Shown one piece after another: positions 1-55,949 of a DNA stretch of 55,949 bases. This stretch comes from Hyphomicrobiales bacterium. GTDB lineage: Bacteria > Pseudomonadota > Alphaproteobacteria > Rhizobiales > Methyloligellaceae. The notes under the pieces are model-generated. The model saw only the letters and a program-made list of their open reading frames with translations, did no database searches and was not told where the DNA came from. The DNA is taken from contig JANQLP010000099.1 in NCBI GenBank assembly GCA_028280515.1, positions 1-55,949 on the forward strand, read 5' to 3'. How positions within the stretch are numbered: the stretch's first letter is position 1; each line of letters starts with the position of its first letter. The translations under genes and the position numbers were made by a program.

Positions 1-692
1 CGACTTGCCGCGGCCCATACGGCGATCAGTGGCACCCACCAGATTGCTAGCCACACGGCGACGGTCCGCAGCGTGTGTGACAGCGGCTTGCGCTCGACCG
101 AAACCTCGGCGGCGTCCGCGCCGGAAGCGGTTCCGCGCCAGAATCCGAACAGCGCTGCGGCCAGAACGATGAGGGGAAACGGCAGATTGAGCAGAAACAG
201 GCCGACAAAGGCGAAGCCGGCGATGAACCAGTGTTCGGCGGATTGGAGCGCACGTTTCGACACGCGCACCAGGGCCTCGACGACGATTGCGAGAACGGCC
301 GCCTTGACCCCGAGAAACAGCGCGCTCACGAATGGCACGTTGCCGAGGAAGGCGTAGAGCGCGGCAAGCGCGAGGATGACGGCCGCGCCCGGCAGCACGA
401 ACAGCAGACCCGCTGCCAGCCCGCCGGCAATGCCGTGCAACCTCCAGCCCGAATAGGTCGCGAGTTGCATGGCTTCCGGCCCGGGTAGCAACATGCAGAA
501 GCCGAGCGCGTTCAGGAACTGGCTCTCGTTGAGCCATTTGTTCTCCTCGACGATAACCCGGTGCATCAGGGCGATCTGCGCGGTCGGCCCGCCGAAGGAG
601 AGAATGCCGACCTTGGCCCAGATGCGAATCGCCTGTGCAAGCGTCGGGGCCGAAGCCGCGTCGCCATTTGCCGCTGTTGTTGTCTCGCTCAT
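1..692 (-). CDS. chrA: Chromate transporter ChrA, 5' part (runs off the window)
   Basis: Inner-membrane CHR-family transporter that exports chromate. Translating back from the ATG at 690-692 gives an open frame to the window edge (230 codons). It opens with a soluble stretch and then WAKVGILSFGGPTAQIALMH, the characteristic CHR motif; E-N-K-W-L and LPGPEAMQLATYSGW follow, which are also family hallmarks, then several hydrophobic helices. The family is usually about 400 residues, so the C-terminal part lies outside the window. It starts 4 bases after the stop of the ChrB-like gene and is probably cotranscribed with it. The family assignment is from motif recognition and is firm; the substrate is inferred from the family and the chrB neighbour. 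Confidence 0.9.
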   Translation of the reverse strand, partial: MSETTTAANGDAASAPTLAQAIRIWAKVGILSFGGPTAQIALMHRVIVEENKWLNESQFLNALGFCMLLPGPEAMQLATYSGWRLHGIAGGLAAGLLFVLPGAAVILALAALYAFLGNVPFVSALFLGVKAAVLAIVVEALVRVSKRALQSAEHWFIAGFAFVGLFLLNLPFPLIVLAAALFGFWRGTASGADAAEVSVERKPLSHTLRTVAVWLAIWWVPLIAVWAAAS

Positions 693-696
693 CCGC

Positions 697-1038
697 TCAG
701 CCCGCCTTCACGGATACGGACCGGCTTCGGCCTTCGTGCGATGCGTCGCGCGCCCAGCGGTAGAACGCGTCGAAGAGCGCCGGCCCCGCATCGAGCTGAT
801 CGAGATCGTTCTGGTGCATCTGCGAAACCCCCAAAACCGCGGCATGCAGACCTGCCGCCTCCGGCGCAAGATCATGGCGGTTGGTATCGGCGCCCCGGAC
901 GATTTTGGCAAGCCGCTTGAGCGGTTCGGTCGTCAATGAAAACGTCCCATCGATACAGCCGTCGATGATCACCGGCGCGCGCGGTGTGCCGATCAGGCGG
1001 GAAAGCTCGGAGACGGAAATCTGGTTTGGTGGTGTCAT
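697..1038 (-). CDS. chrB: Short ChrB-like chromate resistance protein, apparently internally deleted
   Basis: 113 residues. Residues 1-27 (ISVSELSRLIGTPRAPVIID) look like the start of the rhodanese domain of rhodanese-ChrB proteins. From about residue 35 the sequence matches the end of the ChrB C-terminal domain: TEPLKRLAKIVRGADT, then LAPEAAGL and FDAFYRWARDA. As I recall, full proteins of this type have about 270 residues, so roughly 150 central residues, including most of the rhodanese fold and the start of the ChrB domain, are missing while the frame is kept. The start has a strong ribosome site (AGGGAGGAT, 1045-1053 on the complement). ChrB proteins normally regulate or support chrA. Function is doubtful here; it may be a decaying gene or a minimal domain. 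Confidence 0.75.
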   Translation of the reverse strand: MTPPNQISVSELSRLIGTPRAPVIIDGCIDGTFSLTTEPLKRLAKIVRGADTNRHDLAPEAAGLHAAVLGVSQMHQNDLDQLDAGPALFDAFYRWARDASHEGRSRSVSVKAG

Positions 1039-1236
1039 GGCGTATCCTCCCTTGCAAGGGTGTCACGGATGCGAAGCTCGGGCTGACGCCTCACGGGGCG
1101 TTCGCGTAAACCCCGGTCCGCGCTCATGCCTGAAACGGCGCCGGGCGCCAAATCAGACCGCCTTGTTTCCGTGTTCATCGCGGCCTGTGGAGGCTAGTGT
1201 GCGGCAAACAAACAAGAAGGGGGGATGATCCGACCC

Positions 1237-2019
1237 ATGGAACTCTCAATGAAGGGGCGCAACGCGCTCATCACCGGCGGCAGCCTCGGCATCGGGCGCG
1301 CCATTGCAACAGCGTTTGTCGAGGCCGGTGCCAATGTGGCAATCGTCGCGCGCCGGCAGGACGTGCTTGATGACGCCAAAGCGGAGATCGAAACGGCGGG
1401 CAACGGCAAGGTTGTGACCGTTTGCGCCGATGTCACCACGGCGAAAGGCTGCTCGGACGTCTTTGCTGAGACCGAACAGGCGCTCGGCCGGGTCGACGTG
1501 CTGGTCAACAATGCCGGATCGTCGGCGCGCGCGCCTTTTCCGGAGATCTCCGACGAGGATTGGCAGGCGGATATCGATCTGAAGCTGTTCGCCGCCATTC
1601 GGCTGTGCCGTCTCGCCTTCCCGAAGATGAAGGACCGCAAGTGGGGCCGCATCATCAATGTGCTGAACACCGGCGCCAAGGCGCCGCCGGCGGAAGGCGC
1701 GCCGACCGCCGTCACTCGTGCGGCCGGCATGGCGCTCACCAAGGTACTGGCCGGAGAGGGCGCGCCATCCAACGTGCTCGTCAACTCGTTGCATGTGGGC
1801 CGGATCGAGAGCAATCAGTGGGTGCGTCGGCATGCGGCGGAGGACAAGGGCCGGTCGCTCGAAGACTTCTATGCCGACATGGGCAAGGGGTTGCCCATGG
1901 GCCGGGTCGGTCGGGCGGAGGAGTTTGCGAACGCTGCCGTGTTCCTTGCGTCCGACGCGGGGTCCTACATCACCGGCACGGCGATCAATGTGGATGGCGG
2001 CCTGTCGCCGGTCGTCTGA
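1237..2019 (+). CDS. SDR-family protein with altered catalytic residues
   Basis: Rossmann-fold short-chain dehydrogenase/reductase of about 260 residues. The NAD(P) motif TGGSLGIG is at residues 13-20 and NNAG at 91-94; the C-terminus INVDGGL is typical. The usual Tyr-x-x-x-Lys is not there: the aligned stretch reads T-A-V-T-R (T157, R161), and the upstream catalytic Ser region reads INVLNTGAK. It may be a non-catalytic or unusual SDR. I prefer ATG 1237 (MELSMKGR, the usual SDR beginning) over ATG 1225, because the purine run AAGAAGGGGGG at 1214-1224 abuts 1225 but lies about 12 bases from 1237. It is divergent from chrB-chrA; the 1039-1236 gap must hold both promoters. Substrate unknown. Confidence 0.8.
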   Translation: MELSMKGRNALITGGSLGIGRAIATAFVEAGANVAIVARRQDVLDDAKAEIETAGNGKVVTVCADVTTAKGCSDVFAETEQALGRVDVLVNNAGSSARAPFPEISDEDWQADIDLKLFAAIRLCRLAFPKMKDRKWGRIINVLNTGAKAPPAEGAPTAVTRAAGMALTKVLAGEGAPSNVLVNSLHVGRIESNQWVRRHAAEDKGRSLEDFYADMGKGLPMGRVGRAEEFANAAVFLASDAGSYITGTAINVDGGLSPVV

Positions 2020-2058
2020 CCCGCACGCTTCAGTCTGGAGTCGTGCGGGACGCGCGCG

Positions 2059-3222
2059 TCAGTCCAGAGTGGTGCGGAACCGGATCAGCGCGAGTCCCAT
2101 GGCCGCGAGCATGAAGACGACAAGCGCGATCACGTCGATCTCCATGTCGGTTACGCCGTTGCCTTTCAGCATTATGCCGCGGGCGATGCGGAGGAAATGC
2201 GTGAGGGGCAGGACTTCACCGATGGCCTGCGCCCAGCCGGGCATGCCGGCGAACGGGAACATGAAGCCGGACAGGAGGATATTGGGCAGGAAGAACATGA
2301 AGGTCATCTGCACCGCCTGAAGCTGGTTGCGCGCGATGGTGGAAAAGGTGTAACCGACGGCGAGGTTGGCCCCGGCGAAGAGCGTGGTCAGCGCCACCAG
2401 AAGCATCAGGCTTCCCTCGATCGGAACCCCGAACAGAAAGCGCGCGGCCAGGAGGATGATCGCCATCTGGATGAAGCCGACCGCGACGAACGGGAGGATC
2501 TTGCCAAGCATGATCTCCACCGGCTTGATCGGCATCGACAGAAGGTTCTCCATCGTGCCGCGCTCGATCTCGCGGGTCACGGCGAGGGCCGTAAATAGCA
2601 TCATCGTCATGGTGAGGATCACGCCGAGCAGGCCGGGCACGATGTTGAGCTGGGTTTCCCCTTCCGGGTTGTAGCGCCGGTGAATGCGCAGCCGGAAGGC
2701 GGATTGGTCATTCATCGCCGAGGGCCCCCGGAGTTCGCGCGTCAGCGCCTGGGGGATGATGCCCTGGAGGGCGGAAATCGCGCCGCCCGTTGCCGTCGGA
2801 TCGGAGGCGTCGGCAATCACCAGAACGAACGGCTGCTCGCCGCGCCGGACATTGCGCTCAAAGTCGGCCGGAATCTCGATCCCGAACAATACCTTGCCCG
2901 AACTGATCAGCGCGTCCATTTCCGCGGGACTGCGCACCTGATATTCGATGTCGAAATAGCCGGTATTGCGGACGGCGGCGACCAGCGAACGGGTGAGGGG
3001 CCCCTGGTCACGCGCCAGAACCGCCGTCGGCAGGTCTTTCGGGTCCGTGTTGATGGCGTATCCGAACAGCACGAGCTGCAGGACCGGGATCGCCAGCATC
3101 ATCGCAAACGTCATCCGGTCGCGCCGCATCTGGATGATCTCCTTGAGGACCATGGCCCACAGGCGGCGCCAGAAGCCCGGGTCGCGGCGTGGCGCGGCCT
3201 GAAATGTGTCAGGCGCGCTCAT
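2059..3222 (-). CDS. ABC-2 type exporter permease (YhhJ/YbhR-like)
   Basis: 387-residue inner-membrane permease of the ABC-2 family. One helix lies near residues 38-57 (FAMMLAIPVLQLVLFGYAI), then a large extracytoplasmic domain of about 150 residues, then five to six helices from residue 200 on. EIERGTMENLLSMPIKPVEI is the typical cytoplasmic coupling motif of this type. It is the last gene of the TetR-MFP-ATPase-permease operon and overlaps the ATPase end by 14 bases, implying translational coupling. Together they should form a tripartite efflux ABC exporter like YbhGFSR, but with one permease gene, so a homodimer is likely. Substrate unknown; drugs or solvents are typical for the family. 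Confidence 0.88.
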   Translation of the reverse strand: MSAPDTFQAAPRRDPGFWRRLWAMVLKEIIQMRRDRMTFAMMLAIPVLQLVLFGYAINTDPKDLPTAVLARDQGPLTRSLVAAVRNTGYFDIEYQVRSPAEMDALISSGKVLFGIEIPADFERNVRRGEQPFVLVIADASDPTATGGAISALQGIIPQALTRELRGPSAMNDQSAFRLRIHRRYNPEGETQLNIVPGLLGVILTMTMMLFTALAVTREIERGTMENLLSMPIKPVEIMLGKILPFVAVGFIQMAIILLAARFLFGVPIEGSLMLLVALTTLFAGANLAVGYTFSTIARNQLQAVQMTFMFFLPNILLSGFMFPFAGMPGWAQAIGEVLPLTHFLRIARGIMLKGNGVTDMEIDVIALVVFMLAAMGLALIRFRTTLD

Positions 3223-4159
3223 CGCGGTTCTCCACGGCGAAATTGTCGTCGGCCTCGCTCATCAGGTGGATGAAGACGTCCTCGAGGCTGGGTTCACTCC
3301 GGGTCCAGTGGTGGCTCTTGTCGGAGCGTTTGAGCGCGAAAATGCTCTTCTCGAGTTGCTTACCGTTGCGTCCGCTGACGTGCAGCGAGGTGCCGAACGG
3401 GGCGACCATGTCGACGCCCGCGGTTGTGTTGAGCTTCTCGGTGAGGGCGGCGAGATTGGCGCCGGAAACGTTCCACGTGCTGAGACCGCTCTCCTTGATC
3501 ACATCCTCAACCGTGCCGTGGACGAGCAGGCGGCCATAGGCGATGTAGCCGATCTCGTGACATCGCTCGGCCTCGTCCATGTAGTGGGTCGACACGAGGA
3601 CCGTGATGCCCTCCGCCGCAAGATGGTGAATTTCGTCCCAGAAGTCGCGCCGCGCCTTGGGGTCGACGCCGGCGGTCGGCTCATCCAGCAGCAGCAGGCG
3701 CGGCTGCGGCAGAATACAGGCGCCGAGTGCCAGCCTCTGTTTCCACCCGCCGGACAGTTCCCCGGCGAGTTGCTCCGAGCGGCCTTCGAGACCGAGCCGT
3801 TCAATCGCCGCGCGCGCCGCCTGCACCGGGTTGGGCACGCCGTAGATGCGGGAGACGAATTCGAGGTTCTCCCGGATCGACAGGTCCTCATACAGGCTGA
3901 AGCGCTGGGTCATATAGCCGACCTGCCGCTTGATCAGCTCGGATTCCGTCAGAATGTCGTAGCCGAGACAGGTGCCGGTGCCGGAATCGGGCGTCAGCAA
4001 TCCGCACAGCATGCGGATGGTGGTCGTCTTGCCGCTGCCGTTGGGCCCGAGAAACCCGAAGATTGCCCCCTTCGGGACTTTGAGTGTGAGATCGCGCACG
4101 ACGACACGCTGGTCGAACGATTTCGTCAGCCGCTCGACCTCGATTGCGATGTCGGTCAT
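3209..4159 (-). CDS. ABC exporter ATP-binding protein (YbhF-like)
   Basis: 316-residue ATPase. Walker A GPNGSGKTT is at 38-46, the signature LSGGW at 135-139, Walker B LLLLDE at 155-160, and the switch His in VSTHYMDEAE at about 192. A C-terminal extension of about 90 residues (DUF4162-like region) follows, as in drug-export ATPases of the CcmA group. It powers the permease encoded immediately downstream. The start overlaps the end of the MFP gene by 4 bases (ATGA), and its own end overlaps the permease start by 14 bases. YbhF itself often has two ABC domains; this one has one. Confidence 0.92.
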   Translation of the reverse strand: MTDIAIEVERLTKSFDQRVVVRDLTLKVPKGAIFGFLGPNGSGKTTTIRMLCGLLTPDSGTGTCLGYDILTESELIKRQVGYMTQRFSLYEDLSIRENLEFVSRIYGVPNPVQAARAAIERLGLEGRSEQLAGELSGGWKQRLALGACILPQPRLLLLDEPTAGVDPKARRDFWDEIHHLAAEGITVLVSTHYMDEAERCHEIGYIAYGRLLVHGTVEDVIKESGLSTWNVSGANLAALTEKLNTTAGVDMVAPFGTSLHVSGRNGKQLEKSIFALKRSDKSHHWTRSEPSLEDVFIHLMSEADDNFAVENRDERA

Positions 4160-4974
4160 GAACCGGTGCCCTCCAGCGGCGGCGCCAGCGAAATGGTGAC
4201 GGGCTGCCCCGCGGTCAGGTTCGCGGTATCACCGATCGGCCGCGCCTCGACCAGGTAGACGAGCTTGCGGCGTTCCTCCCGCGAGAAGATGACCGGCGGG
4301 GTATATTCCGCTTCGCGGGCAATAAAGCTGACCGCCGCGGTCAGCCCGGACGGGCAGCCGTCGCAGCTGATCGAAACCTTCTCGTCGATATGGATGGAGG
4401 CGCGTACCGGTTCGGCCACATAGAAGCGCACCTTGAGGTTGCCCGGTGGCAGGATCGCGACAACCGGCTGGCCGGCATTCACGACCTCGCCGACGCGGAA
4501 ATAGATTTCCTCGATCGTCCCGTCCTGCAGCGCGTTGACCTTGCTCTTGTCGAGACGGACGGCGGCCTCGTCGTATGTGGCACGGGCCGCGGCGACGGCT
4601 GCGAGATTGCTGTCGTGTGTCGATTGCGCATCGTCGAGACGGGCCTGAGAGACAACACCGCGCTCGCGCAGGTCTTTCGCCCGCTCAAGACTGACTTTGG
4701 AGAGGGTCAGGCTGGACTCCGCCTCCTCGAGCCGGCCCTTCGCGGCGGCGAGCGAGGCCTTTTGGGAGTCGCTTTCAAGCGTGAACAGAGGATCGCCTTT
4801 CTTCACGCGCCCGCCTTCCTTGACCGACAGCGTGTCGACGCGTCCGGATTCCTCGGGGCCCACAAGGACGAGCTCGGCTTCCATGTATCCGGGAAGTGCA
4901 TGGGTCCCGCTTTCCTCGCCACAGGCGGCAAGCAGGAGAGTCAGGCAAAGGGCGGCAATCGCGGGGAGTCTCAT
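4156..4974 (-). CDS. HlyD/MFP-type periplasmic adaptor lipoprotein (YbhG-like)
   Basis: 272 residues. It has an N-terminal lipoprotein signal with lipobox LAAC (Cys18), so it should be anchored to the inner membrane and face the periplasm. A split biotinyl-lipoyl-like domain flanks a coiled-coil hairpin: VKEGGRVKKGDPLFTLES before it (about 51-68), then the coiled coil at about 72-148, then VGEVVNAGQPVVAI. It links the ABC permease to an outer-membrane channel, which is not encoded here. The start overlaps the tetR end by 4 bases, so the regulator and exporter form one operon. Confidence 0.88.
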   Translation of the reverse strand: MRLPAIAALCLTLLLAACGEESGTHALPGYMEAELVLVGPEESGRVDTLSVKEGGRVKKGDPLFTLESDSQKASLAAAKGRLEEAESSLTLSKVSLERAKDLRERGVVSQARLDDAQSTHDSNLAAVAAARATYDEAAVRLDKSKVNALQDGTIEEIYFRVGEVVNAGQPVVAILPPGNLKVRFYVAEPVRASIHIDEKVSISCDGCPSGLTAAVSFIAREAEYTPPVIFSREERRKLVYLVEARPIGDTANLTAGQPVTISLAPPLEGTGS

Positions 4975-5660
4975 GACGTACGCTCACCTTTCTCCTCGGC
5001 GGAGGTTCCGGCGGTGATGGCCTGCAGCATCAGGTCGATATGGGTTTGAAGGAATTCGTCGATGTCGAGATGCCGGTGGCGCTCGAACAGAAGACGCCAG
5101 ATGACGCTCATCAACACCGGTGCGATCAGCAGCTGCGGATAGTCGCGCAGCTTCGTCGGCCTGAACTCGCCACGCTCGACGCCGCGGTCGATAAGGCGCT
5201 GCAGCGCGGCGATGCCCGGCTCCACGACGTTTTCCATGTGAAAGCGCGTGAGCTCGGGATGCTTGTGGCCCTCGGCGACCATCAGGCGCAGGACGGTCGC
5301 GCGGCGCGACTTGGCGAAATCCTGCAGGAACCTCAGGAACGGTCCGCGCAGGAAGTCCGCCGCCGAGAGTTCGGTTTTGTCGACCTGGGCGATCAGCGCA
5401 TCGAACCCCGGCTTGATGAAGGTCTTCAGGACCGCCTTGAACAACTCCTCCTTGGTCTTGAAGTAGAGATAGGGGAGACCTTTGCTGACGCCGGCGCGGG
5501 ACGCCACGTCCTCAAGCCGCGCCCCGGCGAAACCTTTCTCGGAGAACTCCTGCAGCGCGGCCTCGACGATCTCGTCGGGGCGTTCGTCCTTGCGCCGCTT
5601 CGGCAAGCGGCGTTTCGCATCACCGGACGGGCCGGTTCTCTGGGAAGTTGTGTTGCTCAT
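4971..5660 (-). CDS. TetR-family repressor of the ABC exporter operon
   Basis: 229 residues. A basic, probably disordered N-terminus (about 25 residues) precedes a TetR HTH: EIVEAALQEFSEKGFAGARL, then VASRAGVSKGLPYLYFKTKEEL. The C-terminal ligand domain is all-helical. It is the first gene of the operon and lies 15 bases downstream of a perfect palindrome (5676-5689), so autoregulation and control of the exporter are likely. Family and context are secure; the inducer is unknown. Confidence 0.93.
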   Translation of the reverse strand: MSNTTSQRTGPSGDAKRRLPKRRKDERPDEIVEAALQEFSEKGFAGARLEDVASRAGVSKGLPYLYFKTKEELFKAVLKTFIKPGFDALIAQVDKTELSAADFLRGPFLRFLQDFAKSRRATVLRLMVAEGHKHPELTRFHMENVVEPGIAALQRLIDRGVERGEFRPTKLRDYPQLLIAPVLMSVIWRLLFERHRHLDIDEFLQTHIDLMLQAITAGTSAEEKGERTS

Positions 5661-5675
5661 GGCTGATATATAATG

Positions 5676-5689
5676 ACTGACTAGTCAGT
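5676..5689. promoter_or_regulatory. TetR operator palindrome
   Basis: ACTGACTAGTCAGT is a perfect 14-bp palindrome just ahead of the tetR start codon. Its sequence and symmetry are like known TetR/AcrR-type operators (TGAC..GTCA core). Binding is inferred, not shown. Confidence 0.75.
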
Positions 5690-5856
5690 ATTTCAAGGGA
5701 AAATGTTCTTTTTGAGCGCTTTTCCGCGCTGCTTTCGGAGCGTTGCGCGATTGACCGCGGCGGTGAACCGGCTAAGTTGCGGGACTTTCCGACATTTGCG
5801 GGTTGGCACCGGACCTTGCCACTGCCACCCCATTTCAAGAGCAAAAGGACGTTGTG

Positions 5857-6723
5857 ATGCATATCGCGATCATCGGATGCGGTGAGGTTGGCGGGGCCTA
5901 TGCCCGCGCGCTTGAGGGCAAGGCGACGCTTGCGCTCTGCGATATTGTCTTCGAAGGCCGTCCTGGCGCTCTTTCGCAAGAGCTCGGATTGCCGCTCAAT
6001 CTGACAAAGGGCGACTGGCTGGCGCCCTGCGATCTGGCGATTGCCGCCGTGCCCGGCCGGGCGAGCGGTGAGGCGGCGGAAGCAGCATTTCCGCACATGT
6101 CGCAGGGCAGCGTCTATATCGACGTGTCGACTGGCGCGCCTGACAGTTTGCGTGCATCCGCAAAAGCCTTCCACGCGGCCGGCCGCGCGTTTGTGGACGT
6201 GGCCATCATGGGTGCGATCGCGCTCACCGGCGGCAGGACACCGGTGCTCATCGCCGGCGAGGAGGCGGAACGCGCCAAGGCCTTCTTTGAACTGATGGGC
6301 GCGACGCCGAAGATCCTCGACGGCGGCAGGCCGGGAGATGCGGTGGCGCTCAAGCTGCTGCGGTCGGTCATCGTCAAGGGCCTTGAGTGCCTGGCGATCG
6401 AGAGTCTGACGGCGGCGGAGCAGCTCGGCATCCGCGACCGGCTGCTCGATGCGCTCGGCGACATCGACAGCGGACCGATCGCCGATCTGCTTGCTTCGCT
6501 CGTCACGACGCACATTCTCCACGCGGAACGGCGGATGCACGAGATGGAGGAATCAACGGCGCAGCTGCGTGCGTTGGGTTTCGACGCGGCCACCACCAGC
6601 GCCCTCGGTGCCCGATATGCGGCAACCTTGAAGCGCAGGGAAATGGACCCGCCGCCCGCCGATGCCCACGAGACGCTGGGCGCGGCGCTCGCCTGGCTCG
6701 ACCGCTCGGTGCGCTTGGACTGA
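5857..6723 (+). CDS. 6-phosphogluconate/beta-hydroxyacid dehydrogenase-like protein (DUF1932)
   Basis: 288 residues. N-terminal NAD(P)-binding Rossmann domain with GCGEVG at 7-12, then DLAIAAVPGRAS and IDVSTGAP. The C-terminal helical domain fits the DUF1932 type: VIVKGLECLAIESLTAAEQLG, with the Lys in the usual catalytic-helix position. I chose ATG 5857 because AAAGGA sits 7 bases upstream and the dinucleotide fold begins right there; an upstream ATG at 5803 only adds 18 unrelated residues. It is divergent from tetR. Substrate unknown. Confidence 0.82.
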   Translation: MHIAIIGCGEVGGAYARALEGKATLALCDIVFEGRPGALSQELGLPLNLTKGDWLAPCDLAIAAVPGRASGEAAEAAFPHMSQGSVYIDVSTGAPDSLRASAKAFHAAGRAFVDVAIMGAIALTGGRTPVLIAGEEAERAKAFFELMGATPKILDGGRPGDAVALKLLRSVIVKGLECLAIESLTAAEQLGIRDRLLDALGDIDSGPIADLLASLVTTHILHAERRMHEMEESTAQLRALGFDAATTSALGARYAATLKRREMDPPPADAHETLGAALAWLDRSVRLD

Positions 6724-6752
6724 CCCTCACGTCTCGCGGCTCTCGCGGGGCC

Positions 6753-7646
6753 TCAGGGCAGCACCTTCTCAAACCAGTGATCCGGGTAGGGATCGTCATT
6801 GAAGGGCGGGACCTCGACATAGCCGTTCTTGAGATAGAGCGCCTGCGCCTCGGTCAGGGATTTGTTCGTATCCAGCCGGATGCGCGTATGTCCCATCCCG
6901 CGTGACGCCGTCTCCAGTTCATCGAGAAGGCGCTGGCCGATGCCAAGGCCGCGAGCACTTTCGGCAACCCACACCCGCTTGATTTCGCCGAGCGCCGGTG
7001 CGGCTGTTTTCAGCGCGCCGCAGCCGACCGGTTCGCCGGCGGCGCGGGCGACGAGAAACACGCCTTTCGGGGGCGAGAATTCATGGGCGTCGGCGGGCTG
7101 CGCGTTCGCCGGGTCGTAGCCGCCGTCGAAGCGCGCCTCAAGCAGATCGAAATATTGCTGCAGGCACCAGCGCGCGACAATGCTGTCGGCCGGCTGTGCC
7201 GTGATCACCACCGCGGAGGCGCGCAGCAGTCGTTCGATCCGGTGCATAGCGGAGATCAGCTCTTCACGCCTTTTTCGGTCCAGTGGCTCGAGGATCGATC
7301 TGGCAACGCCGTCCGAGCGCCGATCGATCTCCCGCCACTCCCGCCGCCCCTTGTCGGTCAGCGATGCAAAGCGGACGCGGGCGTCGCCGGTTGCAGCCCT
7401 CGTCTCGATCAGGCCTTCGCTCTCCAGCGCCCGCAGCAGCCGGCTCGCATAGCCGGAGTCCAGCCCCAGCCTGACGCGCAGCTCGCGCACCTGGATGCCG
7501 CTCTCGCCGATCTCGAACAGCACGCGCGATTCGCCGAACGGCCGGCCACGGCCCAAAAACCGCTCGTCGAGAACGCCGATGCGCTGCGCCACCGTCCGGT
7601 TGAACCGGCGGACCTGTTCGATGTCATCTGTGACCTGTGAGACCAT
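6753..7646 (-). CDS. MarR-type regulator fused to a GNAT N-acetyltransferase
   Basis: 297 residues with two domains. Residues 1-145 are a MarR winged helix (IQVRELRVRLGLDSGYASRL as recognition region, then TDKGRREWREIDRR). Residues 150-297 are a GNAT fold with the acetyl-CoA motif RGLGIGQRLL near 231 and the terminal ALYLKNGYVEV. Such fusions are common in Proteobacteria and the acetyl acceptor is generally unknown. The ATG directly abuts a perfect 22-bp palindrome, leaving no room for a ribosome site upstream, so the mRNA may be leaderless. It converges on the dehydrogenase gene with a 29-base gap. Confidence 0.9.
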   Translation of the reverse strand: MVSQVTDDIEQVRRFNRTVAQRIGVLDERFLGRGRPFGESRVLFEIGESGIQVRELRVRLGLDSGYASRLLRALESEGLIETRAATGDARVRFASLTDKGRREWREIDRRSDGVARSILEPLDRKRREELISAMHRIERLLRASAVVITAQPADSIVARWCLQQYFDLLEARFDGGYDPANAQPADAHEFSPPKGVFLVARAAGEPVGCGALKTAAPALGEIKRVWVAESARGLGIGQRLLDELETASRGMGHTRIRLDTNKSLTEAQALYLKNGYVEVPPFNDDPYPDHWFEKVLP

Positions 7647-7668
7647 TTATCTGACTTTAGTCAGATAA
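7647..7668. promoter_or_regulatory. MarR-type operator, perfect 10+2+10 inverted repeat
   Basis: Arms TTATCTGACT and AGTCAGATAA around a TT spacer, with no mismatch. It touches the start codon of the MarR-GNAT gene, so a bound dimer would cover the transcription start. Autoregulation is inferred. Confidence 0.8.
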
Positions 7669-7711
7669 TATGCGGCGTGCAAGCGCCCACGGAAACCACG
7701 CCGGGTCGGCG

Positions 7712-8074
7712 TCAGCCGGAATATTTGCGGCAGTCGAGGACGTTCGGGTTGAACCAGCGCGTGAAAAAGAAGTCGAGCCCGCTAAAGCTGGCGTTGATGC
7801 ACTTCTGATACGGTTTCACGCACTCGTCCTTGTGTTTTTCGATGTTTTTTCGCGCCCGCTCGAGTTTGTTGTAGCAGATCGTATATTTGCGCCGGCATTG
7901 ATTGAGCGCCTTGCATTTCTGCTTGTCTGTCAGGGATCTGACCTTGACGATCAGCGACTGCTGCCGTCCGTCATTGCCCAATGCGTCCACCGCCTGAGAG
8001 AAGGAAGCGGCCTGGCCCGGCAATGCCGTCAGGAACATGCCGGCCCCCAAAACGAAACCACAGATACGCCACAT
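7712..8074 (-). CDS. Small secreted Cys/Lys-rich protein of unknown function
   Basis: 120 residues. A Sec signal peptide (MWRICGFVLGAGMFLTALPGQAA, cleavage probably after QAA) is followed by a basic, mostly helical mature part. Its cysteines are spaced in pairs: KCKALNQCRRKYTIC, then DECVKPYQKC, and a final LDCRKYSG. The C-x9-C pattern suggests two or three disulfides in a helical hairpin. ATG 8074 is chosen because AGAGGGG stands 5-6 bases upstream and the signal peptide begins there; the frame is open for 83 codons further up with no signal. I do not recognise the family. The 255-base gap to the divergent gene on the right shows no other gene. Confidence 0.65.
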   Translation of the reverse strand: MWRICGFVLGAGMFLTALPGQAASFSQAVDALGNDGRQQSLIVKVRSLTDKQKCKALNQCRRKYTICYNKLERARKNIEKHKDECVKPYQKCINASFSGLDFFFTRWFNPNVLDCRKYSG

Positions 8075-8329
8075 CGCACGCCCCTCTTTGCGTTGCAAAA
8101 AAACCTGTTTTTGGGCTGATGTCCCCCGCCCGGAGGGGAGACTAGCGCAGAATGGCGGTGACCGCCTAGACGAAATCGCCGTTGTCATGAGGGGACTGCT
8201 CAAGCACACGGATTTCCGCGTCGTCATGCCCAATTCACCCAGTCGTGATGCAATCTGCCCACAAAACGGCGGATTATAGATCCTAAGTGTCGCGAAACCC
8301 CTCGCAGTGCAGGGAGTCCGCATGCTAGC

Positions 8330-11068
8330 GTGACGCTCATGATCGGTTCTGGAAACGAAAAACAGGCGCCTGGCCGCGACCCGTTACGGGATGCACCACG
8401 CATCCTTGAACGCAAGGTCCGCGTTGCCCGCGCCGTCCTCCTTTTCGAAGACGTATGGCGTGCGCTGCTCTGGCCGTTCGCCGTCGCCGGGCTGTTTTTG
8501 CTGCTCACGCTGTTCGATTTGTGGGCGTTGATGCCGCCATTGGTGCATCAGGCGGGCCTTGTCCTGTTTGTGCTGGCATTTCTGGCATCGCTCGTTCCGC
8601 TGGCGCGGGTGCGCTGGCCCACACGTGAGGACGCGCTGCGGCGCCTGGAGCAGGCCTCCGGCGTCAAGCATCGCCCGGCGACGTCATTCGAGGACGAGTT
8701 GTCCGACAGTGCCGACGCCGGCCAGCGTGCCTTGTGGCAGCGGCATCGTGCCCGGCTCGCCGAGACCCTCAACCGGCTGCGGGCCGGATGGCCTCATCCG
8801 CGGCTCGGCCGCGTCGATCCCTATGCGCTGCGCGCCGCCCTCCTGCTCCTTCTTGTCGTCGGCTTCGCCGTTTCCGGCGGTTCGTCCTGGCAACGCCTCG
8901 TCACGGCAGTTGCTTTCGAGCCGCAGGCGAGCGTTTCGCCATTCCGTGTCGATGCCTGGGTGACGCCGCCCGTCTATACCGGTAAGCCGCCGATCGTTCT
9001 TGCCGATGGGTCCGATGACGGACAATCGATCAGGCAGGTCACCACGCCGGAGAAGAGTCTTCTCCTGATCCGCATCAATGGCCGCGAGGGCGCCCGCCCG
9101 ATGGTCCAGGTGCAGGGCAAGGCCGACGGCGGGAACGAAACGCTCAAGCCGGCGAGCAGCGACGAGCAGCTCGCGGAATACAAGGTGACGATCGAGGAAG
9201 CGGTACGCATCACCGTCGGGTCCGGCGGCATCCCTCGTACCACCTGGAACTTCGACGTGATCGAGGACCAGGCGCCGTTGATCGGCCTGACCGACGAACC
9301 GACACGGTCGCCGCGCGGTGCGCTTCGGTTCGGTTACCGTGCGCAGGACGATTACGGCGTTGCCGGCGCGGAAGCGCGCTTTGCTCTGGCACCCACGGGA
9401 ACAGGCGAAAGCGAAGCCGGCCAGACCGGTCGCGACGGCGAGCCGGGCAAAGATGCTAACGACGCGGAGGCGAACGAGGTGCTGCGTGCGTTCGAGCCGC
9501 CGCACATTCCGCTCACCCTGCCACGTTCGAATGCCAAGGTGGCGGAGGCCAAGACATTCAAGGACCTCACCTCTCATCCGTGGGCCGGTCTGAAAGTCGT
9601 CATGACCCTGGTTGCGCGCGACCATGCGGGTCAGGAAGGCAAGAGCGAAGCGTATGAGATGGTCTTGCCGGAGCGCCGGTTCACCAAACCGATGGCCAAG
9701 GCGCTGGTCGAGCAGCGCAAGAACCTGGTGCGCAATCCGGACGACCGGGAGCCGGTTATCCGCGCGCTGTCCGCGCTGACAATCGCACCGGAACGTTTCA
9801 TCAAGGACAAGGTGCTCTATCTCGGCATGCGTTCCGCGCACTATCGCCTGCGCAACGACAAGACCGCGGAAGGATTGAAGAGCGTTGCCGGACAGCTGTG
9901 GGATCTTGCCCTGCGGGTCGAAGATGGCGATCTGCCGCAGGCGGAAGCCGATCTGCGCGCCGCTCAGGAAGAGTTGCGCCGGGCGCTTGAAAACGGTGCC
10001 TCGGAACAGGAAATCGCACGGTTGATGGACAAGCTGCGCGAGGCGCTCAACCGCTTCCTGCAGGCGATGGCCGAGAAGGCGCGGCAGAACGGCAATCTGG
10101 CAAAGATGCCGGAGGGCCTTGGTCAGCAGCAGATGATGAGCGCGAAGGATCTGGAGCAGATGCTGCGCGACATCGAAAACCTGGCCAAGACCGGTTCGCG
10201 GGAGATGGCGCAGCGCATGCTCGACCAGCTCGCCGACATGATGCAGCGCTTGCAGATGGGACAGGCGAACCCGAATTCGCAAAGCCAGCAGATGATGAAC
10301 ATGGTGCAGGGGCTTGGCGACGTGATCCAGCGCCAGCAGAAACTGCTCGACGAAACGTTCAACGAACAGCGCCGCAGCGAAGGCCAGGAGGGACGCGATG
10401 GCCGCCAGGCCCGGCGCGATGAAGGCCTTGGGCAGCGGTTCGGCCAACAGGGTCGCCAAGGCCAGCAGGGCCGTCAGGGACAGCAGGGTCAGCAGGGCCA
10501 AGGCCAGGAAGGACAGCAGGGCCGGTTCGGTGAAGGCCAGCAAGGTCAACAGGGGCGTGGTGAAGGCCAGCAGCAGGGTCAGGGCCGCGGCGACGGCAAC
10601 GGGCGTTACGGCGCGCTGTCCAGCCAGCAGGGCGGCATCCGCGATCGCCTCGACAGTCTGCTCGAGCAGCTCAGGGGGCTGGGCGCGCGCCCGTCGGACG
10701 AACTCGAAGGTGCGGGTCAGGCCATGCGCGAATCGGAGCGGGCGCTCAATGAGGAGAATCTCGGCCGCGCCGTTCAGCAACAGACATTGGCGCTCGACCG
10801 GCTGCGGCAGGGCACACGCTCGATGGCCGAGCAGATTCTGCAGAGCCTCGCCTCCCGCATGGGGCAGGGCGGTCAGCGCAACAAGGATCCGTTGGGGCGG
10901 CCGGAACGCACCCAGGGGCCCGATCTGGGGACCTCGGTCAAGGTCCCCGACCAGATCGACATTCAACGCGCGCGCGAGATTCTAGAGGAGCTGCGCCGCC
11001 GGCTGGGCGAGCCCTCCCGGCCGATGCTCGAGCTCGACTATCTCGAGCGGCTTATCAAACAGTTCTAG
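8330..11068 (+). CDS. DUF4175/TIGR02302 large membrane protein
   Basis: 912 residues. Two N-terminal helices (about 45-65 and 73-93), a third at 167-182, then a long extracytoplasmic part: a beta-rich section (190-430), a charged helical section (455-660), and a low-complexity Gln/Gly/Arg tract at about 700-765 made of GQQGRQ and GQEGQQ repeats. A conserved tail follows. This arrangement matches the TIGR02302 proteins of Hyphomicrobiales, whose function is not established. Codon 4 (ATG 8339) is an alternative start. The next gene is convergent. Confidence 0.85.
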   Translation: MTLMIGSGNEKQAPGRDPLRDAPRILERKVRVARAVLLFEDVWRALLWPFAVAGLFLLLTLFDLWALMPPLVHQAGLVLFVLAFLASLVPLARVRWPTREDALRRLEQASGVKHRPATSFEDELSDSADAGQRALWQRHRARLAETLNRLRAGWPHPRLGRVDPYALRAALLLLLVVGFAVSGGSSWQRLVTAVAFEPQASVSPFRVDAWVTPPVYTGKPPIVLADGSDDGQSIRQVTTPEKSLLLIRINGREGARPMVQVQGKADGGNETLKPASSDEQLAEYKVTIEEAVRITVGSGGIPRTTWNFDVIEDQAPLIGLTDEPTRSPRGALRFGYRAQDDYGVAGAEARFALAPTGTGESEAGQTGRDGEPGKDANDAEANEVLRAFEPPHIPLTLPRSNAKVAEAKTFKDLTSHPWAGLKVVMTLVARDHAGQEGKSEAYEMVLPERRFTKPMAKALVEQRKNLVRNPDDREPVIRALSALTIAPERFIKDKVLYLGMRSAHYRLRNDKTAEGLKSVAGQLWDLALRVEDGDLPQAEADLRAAQEELRRALENGASEQEIARLMDKLREALNRFLQAMAEKARQNGNLAKMPEGLGQQQMMSAKDLEQMLRDIENLAKTGSREMAQRMLDQLADMMQRLQMGQANPNSQSQQMMNMVQGLGDVIQRQQKLLDETFNEQRRSEGQEGRDGRQARRDEGLGQRFGQQGRQGQQGRQGQQGQQGQGQEGQQGRFGEGQQGQQGRGEGQQQGQGRGDGNGRYGALSSQQGGIRDRLDSLLEQLRGLGARPSDELEGAGQAMRESERALNEENLGRAVQQQTLALDRLRQGTRSMAEQILQSLASRMGQGGQRNKDPLGRPERTQGPDLGTSVKVPDQIDIQRAREILEELRRRLGEPSRPMLELDYLERLIKQF

Positions 11069-11074
11069 CGAGAG

Positions 11075-11096
11075 CTGCGCGCCGGATCGGGCGCAG
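11075..11096. terminator. Possible hairpin between convergent genes
   Basis: CTGCGC and GCGCAG arms, extended by CC/GG with one bulged base, lie between the ends of the DUF4175 and response-regulator genes. There is no T-run on either side, so it could be a Rho-assisted or simply a structural hairpin. Confidence 0.3.
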
Positions 11097-11105
11097 CGGG
11101 TGCGG

Positions 11106-11486
11106 TCAGGCGGCCGATGCGGGCGTGTCGAGGACGGCATTCACCTCTTCGCGGATTTGCGCCAGCGTGAACGGTTTCTGCACGATCCCGCGGATCAGGC
11201 TGTCGAGGCCGTAGGCCCGGTCGCGGTGCTCCGCGTATCCCGTCATCAGGAGAATCGGCAATTCCGGCTTGTCGCGGGCGACCTGCAAGGCCAGGGCGAC
11301 GCCGTCGACCACCGGCATGCGAATATCCGACAGTACCAAATCGAACTGCTCCAGCGGCGACATCAGCCGCTCCAGAGCCTCTCCGCCGTCGTGCACCGGT
11401 ACGACGTCATGGCCGTCCATCTCGAGCGCGCGGCGCACGAAATCGCAGACCGCGACGTCATCTTCCGCCAGAAGAATGCGTGCCAT
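11106..11486 (-). CDS. Single-domain response regulator, CpdR-like
   Basis: 126 residues, a stand-alone receiver domain. The acidic pair D9-D10, phosphoacceptor D54 (VLSDIRMP), T82 and K104 are all in place, and there is no output domain. It resembles CpdR, which in alphaproteobacteria controls ClpXP proteolysis of cell-cycle regulators when unphosphorylated. The match to CpdR is by general similarity, and the genome may carry a second, truer CpdR. It lies 52 bases downstream of hpt on the same strand. Confidence 0.75.
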   Translation of the reverse strand: MARILLAEDDVAVCDFVRRALEMDGHDVVPVHDGGEALERLMSPLEQFDLVLSDIRMPVVDGVALALQVARDKPELPILLMTGYAEHRDRAYGLDSLIRGIVQKPFTLAQIREEVNAVLDTPASAA

Positions 11487-11538
11487 ATGGACCCCGCTCG
11501 CCGCTTAGAGCCTCGAATTCCGGCTTCATGGCCGGATT

Positions 11539-12081
11539 TCACATGATTCGCCCGACATATGGCAACTCCCGATACCGGTGGGCGAGGTCCATGCCATATC
11601 CGACGACGAACACGTCAGGACAATCGAACCCGCGGAAGTCCGCGCCGATGTTCACGGCCCGGTCGACGGGCTTGTCGAGGAGTACGCACGTCGCAACCCG
11701 GTGCGCGCCGCGCGCGATCATGAGGTCCTTGGCAAAAGCGAGCGTGCGCCCCGACTCGAGAATGTCATCCACGATCAGCACATCCCGGCCCTTCATGCCC
11801 GCTTCCGGTTCGCGCAGCACTTCGACGCGCCCGGAGGATTGTGTGCCCTTGCCGTAACTGGAAAGAAATATGAAATCGACCTCCGGTCTCAGTCCGGTGG
11901 CGTGAAGGGCGCGCAACAGATCGGCGCCGAACATGAAACTGCCCTTGAGAATCGGAATGACCAGCAGATCGGAGAAGCTCGCATCGGCGATTTCTGCGGC
12001 GAGCTGCTCAATGCGCGACGCGATCTCCGCCGCATCGAACAGGATCTCCATGCGAGGGTCCGGCGGCGCGTCGCGGTTCAT
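11539..12081 (-). CDS. hpt: Hypoxanthine phosphoribosyltransferase
   Basis: 180 residues, cytosolic purine salvage enzyme converting hypoxanthine (and often guanine) plus PRPP into the nucleotide. The PRPP-binding motif VLIVDDILESGRT is at 101-113. The flexible-loop region LSSYGKGTQSSG is at 74-85, and LLDKP and the FVVGYGMDLAHRYRELPYVG tail are typical of bacterial HPRT. ATG 12081 is used; M11 (MEILFDAAEI) is an alternative start. It follows the zinc-ribbon gene by 12 bases, so the two are probably cotranscribed. Confidence 0.93.
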   Translation of the reverse strand: MNRDAPPDPRMEILFDAAEIASRIEQLAAEIADASFSDLLVIPILKGSFMFGADLLRALHATGLRPEVDFIFLSSYGKGTQSSGRVEVLREPEAGMKGRDVLIVDDILESGRTLAFAKDLMIARGAHRVATCVLLDKPVDRAVNIGADFRGFDCPDVFVVGYGMDLAHRYRELPYVGRIM

Positions 12082-12093
12082 GCGCGTCTCCGG

Positions 12094-12975
12094 TCAGCGT
12101 ATTTTCGCGAAGCGGACCAAAACGTCGCGTATCGACTTCGGCGGCGTCGGGATCTGTGCGGAGAATGCGGTGCGCTCGTTCGGCGGCAGCAGGTCTGATC
12201 TCACATCTGCCGCCCATTGATAGACCTCGACCTTCTCCTTTGTCCGCAATCCGAACACGACCGTCGGCACCTTGAGAGGCTCGGAGGACACGTTGACGAT
12301 CTCACCATAGACCTCGAGGACCGGGCGCCCCGCGTTCGTCTCCCATGCATAACCCACCTTGTCGAATTCCAGGCCACGGACATTCACAGGCAGGCCGAGC
12401 CGCTCATATGCAGGGGCAGCGCCGGGCAAGGCGCGCACGACATCGACGCGCTGGAAGTAAACATAGCCTGCAAGGCCAATGACACAGAGCGCAAGGGCAC
12501 CCCATCCGGCGGCAACCGGCCCTGCCACACCGGTGCTGCGTCGCTTTGCCCTGCCGATGACAATGGGTTGGCTCTCACGCTTCGGCACCAGGTCGCCGGC
12601 TTCGACCTCGTCATCGCCCGCGGCTTCGCCCGGCCCGTCTTCCTCCGTCTGTTCGGCGGCGGCGTCGTCCATGGCGGCGGAAAAGGCGTCCTCCATGGCC
12701 TGCTCGCTGAACGCGTCTTCGCCTTGAGTGTCCGCGCTGTCGGATTGTTCGCCGTCCGGTTCCGTCTCAGCCGGCTTGCTCTCGGCCGCGGGATCCTCCT
12801 TGAACACGATTTCGTCATCGTCGAACCCCGGCGTCAGGGCTTCGGGCTTCGGTTGGTTTTCCTTCGTCGCCTGCCACACGTGATTGCAGGACGAACAGCG
12901 CACCTTGCGTCCCTCCGGCGGAAGCTCGACCGGGATCTCGTAACGGGTCTCGCAATTTGGACATTCGATGATCAT
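12094..12975 (-). CDS. MJ0042 zinc-ribbon / DUF3426 membrane protein
   Basis: 293 residues. N-terminal zinc ribbon with C5, C8, C27 and C30 (IECPNC, VRCSSC). A very acidic linker (about 45-130) follows, then one transmembrane helix (151-173) and a DUF3426 domain outside the membrane. This is a common alphaproteobacterial protein next to ftsEX; its role is unknown. ATG 12975 starts exactly at the zinc ribbon; the longer frame adds 33 unlike residues. It is divergent from ftsE, with 142 bases between the starts. Confidence 0.88.
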   Translation of the reverse strand: MIIECPNCETRYEIPVELPPEGRKVRCSSCNHVWQATKENQPKPEALTPGFDDDEIVFKEDPAAESKPAETEPDGEQSDSADTQGEDAFSEQAMEDAFSAAMDDAAAEQTEEDGPGEAAGDDEVEAGDLVPKRESQPIVIGRAKRRSTGVAGPVAAGWGALALCVIGLAGYVYFQRVDVVRALPGAAPAYERLGLPVNVRGLEFDKVGYAWETNAGRPVLEVYGEIVNVSSEPLKVPTVVFGLRTKEKVEVYQWAADVRSDLLPPNERTAFSAQIPTPPKSIRDVLVRFAKIR

Positions 12976-13117
12976 AGGGTATCGGTTTCCGGCGTGCTGG
13001 TGCGCGAACTGTCTATAGGGCGGCGTTCCCAAAATAGCGTGAAATGCGTTGATACGGCAGAATGTGTCCAGCATAAAGGCCTTACGTTGAACGCTGTTTG
13101 GGACCGGGACTGTTCAT

Positions 13118-13774
13118 TTGATTCGTTTCGAGAATGTCGGCTTGCGATACGGGCTCGGACCCGAGGTGCTCCGCGACATCAACTTCCACCTTGTGCCGGG
13201 CTCGTTTCACTTCCTGACCGGGCCGTCCGGCGCCGGCAAGACGTCGCTGTTGCGCCTGCTGTTCATGTCGCTCAGCCCCAGCCGCGGCCGGATACACCTG
13301 TTCGGCGAGGACTGCGCCAACCTGCCGCCGTCCAAGCGCTCCGACCTGCGGCGGCGCATCGGTATCGTGTTCCAGGACTTCCGGTTGCTCGACCATTTTA
13401 CGGCGTGGGAAAACGTGGCACTGCCTCTGCGGGTTTTCGGCAAGAGCCTGGACTCCTACCGCGACGACGTCACGGATCTGCTGAAATGGGTTGGCCTCGG
13501 CGATCGCATGACGGCGTATCCGGAGGTCCTGTCAGGCGGCGAGAAGCAGCGTGTCGCGATCGCCCGTGCGGTGATTGCGAAGCCGGAACTCCTTCTGGCC
13601 GATGAGCCGACCGGTAACGTCGACCCCAACATGGCGAACCGCCTGCTCCGCCTGTTCATCGAATTGAACCGGCTCGGCACTTCGGTCATCATCGCCACCC
13701 ACGACTTCCAACTGATGGAGCAGTGCGATGCTCCACGCCTGGTGATCAATGAAGGACACTTGGAAATCCGATAG
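13118..13774 (+). CDS. ftsE: Cell-division ABC ATPase FtsE
   Basis: 218 residues. Walker A GPSGAGKTS 35-43, signature LSGGE 138-142, Walker B LLLADEPT 158-165. With FtsX it transmits ATP hydrolysis across the inner membrane to activate septal peptidoglycan hydrolases. The start is TTG at 13118: the frame is closed by a TGA at 13088 and holds no ATG or GTG before MIRFENVGLRYG, which is the normal FtsE beginning. It overlaps ftsX by 26 bases. Confidence 0.95.
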   Translation: MIRFENVGLRYGLGPEVLRDINFHLVPGSFHFLTGPSGAGKTSLLRLLFMSLSPSRGRIHLFGEDCANLPPSKRSDLRRRIGIVFQDFRLLDHFTAWENVALPLRVFGKSLDSYRDDVTDLLKWVGLGDRMTAYPEVLSGGEKQRVAIARAVIAKPELLLADEPTGNVDPNMANRLLRLFIELNRLGTSVIIATHDFQLMEQCDAPRLVINEGHLEIR

Positions 13775-14765
13775 CCTGGACCGGATCGGCGCACACTGGA
13801 ACGCGCTCGCCAAACGCAGTCCATGGCTGGCCGTGCTGCACGGACTGGCCGGAAAGTCTGTCAATGGCGGTTCCGCGCCCATCGTTCAGCCCGCGTCGGT
13901 CGCCGGCCGCGCCCTGACCGTCGTGATCGCGATCATGTGCTTTCTCGCCTGTTTGACCGCCGGGGCCGTCTACATGGTGAACGAGGCGGCCAATGACTGG
14001 TTTTCCGATATCGCCAGCGAAATCACCGTGCAGGTCAGCCCCGAGGACGAGCCGGAACTGGAAAAGAAGGTGACGCTCGTCGCCCTGTTCCTAGCCAAGC
14101 AACCGGGTATCGTGAAAGTCAGCCCGTTCAGTGTCGAGGACTCTGCTGCCCTGCTCGAGCCCTGGCTCGGATCGTCCAACGAGCTGACGTCCTTGCCGGT
14201 GCCGCGCCTGATCGCGGTCGAGATCAGCCGTTCCGATCCGCCCGATCTGGCCGGCGTGCGTCAGGCGCTGGAAACCAACTTCAAGGGCGTGACGCTCGAC
14301 GATCACCGGCGCTGGCAGGCGGAATTGCGCACGGTCACACGGTCCCTGTTTCTCGGCGGCGTGTCGGTTCTGCTGTTTGTGGGGGCGGCGACCGTGGCCA
14401 GCATCGTCTCGGCAACGAAAAGCGCCATGGCGTCGAACCGGGAGATCATCGAGGTGCTGCATTTCGTCGGCGCACAGGAGAAGTTCATCGCCCATGAGTT
14501 CGAGAAGCACTTCCTCAATATCGGCGTTCGCGCCGGCCTCGTCGGCGCGCTCGGCGCGACCCTGATGTTCCTGATGCTGCCCATCGTGATGCGTGTTCTC
14601 AGCGGTGGCGGTCTCGCGGCCGAGGAATTCAGGCAACTCATCGGTTCGGCGGCGCTGGACTGGCCCGGCTATCTGCTTTTCGGGCTTGTCGTGGTTGTTG
14701 TAGCAAGTCTGTGTATGCTCACCTCGCGCTACGGCGTCTACCGCATCCTGAAGTCATACGAGTAA
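13749..14765 (+). CDS. ftsX: Cell-division protein FtsX
   Basis: 338 residues. A cytoplasmic N-terminus of about 50 residues, TM1 at about 55-77, a periplasmic domain to about 195, then three helices (about 203-225, 258-280, 306-328) and RYGVYRILKSYE at the end. This is the FtsX topology of four helices with the hydrolase-binding loop between TM1 and TM2. It overlaps ftsE by 26 bases; the DUF218 and plsC genes follow on the same strand. Confidence 0.93.
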   Translation: MKDTWKSDSLDRIGAHWNALAKRSPWLAVLHGLAGKSVNGGSAPIVQPASVAGRALTVVIAIMCFLACLTAGAVYMVNEAANDWFSDIASEITVQVSPEDEPELEKKVTLVALFLAKQPGIVKVSPFSVEDSAALLEPWLGSSNELTSLPVPRLIAVEISRSDPPDLAGVRQALETNFKGVTLDDHRRWQAELRTVTRSLFLGGVSVLLFVGAATVASIVSATKSAMASNREIIEVLHFVGAQEKFIAHEFEKHFLNIGVRAGLVGALGATLMFLMLPIVMRVLSGGGLAAEEFRQLIGSAALDWPGYLLFGLVVVVVASLCMLTSRYGVYRILKSYE

Positions 14766-14878
14766 CGTGAACGCATTTTCACTGCCAATTCGCCTCACTC
14801 AGGCGGTATGTTGATGGCATGTTACTTTCGGCGGTTTTGCGACAAACTGCCGGAAAACAGAGTATTCCGGAACCAAGC

Positions 14879-15523
14879 ATGGCCGCATTCATCCGTTTGA
14901 TCCAGATTGCCGTCGCGGGCGCGCTCATCGCCTGCGTCCTGGTTGTGGGCGGCTTTGTCCTTTTTGCAAACACGATCAAACGCGATTCCGGCGTGCCGCA
15001 GGCCGCCCACGGTATTGTCGCGCTGACCGGCGGCAAGGACCGCATCGGCGAGGCGGTCCGGCTGCTCGCCGACGGGCAGGCAAAGCGCCTCCTCATCAGC
15101 GGCGTCAATCCATCCACCAACGCGCAGCAACTGCAAAGCATGGTGCCGCGCGGCGACGAGTTCTTCCCGTGTTGCGTGGATCTCGGCCACGCTGCGCTCG
15201 ATACAACCGGCAACGCGGCGGAAACGAAAAGCTGGGCCGCCAGGCACGGTTTCAACTCGCTGATCGTGGTCACGAGCGCCTATCATATGCCGCGCACGCT
15301 GGTTGAGTTCGCCCGCGCCATGCCGGACGTGCACCTCGTTCCCCATCCCGTCGTCTCGCGCAACTTTCACATCAAGAACTGGTGGGCGCACGCCGGCACC
15401 ATGCGCCTTCTGATCAGCGAGTATGTGAAATACCTTGGCGCGCTCACGCGATATGCGGGCGAAAGGATCGCCTCGAGCGCCGGGTTCGGCGGCAGCGCGC
15501 ATTCCTCGGCCAAGAGCAACTGA
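14879..15523 (+). CDS. DUF218 (YdcF/SanA/ElyC-like) membrane protein
   Basis: One N-terminal helix (IAVAGALIACVLVVGGFVLF), then a DUF218 domain outside the membrane: HGIVALTGGKDRIGEAVRLL, LLISGVNP, TTGNAAETKSWA, VVTSAYHMPRTLVEF. The family is linked to envelope carbohydrate or peptidoglycan maintenance, but no reaction is firmly assigned. ATG 14879 gives a compact membrane anchor and has GGA 8 bases upstream; ATG 14819 in the same frame would add 20 residues. It lies between ftsX and plsC. Confidence 0.85.
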   Translation: MAAFIRLIQIAVAGALIACVLVVGGFVLFANTIKRDSGVPQAAHGIVALTGGKDRIGEAVRLLADGQAKRLLISGVNPSTNAQQLQSMVPRGDEFFPCCVDLGHAALDTTGNAAETKSWAARHGFNSLIVVTSAYHMPRTLVEFARAMPDVHLVPHPVVSRNFHIKNWWAHAGTMRLLISEYVKYLGALTRYAGERIASSAGFGGSAHSSAKSN

Positions 15524-15555
15524 TGCCGACCGGGGCTGTACGGGGATAACACGCC

Positions 15556-16329
15556 ATGGTCCGCGCGCTCGTTTACGTCGTCGTGTTCTACATCGTCAGC
15601 GTGCTTTTCCTTGTGCTCGGGAGCTGGCTGCTGATCGCGCCGCGGTCGTGGGCAATGGCTGGCCTTGCCGCGCACGGCCGGACATGCGTGTGGCTGCTGG
15701 ACAAGATCGTCGGCATGGGACTCGAGGTGCGCGGCCGGGAGAACCTTCCTGACGGGCCTGTCCTCGTCGCTTCCAAGCATCAGTCCGCATGGGACACGTT
15801 CGCCCTCGTGCCGTTGCTGCACGATCCCGCCATCATCATGAAGCGCGAGCTCATGTGGATCCCGTTCTATGGCTGGTTTTCCGCCAAGTTCGGCATGATC
15901 TTCGTGCGCCGCGACGCCGGGGCATCGGCGCTGAGACAGATGGCGCGGGACGCGGCCGACCGGGTGGCGGCAGGCCGCCACATCCTGATCTTCCCCGAAG
16001 GCACGCGGCGCGAACCGGGTGCCCCGCCGGCATACAAGCCGGGTGCGCTCTATCTGTATGACCGTCTCGGCGTCCCGTGCTGCCCCGTGGCCCTCAATTC
16101 AGGACTGTATTGGCCGCGGCGCAGCCTGCAGCGCTATCCCGGCAAGATCATCGTCCAGTTCCTCGAACCGATCCCGGCCGGGCTGCCGCGCAGGGAGTTC
16201 GCCCGTCGCCTTGAGGAAGCCATCGAAAGTGCGTCCGACGCGTTGGTGGTCGAGGCCGCGCAGGCCGCCGATCCCCCGCCCGTACCCGCTGACGCCGCCG
16301 CGCGGTTGGGGCTGCACGCGGACGCCTAG
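15556..16329 (+). CDS. plsC: 1-acyl-sn-glycerol-3-phosphate acyltransferase
   Basis: 257 residues, membrane-bound acyltransferase of phospholipid synthesis that turns lysophosphatidate into phosphatidate. An N-terminal helix spans about 5-27. The HX4D catalytic motif is H75-QSAW-D80, and the substrate motif FPEGTRR begins at 146. Downstream, PVALNSGLYWPRR is the usual fourth motif. The Pro/Ala-rich tail is unremarkable. It follows the DUF218 gene by 32 bases. Confidence 0.92.
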   Translation: MVRALVYVVVFYIVSVLFLVLGSWLLIAPRSWAMAGLAAHGRTCVWLLDKIVGMGLEVRGRENLPDGPVLVASKHQSAWDTFALVPLLHDPAIIMKRELMWIPFYGWFSAKFGMIFVRRDAGASALRQMARDAADRVAAGRHILIFPEGTRREPGAPPAYKPGALYLYDRLGVPCCPVALNSGLYWPRRSLQRYPGKIIVQFLEPIPAGLPRREFARRLEEAIESASDALVVEAAQAADPPPVPADAAARLGLHADA

Positions 16330-16365
16330 AGACCTTGCGGCGGGCAGTGTCCCGTCGGATGATAT

Positions 16366-17586
16366 ATGTCTGTCAGCGTTTGGGGGGAAACAGTGACTGC
16401 ACCAGCCATAACTTTCAAATCCTTGTTGGACCCGATCGGCATCGACGAGTTCTTCGAGGCGTATTACGACCAGAAACCGCTGCACGTTCCGGGCAGCCAC
16501 GAGAAGGTGGCGGGTATCTGCTCCTGGGATGACTTCAACGACCTGTTGCATCGCACCTCGATCTGGTCCGACCGGTCATTCAACATGGTGCTCGACGGAA
16601 AAAGGATACCCGCGGCGGAGTTCTGCGAGCCGGCCGCCAGCCGCGACGGTTCGCGCATCATGCAGCCGACTTCCGAAAAGGTGGTGGCGTATCTCGATCG
16701 CGGCGCGTCGATCGTTCTCGATCTCATCGAGACGCTGACGCCGGGCCTGCGGTCGGCGTCGGAAGCGATCCAGATGGCGACCGGCTTTCGCGTCTCGTGC
16801 AACGCCTATTGCTCCCAGAGCGAGCATCAGGCGTTCCCGTCGCACTTCGACACGATGGACGTGTTCGCGATCCATATCGAAGGCAGGAAGACGTGGCGGG
16901 TTTATGAGGGCCGGTTCGACGGGCCGATGGAGCGTCCCGGTTTCAATCATACGAGCTTCCCGCCCGACCACCATGACAAGGCCAAAGGTACATTGGCCAT
17001 GGAGGTGGAACTCAAGCCCGGCGATCTGCTCTATCTTCCGAAGGGCGTCTATCACGACGCGCTCGCGTCGACGGAGAACTGCCTGCATCTGTCCTATGGC
17101 ACGACGCAGCCCACGGGCCTCGACTTCATGCGCTGGGTGGTCGACGGGCTCGACGAGGCGCCGCTGTTCCGCCAGCCGATGCCGCCGCACGATGCGGCGG
17201 CCGATCACGACGCGCATATTGCCGCCCTGCGCGAGACCTTGGTGCAACTTCTCCGGCAGCCGGACATCGGCAGCCAGTTTCGGGAAGATCAGCGCCGCAA
17301 GGCCTTCTCGGTGCTCTCAAGCGTGGCCGTGCCGAAACCGCTGTCGCGTTATCGCGTGCGCGGACGCGGCGTCCGCGTCGTGCGGCGCGGATCGGATTGG
17401 CGGGTGACGACGCCGCAAGGCAACGCAAACCTGCCGGGCGACGGGTCCGGAATGGTCGAATGGATGCTCGAGCGTGATCACTTTTCGCGCGACGACCTGG
17501 CGAACGCGTTTCCCGAGGCCGGCGAACAGCTCATCAGCGAGATCCTGCAGTCGCTGACGTCGGTCGGTCTTCTGGAGCCGTTCTAG
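16366..17586 (+). CDS. JmjC/cupin-type 2-oxoglutarate oxygenase (ribosomal oxygenase-like)
   Basis: 406 residues of the Cupin_4/JmjC group that includes YcfD/RoxA and human MINA/NO66. These Fe(II)- and 2-oxoglutarate-dependent enzymes hydroxylate ribosomal proteins (Arg in YcfD, His in the human ones). The iron facial triad is visible: H160 and D162 (FPSHFDTMD) and H230 (LPKGVYHDAL). PLHVPG near the N-terminus and the C-terminal winged-helix-like part are also family features. Two starts compete: ATG 16366 and GTG 16393, which has GGGGGGA at 16382-16388. The substrate is inferred only from the family. Confidence 0.8.
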   Translation: MSVSVWGETVTAPAITFKSLLDPIGIDEFFEAYYDQKPLHVPGSHEKVAGICSWDDFNDLLHRTSIWSDRSFNMVLDGKRIPAAEFCEPAASRDGSRIMQPTSEKVVAYLDRGASIVLDLIETLTPGLRSASEAIQMATGFRVSCNAYCSQSEHQAFPSHFDTMDVFAIHIEGRKTWRVYEGRFDGPMERPGFNHTSFPPDHHDKAKGTLAMEVELKPGDLLYLPKGVYHDALASTENCLHLSYGTTQPTGLDFMRWVVDGLDEAPLFRQPMPPHDAAADHDAHIAALRETLVQLLRQPDIGSQFREDQRRKAFSVLSSVAVPKPLSRYRVRGRGVRVVRRGSDWRVTTPQGNANLPGDGSGMVEWMLERDHFSRDDLANAFPEAGEQLISEILQSLTSVGLLEPF

Positions 17587-17626
17587 CGTAATCGCGGCTT
17601 CGCTAACCAAATTTTAGAGTTGGCCG

Positions 17627-17647
17627 CGCATTATGGAACATAATGCG
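17627..17647. promoter_or_regulatory. Perfect 9+3+9 palindrome upstream of nrdJ
   Basis: CGCATTATG and CATAATGCG around GAA, no mismatches, ending 9 bases before a good -35 element. It does not look like the tandem NrdR boxes usual for ribonucleotide reductase genes, and the AT-rich stem lacks a T-run, so an operator is likelier than a terminator. The cognate regulator is unknown. Confidence 0.6.
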
Positions 17648-17656
17648 AACATTTTG

Positions 17657-17685
17657 TTGACCCTGCAGCAGGCGCCCCATACATT
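17657..17685 (+). promoter_or_regulatory. Sigma-70-type promoter of nrdJ
   Basis: TTGACC (17657-17662), 17-base spacer, TACATT (17680-17685). Transcription would begin near 17692, past the GTG at 17691, which supports the ATG at 17721 as the translation start. Confidence 0.6.
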
Positions 17686-17720
17686 GAAAGGTGCGTAGGC
17701 TCGCCGATACCAAGTCTGTA

Positions 17721-20108
17721 ATGAGCAAAGAGTTCCAGGTCGAGTGCCCGATTTCGCGAGAAATCTGGGATATGAAGTACCGCTTCAAGCGCGAAGACGG
17801 TACGCCTGTGGATGCGACCCTCGCCGATACGTGGTCGCGGGTCGCAACGGCGATTGCACGGGCCGAGAGGCGGTCCGACCGCACGCGCTGGTCCAGACGC
17901 TTCGAAAGCGCGCTTGCCGATCATGCTTTCCTTCCCGCCGGCCGTATCATCGCCGGGGCCGGCACCAGCCGCAATGTGACGCTGTTCAATTGCTTCGTTA
18001 TGGGGCTGATCGAGGACGATCTCGGCTCGATTTTCGAGAACGTCAAGGAGGCCGCGCTCACGATGCAGCAGGGCGGCGGCATCGGCCACGACTTCTCCAG
18101 CCTTCGCCCCAGGGGCGCCCATGTCGCCAGCATCGGCGCGCAGGCATCCGGGCCGGTCAGCTTCATGGATGTCTGGGACGCGATGTGCCGGACCATCATG
18201 TCGGCGGGCACGCGGCGCGGCGCGATGATGGGGACCATGCGGTGCGACCATCCGGACATCGAGGACTTCATTTCAGCCAAGGCCGACGCCGCGCGGTTGC
18301 GCATGTTCAACCTGTCCGTGCTCGTGACCGACGCGTTTATGGAGGCGGTGAAGTCGGACAGCGGCTGGGACCTGACGTTCGGCGGCAAGGTCTACAAGAC
18401 GGTCGACGCGCGCGAGCTGTGGAACAGGATCCTGCGCGGCGCGTACGATTATGCGGAGCCGGGTGTGATCTTCATCGACCGCATCAATGCCCTCAACCCG
18501 TTGCGCTATTGCGAAACCATCTACGCGACGAACCCGTGCGGCGAGCAGCCCCTGCCGCCGCATGGCGCCTGCCTGCTCGGCTCGATCAACCTGGCGCGCC
18601 TGGTGCGCGATCCCTTCACCGACGACGCGGCGCTTGATGAAAAGCGTCTTGCCAAGCTGGTACCGGTGGCGGTCCGGTTCCTCGACAATACGATCGACGT
18701 TTCCAATTTCCCGCTCGCGGCCCAGCGTCACGAGGCCCAGGCCAAGCGGCGCATCGGCCTCGGGGTGACCGGCCTTGCCGACGCGCTGATCATGTGCGGG
18801 CACCGATACGGTTCGAAAAAGGCCGCCAAGACGGCGCGGAAATGGATGGCGCTCATCGAACGCTCCGCCTATCTGGGCAGCGCCGAGCTGGCGGCGGAGA
18901 AAGGGGCGTTCCCGTTGTTCGATGCCGAGGAGTATCTTGCCTCGCCGCATATTCAGCGCCTGGACAAGGACGTGCGCAAGACCGTTTCCGCGCTCGGCCT
19001 GCGCAACGGGCTGCTGACGTCGATCGCCCCGACGGGCACGATCTCGCTGCTCGCGGGCAACGTCTCAAGCGGCGTCGAGCCCGTGTTCGACTTCAGATAC
19101 ACGCGCAAGGTTCTGGCCGAGGACGGCACCCGCGTCGAGGAACATGTGGAAGACTATGCGCACCGGCTCTATCGCCACATGTTCGGGCCCGACGCGCCGT
19201 TGCCCAAGGCCTTCGTGACCACCAACGACCTGACGCCCGATGAGCATCTGCGTATGCAGGCCGCGCTGCAGGTTCACGTGGACAGCGCGATCTCCAAGAC
19301 GGTGAATTGCCCCGAGGATATGCCGTTCGAGGAGTTCCGGCCGCTCTACGAACATGCGTTCGAAATGGGCCTCAAGGGCTGCACTGCGTACCGGCCCAAC
19401 CCGATCACGGGATCGGTGCTGTCGACGGAGAGGGACGCAGAACCCCCGCCCGCCCGGGAAGAGCGCCAGGAGAGCCTGCCGCTCACCGCCGTGGAGGTGC
19501 CCGTTCCCGTACCGCTGCCGCTGGCCGAGGACGGTTCAGCGTCGAACGGGGAAGTCGTCTACATGTCGGAGCCGCTGGAGCGGGCCGAGACGCTGCCCGG
19601 GTTCACCTACAAGCTCAAATGGCCCGACTCCGACCACGCCATATACGTCACGCTCAACGACATCATTCAGGATGACCGGCGGCGCCCGTTCGAGATCTTC
19701 ATCAATTCGAAGAACCTCGAGCACTATGCTTGGACGGTGGCGCTGACCCGCATGATTTCCGCCGTTTTCCGACGCGGCGGCGATGTCTCCTTCGTGGTGG
19801 AAGAGCTCAAGGCCGTGTTCGATCCGCGCGGCGGGCAGTGGATGGAGGGGCGCTACGTGCCGAGCCTGCTGGCGGCCATCGGCGGCGTGATCGAGCGGCA
19901 CATGATCGATATCGGGTTCATCGCCCCGGCCGAGCGCATCGTGCCGGACGACGTCGACGAGGCCGGTGCGGACGATCCGGATGACCGCGATACCACGGCC
20001 GAGCGTGTCAAGGACGTGCGCTATTGCCCCAAATGCAATCAGCCGGCACTGGTGTTCCAGGAAGGGTGTCACACCTGCCGCGCCTGCGGGTTTTCCAAGT
20101 GCAGTTAG
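17721..20108 (+). CDS. nrdJ: Adenosylcobalamin-dependent (class II) ribonucleotide reductase
   Basis: 795 residues from ATG 17721. It reduces ribonucleotides to deoxyribonucleotides using a B12-generated thiyl radical, without oxygen. Visible motifs: LFNCFVMG with Cys91, and the active-site loop NPCGEQPLPP (C273, E275) followed by GACLLGSINL. The extreme C-terminus holds two CxxC pairs (CPKC, CRAC) and a last SKCS, a zinc/redox tail that should pass electrons from thioredoxin. The longer frame from GTG 17691 would start upstream of the expected transcript. No B12 riboswitch fits in the 134-base gap before it. Confidence 0.93.
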   Translation: MSKEFQVECPISREIWDMKYRFKREDGTPVDATLADTWSRVATAIARAERRSDRTRWSRRFESALADHAFLPAGRIIAGAGTSRNVTLFNCFVMGLIEDDLGSIFENVKEAALTMQQGGGIGHDFSSLRPRGAHVASIGAQASGPVSFMDVWDAMCRTIMSAGTRRGAMMGTMRCDHPDIEDFISAKADAARLRMFNLSVLVTDAFMEAVKSDSGWDLTFGGKVYKTVDARELWNRILRGAYDYAEPGVIFIDRINALNPLRYCETIYATNPCGEQPLPPHGACLLGSINLARLVRDPFTDDAALDEKRLAKLVPVAVRFLDNTIDVSNFPLAAQRHEAQAKRRIGLGVTGLADALIMCGHRYGSKKAAKTARKWMALIERSAYLGSAELAAEKGAFPLFDAEEYLASPHIQRLDKDVRKTVSALGLRNGLLTSIAPTGTISLLAGNVSSGVEPVFDFRYTRKVLAEDGTRVEEHVEDYAHRLYRHMFGPDAPLPKAFVTTNDLTPDEHLRMQAALQVHVDSAISKTVNCPEDMPFEEFRPLYEHAFEMGLKGCTAYRPNPITGSVLSTERDAEPPPAREERQESLPLTAVEVPVPVPLPLAEDGSASNGEVVYMSEPLERAETLPGFTYKLKWPDSDHAIYVTLNDIIQDDRRRPFEIFINSKNLEHYAWTVALTRMISAVFRRGGDVSFVVEELKAVFDPRGGQWMEGRYVPSLLAAIGGVIERHMIDIGFIAPAERIVPDDVDEAGADDPDDRDTTAERVKDVRYCPKCNQPALVFQEGCHTCRACGFSKCS

Positions 20109-20133
20109 GGTGACGCGGCGACCCTGCCCGCAG

Positions 20134-21306
20134 TCAGCCTCGCGACCTCCGCAGTTGCGCCGTGCGCGTGCGGTGCGGTAACGCGGCAGCGGTCAGCACG
20201 AGCGCCGCGCTGGCGAGTAGCAGCGGTGCGGCGAAGGACTGTGTGACGCCATACGCCCAACCCGCGATGACCGGTGCGACCATCTGGCCGGTCGCGAAGG
20301 CGGCCGTCATGACCGCGATGTGGCGATGCACGTCGGGACCCGATGCGATGCGGTGCGCGTCTTTCATGCCCGCCATGGTGATGATCATGAAGGTGCCCCC
20401 GACACAGATGCCGGCGGCGATGATCGCGCCGATGTGCGGGATGAGCGCCGGAAGCAGCAGGCCCGCGGCCATGACGAACTGGCTCACCACCCAAAGCTGA
20501 CGGTTGGTCAGGAAGCGCTCGGCCCTGACGGCCAGCGGCGTCGAGATGAACGCGGCTGCGCCAAAGACAGGCCAGCTCCAGCCGAAGATGAGCGGTGCGT
20601 CGATCACGTCACGCGCCATCACTGGCAGATAGGTGGCGGGAATGATGTACCCGATGCCAAGCGCGCCATAGGCGAGGATGGGACGCCAGGCGAGCGGCGT
20701 TCGTGCGTGTGTGTCTTCGGCGGAAGAGACGTGGCTTGCGGTGAACCGGTTGTGAAACTGAACGCACAACACGGCGGCGACCGCCAGCGACGCGGCACCG
20801 ATGATCTGCCAGCCCGTGGCACTGCCGGCATGTGCCGCCATTAGCGCCAGAACACCGAGCCCGGCGACTGCAATGCCGGCGCCGACCCCGGAAAAGACCC
20901 ATGCCTGCAGGGTGGTCCGTCCGCTGGCCTGCAGTGTCTTGATGACGTGGTTGCTGACAAGCACGAATGTGAATGCGCTGACCACACCGGCCAGGAAACG
21001 GAGCGCCAGCCAGATCGACAAGTCGGTGGTCAGGCCCATGCCGAGTGTCGTCAGCGCAACCGCGACAAGGGACGTCTGCAGCACTGCGCCCGGCGAAGAC
21101 GGCAGTCTGACGGCGAGCAATGCGCCGATCCAGTAGCCGGCAAAATGCACCGAAGCCAACAGGCCGCCCTGCGAGATGGTCAGCAGCCCGTCGCTCTCCA
21201 TCATGGGAAGAAGGGGTGTGAAGGCGAAGCGGCCGATGCCCATGGCAAGTGCAAGTGCGGCAAGGCCGGCAAGTGCCAGGCGAAGGTCGGCGGAGGACGT
21301 GGGCAT
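20134..21306 (-). CDS. YbfB/YjiJ-family MFS transporter
   Basis: 390 residues, twelve predicted helices. The N-terminal GIGRFAFTPLLPMM is the hallmark of the YbfB/YjiJ group of the major facilitator superfamily. It is divergent from the LysR gene, with 106 bases between the starts, a layout in which the LysR protein often controls the transporter. Substrate unknown. It converges on nrdJ with 25 bases between the stops. Confidence 0.85.
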   Translation of the reverse strand: MPTSSADLRLALAGLAALALAMGIGRFAFTPLLPMMESDGLLTISQGGLLASVHFAGYWIGALLAVRLPSSPGAVLQTSLVAVALTTLGMGLTTDLSIWLALRFLAGVVSAFTFVLVSNHVIKTLQASGRTTLQAWVFSGVGAGIAVAGLGVLALMAAHAGSATGWQIIGAASLAVAAVLCVQFHNRFTASHVSSAEDTHARTPLAWRPILAYGALGIGYIIPATYLPVMARDVIDAPLIFGWSWPVFGAAAFISTPLAVRAERFLTNRQLWVVSQFVMAAGLLLPALIPHIGAIIAAGICVGGTFMIITMAGMKDAHRIASGPDVHRHIAVMTAAFATGQMVAPVIAGWAYGVTQSFAAPLLLASAALVLTAAALPHRTRTAQLRRSRG

Positions 21307-21412
21307 CGCTCACTCGCATTCCGGTTGTTCTCGGAATGCAACCGTACCTCTTGCAAAGTATCAGTAATAATGAATTATATTGAATTCAGATATCATATTT
21401 TGAGATGTCAAC

Positions 21413-22285
21413 ATGCAGAACCTTAACCTTCGCGCGCTGGAGATTTTCCGCGCTGTAGCCACGGAGGGCAGCATTTCCAGGGCGGCTGCCAAGCTCAACC
21501 GGGTTCAGTCGAATGTGAGCACGCGCATAAAGCAGCTCGAGGCGCAGCTTGGCAGGGACCTTTTCCTGCGTCAGAACCGGAGACTCGATCTGACCGCCGA
21601 CGGGGAACTTCTGCTCTCCTATACCGAACGATTGCTGGACCTTTCCCGTGAAGCCTCCGACGCATTGAACGCCCGAAAGCCGAGCGGCGTGTTCCGGGTC
21701 GGCACCATGGAAAGCACGGCGGCGGCGCGTCTGCCGGCCGTTCTGTCGCGTTATCACGGGCTTTACCCCGAGGTTGAAATTCAGCTTGAGACCGATACGG
21801 CCGGTGGACTGATCGAGCGGCTGATCAACTTCGACGTCGAGGTGGCTTTCATTGCAGAGCCCGTCACCCTCGAACGCATTTCGACACGCCCCGTGTTCCG
21901 CGAGCAACTCGTTCTCGTCGCACCGCAGAACTTCCCCACGGTCGGGAATGCGCGTGAGATCAGCGGCAAGACCATCGTCGCCTTCGAGGAAGGGTGCGCC
22001 TATCGCCGCTATCTGCAGGACTGGCTGCGCGAAAGCGGCATCGTGCCGGGTCAGATCCTGTCGGTCGGGTCCTATCTCGCGATCCTGGCGTGCGTGTCGG
22101 CAGGAACCGGCTATGCGGTCGTACCGCAGTCGGTGCTGAATTGCGTATCGAGCGAGGGAGAATTCTCGTGCTACCCGCTCGGCGGCCGGTACGCGCGGAT
22201 CGATACGCTCCTCGCGTGGCGCTCCAACTACACGTCCGGCAAGCTTGATGCGCTCGATGAGTTGCTGGCGGAGGTGAAGGCTTAG
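21413..22285 (+). CDS. LysR-family transcriptional regulator
   Basis: 290 residues. The N-terminal winged HTH is clear: LNLRALEIFRAVATEGSISR, then AAAKLNRVQSNVSTRIKQLE. A periplasmic-binding-like effector domain runs from about residue 90 (GVFRVGTMESTAAARLPAVL). It is divergent from the MFS gene and 19 bases upstream of the FAD oxidase, so both neighbours are plausible targets. The intergenic region is AT-rich (21360-21405) and holds TGAAT-N8-ATTCA at 21371-21388, a weak operator candidate. Confidence 0.92.
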   Translation: MQNLNLRALEIFRAVATEGSISRAAAKLNRVQSNVSTRIKQLEAQLGRDLFLRQNRRLDLTADGELLLSYTERLLDLSREASDALNARKPSGVFRVGTMESTAAARLPAVLSRYHGLYPEVEIQLETDTAGGLIERLINFDVEVAFIAEPVTLERISTRPVFREQLVLVAPQNFPTVGNAREISGKTIVAFEEGCAYRRYLQDWLRESGIVPGQILSVGSYLAILACVSAGTGYAVVPQSVLNCVSSEGEFSCYPLGGRYARIDTLLAWRSNYTSGKLDALDELLAEVKA

Positions 22286-22304
22286 AGGGAAAGGCTTCGG
22301 GCAA

Positions 22305-23480
22305 ATGAAGTGTGATGTTGCCATTGTCGGCGGCGGGATCATCGGCAGCGCCGCCGCGTTCTTCCTTGCGGTTGCAGGCAGCGCCGGCAGAATCGTTGTG
22401 ATCGAGCCGGACTCCACCTATGCGCGTGCGGCGACCCCCGCGGGCGCGGGCGGGGTCCGAAGGCTCATGTCGCGGCCGGAGAATATCCGCATGTCGCAGT
22501 TCAGTCTGGATTTCTTCGCGGGCTTTGCGGAGACCATGGTGAGCGATGACGATCCTGCTGATATCGCCTTTCGCAGGCAGGGCTATCTGTTCCTGACCGA
22601 CGCTGACGGGGTCGATGCGCTGACGCAGAACTTCGAGACGCAGTCTTCTGAGGGCGTTCCCGCCGAATTGCTTGATGTGGACGCATTGCGGGCGCGTTTC
22701 CCTTCCATCGGCACCGACAATGTGGCCCTGGCCTGCCACTCGCCGCAGGACGGCTGGATCGATCCCCACGCCGCGCTCATGGGATTTCGCAAGAAGGCGC
22801 AGAGTCTCGGCGTGGAGTTCCTGAAAGACAGGGTCATTGCGCTCGAGACATCGCCAACCGCCGTGACCGGTGCGGAACTGGAATCAGGGCAAAAGCTCCA
22901 AGCCGACTGCTTCATCAATGTCGCGGGCGCCTGGGTCGGCGAGATTGCCGCCATGACTGGCGCCAGGTTGCCGGTGGTTCCCATGTGCCGGGTTCAGCAT
23001 TTCTGGCGGTGCGCCCATGACGTCGAGCCGCTGCCGCTGGTCAAGGACGATAGCGGCGCCTTCTTCCGTCCCGAGGGCGATGGCTTCGCCGGTGGCAGGC
23101 CGAGCTGGGATATTGAGCCGGGATTCAACTGGGATGTCGATCGAGGATACTTCGCGACCTATTTCGAGGACACGGTGTGGCAATTGCTGGCGAACATGGT
23201 GCCGAAATTCGAGGAGATCCGGCTCGAGCGGACATGGGCGGGGCACTACGCGCAGAATACGCTCGATGGCAACATGATCATCGGTCGGTATTCCAACGGT
23301 CACGAGAATCTTCTCACCGCCTGCGGTTTCTCCGGCCATGGCATCATGCATGCGCCTGCCGTCGGGCGGGCATTGTCGGAGCTCGTGCTCCATGGTGAGT
23401 ACCGGACGATCGACCTGACGCGGATGGAATTCGACCGTGTTCTTGAGAATGAACCTTACGCAGAGATCGGCATTAAGTAG
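22305..23480 (+). CDS. FAD-dependent oxidoreductase of the DAO family
   Basis: 391 residues. N-terminal FAD-binding motif VAIVGGGIIGSAAAFFLA with the acidic end of beta-2 in VVIEPD, then the DAO substrate domain. The FAD-closing motif CGFSGHGIMHAPAVGRALSE is near 345-364. The nearest types are FOXRED1-like and sarcosine or dimethylglycine dehydrogenase-like flavoproteins, so an amino acid or N-methyl amine is a reasonable substrate guess. It forms an operon with the LysR gene. The last 8 bases overlap the convergent membrane gene. Confidence 0.87.
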   Translation: MKCDVAIVGGGIIGSAAAFFLAVAGSAGRIVVIEPDSTYARAATPAGAGGVRRLMSRPENIRMSQFSLDFFAGFAETMVSDDDPADIAFRRQGYLFLTDADGVDALTQNFETQSSEGVPAELLDVDALRARFPSIGTDNVALACHSPQDGWIDPHAALMGFRKKAQSLGVEFLKDRVIALETSPTAVTGAELESGQKLQADCFINVAGAWVGEIAAMTGARLPVVPMCRVQHFWRCAHDVEPLPLVKDDSGAFFRPEGDGFAGGRPSWDIEPGFNWDVDRGYFATYFEDTVWQLLANMVPKFEEIRLERTWAGHYAQNTLDGNMIIGRYSNGHENLLTACGFSGHGIMHAPAVGRALSELVLHGEYRTIDLTRMEFDRVLENEPYAEIGIK

Positions 23481-24465
23481 CGTGGGTGATCAGCCGCAGT
23501 TGCAGCGCGTAAAGCAGCACGAACGCGGCTGCCATGGGTTCGAGCAGTTCGTTGAGGTCGATATGGACCGACACCATGGCGATCAGCGCGGCCAGCGGCA
23601 CCAGAAAGGGCTGTGGGGCATAGCGGAGCCAGTCGGGCGCGGTGTCCTGTGATCGTAACGCCGCAAGACCGGCGCACGCCGCCATGAACAGCAATCCGGC
23701 GACGAAGTAGCCCATGTTCATATAGTCGGAGAATATGTTGTGCAGGTTGACCTCACCCTGTGTGTTGACGGCTGCGATGTCAGCGGGGGTGGCGAAGCCG
23801 AAGATGCGCTGACCCCAGCTGATTTCCTCGAGCGCAACGAAGGCGAACAGCAGCGAGAGCGCCATCAGGTAGTATTTCGCGGACCTCGGCAGATCGTTGC
23901 GACCCGCATTTCTGGACGCTATCAGAACGATTACTGCGGCGGCGGCAAAGGCGAGCGCCGTCCAGTACTCCATCGGCCCGTCCTCGACGTAGAGCCACGC
24001 CATATCGAGTTTGACCCGCAGCAGGAAGACGGGAACCGTCAGCGCAGAAATGGTGGTCGCGGCGATGCAGGCCCGGGTGAACCAGGCCGGTTCGCCGGAC
24101 GGAAGAACGCGCGGACTGAATGTCACCATCGAGATCGACCGGGCGTTGAGCGCGTATTCACCAACGAGAAAGGCAAGGATCGTCAAATAGACTGTGGCAA
24201 GGGCGATTACGAGGTTGTCGTAGTTCTCTATGATGCGTGCGCGCCCGACGAGGCCGAGAGCGTCGATCAGGCCGATGATCGTCTCCGGCATCAGAAGCAG
24301 GGCGACAGAAGCCAGAACGACGCCCGCGGTTGCGGCGAGCGTCAGTCTTCCCGGCAACGAGACGGCGAAGCGCGCAAGCGCAGCCCGGTTTACCGCTGGA
24401 AAAGCCTGCAGCGCGCTAAGTCCGGCAAAACTTGTCCGTATTGCGTTGCTTCTTGTCTTGCTCAC
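23473..24465 (-). CDS. Polytopic membrane protein of unknown function with an EEISWGQR motif
   Basis: About 330 residues and eight or so hydrophobic segments. FVALEEISWGQRIFGF stands out, with acidic and aromatic residues at a membrane boundary, followed by a soluble loop with NLHNIFSDYMNMGY. I have seen EEISWGQ-type motifs in uncharacterised membrane proteins but know no function. The frame opens with TTG 24546; GTG 24465 is preferred because the N-terminal addition is unlike the rest, but no strong ribosome site marks either. It converges with the FAD oxidase gene and is divergent from the next membrane gene. Confidence 0.65.
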   Translation of the reverse strand: MSKTRSNAIRTSFAGLSALQAFPAVNRAALARFAVSLPGRLTLAATAGVVLASVALLLMPETIIGLIDALGLVGRARIIENYDNLVIALATVYLTILAFLVGEYALNARSISMVTFSPRVLPSGEPAWFTRACIAATTISALTVPVFLLRVKLDMAWLYVEDGPMEYWTALAFAAAAVIVLIASRNAGRNDLPRSAKYYLMALSLLFAFVALEEISWGQRIFGFATPADIAAVNTQGEVNLHNIFSDYMNMGYFVAGLLFMAACAGLAALRSQDTAPDWLRYAPQPFLVPLAALIAMVSVHIDLNELLEPMAAAFVLLYALQLRLITHAT

Positions 24466-24667
24466 GTCTCGGCCCGGATAGGGGCGGGCGCGATGCGCCA
24501 GCCAATCCGAAAAGCATAGTGTTGTCCGGGGTTCAGCGGCGGGCAATCGGGCGCAGTGGTTAACCGGGTACGCTGTTCTGAGCAGGTGAACCCGCGCCCT
24601 GTGGCGTTAACCGTTCAGCCATTGCCGGGTTGCCGCGCAGCCGCCGCGTCTGTTTGCATGACGGCGA

Positions 24668-25453
24668 ATGCGATCATGGATGCCCCCGATGTTGTCGCCC
24701 AGTGAAACCCTGCCGCCGCATGCGGCGCGCGCAGCCCAAACGCTCAGCCCGCCCCCGGTTTTCCGGGAGCTCGCGTTGCTGGGCTGTCTCGGCATCGCAT
24801 TGTTCCTGCTGGCATCCGTTCTGCTGGTACCGTCCGATAAGCCGGCCTTCCATTTCGGCGAGGAAGGTGCGGTCACGGCCCTGTCGTCGATCCTGCTGGC
24901 GATGTCCAGCGTGCTCGCTCTGCTGGTCTTCTACCTGGGCCACAAGGACCTGCACCTCGGCACGTTCCTGTGGCTTCTTCTGTCGGTGGGTTTTCTGTTG
25001 CTGTCGCTTGACGAACTGCTGATGTTTCATGAGCGCGGCGGAGACGCGTTGAAAGCCAACGGGTTCGGTGACGCCGGCGTCTTCCGGGCGTGGGATGATC
25101 TGATCGTCGCCTTGTACGGCGTGGTCGCGCTTGGCGTCGCCGCCCTGTTCTGGCGCGAGTTCATGAAATGCCCGATCACCGGAATCCTGTTCGCGGTCGG
25201 GTTCGCGTTCTATCTCGTGCACACCACCATCGACAGCATCATTCCGGCCAGCGTCTGGTGGAAGGACTACCCGGAGGAAGGCGCCAAGCTGCTCTGCGTG
25301 TTTTCCATGTTCCTCGCCGTCAGCGCGTATGTGCTCGCGCTCGCCGAACCGCTTCTCGGAGGCGACCCGAACGCGCGGCCCGGAAAACCAGCCCGCCGCG
25401 GAAACACGAACCGCGCGAAAGGCTCAAAGCAGGGAAGACGTCAGGACCGCTGA
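24668..25453 (+). CDS. Polytopic membrane protein with LDELLMFHERG motif, unknown function
   Basis: 261 residues. Six or seven helices from residue 33, then a basic Arg/Lys-rich tail (225-261). A helix ending in LLSLDELLMFHERGGDAL recalls the LEEISWGQR stretch of the divergent neighbour, and WWKDYPEEGAKLL is another charged boundary motif. The two genes may belong to one loose family. Alternative starts are ATG 24680 and 24689. Its end overlaps the convergent lyase gene by 13 bases. Confidence 0.65.
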   Translation: MRSWMPPMLSPSETLPPHAARAAQTLSPPPVFRELALLGCLGIALFLLASVLLVPSDKPAFHFGEEGAVTALSSILLAMSSVLALLVFYLGHKDLHLGTFLWLLLSVGFLLLSLDELLMFHERGGDALKANGFGDAGVFRAWDDLIVALYGVVALGVAALFWREFMKCPITGILFAVGFAFYLVHTTIDSIIPASVWWKDYPEEGAKLLCVFSMFLAVSAYVLALAEPLLGGDPNARPGKPARRGNTNRAKGSKQGRRQDR

Positions 25454-26310
25454 TCGGTGTAGTCCTGCTCGGCCAGATAGTAATCCTCAAAGCCGACGAT
25501 CCGGCGCAATTCCCCGAACTCGAGCAACAGGTTGCCCGGGTGTTTCTGCTGCTTGAAGTCGCGCAGCGCCTCTGCCATCGCCCGCATTGCGGCGGACAGC
25601 AGGGTGAGGGGGTAGGCGGCGAAGTTGTAGCCCAATTCGTGCAGCTCATCGCTCGACAGGATCGGTGTTGCGCCGCCCTCGACCATGTTCGCCATGTGGA
25701 TGCCGGGCGCTTCCCGGGTCACCTGCGCCATCTCCTCGACCGTCTGCGGCGCCTCGACGAACAGGATGTCCGCGCCGAGATCGGTAAAGGCCTTGGCCCG
25801 GTCGATGGCTTCCTGCAGGCCGTGGCCGTGGCGCGCATCAGTGCGCGCCAGGATCATGATGTCGGCGCCTGCTTCGCGGGCATCCACCGCCGCCCTGATG
25901 CGGTTGAGCGCCTCCTCGCGGTCGACCACCAGCTTGCCCTGGGTATGCCCGCAGCGTTTCGGCGCGACCTGGTCCTCGATCATGACGGATGCGAATCCGG
26001 CGCGCGCGTACATCTCGACCGTGCGGCGCACATTGAGTGCGTTGCCGTAGCCGGTGTCGCCGTCGCCGATCACCGGAATCGGCGTGGCAGCGCAGATGTT
26101 GCGGCCCTGATCGAGCATTTCGCCGAAGGAAATCAGACCCGTATCCGGCAGGCCGATGCGCGAGGCGGAAACCGCAAATCCCGACATGAAGGTGAACCCG
26201 AACCCGGCGTCGGCGATCATTTTCGCGCTCAAACCGTCCCAGCAGCACGGCATGATGTGGCAGGTGTCTTCGGACAGCAGGTCGCGCAGCTTCGCGGCGT
26301 GTGACGTCAT
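25441..26310 (-). CDS. Isocitrate lyase/PEP mutase-superfamily lyase (oxaloacetate decarboxylase-like)
   Basis: 289 residues, TIM barrel. Key motifs: PVIGDGDTGYGNALN (Mg2+-binding acidic residues), MIEDQVAPKRCGH (the KRCGH loop that replaces KKCGH of isocitrate lyase), and ILARTDAR. These place it with PA4872-like oxaloacetate decarboxylases, 2,3-dimethylmalate lyases and methylisocitrate lyase-like enzymes; I cannot decide the substrate. A clear ribosome site (GAGGAG) stands 8 bases upstream of ATG 26310. It is followed by the LD-carboxypeptidase gene upstream on the same strand, 61 bases apart. Confidence 0.82.
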   Translation of the reverse strand: MTSHAAKLRDLLSEDTCHIMPCCWDGLSAKMIADAGFGFTFMSGFAVSASRIGLPDTGLISFGEMLDQGRNICAATPIPVIGDGDTGYGNALNVRRTVEMYARAGFASVMIEDQVAPKRCGHTQGKLVVDREEALNRIRAAVDAREAGADIMILARTDARHGHGLQEAIDRAKAFTDLGADILFVEAPQTVEEMAQVTREAPGIHMANMVEGGATPILSSDELHELGYNFAAYPLTLLSAAMRAMAEALRDFKQQKHPGNLLLEFGELRRIVGFEDYYLAEQDYTDQRS

Positions 26311-26371
26311 GGGGGTACTCCTCGGATCGGGTTATGTGTTTTGCGGGGAACCTATCGCGATCGCGCGAGCG

Positions 26372-27223
26372 TTACCAGCGTGTCGGAACGGTTCCGAACG
26401 GCACGATCTTGTTATCGATGTCGTGGCCGATGTCGGCACGGCCGAGATAGGGAATGCCCGACACCGCGCACCAGTGCCGCACGCATTGTTCCTCGTCGTG
26501 ACCGAATTCCCGGTCGTTGTCGGGCACGTCGCTGCAGCGTCCAAGCCTGATGCCGGCGACCTTTCTGATCTCCGGGTTGCTGGTGATGTGAAACAGGTAA
26601 CGGTCGATCCGGTACATATACTCCGAGACTTCCTCCAGCATGAGAACGTGCCCGGACAGGTCGGGCTGCTGCGGCGTTCCGAGCAGATGGCTCAGGATCG
26701 AAATATTGAACGCTGCCGTCCGCGCGGTCTCGTTCACCGACGGTTCGAAACCGGACGTATCGTGGACGGTCAGATAACGCAGAGCGCGCATCACGGCCGC
26801 CTCGCCGCCGTCGCGCGTGACGTCGGCGGCCATCGGCCCATGGGCGACGCCGGCGAACCCTTGTGCGTAAAGGGCGCCGAGAATGGCGCCGACGTCGCTG
26901 TAACCGAGATACACCTTGTTCCGTGCCGTATCGTCAAGCTGCGGGATCATGGCCTCCAGCAGACGGCACGATCCATAGCCGCCGCGGGCAAACCAGACGG
27001 CGTCGAACGCCGGATCGTTCGCCATCTCGACAAAGGCGGCGCTGCGTGTGGCGTCATCGCCGGCGAAGTGCCCGCATTCCGTAAAGCACTGCGGATGAAA
27101 GTGAATTTCAGGGATTGCGCCGAGGTCCGCTGAAGCGGCAATATCGGCGACCCGTTCGGCGATCGAGCGATCGATCGGCGATCCGGGCGCCATAACACCG
27201 ATTCTGAAGGCGCGGGCGTTCAT
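26372..27223 (-). CDS. ldcA: Murein tetrapeptide LD-carboxypeptidase (peptidase S66)
   Basis: 283 residues. Peptidase S66 removes the terminal D-Ala of cytosolic recycled murein tetrapeptides. The triad positions are visible: S109 in LGYSDVG, E197 or E198 in LMLEEVSEY, H267 in ADIGHD. WFARGGYGSCRLLE is the conserved loop before the Ser. No signal peptide, as expected for a cytosolic enzyme. It is divergent from a Mur ligase-like gene (78 bases apart), which would use the tripeptide it produces. Confidence 0.87.
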   Translation of the reverse strand: MNARAFRIGVMAPGSPIDRSIAERVADIAASADLGAIPEIHFHPQCFTECGHFAGDDATRSAAFVEMANDPAFDAVWFARGGYGSCRLLEAMIPQLDDTARNKVYLGYSDVGAILGALYAQGFAGVAHGPMAADVTRDGGEAAVMRALRYLTVHDTSGFEPSVNETARTAAFNISILSHLLGTPQQPDLSGHVLMLEEVSEYMYRIDRYLFHITSNPEIRKVAGIRLGRCSDVPDNDREFGHDEEQCVRHWCAVSGIPYLGRADIGHDIDNKIVPFGTVPTRW

Positions 27224-27301
27224 TCAGGACCTTTCCGCAAATCCAAGCCATCCGACGTTGTTTTCCCCGGCGGTCGGAAACCAACAGGTCTCTCTTAGCC
27301 G

Positions 27302-28705
27302 ATGAGCGAACACAAGCATTATTTCTTTTGCGGCATCGGCGGCAGCGGCATGTTCCCGCTCGCCACGCTCATGCACGAGCTTGGGCACACGGTTTCAGGC
27401 TCGGACCGCGCGCTCGATCAGGGCCGCACGGCACAGAAGTTCCAGTGGCTGCGGGGCAGGGGCATCGAACTCTTTGCGCAGGACGGCACCGGGATCACGC
27501 GCGCAGACCAGGTGCTGGTGGCGTCCGCGGCGGTCGAGGACACGGTCGCTGACGTGGTTGCCGCGAACAGGGCGGGTGCGCGCCGGATGACCCGGGCCGA
27601 GTTGCTCGCCGAGGTGTTCAACGCGGCACCGCGGTCCGTTGCTGTCGGTGGCACGAGCGGGAAATCGACGACGACGGGCATGCTCGGCTGGATTCTGCAT
27701 CAGGCCGGCCTCGTTCCAACCGTTTTCAACGGAGCGGTGATGAAGAACTTCGCCGGGCCCGAAGCACCCTATGCGAGTGCGGTCGCCGGCGGGCGTGACG
27801 TGTTCGTCAGCGAGGTCGACGAAAGCGACGGGTCGATCGCCCTGTTCACCCCGCGTGTCGCGGTTCTGACCAACGTCGCCCTCGACCACAAATCGCTTGC
27901 CGAATTACGTGATCTGTTCGGAGCCTTCGTGCGCGGCGCCGACGTCGCTATCATCAATGCCGACAATGCGGAGAGTTTGGCCATCGGCGAGAGGGTGCCG
28001 TCGGAGAAGCTGATGACGTTCGGGATCGAGAGCCGGGATGCCGATCTCGTCGCCGACACTCTGGCGCCCGAACCGGACGGTGTGTCGTTCGAGGTTTCGG
28101 AAAAGGCGGACGGCGCGCGCGTGCCGGTGAAGCTGCGCGTGCCGGGCCGTCACAATGTGGAGAACGCGCTGGCGGCTCTTGCCGCGGCGAAAGCAGTCGG
28201 GGTTCCGCTGACCAAGGCGGCGGGGCATCTGGAGACCTTTGCCGGCATCCGGCGGCGTCTAGAAGTGGCCGGAAGCGCAGGCGGGGTTACCGTCGTCGAC
28301 GATTTCGCCCACAACCCGGACAAGATCGCCGCCACGCTCGCCACGCTGCACGAGTTTCCCAGACGGCTGCTCATCATGTTCCAGCCGCATGGGTTCGGAC
28401 CTTTGCGGCTGATGGGAGACGCTCTGGTTGACTGTTTTGCCGAGGAACTCGGCGATCAGGACGTTCTGATCATGCCGGAGCCGGTCTATTTCGGTGGCAC
28501 GGTCGAGCGGACGGTTTCGAGCGCGGACCTGGTGCGGAAGGTTCAGGCGGCGGGGCGGAACGCCTACGCCTTCGACGACCGGGAGGCATGCGGAAGAAAG
28601 TTGCTCGAACTGGCGCGTTCGGGCGACCGGATCGTCGTCATGGGCGCCCGCGACGACACCCTGTCGCACTTCGCCGCCGAATTGTTGAAAAAGCTCGCCG
28701 ATTAG
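27302..28705 (+). CDS. Mur ligase-family protein, MurC/Mpl-like
   Basis: 467 residues in the three Mur domains: N-terminal Rossmann (FCGIGGSGMFPLATLM), central ATPase with P-loop GTSGKSTT (117-124) and SEVDESDGS, and C-terminal domain beginning near FAGIRRRLEV with VVDDFAHNPDKI. Canonical MurC has GTHGKTTT, and this is more divergent, which suits an accessory ligase. Beside LdcA, the most likely role is Mpl-type recycling: joining murein tripeptide to UDP-MurNAc. An alternative is a peptide ligase of some other pathway. Confidence 0.75.
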   Translation: MSEHKHYFFCGIGGSGMFPLATLMHELGHTVSGSDRALDQGRTAQKFQWLRGRGIELFAQDGTGITRADQVLVASAAVEDTVADVVAANRAGARRMTRAELLAEVFNAAPRSVAVGGTSGKSTTTGMLGWILHQAGLVPTVFNGAVMKNFAGPEAPYASAVAGGRDVFVSEVDESDGSIALFTPRVAVLTNVALDHKSLAELRDLFGAFVRGADVAIINADNAESLAIGERVPSEKLMTFGIESRDADLVADTLAPEPDGVSFEVSEKADGARVPVKLRVPGRHNVENALAALAAAKAVGVPLTKAAGHLETFAGIRRRLEVAGSAGGVTVVDDFAHNPDKIAATLATLHEFPRRLLIMFQPHGFGPLRLMGDALVDCFAEELGDQDVLIMPEPVYFGGTVERTVSSADLVRKVQAAGRNAYAFDDREACGRKLLELARSGDRIVVMGARDDTLSHFAAELLKKLAD

Positions 28706-28866
28706 AGCGGCCTGCCTCCGCCAAGGCCCTCAGCGGCCCGCAGGGTGTCGAAACGCGTTGAGTCCGGTCTTTTGACCACAAGCCGCACGACACCCGGCCA
28801 GACGGCTCTCTTAGGGCGTTGCTCGCGCCGGCGGAGGACGGATTCACGCGGATGTGTCCACAATTG

Positions 28867-28895
28867 TTGACTGAGGAGAACAAATGTTCTATTTA
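28867..28895 (+). promoter_or_regulatory. Promoter overlapped by the LexA box
   Basis: TTGACT at 28867-28872, 17-base spacer, TATTTA at 28890-28895. The -10 hexamer is poor, but its position inside the LexA box is what a repressible SOS promoter should look like. Confidence 0.45.
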
Positions 28896-28900
28896 TGTTC
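28886..28900 (+). promoter_or_regulatory. LexA (SOS) box, GTTC-N7-GTTC
   Basis: GTTCTATTTATGTTC is an exact match to the alphaproteobacterial LexA consensus, about 85 bases upstream of the next gene. The overlapping AGAACAAATGTTCT (28877-28890) also forms a GAAC-N4-GTTC palindrome. Confidence 0.7.
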
Positions 28901-28985
28901 TCATTTGCAGCGTATGCGCCATATTTCCGCTTGAAAAAGCAATTAGCGACCCCATTTCCAGAATTGGAAACCGCGAACCAGCGCC

Positions 28986-29447
28986 ATGAACGTGATGACA
29001 AACGAGATGTTCACAGCAAGGCCCGGCGAAATGTCGGTACCGGCCAACGAGCCGGCGCTCGTGTGTCGCGAGGCACAGATTACGCAGCCGTTCCATTATT
29101 GGCGCGGCGCATCGGGTGAGCGGTACCTGCACACCGTGTTTCCGCTCATTGATTGCCCCCTGATGCCGAAGGTGAACTACATTCTGGTTCGTCGCGATGC
29201 CGACGGCACCCGCCGCCCGCTCGACATCGGGCAGACGGTGTCGGATGCCGACAGCCTGAACCTTGCGCATCTGCGTCACACGGCGGCACGGCTCGGCGCC
29301 AATGAAATCCACATCCATTTCCTGTCGGAGACCGACCGCGAGCGTGCCGCGGTCGAGGCGGACCTGGCGGCGCGGCAGCTTGGCCGTACCGTGATGACCC
29401 GCCGCTATTCGCCGGCCAACGACGGTGCGGAAGCCGTCTGCGCGTAA
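28986..29447 (+). CDS. Uncharacterised small protein under a likely SOS promoter
   Basis: 153 residues, soluble, no signal peptide. Two parts: residues 28-75 with FHYWRGASGERYLHTVFPLIDCP and NYILVRRDADGTR, and a helical part 85-145 with AHLRHTAARLGANEIHIHFL. I do not recognise the family. Codons 4 and 8 are alternative starts, and no clear ribosome site separates them. The 280-base gap upstream holds no other gene but does hold the LexA box and promoter, suggesting induction by DNA damage. Confidence 0.7.
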   Translation: MNVMTNEMFTARPGEMSVPANEPALVCREAQITQPFHYWRGASGERYLHTVFPLIDCPLMPKVNYILVRRDADGTRRPLDIGQTVSDADSLNLAHLRHTAARLGANEIHIHFLSETDRERAAVEADLAARQLGRTVMTRRYSPANDGAEAVCA

Positions 29448-29494
29448 CACGCGTCCTTTCCTGTTTTCTTATCTGAAAGTCCCTGCCGCGCCGT

Positions 29495-30046
29495 TCACGC
29501 GCGCATGGGTGCGAGCGCTGGTCGTTCGTCGAGGGAGGCAACGACCTCACTGAGCGCGGGTTCCTGAAGTCCCATCTCGTGGATATGGCTGAGGGTGTTG
29601 ACCACATAGTCGACATTGTGCCCGGAGACACCTTGCCCGTCGCGGACGATCTCCGCCTGGCGGGCGACCGGCAGGCGGCCTGCATATTGCGGGTGCGATC
29701 GGTCGACGATGAAACACACCGCCTCGACCTTGCCCGGTGACGCGCCCAAAAGTTCAATCTGCCGGTGTGTCTCGCGATAGACCATTGTGACCTGTTCGCG
29801 CGCGCGCAGATAATCGAGCGTTCCGCCCGCATCGCGCGCCGGCACGCGAAAGGCGATGCCGCGGCACGACCCGCCCGCGTCGAGCCCGAGCACGAGCCCC
29901 GGACGGCTCTCGGTTCCACGGTGCACGACCGAATAGACGCACAGGGAGCGGTGGGCGCCGCGCAACAGCGCCGGCTGACGTTCCGCGTGCTCAAAGCCCG
30001 GGCGCCACATCAGCGAGCCATATCCGAAGACCCAAAGGTCAGACAC
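29495..30046 (-). CDS. chaC: ChaC-like gamma-glutamylcyclotransferase
   Basis: 183 residues. Begins with LWVFGYGSLMWRPGFE, the glycine-rich substrate loop of the ChaC family, followed by RSLCVYSVVHRGT and RREQ-like YLRAREQVTMVYRE with the conserved Glu. It degrades glutathione to 5-oxoproline and Cys-Gly. The start codon is GTG (30044-30046) with GGAG 8 bases upstream. It lies downstream of tyrA on the same strand, 88 bases away. Confidence 0.88.
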   Translation of the reverse strand: MSDLWVFGYGSLMWRPGFEHAERQPALLRGAHRSLCVYSVVHRGTESRPGLVLGLDAGGSCRGIAFRVPARDAGGTLDYLRAREQVTMVYRETHRQIELLGASPGKVEAVCFIVDRSHPQYAGRLPVARQAEIVRDGQGVSGHNVDYVVNTLSHIHEMGLQEPALSEVVASLDERPALAPMRA

Positions 30047-30134
30047 AACACGTCTCCACGCTGTTCGGTCCGTTCATCTAAAGGTGTGTACGCGCCGGCG
30101 AATTGGCAACCGGGAATCCTCTGAGGAAAAAGAC

Positions 30135-31070
30135 TTAGTCGTTCTCCGACGCAAGCGGATGGCCGCGTCCGAAATCCGGCTCCTCCGTTTCCTGACCGGC
30201 CTCGATGATGTTGCGGCGGATGTTGCGGGTGCGCGTAAACAGCTCGAACAGCTTGTCGCCTTCGCCGCGCCGGATGGCCCGCTGCAGGGTTGAAAGGTCT
30301 TCGGAGAACCGTCCGAGCATCTCCAGAACCGCGTTGCGGTTGGCGAGGAAGATGTCGCGCCACATGGTCGGATCGGAGGCGGCGATACGGGTGAAATCGC
30401 GGAAGCCGCTGGCCGAGTACCGGATCACCTCCGAACGCGTGTCGGTTTCCAGGTCGGCGACCGTTCCGACGATGTTGTAGGCGATGAGATGCGGTATGTG
30501 GCTGGTGATGGCGAGCACCAGATCGTGGTGGTCCGGCGCCATGACCTCGACGTTCGACCCCAGCGCCTTCCAGAATTCGGTCAGATGCCCGACCGCCTCG
30601 GGCGTGCTCTTGTCCGACGGGGTCAGGATGGTCCAGCGGTTGTGAAACAGCTCGGCAAATCCGGCATCGGGCCCGGAAAACTCCGTGCCGGCCACCGGAT
30701 GACCGGCCACGAAGGCGCACCCGTCCGGGATATGCGGCTCCACGTCCCGCACCACGGCCTGCTTGACCGAACCGACGTCCGTGACGACGGCGCCTTTCTT
30801 CAGGTGCGGAGCAATGGCTTCGGCGATTGCGCCGGTCGTCTGGACGGGAACGCAGATCACGACAAGATCCGCCCCTTCGACGGCCTCGACCGCGGTCTCC
30901 ATGACCTGATCGAGGATGCCGAGTTCAACGACGCGTGCGCGCGTTTTCTCCGACCGCGCCGTGCCGACGATCTCGTTCGCCGCGCCGCTCTCCCGCGCGC
31001 CACGCGCAATCGATGAACCGATAAGGCCGAGCCCGATCAGGGCAATGCGGTTGAAAACGGGGGTTCTCAT
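30135..31070 (-). CDS. tyrA: Prephenate/arogenate dehydrogenase
   Basis: 311 residues, tyrosine biosynthesis. N-terminal NAD(P) motif [16 protein letters not shown]. Catalytic and substrate residues are visible in [22 protein letters not shown] (catalytic His) and [12 protein letters not shown]. No fused chorismate mutase. It overlaps hisC by 4 bases (ATGA), so HisC, which often doubles as an aromatic aminotransferase in this order, is translationally coupled to it. Confidence 0.93.
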
Positions 31071-32167
31071 GCGGCTGCGCCGCCTTTCTCCATGAACGCC
31101 TTCAGGGCGGACACGACCGTTCGGTTCTCCTCTTCCGTGCCGACGCTCAGGCGCAGGGCGTTGGGGAACCCGTATCCCGTGACCCGCCGCAGGATGATGC
31201 GGTCGGCCTTGAGAGCCTCGTCCACATCGCCCGCCCGCCTGCCGTCCTCATCGGGAAAATGGATCAGCACGAAATTGGCGACGCTCGGCGTGACGTCGAG
31301 CCCGAGCGCGGTGATCTCGTCCGTCAGCCAGGCGAGCCAGCGCTCATTGTGGTCGGCGGCCTTCGCCGCGTGCGCCGTGTCTCGAAGTGCGGCCACGCCG
31401 GCGGCAATCGCGGGCGCGGATATGTTGAACGGCCCGCGGATGCGGTTGAGCACATCGGCAATCGGTCCCGGTGCATAGCACCACCCCAACCGGAGCGCCG
31501 CCAGACCATGGATCTTGGAGAAGGTGCGCGTCATCACCGTGTTGTCGGTGGTGGCGACGAGCTCGATCCCCGCCTCGTAGTCGTTGCGGCGCACATACTC
31601 CGCATAGGCCGCGTCGATCACCAGCAGCACGTTTTCGGGCAGCGCCTTGCGCAGCCGCTGCAGCTCGTCATAGGGCAGATAGGTGCCGGTGGGGTTGTTC
31701 GGATTGGCGAGGAAGACAATCTTCGTCCCGCCCGTGACCTTCGCCAGGATGGCATCGACATCGGCGCGCCTGTCTCTCTCCGACGCAACGACGGGCGTTG
31801 CACCGTTCGCCTGAATGACGATCCGGTACACAAGAAAGCCGTGCTCGGTGTAGACCGCCTCGTCGCCCGGCCCGAGATAGGCCTGCGCCAGAAGGCTGAG
31901 CAGTTCATCCGACCCCGCGCCGCAGACGATGTTGGCCGGGTTCAGGCCGTAGGCGGACGCGATCGCCTCGCGCAGCTCGCGCGCCGAGCCGTCCGGGTAG
32001 CGCTCATGGGCGACCTCCTTCCGGAAGGCCTCGAGCGCGGCGGCGCTGGGCCCGATCGGTGTCTCGTTGGACGAGAGCTTGATGACCGGCGCATCGCCTT
32101 CAAGTTCGCTCTCGCCGGGCACGTAGGGCGCGATATCCAGAATGCCGGGGCGGGGTTCGGGCGTCAT
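31067..32167 (-). CDS. hisC: Histidinol-phosphate aminotransferase
   Basis: 366 residues, fold-type I PLP enzyme. It transfers amino groups to imidazole acetol phosphate, and often to aromatic 2-oxo acids. Motifs: [12 protein letters not shown], the PLP-phosphate loop [28 protein letters not shown], the Schiff-base Lys in [16 protein letters not shown], and the C-terminal Arg in ALRLSVG. ATG 32167 is used; the longer frame begins with TTG 32176. A transposon has inserted 80 bases upstream of this start, so its original promoter region may be split. Confidence 0.93.
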
Positions 32168-32189
32168 TGTCCTCAACTCACTCGCTTTT

Positions 32190-32207
32190 TTGCGCGTCGT
32201 CGCGCAA
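32190..32207. repeat. Perfect 7+4+7 inverted repeat in the hisC leader
   Basis: TTGCGCG and CGCGCAA around TCGT, 22 bases upstream of the hisC ATG. It is not a terminator in the hisC direction, because A-runs rather than T-runs follow. It could be a leader hairpin or an operator. Confidence 0.4.
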
Positions 32208-32247
32208 TCCTGCCCCTAGATAGGCCGCTGATCCCGCGAATTCAAAG

Positions 32248-32255
32248 GAAAGTTC
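32248..32255. repeat. Left copy of the 8-bp target-site duplication
   Basis: GAAAGTTC, repeated directly at 35993-36000, immediately outside the terminal inverted repeats. Confidence 0.9.
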
Positions 32256-32279
32256 CGGCATTAGGTAGCAAGAGCACCA
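32256..32279 (+). repeat. Left terminal inverted repeat of the transposon
   Basis: 24 bases starting CGGCATTAGGTAGCAA and ending GCACCA. It matches the complement of 35969-35992 except at positions 4, 17 and 18. Confidence 0.9.
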
Positions 32280-32323
32280 AACCCGTTGTGGCTTGATGCA
32301 TCGTTTCCGGTGACAATGACCGC

Positions 32324-32728
32324 ATGGCTGAACGCTATGCAATCACTGCCCTCAAGGCCAAACGAGCCGAACTCGCTGGCGAGTTGGATGAACTCGAACG
32401 CGAGCGCATCGCCCTTAAGTCGAAGCTGGTTCATATCGACCAAACCTTGAAGTTGATGGGCTTCAACGGAAACCCGGCTGAGATACCGCGCAAGCGCTCT
32501 TACCGCCGCGAGTTCAAGCGCGGTGAGTTGCAACGCATGGTTTTCGAAATCATCAACACGGCGTCAGTCCCGCCCACCAACGCCGAGATCGCCGCAGAGG
32601 TCATCCGGCGCAACGGATGGGACATTCACGACGAGGATTTGCGCTCAAGCATGACGGGCAAGGTGAAGACCGTGCGAAGGCGGAGATTGCGGCGGCAATC
32701 ACTTGCACTTGGCACGCGAACAGAATGA
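32324..32728 (+). CDS. Passenger gene: small coiled-coil protein with basic C-terminus
   Basis: 134 residues. Residues 8-45 form a heptad-like helix (KAKRAELAGELDELERERIA). Residues 65-115 look like a small winged or helical domain (LQRMVFEIINTASVPPTNAE, then IAAEVIRRNGWD). The end is strongly basic (VRRRRLRRQS). Proteins of this type occur in alphaproteobacteria, but I know no function; DNA binding is a guess. It is the first gene inside the left transposon end, starting 45 bases from the inverted repeat. Confidence 0.6.
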   Translation: MAERYAITALKAKRAELAGELDELERERIALKSKLVHIDQTLKLMGFNGNPAEIPRKRSYRREFKRGELQRMVFEIINTASVPPTNAEIAAEVIRRNGWDIHDEDLRSSMTGKVKTVRRRRLRRQSLALGTRTE

Positions 32729-32748
32729 GCCTTAGAGTCGGTGCCGTG

Positions 32749-33546
32749 TTATTCCTTGCTCAGCACTGATCGGCGCGGCTCAATCCCGCTCCACAACTGA
32801 GAAATCTGTTTGCACGCGGCTTTGATTGCCCGAACGCGAGCGGCGTTATCCTTCGTCGAAAAACCAATCCGCTCACCCATGCGGATGTCGGCAACAAACG
32901 CAAGCTCCCGGTTGAAGGTGCCGAGAGTCTTACCATGTGCTTTCATCGCCAATTCGAGAATGGCCAACATGTATCGGCCCATCTCCCTGCGGTGATCGCC
33001 GTACCGGCGCTTCGTCTCTTCGAGCCGAACGGATTCGGGATCGGGCGCCTTTTGTGGGCGGAATATCACGCAGCCGAACTTCTGCTTCCCGTCCTTTGCC
33101 GGAGGCCTAACGATCAAGTCCGGTTGAACAGACAGGAGCACACCTTCGACCTTCAGGAGAGGAAACCGGGGCGCCTCTTCGAGTGGCAATGTGCGCAGGC
33201 CAAAAGCGTTTTCCGCCTTTTCGAATAGCTCGATTGTCTCGATGCACCGGAGTGCTTCCTCTTGCGCTTTCGGCGTAACCGACGGATCGCCCGACTTCTT
33301 CGTTAACGATTCTTTTACCTCGTCGAGCGTTGACTGAGGACGCCTGAGGTCTGCGTTGTATGACCGGATTGCCCGCATTGCGTCAGAATGTGCGACTACG
33401 ATAGGCGGGCTCGAAAAACGCGAGTTGTGCAACACCGTCTCTTGCTGATCTGGCCTCAGTATCAGGTATTCAGCCAAAGCAGCAGCCGACATGCGCGGTT
33501 CGTGGTTTTCACGAACAGAAGGATGAAGTCTGATGACTTTTGCCAT
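32749..33546 (-). CDS. Passenger gene: uncharacterised 265-residue protein
   Basis: From ATG 33546 (MAKVIRLHPSVRENHEPRMS). Soluble. A helical first half is followed by VEGVLLSVQPDLIVRP and FGCVIFRPQKAPDPE, then a long helical section RRYGDHRREMGRYMLAILEL. The strand pattern with PDLIVR and a following Val-Ile-Phe strand faintly recalls the PD-(D/E)XK nuclease fold, but the expected acidic and Lys pair on the second strand is not clear, so I do not assign it. The longer frame begins at 33585. Its ATG and that of the divergent gene share one CCATGG site. Confidence 0.55.
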   Translation of the reverse strand: MAKVIRLHPSVRENHEPRMSAAALAEYLILRPDQQETVLHNSRFSSPPIVVAHSDAMRAIRSYNADLRRPQSTLDEVKESLTKKSGDPSVTPKAQEEALRCIETIELFEKAENAFGLRTLPLEEAPRFPLLKVEGVLLSVQPDLIVRPPAKDGKQKFGCVIFRPQKAPDPESVRLEETKRRYGDHRREMGRYMLAILELAMKAHGKTLGTFNRELAFVADIRMGERIGFSTKDNAARVRAIKAACKQISQLWSGIEPRRSVLSKE

Positions 33547-33790
33547 GGATGACGATCTTTCGGTAAAGGTCGACGCCTGCCGCACCTTATGGCTAACCGA
33601 GATTTCCCGGCGGACGTTCGACGATCAAGCGCTCGAATCACTTGAGAGCGACAGTGGATTATTTGTGGTTCTTGAAGATACTGCAAGCGGGTCATTCGAT
33701 ATTCTTGCAAAGGCCGCATCGCCAACGACGGGCGCCGCTTTGCTCAACATAGTGGCTTCATCGTTAGGGCCGCGAGCCGTAAGGACTTGA
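33533..33790 (+). CDS. Passenger gene: small acidic protein, unknown
   Basis: 85 residues. GLFVVLEDTASGSFDILAKA and an alternation of charged and hydrophobic residues suggest a compact alpha-beta fold. ATG 33533 has AGAAGG 10 bases upstream; ATG 33545 is the alternative and falls inside the CCATGG shared with the divergent gene. Its last 27 bases overlap the convergent transposase end. Real but unassigned; smaller genes like this could also be chance frames. Confidence 0.45.
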   Translation: MTFAMDDDLSVKVDACRTLWLTEISRRTFDDQALESLESDSGLFVVLEDTASGSFDILAKAASPTTGAALLNIVASSLGPRAVRT

Positions 33791-34756
33791 TTGCGTCGTT
33801 CGCTGCCAGTACCCCTTCCAATTCCGGCTAACCGCATGCGCCAGAGCCAGCCCAAGGGCACGATGGGCAAGCCCGCCATTCGACATGCGACGGTGATCCT
33901 CGCGCCACGCCGCTTCATGCGCGTATTGGTGTAGGTAACGCGGTGATACGTGGTGGTGTTGGCCACGGATGGTCCGGCGCAACCGGGCAAAGTAGCTCTC
34001 CACCTGGTTCGTGCAGATGCCCATATGACTGTACGCTTCCGAGTGGTTGATCCGGTACGTTTCGAACCGCTCGTGCAACACGTCCCAATGGGTTGCCTCG
34101 TCGGCATGGAGACGCGCACATGGCGCTGCGAACTGGTTGGCGTAGTAGACGCCATCGGCCTCGTTCCGAACCACGAACGGCAACGTCCGGCCACCACGCT
34201 CACGCATAGCCACAACGACACGGCGCTTGCCAGTCTGGTATTGCGCCAACCGCCGGTCAACCCGGTTCTCGCGGTAGTTCGCGGGACGAATATGACCACC
34301 GACGTAAAGGCCATCGATCTCGACATCACCGGACAGCTTCAAGCCTTCTGCCTCCGCCGCCAGCGCTTCACGAAGCTTGTGGCAAAGCACAAAGGCGGTC
34401 TTGTGCTGGCAATCCAGATCGCGGGACATCTGCAACGCGCTGATGCCCTTCACCGCGTTCACGAAGATACAGATCGCGGCCAGCAGGTCGCAGAATGACA
34501 TCTTACGGCTGGCAAAGATCGTGCCGGACGTAACCGAAAACTGATGGTGGCACGCCTTGCACTTAAACTTGCGCCGCGTGGCGATGTCGTAAGCCTCGCA
34601 ACAGCCGCAGCGTGGGCAAACCGCCTCACCTTCGGTCTCGGGCCAGCGCATCTCGCGGAACGTCTGGTAAGCCTTGTCCTCGCCGCCCTGATAGATGTCT
34701 TTCAGGGAGAGAGTGCGGGCTTGGGCCGAAAGTAAGAAGTGCTGCGACATCATCAT
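33764..34756 (-). CDS. tnp: IS1595-family (ISXO2-like) transposase
   Basis: 330 residues. N-terminal zinc ribbon with C47, C50, C66 and C69, then SGTIFASRKMSF, the usual ISXO2-like join. Catalytic residues: D148 (VEIDGLYVGG), D219 (HADEATHW) and the N250/E253 pair (CTNQVESYFARLRRTIRG). The C-terminal HHHVSPRYLHQYAHEAAWR is typical of the family. Full length with no frameshift, so probably active. Starts at 34756, 34753 or 34750 are equivalent (three Met codons). An imperfect 34-bp palindrome covers its start, so it is probably repressed from there. Confidence 0.93.
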   Translation of the reverse strand: MMMSQHFLLSAQARTLSLKDIYQGGEDKAYQTFREMRWPETEGEAVCPRCGCCEAYDIATRRKFKCKACHHQFSVTSGTIFASRKMSFCDLLAAICIFVNAVKGISALQMSRDLDCQHKTAFVLCHKLREALAAEAEGLKLSGDVEIDGLYVGGHIRPANYRENRVDRRLAQYQTGKRRVVVAMRERGGRTLPFVVRNEADGVYYANQFAAPCARLHADEATHWDVLHERFETYRINHSEAYSHMGICTNQVESYFARLRRTIRGQHHHVSPRYLHQYAHEAAWREDHRRMSNGGLAHRALGLALAHAVSRNWKGYWQRTTQSSPYGSRP

Positions 34757-34784
34757 ATCCAGTGTTTATACACTGAATATGGTG
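34751..34784. promoter_or_regulatory. Imperfect 15+4+15 palindrome over the transposase start
   Basis: Arms agree at 13 of 15 positions, with a perfect CAGTGT/ACACTG core around TTAT. It covers the transposase start codon on one strand and the region just upstream of a TATAAT on the other. It is a likely operator for the adjacent DUF6471 protein. Confidence 0.6.
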
Positions 34785-34785
34785 A

Positions 34786-34791
34786 TATAAT
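34786..34791 (+). promoter_or_regulatory. -10 element of the DUF6471 gene
   Basis: A perfect TATAAT 66 bases upstream of the DUF6471 start. The -35 position (TGTTTA) is poor and lies in the palindrome. Confidence 0.45.
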
Positions 34792-34857
34792 GCATCGTTG
34801 TCAATGATAAAAATATCGAATATGATGAATTCTGTAACCAATATCGAGGATTCATCG

Positions 34858-35079
34858 ATGCCCGATACGGAATGGCAAGCCAAGGTCAAGGGCTTGTTGA
34901 AGGCTGAACTCAAACGTCGGAACGTGAGTTATCGGGACTTGGCTGAAAAGCTTCAAGCGATGGGTATTGACGAAACCGAACGTAACATAGCCAACAAGAT
35001 CAGCCGGGGCGGGTTTACAGCCGTTTTTCTAGTCCAGTGCCTAGAAGCCATTGGCGCAAAGGAATTGCGTCTTACATGA
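34858..35079 (+). CDS. Passenger gene: DUF6471 protein, probable small repressor
   Basis: 73 residues from ATG 34858, with GAGGA 8 bases upstream. The sequence WQAKVKGLLKAELKRRNVSY, then RDLAEKLQAMGIDETERNIA and NKISRGGFTAVFLVQCLEA matches what I know of DUF6471, and the helix pattern is XRE-like: RDLAEKL, turn, TERNIANKISRG. The longer frame from 34798 lacks a ribosome site. It is divergent from the transposase across a palindrome and a TATAAT, so it may regulate transposition and itself. The family name is firm, the role inferred. Confidence 0.8.
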   Translation: MPDTEWQAKVKGLLKAELKRRNVSYRDLAEKLQAMGIDETERNIANKISRGGFTAVFLVQCLEAIGAKELRLT

Positions 35080-35129
35080 GTTCCCCGACTTCATCGTGAG
35101 TCTGGGAATTGTCTGTCAACAAATCGTGC

Positions 35130-35135
35130 TATGAT
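35130..35135 (+). promoter_or_regulatory. Possible -10 of the Panacea operon
   Basis: TATGAT, with TTGTCT at 35109-35114 only 15 bases upstream, 55 bases before the gene start. Spacing is short, so it is tentative. Confidence 0.3.
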
Positions 35136-35190
35136 TCGAACCGAGCTGAGCGGCCTTTAGGGAGAGGCCCCGCCTAGCAGGAGGTGGCAA

Positions 35191-35649
35191 ATGACCGTTT
35201 CAGCATTGTCCGCAGCGCGGACGCTGTGTGAATTGAGAGATTGGCAGATCTCCAATCTCGAACTGCAGAAAATTTTGTATCTGGCCCACATGTTTTATCT
35301 CGGTGACACAGGTGAGCCGCTTGTGCACGAAGAATTTCAGGCATGGGAGTACGGTCCGGTGATTCCGGAGGTGTATCGCCACGCCAAGGGCTTCGGCAGT
35401 GATCGGGTTCGCAACGTCTTCCATTGGATTGATAGTGTCCCGGAAGGCACGCCAGAATACGAGGAATTGGCGCACGCGGCGGAGGGCACAAAGGACATGT
35501 CCTCGGGGCAGCTCGTCGCCGCAACTCACTGGAAAAATGGAGCTTGGTCGGAGTATTATCGGCCCAATCAACGCGGAATAGTGATTCCAAATTCTGCAAT
35601 ATTGCAAGAATACAAAGAACGTGAACGAGCAGTCGCAGAAAAAAGCTGA
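35191..35649 (+). CDS. Passenger gene: Panacea (SocA/DUF4065) domain antitoxin
   Basis: 152 residues. ISNLELQKILYLAHMFYLGD, then FQAWEYGPVIPEVYRHAKGF are the defining Panacea-domain stretches. The domain is found in SocA of Caulobacter, phage GepA-type proteins and many toxin-antitoxin pairs where it neutralises very different toxins. GGAGG stands 7 bases upstream of the ATG. The last 29 bases overlap the next gene, the classic antitoxin-toxin layout. The partner here is a small membrane protein. Confidence 0.85.
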   Translation: MTVSALSAARTLCELRDWQISNLELQKILYLAHMFYLGDTGEPLVHEEFQAWEYGPVIPEVYRHAKGFGSDRVRNVFHWIDSVPEGTPEYEELAHAAEGTKDMSSGQLVAATHWKNGAWSEYYRPNQRGIVIPNSAILQEYKERERAVAEKS

Positions 35650-35956
35650 ACTTCTGGCCGTCTCCGACGACGACGACAGGCCCAAAGACGACACAATTGC
35701 AGAATTGGAAAAGCGGGTTCAGGGGCTTGAAAACAAGCTCTATGAGGAACGCTTCATTTGGGTTCTCGTCGCGGTAATTCTCATCGATTTCTTGCTGTTT
35801 CCGGACATGGAAAGTTGGTCCGCTCCGATCGTGATCGGCATACTGCAGTTTATCGGACTCTTCGTTCTTGCTGAACGGTGCAAAGTAGACGCGATCTTGC
35901 CATTGATTGATCGGATCGGCGGTGCTGTGAAGAATTTCCGGAAGGACGAGAACTAG
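35621..35956 (+). CDS. Passenger gene: two-helix membrane protein, putative toxin
   Basis: 111 residues starting at GTG 35621. A charged N-terminus with a short coiled coil (DTIAELEKRVQGLENKLYEE, 24-43), then two membrane helices (about 45-62 and 68-84), and a basic cytosolic or interfacial tail. Panacea antitoxins often pair with membrane-active toxins, so this is a candidate toxin. Evidence is the 29-base overlap and topology only; it could instead be an unrelated membrane anchor. It ends 12 bases before the right terminal repeat. Confidence 0.7.
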   Translation: MNEQSQKKAELLAVSDDDDRPKDDTIAELEKRVQGLENKLYEERFIWVLVAVILIDFLLFPDMESWSAPIVIGILQFIGLFVLAERCKVDAILPLIDRIGGAVKNFRKDEN

Positions 35957-35968
35957 TTCCAACAGGGC

Positions 35969-35992
35969 TGGTGCGTTTGCTACCTAATACCG
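35969..35992 (-). repeat. Right terminal inverted repeat of the transposon
   Basis: 24 bases, TGGTGC at the inner end and TTGCTACCTAATACCG at the outer end, complementary to the left repeat at 21 positions. Confidence 0.9.
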
Positions 35993-36000
35993 GAAAGTTC
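35993..36000. repeat. Right copy of the 8-bp target-site duplication
   Basis: GAAAGTTC, identical to 32248-32255. Confidence 0.9.
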
Positions 36001-36034
36001 AGACGGACCCTTAACCACCCATGCGCGCAACCTC

Positions 36035-36064
36035 TTGACCGCAGGCGTAAAACCCGTCTTTAAT
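36035..36064 (+). promoter_or_regulatory. Promoter of metX
   Basis: TTGACC (36035-36040), 18-base spacer, TTTAAT (36059-36064). Transcription would start near 36071, exactly where the riboswitch begins. It lies 35 bases outside the transposon's target duplication and is intact. Confidence 0.7.
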
Positions 36065-36071
36065 TGGGGCC

Positions 36072-36128
36072 AAGTGGTGATTTGGCCGGCCGGCTTGCAG
36101 CCACTCTAAAGAAGTCGCTAAAAGGCCG
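36072..36128 (+). ncRNA. SAM-II riboswitch
   Basis: The stem AGTGG (36073-36077) with CCACT (36101-36105), the sequence GTGGTGATTT, then GGCTTGCAGCCACT and the downstream GTCGCTAAAAGGCCG match the SAM-II (metA) consensus. The loop CGGC pairs with GCCG at 36125-36128 to make the pseudoknot. S-adenosylmethionine binding would turn off metX. The class is typical of alphaproteobacterial methionine genes. Confidence 0.92.
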
Positions 36129-36150
36129 AGTGGAGTACCAACCCGGTCTT

Positions 36151-36176
36151 GGCGCATCGCCCGGCCGGGATTTTTT
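36151..36176 (+). terminator. Intrinsic terminator of the metX leader
   Basis: CCCGG pairs with CCGGG around an inner GGCG-CAT-CGCC stem, ending in six T residues (36171-36176). It lies between the riboswitch and the start codon, so SAM binding probably controls transcription termination. Confidence 0.65.
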
Positions 36177-36198
36177 ATGGCCGAACGGACAAGGGCAC

Positions 36199-37404
36199 AT
36201 GGTTGAGGTCAAGGACAAACCGGAAGCGGACACCAACGGCAAGCGGCGGGAGCAGATGCTCGCGCCGGACAGCCTGTTGATGACGTTCGGCGCCGACGAG
36301 CCGCTCGCGCTCGATTGCGGGGCGGAGCTCGCCTCCTATTCGCTCGCCTATCAGACCTACGGCGAACTCAATGCCGACAAATCCAACGCCGTGATCATTT
36401 GTCATGCGCTCACCGGCGACCAGCATGCCGCGAACATCCACCCCGTTACAGACAAAGAGGGATGGTGGGAAACCATGGTCGGGCCCGGCAAGCCCATCGA
36501 CACGGACCGGTTCTTCGTCATCTGTGTCAACCATATCGGCGGTTGCATGGGGTCGACGGGCCCATCGTCCGTCAATCCGGAAACCGGTCAGGCCTATGGT
36601 CTCGACTTTCCGGTGATCACCATCGGCGACATGGTGCGGGCGCAGGCCAGTCTCGTCGACAGGCTGGGGATCAGGGATCTGTTCTGCGTCATCGGCGGCT
36701 CCATGGGCGGTATGCAGGTGCTCGAATGGGCGACCAGCTACAAGGACCGCGTGTTCGCGGCGATTCCCATTGCCACCGCGGCCCGTCACTCGTCGCAGAA
36801 CATCGCGTTTCACGAGGTCGGCCGGCAGGCGGTGATGGCCGATCCCGACTGGCGCGGCGGGCGCTACGTGGAAGAAGGGACGCAGCCGCGCAAGGGCCTC
36901 GCGGTGGCGCGCATGGCCGCGCACATCACCTACCTTTCCGACGAGGCGCTGCACAGGAAGTTCGGGCGCAACCTCCAGGACCGCGAGCGCGTGACGTTCG
37001 GCTTCGACGCCGACTTTCAGGTGGAGAGCTATCTGCGCTACCAGGGCTACACCTTCGTCGACCGGTTCGACGCCAACAGCTACCTCTACATGACGCGGGC
37101 CATGGATTACTTCGATATCGCGGCCGATCACGGCGGCGACCTGCCAAGGGCCTTCGAGGGCACGCAGACACGGTTCTGTTGCGTTTCGTTCACGAGCGAC
37201 TGGCTGTTCCCGACCGAGGAGACGCGCACGGTGGTGCAGGCGCTCAACGCCGTCGCCGCAAATGTCAGTTTCGTCGAGATCGAGACCGACAAGGGACACG
37301 ACGCGTTCCTGCTGCACGAGCCGGAACTGTTCGATGCCGTCTCCGGTTTCCTCTCCGCTGCTGCGCAGAAGCGCGGCCTGGCGCCGCATGACAAGGAGCA
37401 CTAG
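36199..37404 (+). CDS. metX: Homoserine O-acetyltransferase/succinyltransferase
   Basis: 401 residues, alpha/beta hydrolase fold, methionine biosynthesis: activates homoserine with an acyl-CoA. Motifs: [25 protein letters not shown], nucleophile Ser in IGGSMGGMQ, Asp in FTSDWLFP and His in DKGHDAFL. The frame is open back to 36064, but those 45 extra codons are the riboswitch and terminator. I use ATG 36199 ([11 protein letters not shown]), with AAGGG 4 bases upstream. The next gene, metW, begins directly after the stop. Confidence 0.93.
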
Positions 37405-38037
37405 GTGAATATGACCGTTCAGCCCACATCGGTTCAGGCGACGCGCGTCGACCTCCTGCTGCTGGCGGAGATGGTCGAGCCCGGCTCGCGCGTACTCGAT
37501 GTCGGCTGTGGCGACGGCGCGTTGCTGCGCATTCTCGCCGAAACCCGGGAGGTCGACGGCCGCGGCATCGAGCTCAGTCAGTCCGGCGTGAACCAGTGCG
37601 TCGCCAGGGGGCTTTCCGTGGTGCAGGGCGACGCGGACACCGATCTGGTCAACTATCCCGACGACGCGTTCGATTTCGCTGTTCTGAGCCAGACCATTCA
37701 GGCCACGCACCGCCCCCGCGAGGTGCTCGATCAGCTGCTGCGGATCGGCAGGCGGGCGATCGTGTCGTTTCCGAATTTCGGGCACTGGAACATCAGGCGG
37801 CAGCTCATGTTCAAGGGACGCATGCCGGTCACCAAGAACCTGTCCTACGGGTGGTACGACACGCCGAACATCCATTTCTGCACGATCAAGGATTTCATGG
37901 TGCTGTGCCGCGAGCTCGACGCCAGGGTGGAGCGGTCCATCGCGCTCAACGCTTACGGCCAGCGCATGGGGCTCGGCATCCCGCTGTTCATGCAGAACCT
38001 GTTCGGGGAGCAGGCGATCTTTCTGCTCAGCCGCTAG
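37405..38037 (+). CDS. metW: MetW, methionine biosynthesis methyltransferase-like partner of MetX
   Basis: 210 residues, Rossmann methyltransferase fold: VLDVGCGDGALLRIL for SAM, then FDFAVLSQTIQATHRPREVL and VSFPNFGHWNIRRQL, which is the MetW hallmark. MetW works with MetX in many Proteobacteria and is needed for its activity; it may not be a methyltransferase itself. Starts with GTG directly after the metX stop; AAGGAG stands 6 bases upstream. Its TAG stop codon is also the first three bases of a palindromic repeat. Confidence 0.92.
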   Translation: MNMTVQPTSVQATRVDLLLLAEMVEPGSRVLDVGCGDGALLRILAETREVDGRGIELSQSGVNQCVARGLSVVQGDADTDLVNYPDDAFDFAVLSQTIQATHRPREVLDQLLRIGRRAIVSFPNFGHWNIRRQLMFKGRMPVTKNLSYGWYDTPNIHFCTIKDFMVLCRELDARVERSIALNAYGQRMGLGIPLFMQNLFGEQAIFLLSR

Positions 38038-38096
38038 AGCAAAATCCGATTAGGTTGACTCACCCTGTTTCAACCTAATCGGATAAATTTGCTCTA
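38035..38096. repeat. Palindromic repeat, TAGAGCAAA...TTTGCTCTA
   Basis: Outer arms TAGAGCAAA/TTTGCTCTA (9 bp) and inner arms TCCGATTAGGTTG/CAACCTAATCGGA (13 bp) around a 13-base loop. Similar TAGAGC-bounded palindromes are dispersed in Hyphomicrobiales genomes. It includes the metW stop codon and could act as a transcript end or stabiliser. Confidence 0.8.
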
Positions 38097-38109
38097 TATC
38101 TTGAAGTGT

Positions 38110-38173
38110 TAGAGCATCTTTATGCGTTCGGATTTCGCGACGAAACGCGTCAATCGGAACGCATGATGCTCTA
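38110..38173. repeat. Second palindromic repeat, TAGAGCAT...ATGCTCTA
   Basis: Outer TAGAGCAT/ATGCTCTA and inner ATGCGTTCGGAT/ATCGGAACGCAT (11 of 12) arms, with a small TTTCG-CGA-CGAAA hairpin inside the loop. It uses the same TAGAGC edge as the first repeat and stands 13 bases after it. Confidence 0.8.
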
Positions 38174-38204
38174 TGATCGCGCTGGCTTTGAACGGGAGGG
38201 ACGC

Positions 38205-39419
38205 GTGAACGAGCAGTTTCGATATTCCGGTGATCCGGCGGATTTGAGCGCGCTGTTTCCCGGCACGCAGGGGCGCACCTATCTCAGCACCTGCACCCGC
38301 GGGCTTCTTCCCGTGCCGGCGCGCGCGGCGCTGGATGTACACCTGGACGGTCTGGAAAACGGCACCACGGACAAGGACGCGCTCTTCTCCTGCATCGACC
38401 GGACGCGCGCATCGTTCGCCCGCATGATCAGGTGCGACACAGACGAAGTGGCGTTCACCAAAAACGTTTCGGAAGGCCTGAACATCATTGCCGCCAGCAT
38501 CGACTGGCAGCCGGGGGACAACGTTGTCGTCTGCCTCGATGTCGAACACCCGAACAACGTTTATCCGTGGCTCAACCTTCGCGAGCGGATGGGCGTAGAC
38601 GTGCGCTCCGTTCCACAGCGCGAGGGACATGTGGACGCGCAAAGCCTGATCGACGCGATGGACGGACGCACGCGGCTCGTCACGCTCCCGACGGTCAGCT
38701 TTTCTCCCGGCTTCCGGGCCGACGTTGCGACCGTTGGAAATGTCTGCCGCGACAGAGGCGTTTTCCTGCTCGCGGACGCGGTTCAATCCGCAGGTATCCT
38801 CGACACCGATGTTGGCGCTCTGAAGGTCGACGGGCTCGCGGTTTCGACGCAAAAGGGCCTCTGCGGCCTCTACGGGATGGGCTTTCTGTACTGCCGCCGC
38901 GCATGGGCGGAGCGCATGACACCGGCATATCTCGCCCGGTTCGGTGTGGACCTCGGCGATGCGCATGAAGCCGCATTCGGTTCCGACAATTACACCCTGA
39001 TGCCGGCAGCCCGGCGCTTCGATCTCGGCAACTACAACTATCCCGGTGCGGTCGTGGCAGAGCAGAGCCTGGCCATCCTGAACGGCATCGGCACCCGGAC
39101 CATCGAGGCGCATGTGCTCTGTCTGGCGAAACGCCTGATTGACGGGGTGCTGGCGCTTGGCCTGGCCGTACCCGGCGGAGAGGCAGGTGCGCACACCAGC
39201 AGCATCGTCAGCATCGGCAAGGTTGGTTCCGGAGGGCATGACACGTCGGATGATCCGATGGTCACATCCCTTTCCGCCCATTTAAGCGAACATGATGTCG
39301 TTCATACGATTCGCCGCGGCATGGTTCGCCTCGCCTTGCACATCTACAACACCGAAGACGATATCGACCGTGTGCTCGAAGTTGCGAAAACGTGGTCGGC
39401 AAAGAACGCGCCGAACTGA
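38205..39419 (+). CDS. Class V aminotransferase-fold PLP protein (cysteine desulfurase-like)
   Basis: 404 residues from GTG 38205, with GGGAGGG 4 bases upstream. The frame extends to 38106, but those 33 codons are translated palindromic repeat. Motifs: FTKNVSEGLNIIA, VCLDVEHPNNVYPW, LLADAVQSAGILD (PLP-binding Asp) and the Schiff-base Lys in VSTQKGLCGLYGMGF. HXXN at DVEHPNN is normal for the class V fold. It could be a cysteine desulfurase, lyase or epimerase; no catalytic Cys loop is evident, so the reaction is open. Confidence 0.8.
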   Translation: MNEQFRYSGDPADLSALFPGTQGRTYLSTCTRGLLPVPARAALDVHLDGLENGTTDKDALFSCIDRTRASFARMIRCDTDEVAFTKNVSEGLNIIAASIDWQPGDNVVVCLDVEHPNNVYPWLNLRERMGVDVRSVPQREGHVDAQSLIDAMDGRTRLVTLPTVSFSPGFRADVATVGNVCRDRGVFLLADAVQSAGILDTDVGALKVDGLAVSTQKGLCGLYGMGFLYCRRAWAERMTPAYLARFGVDLGDAHEAAFGSDNYTLMPAARRFDLGNYNYPGAVVAEQSLAILNGIGTRTIEAHVLCLAKRLIDGVLALGLAVPGGEAGAHTSSIVSIGKVGSGGHDTSDDPMVTSLSAHLSEHDVVHTIRRGMVRLALHIYNTEDDIDRVLEVAKTWSAKNAPN

Positions 39420-39496
39420 GAGATGGACCGATGGAAGACTGACCGGCGGTCCATTCTTGTTGCAGGCAAAGGGATCGCGTCTTAGCGTAACGCACC

Positions 39497-40726
39497 ATGC
39501 CGTGGAAGATCTCCTCCCTCTCCAGCCGTTGGGTTTACGGCATCGCGATCACGATATTCGTCGTTTATTCGGCATGGATCCTCGGACCGTATCTGCAGTC
39601 CGTGTTCGTGCGCGATGCATCGGTAACGTCGTGGGCGCGCGTGACGACCGCACCGATTGCGGGCGAGATCGTTTCCGAAATTCCCTCCGTAAACTCCACG
39701 ATTGGCGCCGACGGACATCTGGCGACCATCGAAAACGATCAGCTTTTCACAGAGAAGACACAGGTTACACAGGCCAGGGACAGGATCGAGCTGGCGCGCA
39801 CGCGCGTGAAGGATATCGAATCGTTCATCGGCAGGCTGGAAAAGCTGGAGGGGCAGCAGGCGTCGCAAAGGAAGAGATACGCCGAGATTTTTCGTGCCGA
39901 ACTGGACAGCACGCTCAAAGGGCTCGAGCGCGAACTCGCCGTCACGGCCGACCGCATTGCAATCCTGGAGCGCATGATTGCACGGCAGCGCCCGCAAACC
40001 GGAAGCGATGGCGCCGCGCTCGTCGCCCTGGACGAGCTGCAATTGCGGCTTGCCGACGCACAGATGAAGCGTGCGGATCTGGAGGCAAAGCAGGCATTCG
40101 CGCGGGTGCGGCGCAATGCGTCCGGCGACGATGTGTTCATCGAGGACGACGGGTCCGATCCGGCCTGGGCCCAGGTCAATGACAGCGGTCTTCAGGTTCA
40201 GCGCTACCGCGCGCAAAACCGGCTTCATGAGGCGAAGGTCGAGCTTCAGGAGGCACTGGCAGCGCACGTAAGCGCGCAGGCCGACCTGTCGCGCCTGTCG
40301 CGCGCCGTTGTCTCCGTTCCGGCGGGTGCCGTGTTGTTGAGCATCGATGTGCCGCCCGGCGCCCGCGTCGTGGCCGGTGACGTGATCGCCAGATGGGTCG
40401 ACTGTTCGATCGTTCTGGTTGACGTGCCGGTGAGCGATGCCGAACTGCCGCTCATCAAACAGGGCATGAAGGCAACCGTTATCCTCGAGGGTGAACCGCA
40501 GACGCGGGAGGCGGAAGTCCTTTTGACGCGCGGATCGACCGCAACGCTTGATCAGCACAATCTGGCAGCCCTGTCGAAGGGGCGGCATGAGGGTGTCGCC
40601 CAGGTCATCGTGCAGATTGATTCAACCACGCTGGGCGAGGGTGTCTGTCCGGTGGGGCGTGCCGCCTATGTCGAGTTTCCGGACGTCGGGCTGATCGACG
40701 TCATTCGGGCAAGGTTGCGCCTGTGA
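39497..40726 (+). CDS. HlyD/EmrA-like membrane-fusion protein
   Basis: 409 residues. One N-terminal helix (about 13-33), then ARVTTAPIAGEIVSEIP, the first half of a lipoyl-like domain, a long coiled-coil region (80-275, e.g. ARDRIELARTRVKDIESFI), and the second half with VSVPAGAVLLSIDVPPGARV. Such proteins span the periplasm from an inner-membrane partner. No ABC, MFS or RND partner is adjacent; instead the stop overlaps the start of a CDF-like gene (GTGA at 40723-40726), implying coupled translation. Confidence 0.82.
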   Translation: MPWKISSLSSRWVYGIAITIFVVYSAWILGPYLQSVFVRDASVTSWARVTTAPIAGEIVSEIPSVNSTIGADGHLATIENDQLFTEKTQVTQARDRIELARTRVKDIESFIGRLEKLEGQQASQRKRYAEIFRAELDSTLKGLERELAVTADRIAILERMIARQRPQTGSDGAALVALDELQLRLADAQMKRADLEAKQAFARVRRNASGDDVFIEDDGSDPAWAQVNDSGLQVQRYRAQNRLHEAKVELQEALAAHVSAQADLSRLSRAVVSVPAGAVLLSIDVPPGARVVAGDVIARWVDCSIVLVDVPVSDAELPLIKQGMKATVILEGEPQTREAEVLLTRGSTATLDQHNLAALSKGRHEGVAQVIVQIDSTTLGEGVCPVGRAAYVEFPDVGLIDVIRARLRL

Positions 40727-41655
40727 AGCTGCTCGGGCAGGAAGCGCGTGAGCCGACTGCCGAGGAGCGGGCAAAGGAACGCTCCGTCATCTATACGAGC
40801 ATTGCCGACATCGGCATCGTGTTCCTGCAGATCGTCTTTGCCATCATCACCGGATCCCTGACGCTTCTGAGCGAGGCGGTGCGTTCGATCCTCATGACCG
40901 CCGTGGAGCTTTACTCGCTGTGGCTGTTGGGTGCGGTGCATCGCGACCGGCTGCGGCACTTCAAGTTCGGTATCGGCAAGGTGGAGCAGTTCGTCTGGCT
41001 GTTGATCGGGTTCGGGCTGCTTTTGAGTGGCTTGTGGGTCGCCAGCAAGGTCGTGGAATCGGTTTTCGCAACCGAGTTGGCGCCAACGCCCCTGGGACTG
41101 GCATTCGCGGCCATCGTCAATGCCATCAACTTCCTGATCAATGCGCTCTCGTTTTATGCGATGTACTCCGCCTCCCGGGACGACGATTCCGACATCTTCA
41201 GGGCGCAGCTGAAAGCGCGCGGCGTCAAGCTCGGCAACTCCCTGTTTCTGCAAATCACGCTGACGGTCGGGGCACTGGCGTCCGACCCGGTGATTGCCCT
41301 CGTCCTCGATGCCGTCGGCGCAGGGTTTGTGTCCGCGTTCATGGTGCTCTCCGGCGTTTCCATGATCGCGCGCAGCCTGCCGGACCTGCTTGACGCCCCG
41401 GTCGGTGAGTCACTGGAAAACCTGTTGACCGAGGCGCTTGCTGGCACGTCGCATGCGACGAAGGACCTGGTGGGCATCCGCACGCGGCGTGCGGGCCAAT
41501 ACCCCCATGTCGAGATCACCGTGTCGCCAACGCCGCACAGGTCTCTCGGACGTCTTCGCAAGCGGGTCCAGGAAATCCGGGAAGCCCTCCATGAAGTGGG
41601 AGACGGCATCGATCTGTCCATCGTTGTTGCCGAGGAAAAGCCGAAATCAAAGTAG
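40723..41655 (+). CDS. CDF-like membrane protein lacking the metal-site residues
   Basis: 310 residues with the cation diffusion facilitator layout: about six helices, then a cytosolic ferredoxin-like domain (VEITVSPTPHRSLGRLRKRV, 250-295). The zinc site of YiiP-type CDFs (Asp-x3-Asp in TM2, His-x3-Asp in TM5) reads E51...S55 (LLSEAVRSIL) and K169...S173 (ARGVKLGNSLF). This alignment is by eye. So ordinary zinc transport is unlikely. The start GTG overlaps the HlyD-like stop. Its role may be to work with that protein. Confidence 0.75.
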   Translation: MKLLGQEAREPTAEERAKERSVIYTSIADIGIVFLQIVFAIITGSLTLLSEAVRSILMTAVELYSLWLLGAVHRDRLRHFKFGIGKVEQFVWLLIGFGLLLSGLWVASKVVESVFATELAPTPLGLAFAAIVNAINFLINALSFYAMYSASRDDDSDIFRAQLKARGVKLGNSLFLQITLTVGALASDPVIALVLDAVGAGFVSAFMVLSGVSMIARSLPDLLDAPVGESLENLLTEALAGTSHATKDLVGIRTRRAGQYPHVEITVSPTPHRSLGRLRKRVQEIREALHEVGDGIDLSIVVAEEKPKSK

Positions 41656-41679
41656 ACGTTATCCCGTAAGCGATCCGTT

Positions 41680-42453
41680 CTACCCTCGCACAATCAGGTG
41701 CGGGTATTCGGTATCGATCCGGATCGAACCGGCATGCATGTACGGATCGAAGAAAGCGAGGGCGCGGTTCCGCGGGATTCTGTCGAGATAGGTGCCGAAC
41801 AGAAAGTGCAGGACGCGATAGCGATTCTCGGGCGTGTCCGGAAACTCGATCCTGTAGGCGACCATTTTCCGGTCGTACGGAATCCTCTTGGCGTGAAAGA
41901 CCTCTTCGACGTCGTCGGCGAAGAGGAACGGGAACGCCTCGCCCGACAGCCGGCATGACGCCAGCCAGATTCTTGCCAGCGCGTTGTCGCTGTGCTGCAG
42001 GGCGACGATGAGCATGCCGGTATCCGCGACGCGATAGACCAGTTCGGGCACTTCGGATCTGGAGAGATAGTAGAGACTGTGATTGGCCAGGATCAGATCG
42101 AAGGCACGGCCCTTGAGGTCGTCGAGATACGGCACCGACTCCGAGACCTGTAATGAGAACGGCGAAAGCGCGGTCTCGGCCCGGCGCCGGTGTTCGTCGA
42201 CCGGCTCGACAAGGAACAGGTCGAGATTGCGCGGGGGTGTGTCGAGGGTGCCCAGCAGTTCTGCCGTGAAATCACCGGTGCCGCAGCCAAAGTCCAGAAA
42301 GCGGGCCGGTCCGGCGTGATCCGACAGCCGGTTCAGGTGAGGAACCATCGCGGCGATCTGTGCTGTCGTTTCCGTCGAGTGGGAGAGGAAGAACTCGAAG
42401 TCGTCGCGCACGTCCGCATAGTCGACTTTCGGCTCTTCAGTCTTTTCGTTCAC
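41680..42453 (-). CDS. SAM-dependent methyltransferase
   Basis: 257 residues from GTG 42453. SAM motif RFLDFGCGTGDFTAELLG at 51-68, then DLFLVEPVDEHRR and FDLILANHSLYYLSRSEVPE, the usual class I methyltransferase strands. An upstream extension of the frame lies inside the preceding hydrolase gene and is not credible. The start overlaps the hydrolase end by 17 bases. Substrate unknown; the C-terminal 120 residues are not a family I recognise. Confidence 0.78.
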   Translation of the reverse strand: MNEKTEEPKVDYADVRDDFEFFLSHSTETTAQIAAMVPHLNRLSDHAGPARFLDFGCGTGDFTAELLGTLDTPPRNLDLFLVEPVDEHRRRAETALSPFSLQVSESVPYLDDLKGRAFDLILANHSLYYLSRSEVPELVYRVADTGMLIVALQHSDNALARIWLASCRLSGEAFPFLFADDVEEVFHAKRIPYDRKMVAYRIEFPDTPENRYRVLHFLFGTYLDRIPRNRALAFFDPYMHAGSIRIDTEYPHLIVRG

Positions 42454-43216
42454 AAACGTGTCCCATCCAGTCGGCACACACCGCGGCGACTTTTTCCCAT
42501 CCCGGTTCCATGAACAGATAGTGGGCATGGCCTTTTGCGAGATGGAAGGTTCCGCGCTCGCCATACCTGGCGGCGATCTCGCGGCCGACGGCGTTGCGGA
42601 CGGCCCGGTCGTCCTCGCCCGAGACGACAAGAACGGGGCAGGTGACCTTGTCGAAGTCGACGGCGATGGCGCGGCGGTCGTCGAACATCCAGAAGAACAT
42701 TTCGAACATTACGCGGCCCGACTCAGGCCCCAGACGCTCGAACACCTCGTGCTGCGTTTTCTCGTCCAGCTTGTTGAAAGCGAACGGTGCGATCAGGTCG
42801 AAGGCGATGCGCATCGGTTCCTTCCAGAACGGGCCCATCTCCATGAAAGAGCGGGCGACGGCGCGTTCGTCATCGGTCTCGGGCAACATGCCCCAGGCGG
42901 CATTCGGGTTGATCAACACGGCGCCGCGCGCGAGCCTCTTGGCCGCAACTTGCTGGGCCACAAGGCCGCCAATGGCATGTCCGAGCAGGATCGGAGGGGT
43001 GTCGAGCGTGTCTGCGAAATCGGCGATGTCGGACGTGTAATCCGCGATGCTGGTGTCGGCGAAGGCCGGATCGGGGTCAGCCTTCGGGTCGCCGCCGTGA
43101 AACCGCAGCGCGGGTGCATGGCACGTCCAGCCGCGCGCCTCGAAGAAGCCCTTGTAGGTATCAAGGCACCAGGGGCCTGCGAAAGCGCCATGAATCAGTA
43201 CGACATGGTTTGTCAT
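42437..43216 (-). CDS. Alpha/beta hydrolase-fold protein with Ala at the nucleophile position
   Basis: 259 residues from ATG 43216 (GGTGAG 4 bases upstream; ATG 43228 is the alternative). HGAFAGPWC forms the oxyanion loop. The nucleophile elbow, normally G-x-S-x-G, reads G-H-A-I-G (Ala81, codon GCC at 42972-42974). The acid (VVSGEDDRAV) and His (AKGHAHYLFMEPGWE) positions are kept. It may be a non-hydrolytic member, as in cofactor-free dioxygenases or binding proteins of this fold. Coupled to the downstream methyltransferase. Confidence 0.82.
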   Translation of the reverse strand: MTNHVVLIHGAFAGPWCLDTYKGFFEARGWTCHAPALRFHGGDPKADPDPAFADTSIADYTSDIADFADTLDTPPILLGHAIGGLVAQQVAAKRLARGAVLINPNAAWGMLPETDDERAVARSFMEMGPFWKEPMRIAFDLIAPFAFNKLDEKTQHEVFERLGPESGRVMFEMFFWMFDDRRAIAVDFDKVTCPVLVVSGEDDRAVRNAVGREIAARYGERGTFHLAKGHAHYLFMEPGWEKVAAVCADWMGHVCERKD

Positions 43217-43413
43217 ATGGCTCACCATTTACCGGGTTAGTGATATACGTAGATGTCCACAGTATGTGGCTTTCTATTGAAAATGACCAATTCGACCTTT
43301 TCTTGCAAAGTCTTATGTCGTCACGCCGTAAAAGAACCCGACTTCTCATCTTTGACTAACCGCTTGGAGACAGCAGTGTTCATCCAGACCCCAGCCAGCA
43401 GTCAGGTAAGAAA

Positions 43414-44268
43414 ATGCTCAAACTTGATCGCCTAACCGTCGCCAGCTCTGTTTTCGTCGCTTTGGGCCTTGTGGCCGCTCTCTATGTGGCATTCACCGAT
43501 GTCGAACCTGACATGCCAATCGACGCCAGGCTTTTCATGGTCGTCTGGCTGGCATTGTCCCTGGTTGCGTCAGTCTTGATATCTTCACGCATCAGAGTTC
43601 TCGGTTTCCTGCTCGGCCTTTTTACGCTGCTTGTGGGGTGGAGAATCGCGGGACTTTATGACGCAACGATTGTCGCATACACGCTGTTGCTGGCCTTCAT
43701 AGTCTATGTGGTGGAATTCTTCGGCACGGCGCGTCAGTCTCTTGCGGGCACCGCGACAGCGCCCGCCGGCCTCGGCAGTATGACGCTTGCCGATTGGCAT
43801 CTCACATTCATTCGCCTCTATATCGGTCTCGACTTCGTCCCGCATTTTACCGAGAAGCTGTTCGCCGGTGCCGGCCCGCACATGGACGATGTGAAGGCGT
43901 TCGAGCAACTCGGCACCCCGGCGCCTGATTTTCTGGTCTGGCTTGCAGGCCTTTGCGAACTCGGTGCCGCAATCGGTGTCGGTCTTGGCCTGCTGACAAG
44001 GCTCGCCAGTGTCGGAACGGCGCTCTATCTCATTATTGCAACGCTGATGGGAGGCCACCTCACGCTTGGATTCATCTGGGCGAGCCCCGGCGGCGGGTGG
44101 GAATATCCGGTCCTGTGGACGGTTCTTATCCTGTCGTTTTGCTACACCGGTGCCGGCGCGTTTTCCATCGATGGCGTTTTGCGGCGCCATTTCAGAGTGC
44201 CAGGTTGGGTCGAAACTCTGATGGTGAGACGCGCCGACCGCGCAAATGAGGTGCCACAGGCGAGCTAG
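43414..44268 (+). CDS. DoxX-family membrane protein
   Basis: 284 residues, about eight hydrophobic helices. The second half (from ADWHLTFIRLYIGLDFVPHF) has the DoxX pattern: an invariant Arg-Leu at the helix start, GLCELGAAIGVGLGLLTRLA and GGHLTLGFIWASPGGGWEYP. The first 100 residues are an extra four-helix part. DoxX proteins occur in quinone, thiosulfate and other redox contexts. It is 17 bases from the Tat-exported gene downstream. AGGTAAG stands 4-5 bases upstream of the ATG. Confidence 0.78.
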   Translation: MLKLDRLTVASSVFVALGLVAALYVAFTDVEPDMPIDARLFMVVWLALSLVASVLISSRIRVLGFLLGLFTLLVGWRIAGLYDATIVAYTLLLAFIVYVVEFFGTARQSLAGTATAPAGLGSMTLADWHLTFIRLYIGLDFVPHFTEKLFAGAGPHMDDVKAFEQLGTPAPDFLVWLAGLCELGAAIGVGLGLLTRLASVGTALYLIIATLMGGHLTLGFIWASPGGGWEYPVLWTVLILSFCYTGAGAFSIDGVLRRHFRVPGWVETLMVRRADRANEVPQAS

Positions 44269-44285
44269 TTGTCGAGGAGACGTCC

Positions 44286-45170
44286 ATGTCCGTTGATCGA
44301 AGAACGCTCTTGAAGACCGGCGCCATCGCGGCCGCCGCCGCCGCTTTCCCAGCCCATCTGACCGGGCTCACTGCCAGCGCGGCTGAGGAAGCAAAGACCT
44401 ATTATGACTACTTTTCTGGACTGGGTTACAAGGCAATCAAAGAGGCAGATTTGATCACGGGAGACAGCTTCAATGGTGGCATACGTTACGACGAAGGCCA
44501 TGACTTTCACGCCGATGCTCCTAATGGAGAGCCGAACAGATGGTATGTCTTTCAAGACTGCGCACGTGTGGAAGATATTGCGAAACGAAACCAGCTGGGC
44601 GTTCTCGCCTATTTTCACATAATCGGGTGCACGAACAATACGCCTACGTTTCGCGGCGAGGTTCTTGAACAAGTCGTGAGATACCTAGTCGGTCCGGCAA
44701 ACCTAAAACCGGAACGGTTCGTTGTGGTGGGCACGGAGCGTGGCGAACCGTTCCTCAGTCAATTGGAGCCGTTCGGGATCAAGCGCGAACAGGTCGTGTT
44801 CCGCCAGCTCGAGGAAGCCCGAAGCGCGGGCGACGGGTCCGGCTATTTCAAGCCGGACGGAAATCCTATGGGCCAGGAGTTCCATACCTTGTCGTTCCAC
44901 TATGCGCCGGAAGGGTCGGACATTCCGTCAGAACGGGTCTATCCGCTCCCCGGTTATCTGGAGATCGGGGAATTCGCATTCGAACCACGACACGATGTCA
45001 GAAAGGAAAGTGAGGCGTTCGGTCTTGGAGTTGAGCGCCTTTTTATGGCGCGAGGAAAGTCGGGGAGTTTTGAACGAACACGCAAGTTGCTTCTGCATAA
45101 ACTGAAGACCGAAGCAAAGCGCAGGGAGATTCCACTGCCACAGGCCTATCACGACTTTTCTGAGCTGTAG
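44286..45170 (+). CDS. Tat-exported protein resembling the alanyl-tRNA synthetase core
   Basis: 294 residues. Residues 1-34 are a twin-arginine signal (VDRRTLLKTGAI, cleavage near TASAA). The mature part resembles the class II aminoacyl-tRNA synthetase core: WYVFQDCARVEDIAK (86-100) like motif 2 of AlaRS, LKPERFVVVGTERGEPFL and GIKREQVVFRQL like the AlaRS middle, and FGLGVERLFMARG (245-257) fitting motif 3 with G-x-G-x-E-R. No tRNA-binding, editing or other domain follows. Resemblance was judged by eye. GAGGAG stands 6 bases upstream of the ATG. Codon use appears less GC-rich than in its neighbours. Confidence 0.6.
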   Translation: MSVDRRTLLKTGAIAAAAAAFPAHLTGLTASAAEEAKTYYDYFSGLGYKAIKEADLITGDSFNGGIRYDEGHDFHADAPNGEPNRWYVFQDCARVEDIAKRNQLGVLAYFHIIGCTNNTPTFRGEVLEQVVRYLVGPANLKPERFVVVGTERGEPFLSQLEPFGIKREQVVFRQLEEARSAGDGSGYFKPDGNPMGQEFHTLSFHYAPEGSDIPSERVYPLPGYLEIGEFAFEPRHDVRKESEAFGLGVERLFMARGKSGSFERTRKLLLHKLKTEAKRREIPLPQAYHDFSEL

Positions 45171-45201
45171 GCCTGCGTGCTCGTTCCGGTTTGAACCAGC
45201 A

Positions 45202-45816
45202 TCAGGCCGAGGAACGGAAAATCCACCAGTCCCAACCGCCGTCATTGGGACAGTCGCCGAACCCGCATTCCATGAAAACCAGGATGGCCTGTGAGGCAAT
45301 GACGATCGCGAGAAGCCCGACGCCAAGCGAGGCGAGGCGGGACAGCCACCCCGGCTCACGGGCCGGCCAGCTCGAGGGATCGCGGATCAGCTGAACGAGG
45401 CCAATCGCCAAAAACACGACCGTGAAAATGATGACGCTCCAGATGTAGAGGTTCAGGCCGAAAACCTCCTGACCGAACGGTGGGTTCGCGGTCGCTTCGA
45501 GCGTCGGCTGCCCGGTCTTCTTGTCGAAGAACGGGTTCAAGTGCAGCAGCGACTGCCGGATCGCCACGACCATTCCGAACACGGACGAGACGAGGCAGAC
45601 GCCATAGTGACGTGTGTCCGGGCCGATCATCACATTCATCGCGGCACCGATTGCCACCCCGATCATGGCGACGCGTTGCAGCAGGCAGAGCGTGCAGGGC
45701 AGTTCGCGATAGGAGAACTGGTAGACATATGATCCGAGGATCACGCCGATGATGCCCAGCATGCCGAGGAGATTGAGGACGCGCTCGAACTCCGGCGAAA
45801 GGATGCCCTCTCTCAT
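45202..45816 (-). CDS. DsbB-family disulfide bond formation protein, atypical cysteines
   Basis: 204 residues, four to five helices. CTLC at 41-44 (ELPCTLCLLQR) is the quinone-linked CxxC pair of DsbB. The second periplasmic loop (NPFFDKKTGQPTLEAT), which in DsbB carries another Cys pair, has none; instead there is a C-terminal pair C184 and C189 (ECGFGDC). It reoxidises a periplasmic thiol oxidase such as DsbA and passes electrons to quinone. Start ATG overlaps the stop of the small gene upstream (ATGA). Confidence 0.85.
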   Translation of the reverse strand: MREGILSPEFERVLNLLGMLGIIGVILGSYVYQFSYRELPCTLCLLQRVAMIGVAIGAAMNVMIGPDTRHYGVCLVSSVFGMVVAIRQSLLHLNPFFDKKTGQPTLEATANPPFGQEVFGLNLYIWSVIIFTVVFLAIGLVQLIRDPSSWPAREPGWLSRLASLGVGLLAIVIASQAILVFMECGFGDCPNDGGWDWWIFRSSA

Positions 45817-45974
45817 AGCTGGACTCCCAGATTGGTCGAGAAATCGACATCCTGCACGAAAATGACGATGCCAATGATCAGGGCCGCCATGACCGGCAGC
45901 CAAACCCATTGCGCCTTGTTCCACCACAGGAAAATGCAACTCAACGTCAGCAATAGCATCGCTGCGGTCATCAT
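45813..45974 (-). CDS. DUF5993-like small membrane protein
   Basis: 53 residues from ATG 45974 (GGAGGG about 9 bases upstream): two short hydrophobic helices and the end STNLGVQL. Proteins of the DUF5993 type commonly precede dsbB-like genes; the start overlaps dsbB by 4 bases. I assign the family from size, context and end sequence, not a firm motif. The longer frame to 46061 is unsupported. The 138 bases between this gene and the MFS gene presumably hold the promoter. Confidence 0.7.
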   Translation of the reverse strand: MMTAAMLLLTLSCIFLWWNKAQWVWLPVMAALIIGIVIFVQDVDFSTNLGVQL

Positions 45975-46112
45975 GTCGGTCGGCCCTCCGTTCGCGCGGC
46001 GACTGCCAAATGAAATCAACATCTTGTCGAGAATCTGGCGAATCGCCATCGGCATCTTCACGCGATCAGGATAGCGAGTCCAGCTTGAAGGGTCTGCTGG
46101 CTCTGCGGATTG

Positions 46113-47399
46113 TCACGCCTTGGCCGGTGCCTGGAGTTTGGATACGTCGAGACGTAACGCATAGACGGCTGCAACGATATTCATGGCGACGATGAAACAA
46201 ATCGGCCATACGGCGCCCTGCAAATGCGAGAGTACTCCGAACACAAACGCCACCACCACTCCTGCCGCCCCGGCCAAGACGTTGCTGACGGCGAGATAGT
46301 TGGGACGGTTTTCCTTGGTCGTGAATCGGACCAGATAGAGCGTACCCGCGTTGCTGGCGCCCTGGGCTGCGAACGCAAGCAGAAGGAATGTCAGTCCGTA
46401 GAGCAGTACGCCTCTGAGTTCCGGAACGGCTTCCATGACGATGGCGACGATGCCTCCGGCGCATGCAATGGCTGCGGCGAGCACCATCGCAACTTGCAGA
46501 GAGCGTTCCACGATGCGGTGCCAGATGAAACTGCCGGCGATGATGCCTATGCTCGAGGAGATCACGAACGTGCTCATGCTGTGATGCTTGTGGGCGTGGT
46601 GCCCCGCGGCATGCACGGCATAGAACGGCATGGCGAGCTGGACCGACAGAAAGAGCATGCGGACGGTGTTGAAGCGCCGGAACCAGGTGTGATCCAGCGC
46701 GACCGTCGCCTGTTTGCGCAGTTTCTTGAGCTCGGAGCGGAAGCCGATGGTTTCGCCATTCTTTGCGACCTTTTCGTTTTCTGCCGCATCTGAAGGAATT
46801 TCGCGGACGAGCGCCACGACAACACAGGCGAGGACGGCAACTGCGATGCCGAGCCAGAGCAATTCCAGATGCTCGTCGAGGGCATCTTCGTGCGACAGAA
46901 AGTGTTGGCTTCCGAGCGCGATGAAGATCGCCAGTACGGCGGCGACTGCTGCTTTGGAGAACAGCAGTGTGCTCTGGCGGTGGGAGGGAACGACCCGTCC
47001 GAAAAGGTCCCAATAGGCGATCCCCGAAAGGCCCTGCGCGATACCGATGATTGTTGCGACCAGCAAAAACAGAACAGCGAGCCAGGCGGCGTTTGGATCA
47101 TTTGATGCGAGCCCGGCAACCCCCAATGCGGCCGCGAGTATCACCGTTCCAAGAGCGACATAGAATTTTCGAAGGCCGGCGCCGCTGATGATCGGCGCGG
47201 ATGCCAGTTGCGCGATCAGCCTCGAAATCTGAACCAAGGGCAGGAGCAGACCGGCGAAAACGACTGGTGCTCCGAGCGCGGTGTAGAGAAACGGCAGGAC
47301 GAGCTTCGGACTGGTAAGCCGGTAAGTCAGCGAAGTGAAGATGCTCTGTCCAAGGAGCGTGCTGAAGTTCCAGTTTTCGTCTCGATCGACTGTAGCCAA
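46113..47399 (-). CDS. MFS-type transporter
   Basis: 428 residues, twelve predicted helices. Starts at TTG 47399; no better start exists nearby. A large cytoplasmic central loop (about 205-245) and a His-rich loop AGHHAHKHHSMS near 272-283 are unusual. Substrate unknown; the His cluster could suggest metal interaction, but that is only a guess. Confidence 0.7.
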   Translation of the reverse strand: MATVDRDENWNFSTLLGQSIFTSLTYRLTSPKLVLPFLYTALGAPVVFAGLLLPLVQISRLIAQLASAPIISGAGLRKFYVALGTVILAAALGVAGLASNDPNAAWLAVLFLLVATIIGIAQGLSGIAYWDLFGRVVPSHRQSTLLFSKAAVAAVLAIFIALGSQHFLSHEDALDEHLELLWLGIAVAVLACVVVALVREIPSDAAENEKVAKNGETIGFRSELKKLRKQATVALDHTWFRRFNTVRMLFLSVQLAMPFYAVHAAGHHAHKHHSMSTFVISSSIGIIAGSFIWHRIVERSLQVAMVLAAAIACAGGIVAIVMEAVPELRGVLLYGLTFLLLAFAAQGASNAGTLYLVRFTTKENRPNYLAVSNVLAGAAGVVVAFVFGVLSHLQGAVWPICFIVAMNIVAAVYALRLDVSKLQAPAKA

Positions 47400-47522
47400 A
47401 ACGAATCTCTGCTCGACGTAAAAGATCGAAGATCAAAGGTTCAAATACAATTGGCCACAGCGTCAATTCTTTAATTCGACCAAAAAACCGCTTATACCGA
47501 ATCACCAAAGATGGCCTGACGG

Positions 47523-48443
47523 GTGAGAACATTGGGCACAGGACGAGCATATTGGCGTGCGCTTCTGCCGCTGGCGTTGGTCCTTTTCGCTGCCGGTTGC
47601 GGGGTGAGAGATTCGGCAATTCTCGATCCTGCCGGCCCGATTGCAAGCGATCAGCGCAACCTTATTTTGCGGACATCCGCGATTATGCTGATTGTTGTCG
47701 TCCCCGTCATTGTGATGACGCTGTGGTTCGCGTGGCGGTTCCGTGCCTCGAACGATAACGCGATATACACGCCCGAATGGTCCTATTCGGCGAAACTTGA
47801 TGCCGTCATCTGGGCCATCCCCGTGATGATCGTCGCGGGCGTGGGTTATCATGCCTGGGTATTCACCCACTCGCTCGATCCCTACAAGCCGATTCCGTCG
47901 CCCGAAAAGACGCTGGAAGTACGCGCCATCGCGCAGGACTGGAAATGGCTGTTTCTCTATCCGCAGCAGAACATCGCCGTGGTCAACGAACTGGTCTTTC
48001 CCGCCGGGGCGCCGCTCCGTATCGAGATCACGTCCGATACCGTAATGAACTCCTTCTTCATTCCGGGCCTTGGCGGCCAGATCTACGCCATGGCGGGCAT
48101 GCGCACGGAACTCAATCTTCTGTCCTATGAACCTGGCGAGTTTCTGGGGCGCAACGTTCAGTATAGCGGCGCCGGTTTCTCCGATCAGCTTTTCAAGGCC
48201 CGGGCCGTCAACCGTGAGGATTTCGACGCCTGGGTGGAGAAGGTCCGCACGTCGCCGGACGCGCTGGACCTCGCCACCTACGAACAACTGGTGAAGCCGA
48301 GCGAGGCGCATCCCGTAACCTATTATGCGTCCTATGCGCCTGGGCTCTTCGCTGCGACGATTTCGAAATACAACCCCTTTGGAACGCTGGCAGCCAATTC
48401 GGTCTGCCGTGTGGCGGACTTAGACAGGTCATATGCTCGGTAG
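47523..48443 (+). CDS. cyoA: Cytochrome bo3 ubiquinol oxidase subunit II
   Basis: 306 residues. A lipoprotein signal ends in LFAAGC (Cys26). Two membrane helices follow, then the cupredoxin domain: [28 protein letters not shown] and [18 protein letters not shown]. The CuA ligands of cytochrome c oxidases are absent, which marks a quinol oxidase. Starts with GTG. First gene of cyoABCD, overlapping cyoB by 11 bases. Confidence 0.94.
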
Positions 48444-50469
48444 ACTCACAATCGACGCTCTGCCGTTCTACAGCTGGGTCGCAATGGGCGGCGCGGCTGT
48501 CACAGTGCTCGGCGCCCTGGCGGTCATGGCCGTCATTACGTGGCTCGGGGCGTGGCGCTACCTGTGGCGCGAATGGCTGACCAGCGTTGACCACAAGCGC
48601 ATCGGCATTATGTACATCGTGCTGGCGCTCGTCATGCTGCTGCGCGGCTTCGTCGACGCCATCATGATGCGGGCGCAGCAGGCGGTTGCGCTCAATTCGC
48701 AAGGCTATCTTCCGGCCGACCATTTCGACCAGATCTTCAGCTCCCACGGCACTATCATGATCTTCTTCGTGGCGATGCCGTTCATGTCTGGTCTGATGAA
48801 CCTCATCATACCGCTGCAGATCGGCGCGCGTGACGTGTCGTTTCCCTACATGAACTCGTTGAGCCTTTGGCTCAACGCCGCAGGTGCTGCGCTTGTGTTG
48901 GTGTCGCTGGTGATCGGCAAGTTCTCCACTGCCGGCTGGAGCGCATACCCGCCATATTCGGGGATCGAGTACAGCCCGGGCGTCGGCGTCGACTACTGGT
49001 CTTTTGCGGTCCTGATCAGCGGTGTCGGCTCGACCATGACCGGGATCAACTTCATTGCGACGATCTTCAAGAAACGTGCGCCGGGCATGACGCTGATGCG
49101 GATGCCGCTGTTCACCTGGACGGTGCTGACAAGCAGTGTTCTCGTCGTTTTCGCCTTTCCCGCCCTGACCGTGTCGGCGGCGTTGCTTGAGATGGATCGC
49201 ATGCTGGGCATGCATTTCTTCACCAACGCCGACGGCGGCAACATGATGATGTTTGCCAACCTGTTTTGGATCTGGGGGCACCCGGAGGTGTATATTCTGA
49301 TCCTGCCGGCGTTCGGGGTGTTCTCGCACGTCGTCACCACCTTCTCCGGCAAGAGGCTGTTCGGATACACGTCGCTGGTCTACGCCACGACGGCGATCGG
49401 CATTCTCTCATTCATCGTGTGGCTGCACCACTTCTTCACCATGGGCTCGAGCGCGAACGTGAATGCGTTCTTCGGCATCATGACCATGATCATCGCCGTG
49501 CCGACCGGCGTGAAAGTGTTCGACTGGCTGTTCACCATGTACCGCGGACGCATCGAGTTTCATTCGCCGATGCTGTGGACCTTGGGGTTCATGGCGACCT
49601 TCGTCATTGGCGGCATGTCGGGCGTCCTGCTGGCCCTTCCGCCGGTCGACTACCTGATGCACAACACGACATTTCTGGTCGCGCATTTCCACAACATGAT
49701 CATTCCCGGCGTTCTGTTCGGTTACCTTGCCGGTTACCAGTTCTGGTTTCCCAAGGCGTTCGGGTTCCGCCTGAACGAGCAGTGGGGCAAGAGGTCGTTC
49801 TGGTGCTGGATCATCGGGTTCTATCTCGCCTTCATGCCGCTCTACGTGCTCGGCTTGCTCGGCATGCCGCGCCGGATGGAGCATTACACGATCGCCGAAT
49901 GGCAGCCGCATCTGATCGTGGCGGCAGTGGGGGCTTGCGTCATCCTGCTCGGCATTCTCTGTCTGGCGGTTCAGCTGATCGTCAGCATTCGCCAGCGCGA
50001 TCAGGCGCGTGATCTGTCCGGCGACCCGTGGCTCGGACGAACGCTGGAATGGTCCACCTCGTCGCCGCCGCCAGTGTACAATTTCGCCATCATTCCGCGG
50101 GTGGACGAACGGGACGCGTTTCAGGAGATGAAGGAAAACGGCATCGCCTATGAACGGCCCGACAAATACGAGGACATCTACCTTCCCAAGAACAGCCCGG
50201 TTGGCATCATCGTCGGCGGTTTTGCCTTCATGTTCGGTTTTGCCATGGTCTGGCACATCTGGTGGTTGGCAATCGCCTGTGCGCTGGTGATCGTCATGGC
50301 GCTTATGGTGCTGAGCAGCGAGGACGACAACGAGTACTGCCTGACGGCAAAGGAAGTCGAGCAGATCGAGAACGCGCGATATCGCGACCTTGCGAAGGCG
50401 CCTCGCATCATTCTGCCCGAGAGTGAGGAGATTGTGCCCGGCGCGCCCATACAGGGGACCGTGCGATGA
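48433..50469 (+). CDS. cyoB: Cytochrome bo3 ubiquinol oxidase subunit I
   Basis: 678 residues, heme-copper oxidase core that oxidises ubiquinol, reduces O2 and pumps protons. Ligands are in place: CuB ligands H283 (WGHPEVY), H332 and H333, and heme ligands H418 and H420 (AHFHN). Quinol-site residues R71, D75, H97 and Q100 match those of the E. coli enzyme closely. Full length. Starts with ATG 48433 inside cyoA and overlaps cyoC by 4 bases. Confidence 0.97.
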
Positions 50470-51080
50470 ACGCGGGACACAGCACGGCATCTGAAGGCGG
50501 CGCATCGCTTCCCATCGACGGGCGCGACGAGAAGGCATTCGGCTTCTGGGTCTACCTGATGAGCGACGCGATCATCTTCGCGCTGCTGTTCGCGACCTAT
50601 ATCGTCCTTGTGGAGAACACGGCCGGAGGTCCTGGAGGCAAGGAGCTGTTCAGCCTGTCCCGGGTGTTCACGGAAACCATGTTGCTGCTTGCCAGCAGTG
50701 CCACGTTCGGCATGGCGACCGTGGCCATGGTGTCCGGAGACCGGAGCGGTGTGGTCCGCTGGCTCTTGGTCACATTCATCCTGGGTGCCGCGTTCGTCGC
50801 CATGGAACTCAATGAATTCGCCGGCATGATTGCCGCCGGCGCCGGACCGGACCGCAGCGGGTTCCTTTCGGCTTTCTTCGTTCTGGTCGGCACGCACGGC
50901 CTCCATGTCAGCGCCGGCCTGATTGGTATCGTCTTTATGTGCGTGCAGGTGGTGACGAAAGGCCTGACCGTACCGGTCGCGTCCCGTCTGTACCGCCTCG
51001 GCCTGTTCTGGCATTTCCTCGATATCGTGTGGATCGCCATCTTTTCGGTGGTCTACCTTCCCGGAGTGCTCGATGGATAA
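50466..51080 (+). CDS. cyoC: Cytochrome bo3 ubiquinol oxidase subunit III
   Basis: 204 residues, five helices, with [20 protein letters not shown] and [12 protein letters not shown], both typical of CyoC. Needed for stability of the oxidase. It overlaps cyoB by 4 bases and cyoD by 8. Confidence 0.95.
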
Positions 51081-51387
51081 CACGCATCCGCAACACGTGC
51101 CGACACGGAGCACCTACGCAACGGGGCTCGTTCTCGCCGTCATCCTGACCGCAATCCCGTTCGCGATCGTCGCGTTTGGGCTGTTGCCCCGGCTGCCGGC
51201 GTTGATCGCCATCGCGGTTGCCGCGATCATCCAGGTCAGCGTTCACCTGCGCTATTTCCTCCATCTCGATTTCAAGCACACGCCGCACGAGAACCTGGCG
51301 GCGCTGTTCTTCGCGGGTTTCCTGATTTTCATCATGGTCATCGGCAGTATCTGGATTATGTTCGATCTGCATGATCGCATGATGTGA
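51073..51387 (+). CDS. cyoD: Cytochrome bo3 ubiquinol oxidase subunit IV
   Basis: 104 residues, three helices; TGLVLAVILTAIPFAIVAFG and VHLRYFLHLD are typical. Last gene of the oxidase operon. There is no cyoE (heme O synthase) downstream; it must be elsewhere. Confidence 0.92.
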   Translation: MDNTHPQHVPTRSTYATGLVLAVILTAIPFAIVAFGLLPRLPALIAIAVAAIIQVSVHLRYFLHLDFKHTPHENLAALFFAGFLIFIMVIGSIWIMFDLHDRMM

Positions 51388-51432
51388 CGCCGAAATACGT
51401 TATGCGCGAGCGCAGTTGGGGGGACGGCGCGC

Positions 51433-52392
51433 ATGGACATCCACTTTCGAATCGTATCTTCGATACTGGTCCTGCTTGCGCTCATCTGCTTTGCGATGTT
51501 CTTGCGGCGCATCGGTCTGCTCGATGAGCGCGACGGAAAGATTTTCTCGAAACTCATTACCAACGTCACCCTGCCGGCGCTGATCTTCCTGTCCATGGTG
51601 CGGACCGAACCGAGCTGGGCGGACGTGGAACTGGCCGGCTTCATGGCAATCGCGACCCTGATCTGCCTTGCGCTTGGATGGGTCGTCGGACGCGCCTTGA
51701 AAGCGGATGCACCGGCCATGGGCGCCATTATCCTGTGTTCGGGGGTCGGCAGTTCATCTCTGCTTGGCTTCGCGCTGATCGCGCAGGTTTTTCCCCACAA
51801 TCAGGCTGCCATGGCTGAAGCGGTTGTAGTCTCGAGCCTGGGAAGCATGCCAATATTGTTCACGGTCGGGCCGCTGATCGCTCTCTATTATGGGAGCACG
51901 GATGAGGCGCCTGAAGGGCGGCTCAGGTCCGCGCTGAGTTACTTCTACTCGCCGATCTTTCTTTCGTTCGTCGCCGGCATTGCAATCACCCTCAGTTTCG
52001 GTGTGATCGAACACCCGACCTACAAGAGCGTTCTCGACGGCATTCATGTCCTTGGCGCTGCCAATACGTTTCTGGTGACCCTGGCTTTCGGTCTGCTGCT
52101 GCGCCTCGAAGCCTTGCGCGCAACGCTTGTGGTTGCGTTCGGTGTCGGCTTTGTGAAGCTGATCGTCATGCCGGTCGTCTTGTGGCTTCAGGAGCACACG
52201 CTTGATCTTGAGGACTGGCAGGTGGATGTCCTCGTGCTTGAAGGGGCGATGCCCGCTTCGACCCTCGCGGTCATCTTGTGCAGCGCCTATGGATGCGATG
52301 CGCGGCTCGGCAGCAAGATTGTGTTCTTCACGACCATCGCGGCGATCTTCACGGTGCCGCTCATCTTCGAATTGCTCAAGGCGCTGCAGTAA
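51433..52392 (+). CDS. AEC-family (auxin efflux carrier-like) permease
   Basis: 319 residues, ten helices in two halves of five. NVTLPALIFLSM and EGAMPASTLAVILCSAYGCD are the crossover motifs of the AEC/bile-acid fold, and the layout fits malonate/malate-type AEC permeases. Substrate unknown. It stands 45 bases after cyoD and could belong to that transcript or have its own start site. Confidence 0.83.
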   Translation: MDIHFRIVSSILVLLALICFAMFLRRIGLLDERDGKIFSKLITNVTLPALIFLSMVRTEPSWADVELAGFMAIATLICLALGWVVGRALKADAPAMGAIILCSGVGSSSLLGFALIAQVFPHNQAAMAEAVVVSSLGSMPILFTVGPLIALYYGSTDEAPEGRLRSALSYFYSPIFLSFVAGIAITLSFGVIEHPTYKSVLDGIHVLGAANTFLVTLAFGLLLRLEALRATLVVAFGVGFVKLIVMPVVLWLQEHTLDLEDWQVDVLVLEGAMPASTLAVILCSAYGCDARLGSKIVFFTTIAAIFTVPLIFELLKALQ

Positions 52393-52438
52393 GGGAAATC
52401 GCGTGTGACTGCGGTTCAGTGATGCAGCACGACCACAC

Positions 52439-52466
52439 TTGTCACATATTTGCGATCCTATACATT
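52439..52466 (+). promoter_or_regulatory. Possible promoter of the RND efflux genes
   Basis: TTGTCA (52439-52444), 16-base spacer, TACATT (52461-52466), 27 bases before the MFP start. It resembles the nrdJ promoter in its -10. No regulator gene is adjacent. Confidence 0.4.
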
Positions 52467-52493
52467 TGACGCTCGATATCTCGGACATGGGCG

Positions 52494-53633
52494 ATGGGTT
52501 TGCGAATGCGCGGTATTCATCTTGGATTGGTTGCGGCGTTGGTGTTCGGGGCCGTGGCCCATGCAGCGGACAAAAGCGGCAAGAGCGGTGACAGCGGCGC
52601 GTCATCGAAGCCGAGCGTTATCGTTGCAACCGTGTCCAATCGCGACGTGGCGAAGCAGCGCGTTTATGTGGGCCGCGTCAACGCAATCAATACCGTGAAT
52701 CTGACGGCGCGTGTCGAGGGAACGCTCGAGCAGCGCAACTTCAAGGAGGGTGGTTTCGTCAAGAAGGGCGATCTGCTGTTCGTGATCGAGCAGGCCGCCT
52801 ACAAGGCGGCTGTCGCCCAGAGCAAGGCCGATGTCGCGTCCACGCAGGCGCAACTCAAGCAGACCGAAGTCGACTATGAGCGCGACAAGGGGCTCGCGGC
52901 CACCAACGACATCACCCAGCAGGCGCTTGACGCCGCGCTCGCAAATCGCGACGTGGCCAAGGCGAATGTGCAAAAGGCGCAAGCCGCACTGGCTGCCTCA
53001 AGCCTCAATCTCGGCTACACGGAAATTCGCAGTCCGATCGGCGGGCGCATCAGTGCGGCGAATGTCGATGTGGGAAACCTTGTCGGACCGAGCGCCGGCC
53101 CGTTGGCGACGATCGTCAGCCTCGACCCCATTTATGTCACGTTCTTCGTCAGCGAACGGGATCTGATCGAGGCGCGCAAGGCGGGGCTGGTGAAAGAGAC
53201 AAAGACGTCGCTCACGCCGCATCTCGAACTTGCCGACGGCAGCACCTATCCGAAGCCCGGAAGGCTCGACTATGTCGGTATCGAAATCGGGCAGGGGACG
53301 GATACGATCGAAGTGCGCGCTGTGTTCGATAACCCGAGTCACATTCTGATACCGGGCCAGTTCGTGAACGTGACGCTGAGATCGGACAAGACAAAAACCG
53401 CCGTGGTCGTGCCGCAGATCGCGCTGCAGAACGACCAGACCGGCTCATACGTTCTTGTCGTCAACCAGAGCGACAAGGTCATCAAAAGACCGGTCAAACT
53501 CGGCGAGCAGGTCGGCATCGACTGGGTCGTCGAAGAAGGCCTCAAGGAAGGTGAACGGGTGATCGTCCAGGGCATCCAGAAGGTGCATCCCGGCGTGGTC
53601 GTGAATCCGGTGCAACAAAAGAAGAGCAGCTGA
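52494..53633 (+). CDS. RND efflux periplasmic adaptor (AcrA/MexE-like)
   Basis: 379 residues. A Sec signal (IHLGLVAALVFGAVAHAA) with no lipobox Cys, then the standard order: lipoyl half (GRVNAINTVNLTARVEGTLE), hairpin (95-165), lipoyl half (TEIRSPIGGRISAANV), beta-barrel and membrane-proximal domain (QNDQTGSYVLVVN). It joins the RND pump encoded 4 bases downstream to an outer-membrane channel not seen here. Confidence 0.92.
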   Translation: MGLRMRGIHLGLVAALVFGAVAHAADKSGKSGDSGASSKPSVIVATVSNRDVAKQRVYVGRVNAINTVNLTARVEGTLEQRNFKEGGFVKKGDLLFVIEQAAYKAAVAQSKADVASTQAQLKQTEVDYERDKGLAATNDITQQALDAALANRDVAKANVQKAQAALAASSLNLGYTEIRSPIGGRISAANVDVGNLVGPSAGPLATIVSLDPIYVTFFVSERDLIEARKAGLVKETKTSLTPHLELADGSTYPKPGRLDYVGIEIGQGTDTIEVRAVFDNPSHILIPGQFVNVTLRSDKTKTAVVVPQIALQNDQTGSYVLVVNQSDKVIKRPVKLGEQVGIDWVVEEGLKEGERVIVQGIQKVHPGVVVNPVQQKKSS

Positions 53634-53637
53634 CGCG

Positions 53638-55949
53638 ATGCTGTCGGAATTCTTTATCGACCGGCCGAAATTCGCATTCGTCATTTCGATTGTCATCACG
53701 ATTGTCGGTGCGATCGCGATCTACTTCATTCCCGTATCCGAATATCCCGATATCGCGCCGCCGCAGGTGGTTGTGAACGCGCAGTATCCGGGAGCGAATG
53801 CATCCGATATTGCGAAGACCGTCGCCGTGCCCATCGAGACGCAGGTCAACGGCGTCGACAACATGATCTACATGTCGTCGACCAGCTCGAACAACGGCAC
53901 CTACCAGCTCACCGTGACCTTTGCCGTGGGAACCGACCCGGATATTGCCGCGGTCAACGTCCAGAACCGTGTGTCGCTGGCGACGCCGCAACTGCCGCAG
54001 GTGGTGGTTCAGCAGGGCGTGACCACCAAGAAACAGTCGAGCAGCATGTTGCTGGTCATCAATCTCATCTCACCCAACGGCACGCACGATGAGATCTTTC
54101 TCAGCAACTATGCGACGATTCACATGCAGGACGCGCTCGCCCGTATTCCAGGTGTCGGTAGCGTGTCCCAGTTCGGCCCGCTCGACTATTCCATGCGCGT
54201 GTGGATCGACCCGGACAAGCTCACAGCGCTCAATCTGACATCGACCGATGTGTCGAATGCCATCCAGTCGCAGAGCCTGGAAGCACCGGCCGGCCAGGTC
54301 GGCGCGCCGCCATATGGCGTCGCGTCCGAGTTTCAGTTCACCCTGCGGGCAAAGGGGCGCCTCGATTCCGTAAAGGAGTTCGAGGAGATCATCGTGCGGG
54401 CGAACCCGGACGGTTCGATGGTGCGCGTGAAGGACGTTGCCCGGGTGGAACTCGGGTCGCGCTCCTATGCGGCAAACTCGGCATTGAACAGCAAGCCGGC
54501 TGCCTCCGTGGCGATCTACCAGTCGTCCGGCGCAAACGCGCTCGACGTCGCCGATCAGGTCTACGAAGAGATCAAGATTCTGGAGAAGGCGTTCCCGCAG
54601 GATGTCGAGTACAAACTTCTCTACGACATCACCAAGGCCGTGCGTGAATCGGTCGAAGAGATTATCAAGACGCTCGCCATGACCGGCGGTCTGGTGATCG
54701 CCGTGACGTTTCTCTTTCTGACCAACTGGCGGACAACCCTGATTCCGGCAATCGCGATCCCCGTTTCGCTCATCGGGACGGTGGCGGCGCTCTACATGAT
54801 CGGCTTCTCGGCAAACCTGATCACCCTGTTCGCGATCATTCTGGCCATCACGCTGGTTGTCGATGATTCCATTGTGATCACCGAAAACGTCGAACGGATC
54901 ATGGACGAGGAGGGGTTGTCGCCGCGCGAAGCGACGATCAAGGCGATGAACCAGGTCACCCGGCCGATCATCGCCACGACCTTCGTGCTGCTCGCCGTGT
55001 TCGTGCCGGTCTGTTTCTTTCCCGGCATCACCGGTGAAGTCTATTTGCAGTTCGCGCTGACCATCACAATTGCCTTCACCCTGTCCGCCATCAACGCGCT
55101 GACGCTCGCGCCCGTGCTGTGCGTGACATTCATGCAAAAGAAGCCGGCCGCGCCGCGCGGTCTGCTCGCCATTTTCCCGAACTTTGTCGAGAAATGCCGC
55201 AACGTGTACGTCAGGATCGTGGAATTCCTCCTCGCGCGCCTCGCTCTCGCCGCCGTTATCTTCGTCGCCTTTTTCGCCGGCACCGTCTTCATGATCGCGA
55301 AAGTCCCGACCGGGTTTGTGCCGCTTGAGGACAAGGGCGTGCTGCTGGTGAACGTGCAGCTTCCTGACGGGGCTGCATTGCGGAGGACGGACGAGGTGGC
55401 GGCCAAGATGTCGACCATGATCAAGGAGATGGACGGCGTTCAGGATGTGATTTCCGTCACCGGATACAGCATTCTTGCCGGCGCCGGCTCCAATTATGCG
55501 CTGATCATTCCGATCCTGACACCGTGGAGCGAACGGACCAGCTCCGAACTCAGATGGTTCAACATTCTGGAACGCATGGACGAGAAGCTGGCCACGGTGC
55601 CCGAGGCCGATGCGTTCGTGCTGCCGCTGCCTCCGATTGACGGTCTGGGCCTCAGCGGCGGCGTTACGGGACAGCTCCAGGACAATGCCGGGCGTCCGGT
55701 TCAGGAGCTCGCCTCGGTCACGCGGGCGCTTGTCGTTGCCGTGAACGAGCAGCCGGAGTTCTTGCGCTTCTTCAGCACGCTGTCGGCCGGTGCCCCGCAG
55801 TACTTTTTGGAAATCGATCGGGTGAAGGCGGAGTCGCTCGGCATTCCGGTCAGCGCGATTTTCAGCGAGCTCCAGGCCAATCTGGGCAGCGCATACGTCA
55901 ACAACTTCAACCTGTTTGACGAGCAATACTGGGTCATCATTTCGGCCGA
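53638..55949 (+). CDS. HAE1-type RND efflux pump, 5' part (runs off the window)
   Basis: 770 codons are visible of a usual 1040 or so. MLSEFFIDRPKFAFVISIVI is the normal start. The porter domain follows with EYPDIAPPQVVVNAQYPGAN. TM4 carries D409 and D410 (LVVDDSIVITENVER), the proton-relay pair. PGITGEVYLQFALTITIAF is the TM6 region. It starts 4 bases after the adaptor stop. Substrate unknown; multidrug efflux is typical. Confidence 0.94.
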   Translation, partial: MLSEFFIDRPKFAFVISIVITIVGAIAIYFIPVSEYPDIAPPQVVVNAQYPGANASDIAKTVAVPIETQVNGVDNMIYMSSTSSNNGTYQLTVTFAVGTDPDIAAVNVQNRVSLATPQLPQVVVQQGVTTKKQSSSMLLVINLISPNGTHDEIFLSNYATIHMQDALARIPGVGSVSQFGPLDYSMRVWIDPDKLTALNLTSTDVSNAIQSQSLEAPAGQVGAPPYGVASEFQFTLRAKGRLDSVKEFEEIIVRANPDGSMVRVKDVARVELGSRSYAANSALNSKPAASVAIYQSSGANALDVADQVYEEIKILEKAFPQDVEYKLLYDITKAVRESVEEIIKTLAMTGGLVIAVTFLFLTNWRTTLIPAIAIPVSLIGTVAALYMIGFSANLITLFAIILAITLVVDDSIVITENVERIMDEEGLSPREATIKAMNQVTRPIIATTFVLLAVFVPVCFFPGITGEVYLQFALTITIAFTLSAINALTLAPVLCVTFMQKKPAAPRGLLAIFPNFVEKCRNVYVRIVEFLLARLALAAVIFVAFFAGTVFMIAKVPTGFVPLEDKGVLLVNVQLPDGAALRRTDEVAAKMSTMIKEMDGVQDVISVTGYSILAGAGSNYALIIPILTPWSERTSSELRWFNILERMDEKLATVPEADAFVLPLPPIDGLGLSGGVTGQLQDNAGRPVQELASVTRALVVAVNEQPEFLRFFSTLSAGAPQYFLEIDRVKAESLGIPVSAIFSELQANLGSAYVNNFNLFDEQYWVIISA

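Follow-up and report, generated by a model that had tools for sequence, protein, structure and literature searches.

What is the segment that lies between hisC and metX in this genome, which of its genes belong together, and what brought it to this position? We addressed these questions in a window of 55,949 nucleotides, the whole stretch of DNA analysed, where the segment spans 3,737 bp (positions 32256-35992). It is bounded by 24-bp terminal inverted repeats, CGGCATTAGGTAGCAAGAGCACCA on the left (32256-32279, + strand) and CGGTATTAGGTAGCAAACGCACCA on the right (35969-35992, - strand, sequence given on the reverse strand), which agree at 21 of 24 positions, and an exact 8-bp target-site duplication, GAAAGTTC, stands on both sides (32248-32255 and 35993-36000). 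A preliminary description had reported these repeats and this duplication and had called the whole a complete, cargo-carrying transposon of the IS1595 family, whose members make 8-bp duplications; all of this held. A degenerate pattern of the ends occurs exactly twice in the window, against an expectation of 0.00 (100 shuffles). The search for other genomic copies, proposed at that time, found none at the DNA level, so that the genome has this one copy, and nine records of a plasmid collection matched, none spanning 80% of the element.

Comparison with the metX loci of 19 relatives (L003-L021) revealed the site without the element in 18 of them. Seven loci align in one piece over the junction, and in a further 11 each flank aligns on its own, with only 270-386 bases between them; the remaining locus (L006) runs into a contig end and is uninformative. 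Four of the seven one-piece loci (L003, L004, L010, and L011) carry a single GAAAGTTC, the empty site that the preliminary description had suggested looking for, and three carry a diverged form. The relatives examined at hisC-metX are without the element, rather than holding its genes at this locus without the repeats. We rejected chance repeats as an explanation, since just two occurrences of the end pattern exist in the window and the relatives' site is empty. The hisC and metX promoters diverge from either side of the insertion point, which is upstream of a SAM_alpha riboswitch, and the insertion left both reading frames and both promoters (read by eye) intact. What speaks for the recent arrival proposed earlier narrows to the intact frames and the relatives without the element.

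Profile matches and alignment identify the 330-aa protein encoded at 33764-34756 (- strand) as an IS1595-family DDE transposase. The catalytic domain scored 131.7 bits against DDE_Tnp_IS1595 (cut-off 27), the N-terminal zinc ribbon 52.5 bits against Zn_ribbon_IS1595 (cut-off 25.4), and the NCBIfam IS1595 model (NF033547) 140 bits (cut-off 75). Residues D148, D219, N250, and E253, from which an intact enzyme had been read, are invariant across 30 aligned transposase sequences, the window's included. Catalytic domain, zinc ribbon, catalytic residues, terminal inverted repeats, and 8-bp duplication together place the element in IS1595; by this homology and these ends, its transposase moves the DNA and creates the duplications.

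To describe the element's kin, we delimited 95 complete elements, the window's included, mainly from Alphaproteobacteria and ranging in length from 1.1 to 8.1 kb; a wider scan confirmed at least 550 stretches belonging to the lineage. The ends are shared throughout this lineage and exact 8-bp duplications flank 94 of 95 elements, so that the repeats did not prove foreign to other IS1595 ends. Three genes recur: the transposase (95/95), a coiled-coil/winged-helix protein that we call F2 (91/95), and a DUF6471 protein (83/95), with a helix-turn-helix (HTH) regulator of either kind, DUF6471 or Xre-type, in 93/95. The count of six passenger genes given earlier is therefore incorrect, since F2 and DUF6471 are conserved core genes; moreover, the supposed short gene, an 85-aa open frame at 33533-33790 (+ strand), matched nothing in the remaining 94 elements (threshold E 1e-3) and is doubtful. 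The window's cargo consists of one gene of about 266 aa in slot A and a Panacea/membrane protein pair in slot B. The slot A protein (266 aa, 32749-33549, - strand) has one relative, in slot A of another element (L101, 25.6% identity); it matched no Pfam or NCBIfam family above cut-off, and a sequence search of PDB gave nothing useful (best E 0.2).

Cargo differs even among elements with 80-96% identical transposase genes. In pairs with transposase genes at least 80% identical, cargo was unrelated in 130 of 133 comparisons for slot A and 177 of 180 for slot B, while movement of modules between slots was seen in just two pairs by DNA similarity. Toxin-antitoxin and restriction genes are abundant among the recognisable cargo of the lineage. 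These surveys left out 11 of 140 cargo frames in the first batch (shadow frames, and L097b copies of those of L081), the shortest 44 of 189 in the second, and, among control frames, the shortest 44 of 173 plus three lying in a second element. The modules in the two slots are exchangeable, and many are toxin-antitoxin or restriction genes. Overall, we consider it probable that the element belongs to an IS1595-family lineage with a three-gene core and a pair of cargo slots, a judgement that jointly covers the readings of the regulator, F2, and the slot B pair given below.

The DUF6471 gene (34858-35079, + strand, 73 aa from ATG, 109.9 bits) is divergent from the transposase gene, and encodes a predicted lambda-repressor-like HTH regulator. 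It had already been named as a repressor candidate, rightly, except that it is core and not passenger. Its structure model (pLDDT 84.9) found C-proteins, HipB, and ClgR as best fold matches by Foldseek, at a best E of 0.32; the top C-protein matches superposed over 65 columns with rmsd 1.6-1.9. Every one of the 25 DUF6471 matches in 29 host genomes lay inside an element, and in 397 genomes 31 of 41 were no farther than 2.5 kb from a transposase of the lineage. The sequence immediately before the transposase start holds a dyad, CAGTGT-TTAT-ACACTG (34760-34775), a candidate operator or 5' hairpin. A gap-6 dyad is conserved in the lineage by a register-fixed test; a loose scan, which mixed registers, was set aside (6-7 of 7 pairs in 49/83, against 480/1,660 shuffles). 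A putative sigma70-like promoter for the DUF6471 gene, TTGTCA-N17-TATGAT, was read by eye at 34798-34826 (+ strand), and TTGTCAA on its opposite strand could serve the transposase. Given its position and the dyad, the predicted HTH protein most likely represses its own and the transposase promoter. In the literature searched, from which most subscription papers were absent, no paper dealt with DUF6471.

Slot B encodes a PanA-like candidate antitoxin with a Panacea domain (152 aa, 35191-35649, + strand; SocA_Panacea 62.8 bits, cut-off 25.7) and, co-oriented and overlapping it by 29 nt, a small PanT-like candidate toxin (111 aa, 35621-35956, + strand) with a charged N-terminus and two membrane helices predicted by hydropathy. 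Homologues of the 111-aa protein adjoin PanA in four other elements (L137, L097a, L098, and L152), and still other elements couple Panacea with different partners. The arrangement resembles PanAT systems, in which a Panacea antitoxin lies upstream of a small protein with these features (PMC8832971 and PMC10440598, in the parts consulted), and differs in being exchangeable transposon cargo. The candidate antitoxin had no sequence match in PDB. Such a pair would penalise cells that lose the element, or would counter phage. An addiction module, in keeping with the self-maintaining package suggested earlier, is plausible. Alternatively, the pair may be beneficial or neutral to the host and carried by chance. 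The candidate antitoxin does score below the SocA equivalog cut-off (93.8 against 190 bits), outside SocAB type VI. We nevertheless regard this alternative as unlikely: in the 29 host genomes, six of 11 Panacea genes lie inside elements, where 0.012 would be expected from the elements' 0.11% share of the DNA, the same pair occupies slot B in some elements and slot A in another, and the charged N-terminus and membrane helices of the 111-aa protein fit the description of membrane PanT toxins (PMC8832971, in the part consulted).

F2 itself is a 134-aa protein in the window (32324-32728, + strand), encoded beside the left end. It gave only weak matches to Pfam (HARE-HTH in 3, DUF4777 in 2, and HTH_12 in 2 of 32 members) and none to NCBIfam among 29 members. 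A model was made for a relative (L098, pLDDT 89.7), Foldseek of F2 gave generic winged helices (best E 0.019), and the window's F2 is without the C-terminal tryptophan conserved in most of the family. The candidacy of F2 as a target selector arises because insertion site follows F2 type. Thirty-four of the 95 insertions fall, in both orientations, at just four sites, which belong to two host genes, ComM and a GT2 glycosyltransferase. On gene trees of the 31 hotspot elements in which each of the three genes is present, site changes numbered three for F2, the minimum, 12 for the transposase, and 16 for DUF6471 (L049 and L114, with fragmentary F2, and four elements without an F2 match were left out). 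In pair tests, where L097b was omitted as well, elements with similar F2 (at least 45% identity) and different transposases (below 70%) shared a site (at least 20/32) in 23 of 53 cases, against 2 of 221 for similar transposases (at least 80%) and different F2 (below 35%).

Held-out elements gave a further test. Among 33, 13 lay at a known site, and the top F2 clade named it correctly for all 13, the nearest transposase for two, and the nearest DUF6471 for three; the GT2 sites held no held-out element, so these results do not bear on them. Of 18 held-out elements with a confident F2 call, nine lay at the predicted site, nine at no known site, and none at another of the known sites. Where the call was one of the four sites named in advance, it was right in 4 of 11. 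One element (L245) has an F2 75% identical to that of a ComM-site member, yet is inserted outside ComM, and of the 46 rows that make up the three hotspot-holding F2 clades of the first set, 12 sit elsewhere. Residues best separating F2 target types showed no concentration in either the recognition helix or the wing, as predicted from the fold. The window's F2 has one close relative (L088, 47%), and because this sits at a different site, the window's own choice of target is not explained.

The most likely reading of these patterns is that F2 recognises a particular sequence in the host and steers the transposase there, as a target selector does in Tn7, although on an unrelated element with a single transposase. 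With moderate confidence, we favour F2 as the founding member of a new modular family of target selectors, swapped between elements, that retargets small transposons shuttling toxin-antitoxin and defence modules across Alphaproteobacteria, with ComM, the GT2 glycosyltransferase, other conserved genes, and repeat-like intergenic motifs as sites. The element might instead be an ordinary IS1595 tIS in which F2 and DUF6471 are merely linked passengers and site preference is the transposase's own. IS families with passenger genes are already a recognised class, according to the parts of PMC12888890 and PMC7986276 consulted. Site also correlates independently with the transposase (by partial Mantel test, 0.111 at P 0.009, close to the 0.137 at P 0.001 of F2; same omissions as in the pair tests), and hotspot labels cluster on its tree more than in 198 of 200 shuffles. 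We find this reading improbable, given the near-constant presence of F2 and an HTH regulator and the poor prediction of sites by the transposase, both on the 31-element tree and in the held-out set.

A third reading, old orthologous insertions in which F2, beside the end, has remained with the host flank and recombination has replaced the interior, would fit the plain exchange of cargo, and of F2 in some close pairs, between elements. It is very doubtful in view of orientation: both directions occur within one site and F2 clade, insertions in the gene's direction number 4/6 at ComM256, 3/7 at ComM320, 7/11 at GT277, and 7/10 at GT417, and close kin (L108 and L117) lie opposite to each other at the same base. 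Moreover, other F2 clades occupy similar motifs in different surroundings, one motif appearing more than once in some fetched loci.

The IS1595 family, as set out by Siguier, Gagnevin, and Chandler in 2009, reportedly includes members with passenger genes (tIS). Our elements resemble these in their DDE_Tnp_IS1595 domain and zinc ribbon, 8-bp duplications, terminal inverted repeats, and passengers, but have a conserved three-gene core (transposase, DUF6471/HTH regulator, and F2), two cargo slots, cargo rich in toxin-antitoxin and restriction genes, and F2-linked site choice. None of these four features appeared in the parts of the IS1595 and tIS literature consulted. Nor did we recognise a description of this lineage among titles and the starts of abstracts, in a search that most subscription papers lay outside. 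Tn7 and Tn7-like elements use the target selectors TnsD/TniQ, and the likeness would lie in F2 as a dedicated protein for choosing a conserved site in the host; F2 type tracks site, but half of the confident held-out calls missed. In contrast to their heteromeric transposase and ATPase regulator, the 95 elements share one DDE transposase of IS1595 type, an HTH regulator, and F2, a coiled-coil/winged-helix protein of about 140 aa, within 1.1-8.1 kb and with 8-bp duplications. In Acinetobacter, comM is also the target of a Tn7-like element (AbaR islands), some interruptions carry defence systems, and it has been proposed that, once ComM is lost, transformation is less able to remove mobile DNA (PMC11472951, in the part consulted).

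The lineage adds a further case of ComM-breaking elements and a small-transposon route for the movement of toxin-antitoxin and defence genes. DUF6471, a domain of unknown function, becomes a candidate transposon repressor, and the unnamed F2 family gains a testable role. The patterns suggest a separate origin, on a small IS1595 transposase, for the kind of dedicated target selection known from Tn7-like elements. If F2 by itself shifts the insertion site, it would be a compact module for targeting that can be swapped, and would offer a clean way to study how a DDE transposase is steered.

The window's element is real, correctly delimited and a member of the IS1595 family. It spans 3,737 bp (32256-35992) with an exact GAAAGTTC duplication on each side; its 24-bp ends are identical at 21 positions, and the end pattern occurs at these two places only in the window, and in none of 100 shuffles. 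The transposase is intact and scores above the curated IS1595 cut-offs of Pfam and NCBIfam, which bears out the preliminary description of a complete transposon. Six passenger genes had also been proposed; cargo is indeed present, but some of these genes, F2 (32324-32728, forward strand) and that for the DUF6471 regulator, belong to the core. Further copies in the same genome, another proposed check, did not appear: a DNA search of the host gave one.

Nineteen metX loci of relatives (L003-L021) were informative about the insertion site, except for L006. Seven align across the hisC-metX junction in one piece and lack the element, while in 11 others the flanks align separately, spaced 270-386 bases. 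Four of the seven (L003, L004, L010, L011) carry a single GAAAGTTC, the form of empty site that had been proposed as a check. The insertion adjoins a short motif, TCAAAGGAAA (32238-32252), and lies upstream of a putative hisC promoter read by eye (TTGAAT-N17-TATCTA), away from the metX promoter and the SAM_alpha riboswitch upstream of metX (36064-36141, 73.2 bits). The motif was found in all seven hisC-metX intergenic regions compared (L003, L004, L005, L007, L010, L011, L018).

A transposase search of 397 genomes, sampled across the window's order, detects the lineage in 36. Hansschlegelia, placed by NCBI in the Hyphomicrobiales, falls within that order: the element at locus L098 (genome G341) is identical to that at L116 of Hansschlegelia zhihuaiae. 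A scan of named genomes confirmed 550 stretches, of which the best 80 were considered; among these, we take the titles naming a group below phylum to be alphaproteobacterial. Elements were delimited by their ends and duplication. A first set of 36 (the window's, three from plasmid records and 32 from other genomes) was extended by 59 after removal of four exact duplicates, giving 95, a non-random collection that combines the transposase's closest relatives with the order-wide draw. They range from 1,132 to 8,132 bp (median 3,737), the largest being that of L089, and 94 of the 95 have exact duplications, with weak palindromic preference. A 99.7% identical element occurs in L081 and L097 (6003-10066), two genomes of one genus, with differing duplications (CGGAAATG, CGAAAATG), which suggests recent movement; these copies (L081 and L097b) were counted as two.

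All 95 elements encode the transposase and 91 encode F2; L049 retains a 60-aa F2 remnant, and L154 was counted as lacking F2, though its left end carries an F2-like frame. DUF6471 is found in 83, a figure that rises to 93 when an Xre-type HTH is accepted in its place; L048 and L049, which have neither regulator, are the smallest elements. Every one of the 25 DUF6471 matches in 29 host genomes falls inside an element; the 397 genomes have 41 matches, 31 of them no more than 2.5 kb from a lineage transposase. The other ten comprise two next to transposase fragments, one next to an F2 fragment with a perfect end 1 kb off, four lying some 1 kb from an end-like sequence with 4-6 mismatches, and three with no transposase or F2 fragment or end. 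Two miniatures with exact duplications are possibly non-autonomous forms: one of 684 bp (L242:5032-5715) holds F2 alone between its ends, and one of 1,352 bp (L243:4476-5827) holds F2 and a short transposase fragment.

Target sites were located by rebuilding the empty sites of the 95 elements, with codons numbered on the rebuilt frames of L079 and L096 and adjoining flanks checked for Pfam domains. Four hotspots account for 34 insertions. Thirteen interrupt ComM/YifB genes, six near codon 256 and seven near codon 320 (L079, L082, L078, L153, L126, L184, L193, L108, L117, L125, L148, L156, L185), and 21 interrupt GT2 glycosyltransferase genes, eleven near codons 276-286 and ten near 416-442. 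Within one site the base position is equal or off by about one base, and both orientations occur. According to PMC11472951, other mobile elements, some of which carry defence systems, often break comM in Acinetobacter.

Our most valuable result is the suggestion, drawn from sequence comparison, that F2 is a candidate target selector. Across the 34 hotspot elements, site labels require three changes on the F2 tree, the minimum possible for four sites, and 15 on the transposase tree; the 31 that also have DUF6471 give 3, 12 and 16 changes for F2, transposase and DUF6471. With all rows, F2 requires 10 changes (shuffled mean 32.5) and the transposase 26 (32.6), while the DUF6471 tree (78 rows) shows no signal, at 29 versus 29.7. 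The transposase tree of all 95 elements needs 25 changes for five states. Three F2 clades (46 rows) hold all 34 hotspot elements, their remaining 12 rows sitting elsewhere; other clades have their own motifs, including GC-rich, repeat-like sequences and one site common to L128, L138, L146 and L147. Among 3,828 pairs of 88 elements, sites were alike (20 of 32 bases) in 77 of the 234 whose F2 proteins are at least 40% identical and in 1 of the 3,255 whose F2 identity is below 30%. Pairs with similar transposase and different F2 had a common site in 2 of 221 cases, against 23 of 53 with similar F2 and different transposase; these natural swaps agree with a site that would follow F2. Two results count against this: the partial rank correlations with site are close (F2 0.137, transposase 0.111), and the transposase tree shows some clustering of the site labels, with a change count this low in 2 of 200 shuffles.

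Evidence from held-out elements is mixed. The prediction, fixed before any flank was seen and with only new transposase positions known, was that an element whose F2 is confidently assigned to any of the four hotspot clades would lie at the matching site. From 49 loci, eight with no complete end pair and eight equal to earlier elements were set aside, leaving 33. The prediction was right in 4 of 11, and in 9 of 18 with three further clades whose profiles were made at the same time. None of the nine misses was at a different known site; all lay outside known sites, and in three (L272, L276, L278) F2 was closest (86-89%) to a clade with no profile. Thirteen held-out elements were at known sites (two at ComM256, four at ComM320, three and four at two repeat-like sites), and none of the 33 was at the GT2 sites. 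For all 13 the top-scoring F2 clade was right, by a margin below 10 bits in four, whereas the nearest transposase was right in two and the nearest DUF6471 in three. The like-for-like measure is the nearest neighbour: for the seven elements whose protein was caught by the general F2 profile, F2 was right in seven, the transposase in one and DUF6471 in one. The profile caught no protein in the other six, all at repeat-like sites. Judged by these held-out results, insertion at a particular site seems nearly to require the matching F2 type, which is not enough in every genome.

F2 has no family name in NCBIfam and nearly none in Pfam. A model of the L098 protein (pLDDT 89.7) combines a long helix at the N-terminus with a winged-helix domain whose fold matches generic winged helices. 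Columns separating target types score top in the linker and coiled coil, and a simple reading of DNA by a predicted F2 recognition helix is not supported. A C-terminal Trp is kept by at least 90% of aligned members and is absent from L088, L112 and the window's F2. The last is nearest to L088 (47%); the two insert at different sites, so that this comparison does not explain the window's own target choice.

The DUF6471 model (pLDDT 84.9) has a four-helix lambda-repressor-like fold, with restriction-modification C-proteins, HipB and ClgR as best solved-fold matches (E values 0.3 and above). Between the transposase and DUF6471 genes we sought a dyad, TCC-X4-N6-(reverse complement of X4), allowing T[CGA]C. 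It is perfect in 29 of 83 elements and matches at 3 of 4 positions in another 24; gaps of 2-5 and 7-10 give at most 10 perfect dyads. The 29 use seven X4 sequences, 'CATC' being an overlapping register in four. In 18, the half-site of the element itself is found again downstream (mean 10.2, maximum 17 in 2,000 permutations), the window's showing no such recurrence. The pattern fits a putative repressor whose operator would vary between elements, though the dyad could instead be an RNA hairpin.

Cargo occupies two slots, A between F2 and the transposase and B after the regulator, both measurable in 89 elements (medians 917 and 964 nt; minimum for slot B 593). When two transposase genes are at least 80% identical, the elements still differ in cargo, 130 of the 133 pairs being unrelated in slot A and 177 of the 180 in slot B. 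In six of seven close pairs, long homology spans the transposase until close to its stop codon, enters DUF6471 and resumes only at the right end; L171 and L177 have slot B in common as well. Pfam tallies covered 274 cargo frames in batches of 56, 73 and 145, with 25 of 34 families listed for the first and 25 of 44 for the third. Among the matches listed, HTH is the commonest domain, several in the first batch being Xre-type regulators themselves, accompanied by Panacea (12), ImmA-like peptidase (5), DNA methylases, restriction enzymes, HipA, Fic, AbiEii, RelE, MqsA, HicB, Phd/YefM and KilA-N, besides transposase domains and unknown families. L151 carries a HipA-like protein, and L089 holds, between ends of the same kind, a methylase/ResIII pair resembling type III restriction-modification. 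In the control (126 of 173 flank frames), the matches listed (25 of 85 families) were to housekeeping families, among them glycosyltransferase, Mg chelatase and SCO1, with one IS66 gene. PADLOC matched 105 and 102 models in cargo batches one and two, the batches compared, led by RmrA and methylases; the control matched 60, those listed being almost all reverse-transcriptase models with single-protein matches.

The window's slot A encodes a 266-aa protein whose sole relative is in slot A of L101, and slot B encodes PanA, a Panacea-domain antitoxin-like protein, with a 111-aa two-helix membrane protein. L137 and L097a have this pair in slot B, L098 has it in slot A, and it is present in L152 as well; in L112 and L178, Panacea is partnered by a different, soluble 138-aa protein. 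The pattern, here within one transposon lineage, resembles the exchange of Panacea partners reported in PMC8832971. A profile search found Panacea in 13 of the 95 elements. Of the 11 Panacea genes in 29 genomes, six are inside elements, which account for 0.11% of the DNA (0.012 expected; the nominal binomial P, about 1e-15, takes no account of relatedness).

Taken jointly, these observations probably describe an IS1595 lineage with three core genes and two cargo slots, in which F2 would steer the transposase. With slightly less assurance, we favor F2 as the founding member of a modular target-selector family, which would be swapped between elements and so may retarget small IS1595-type transposons.
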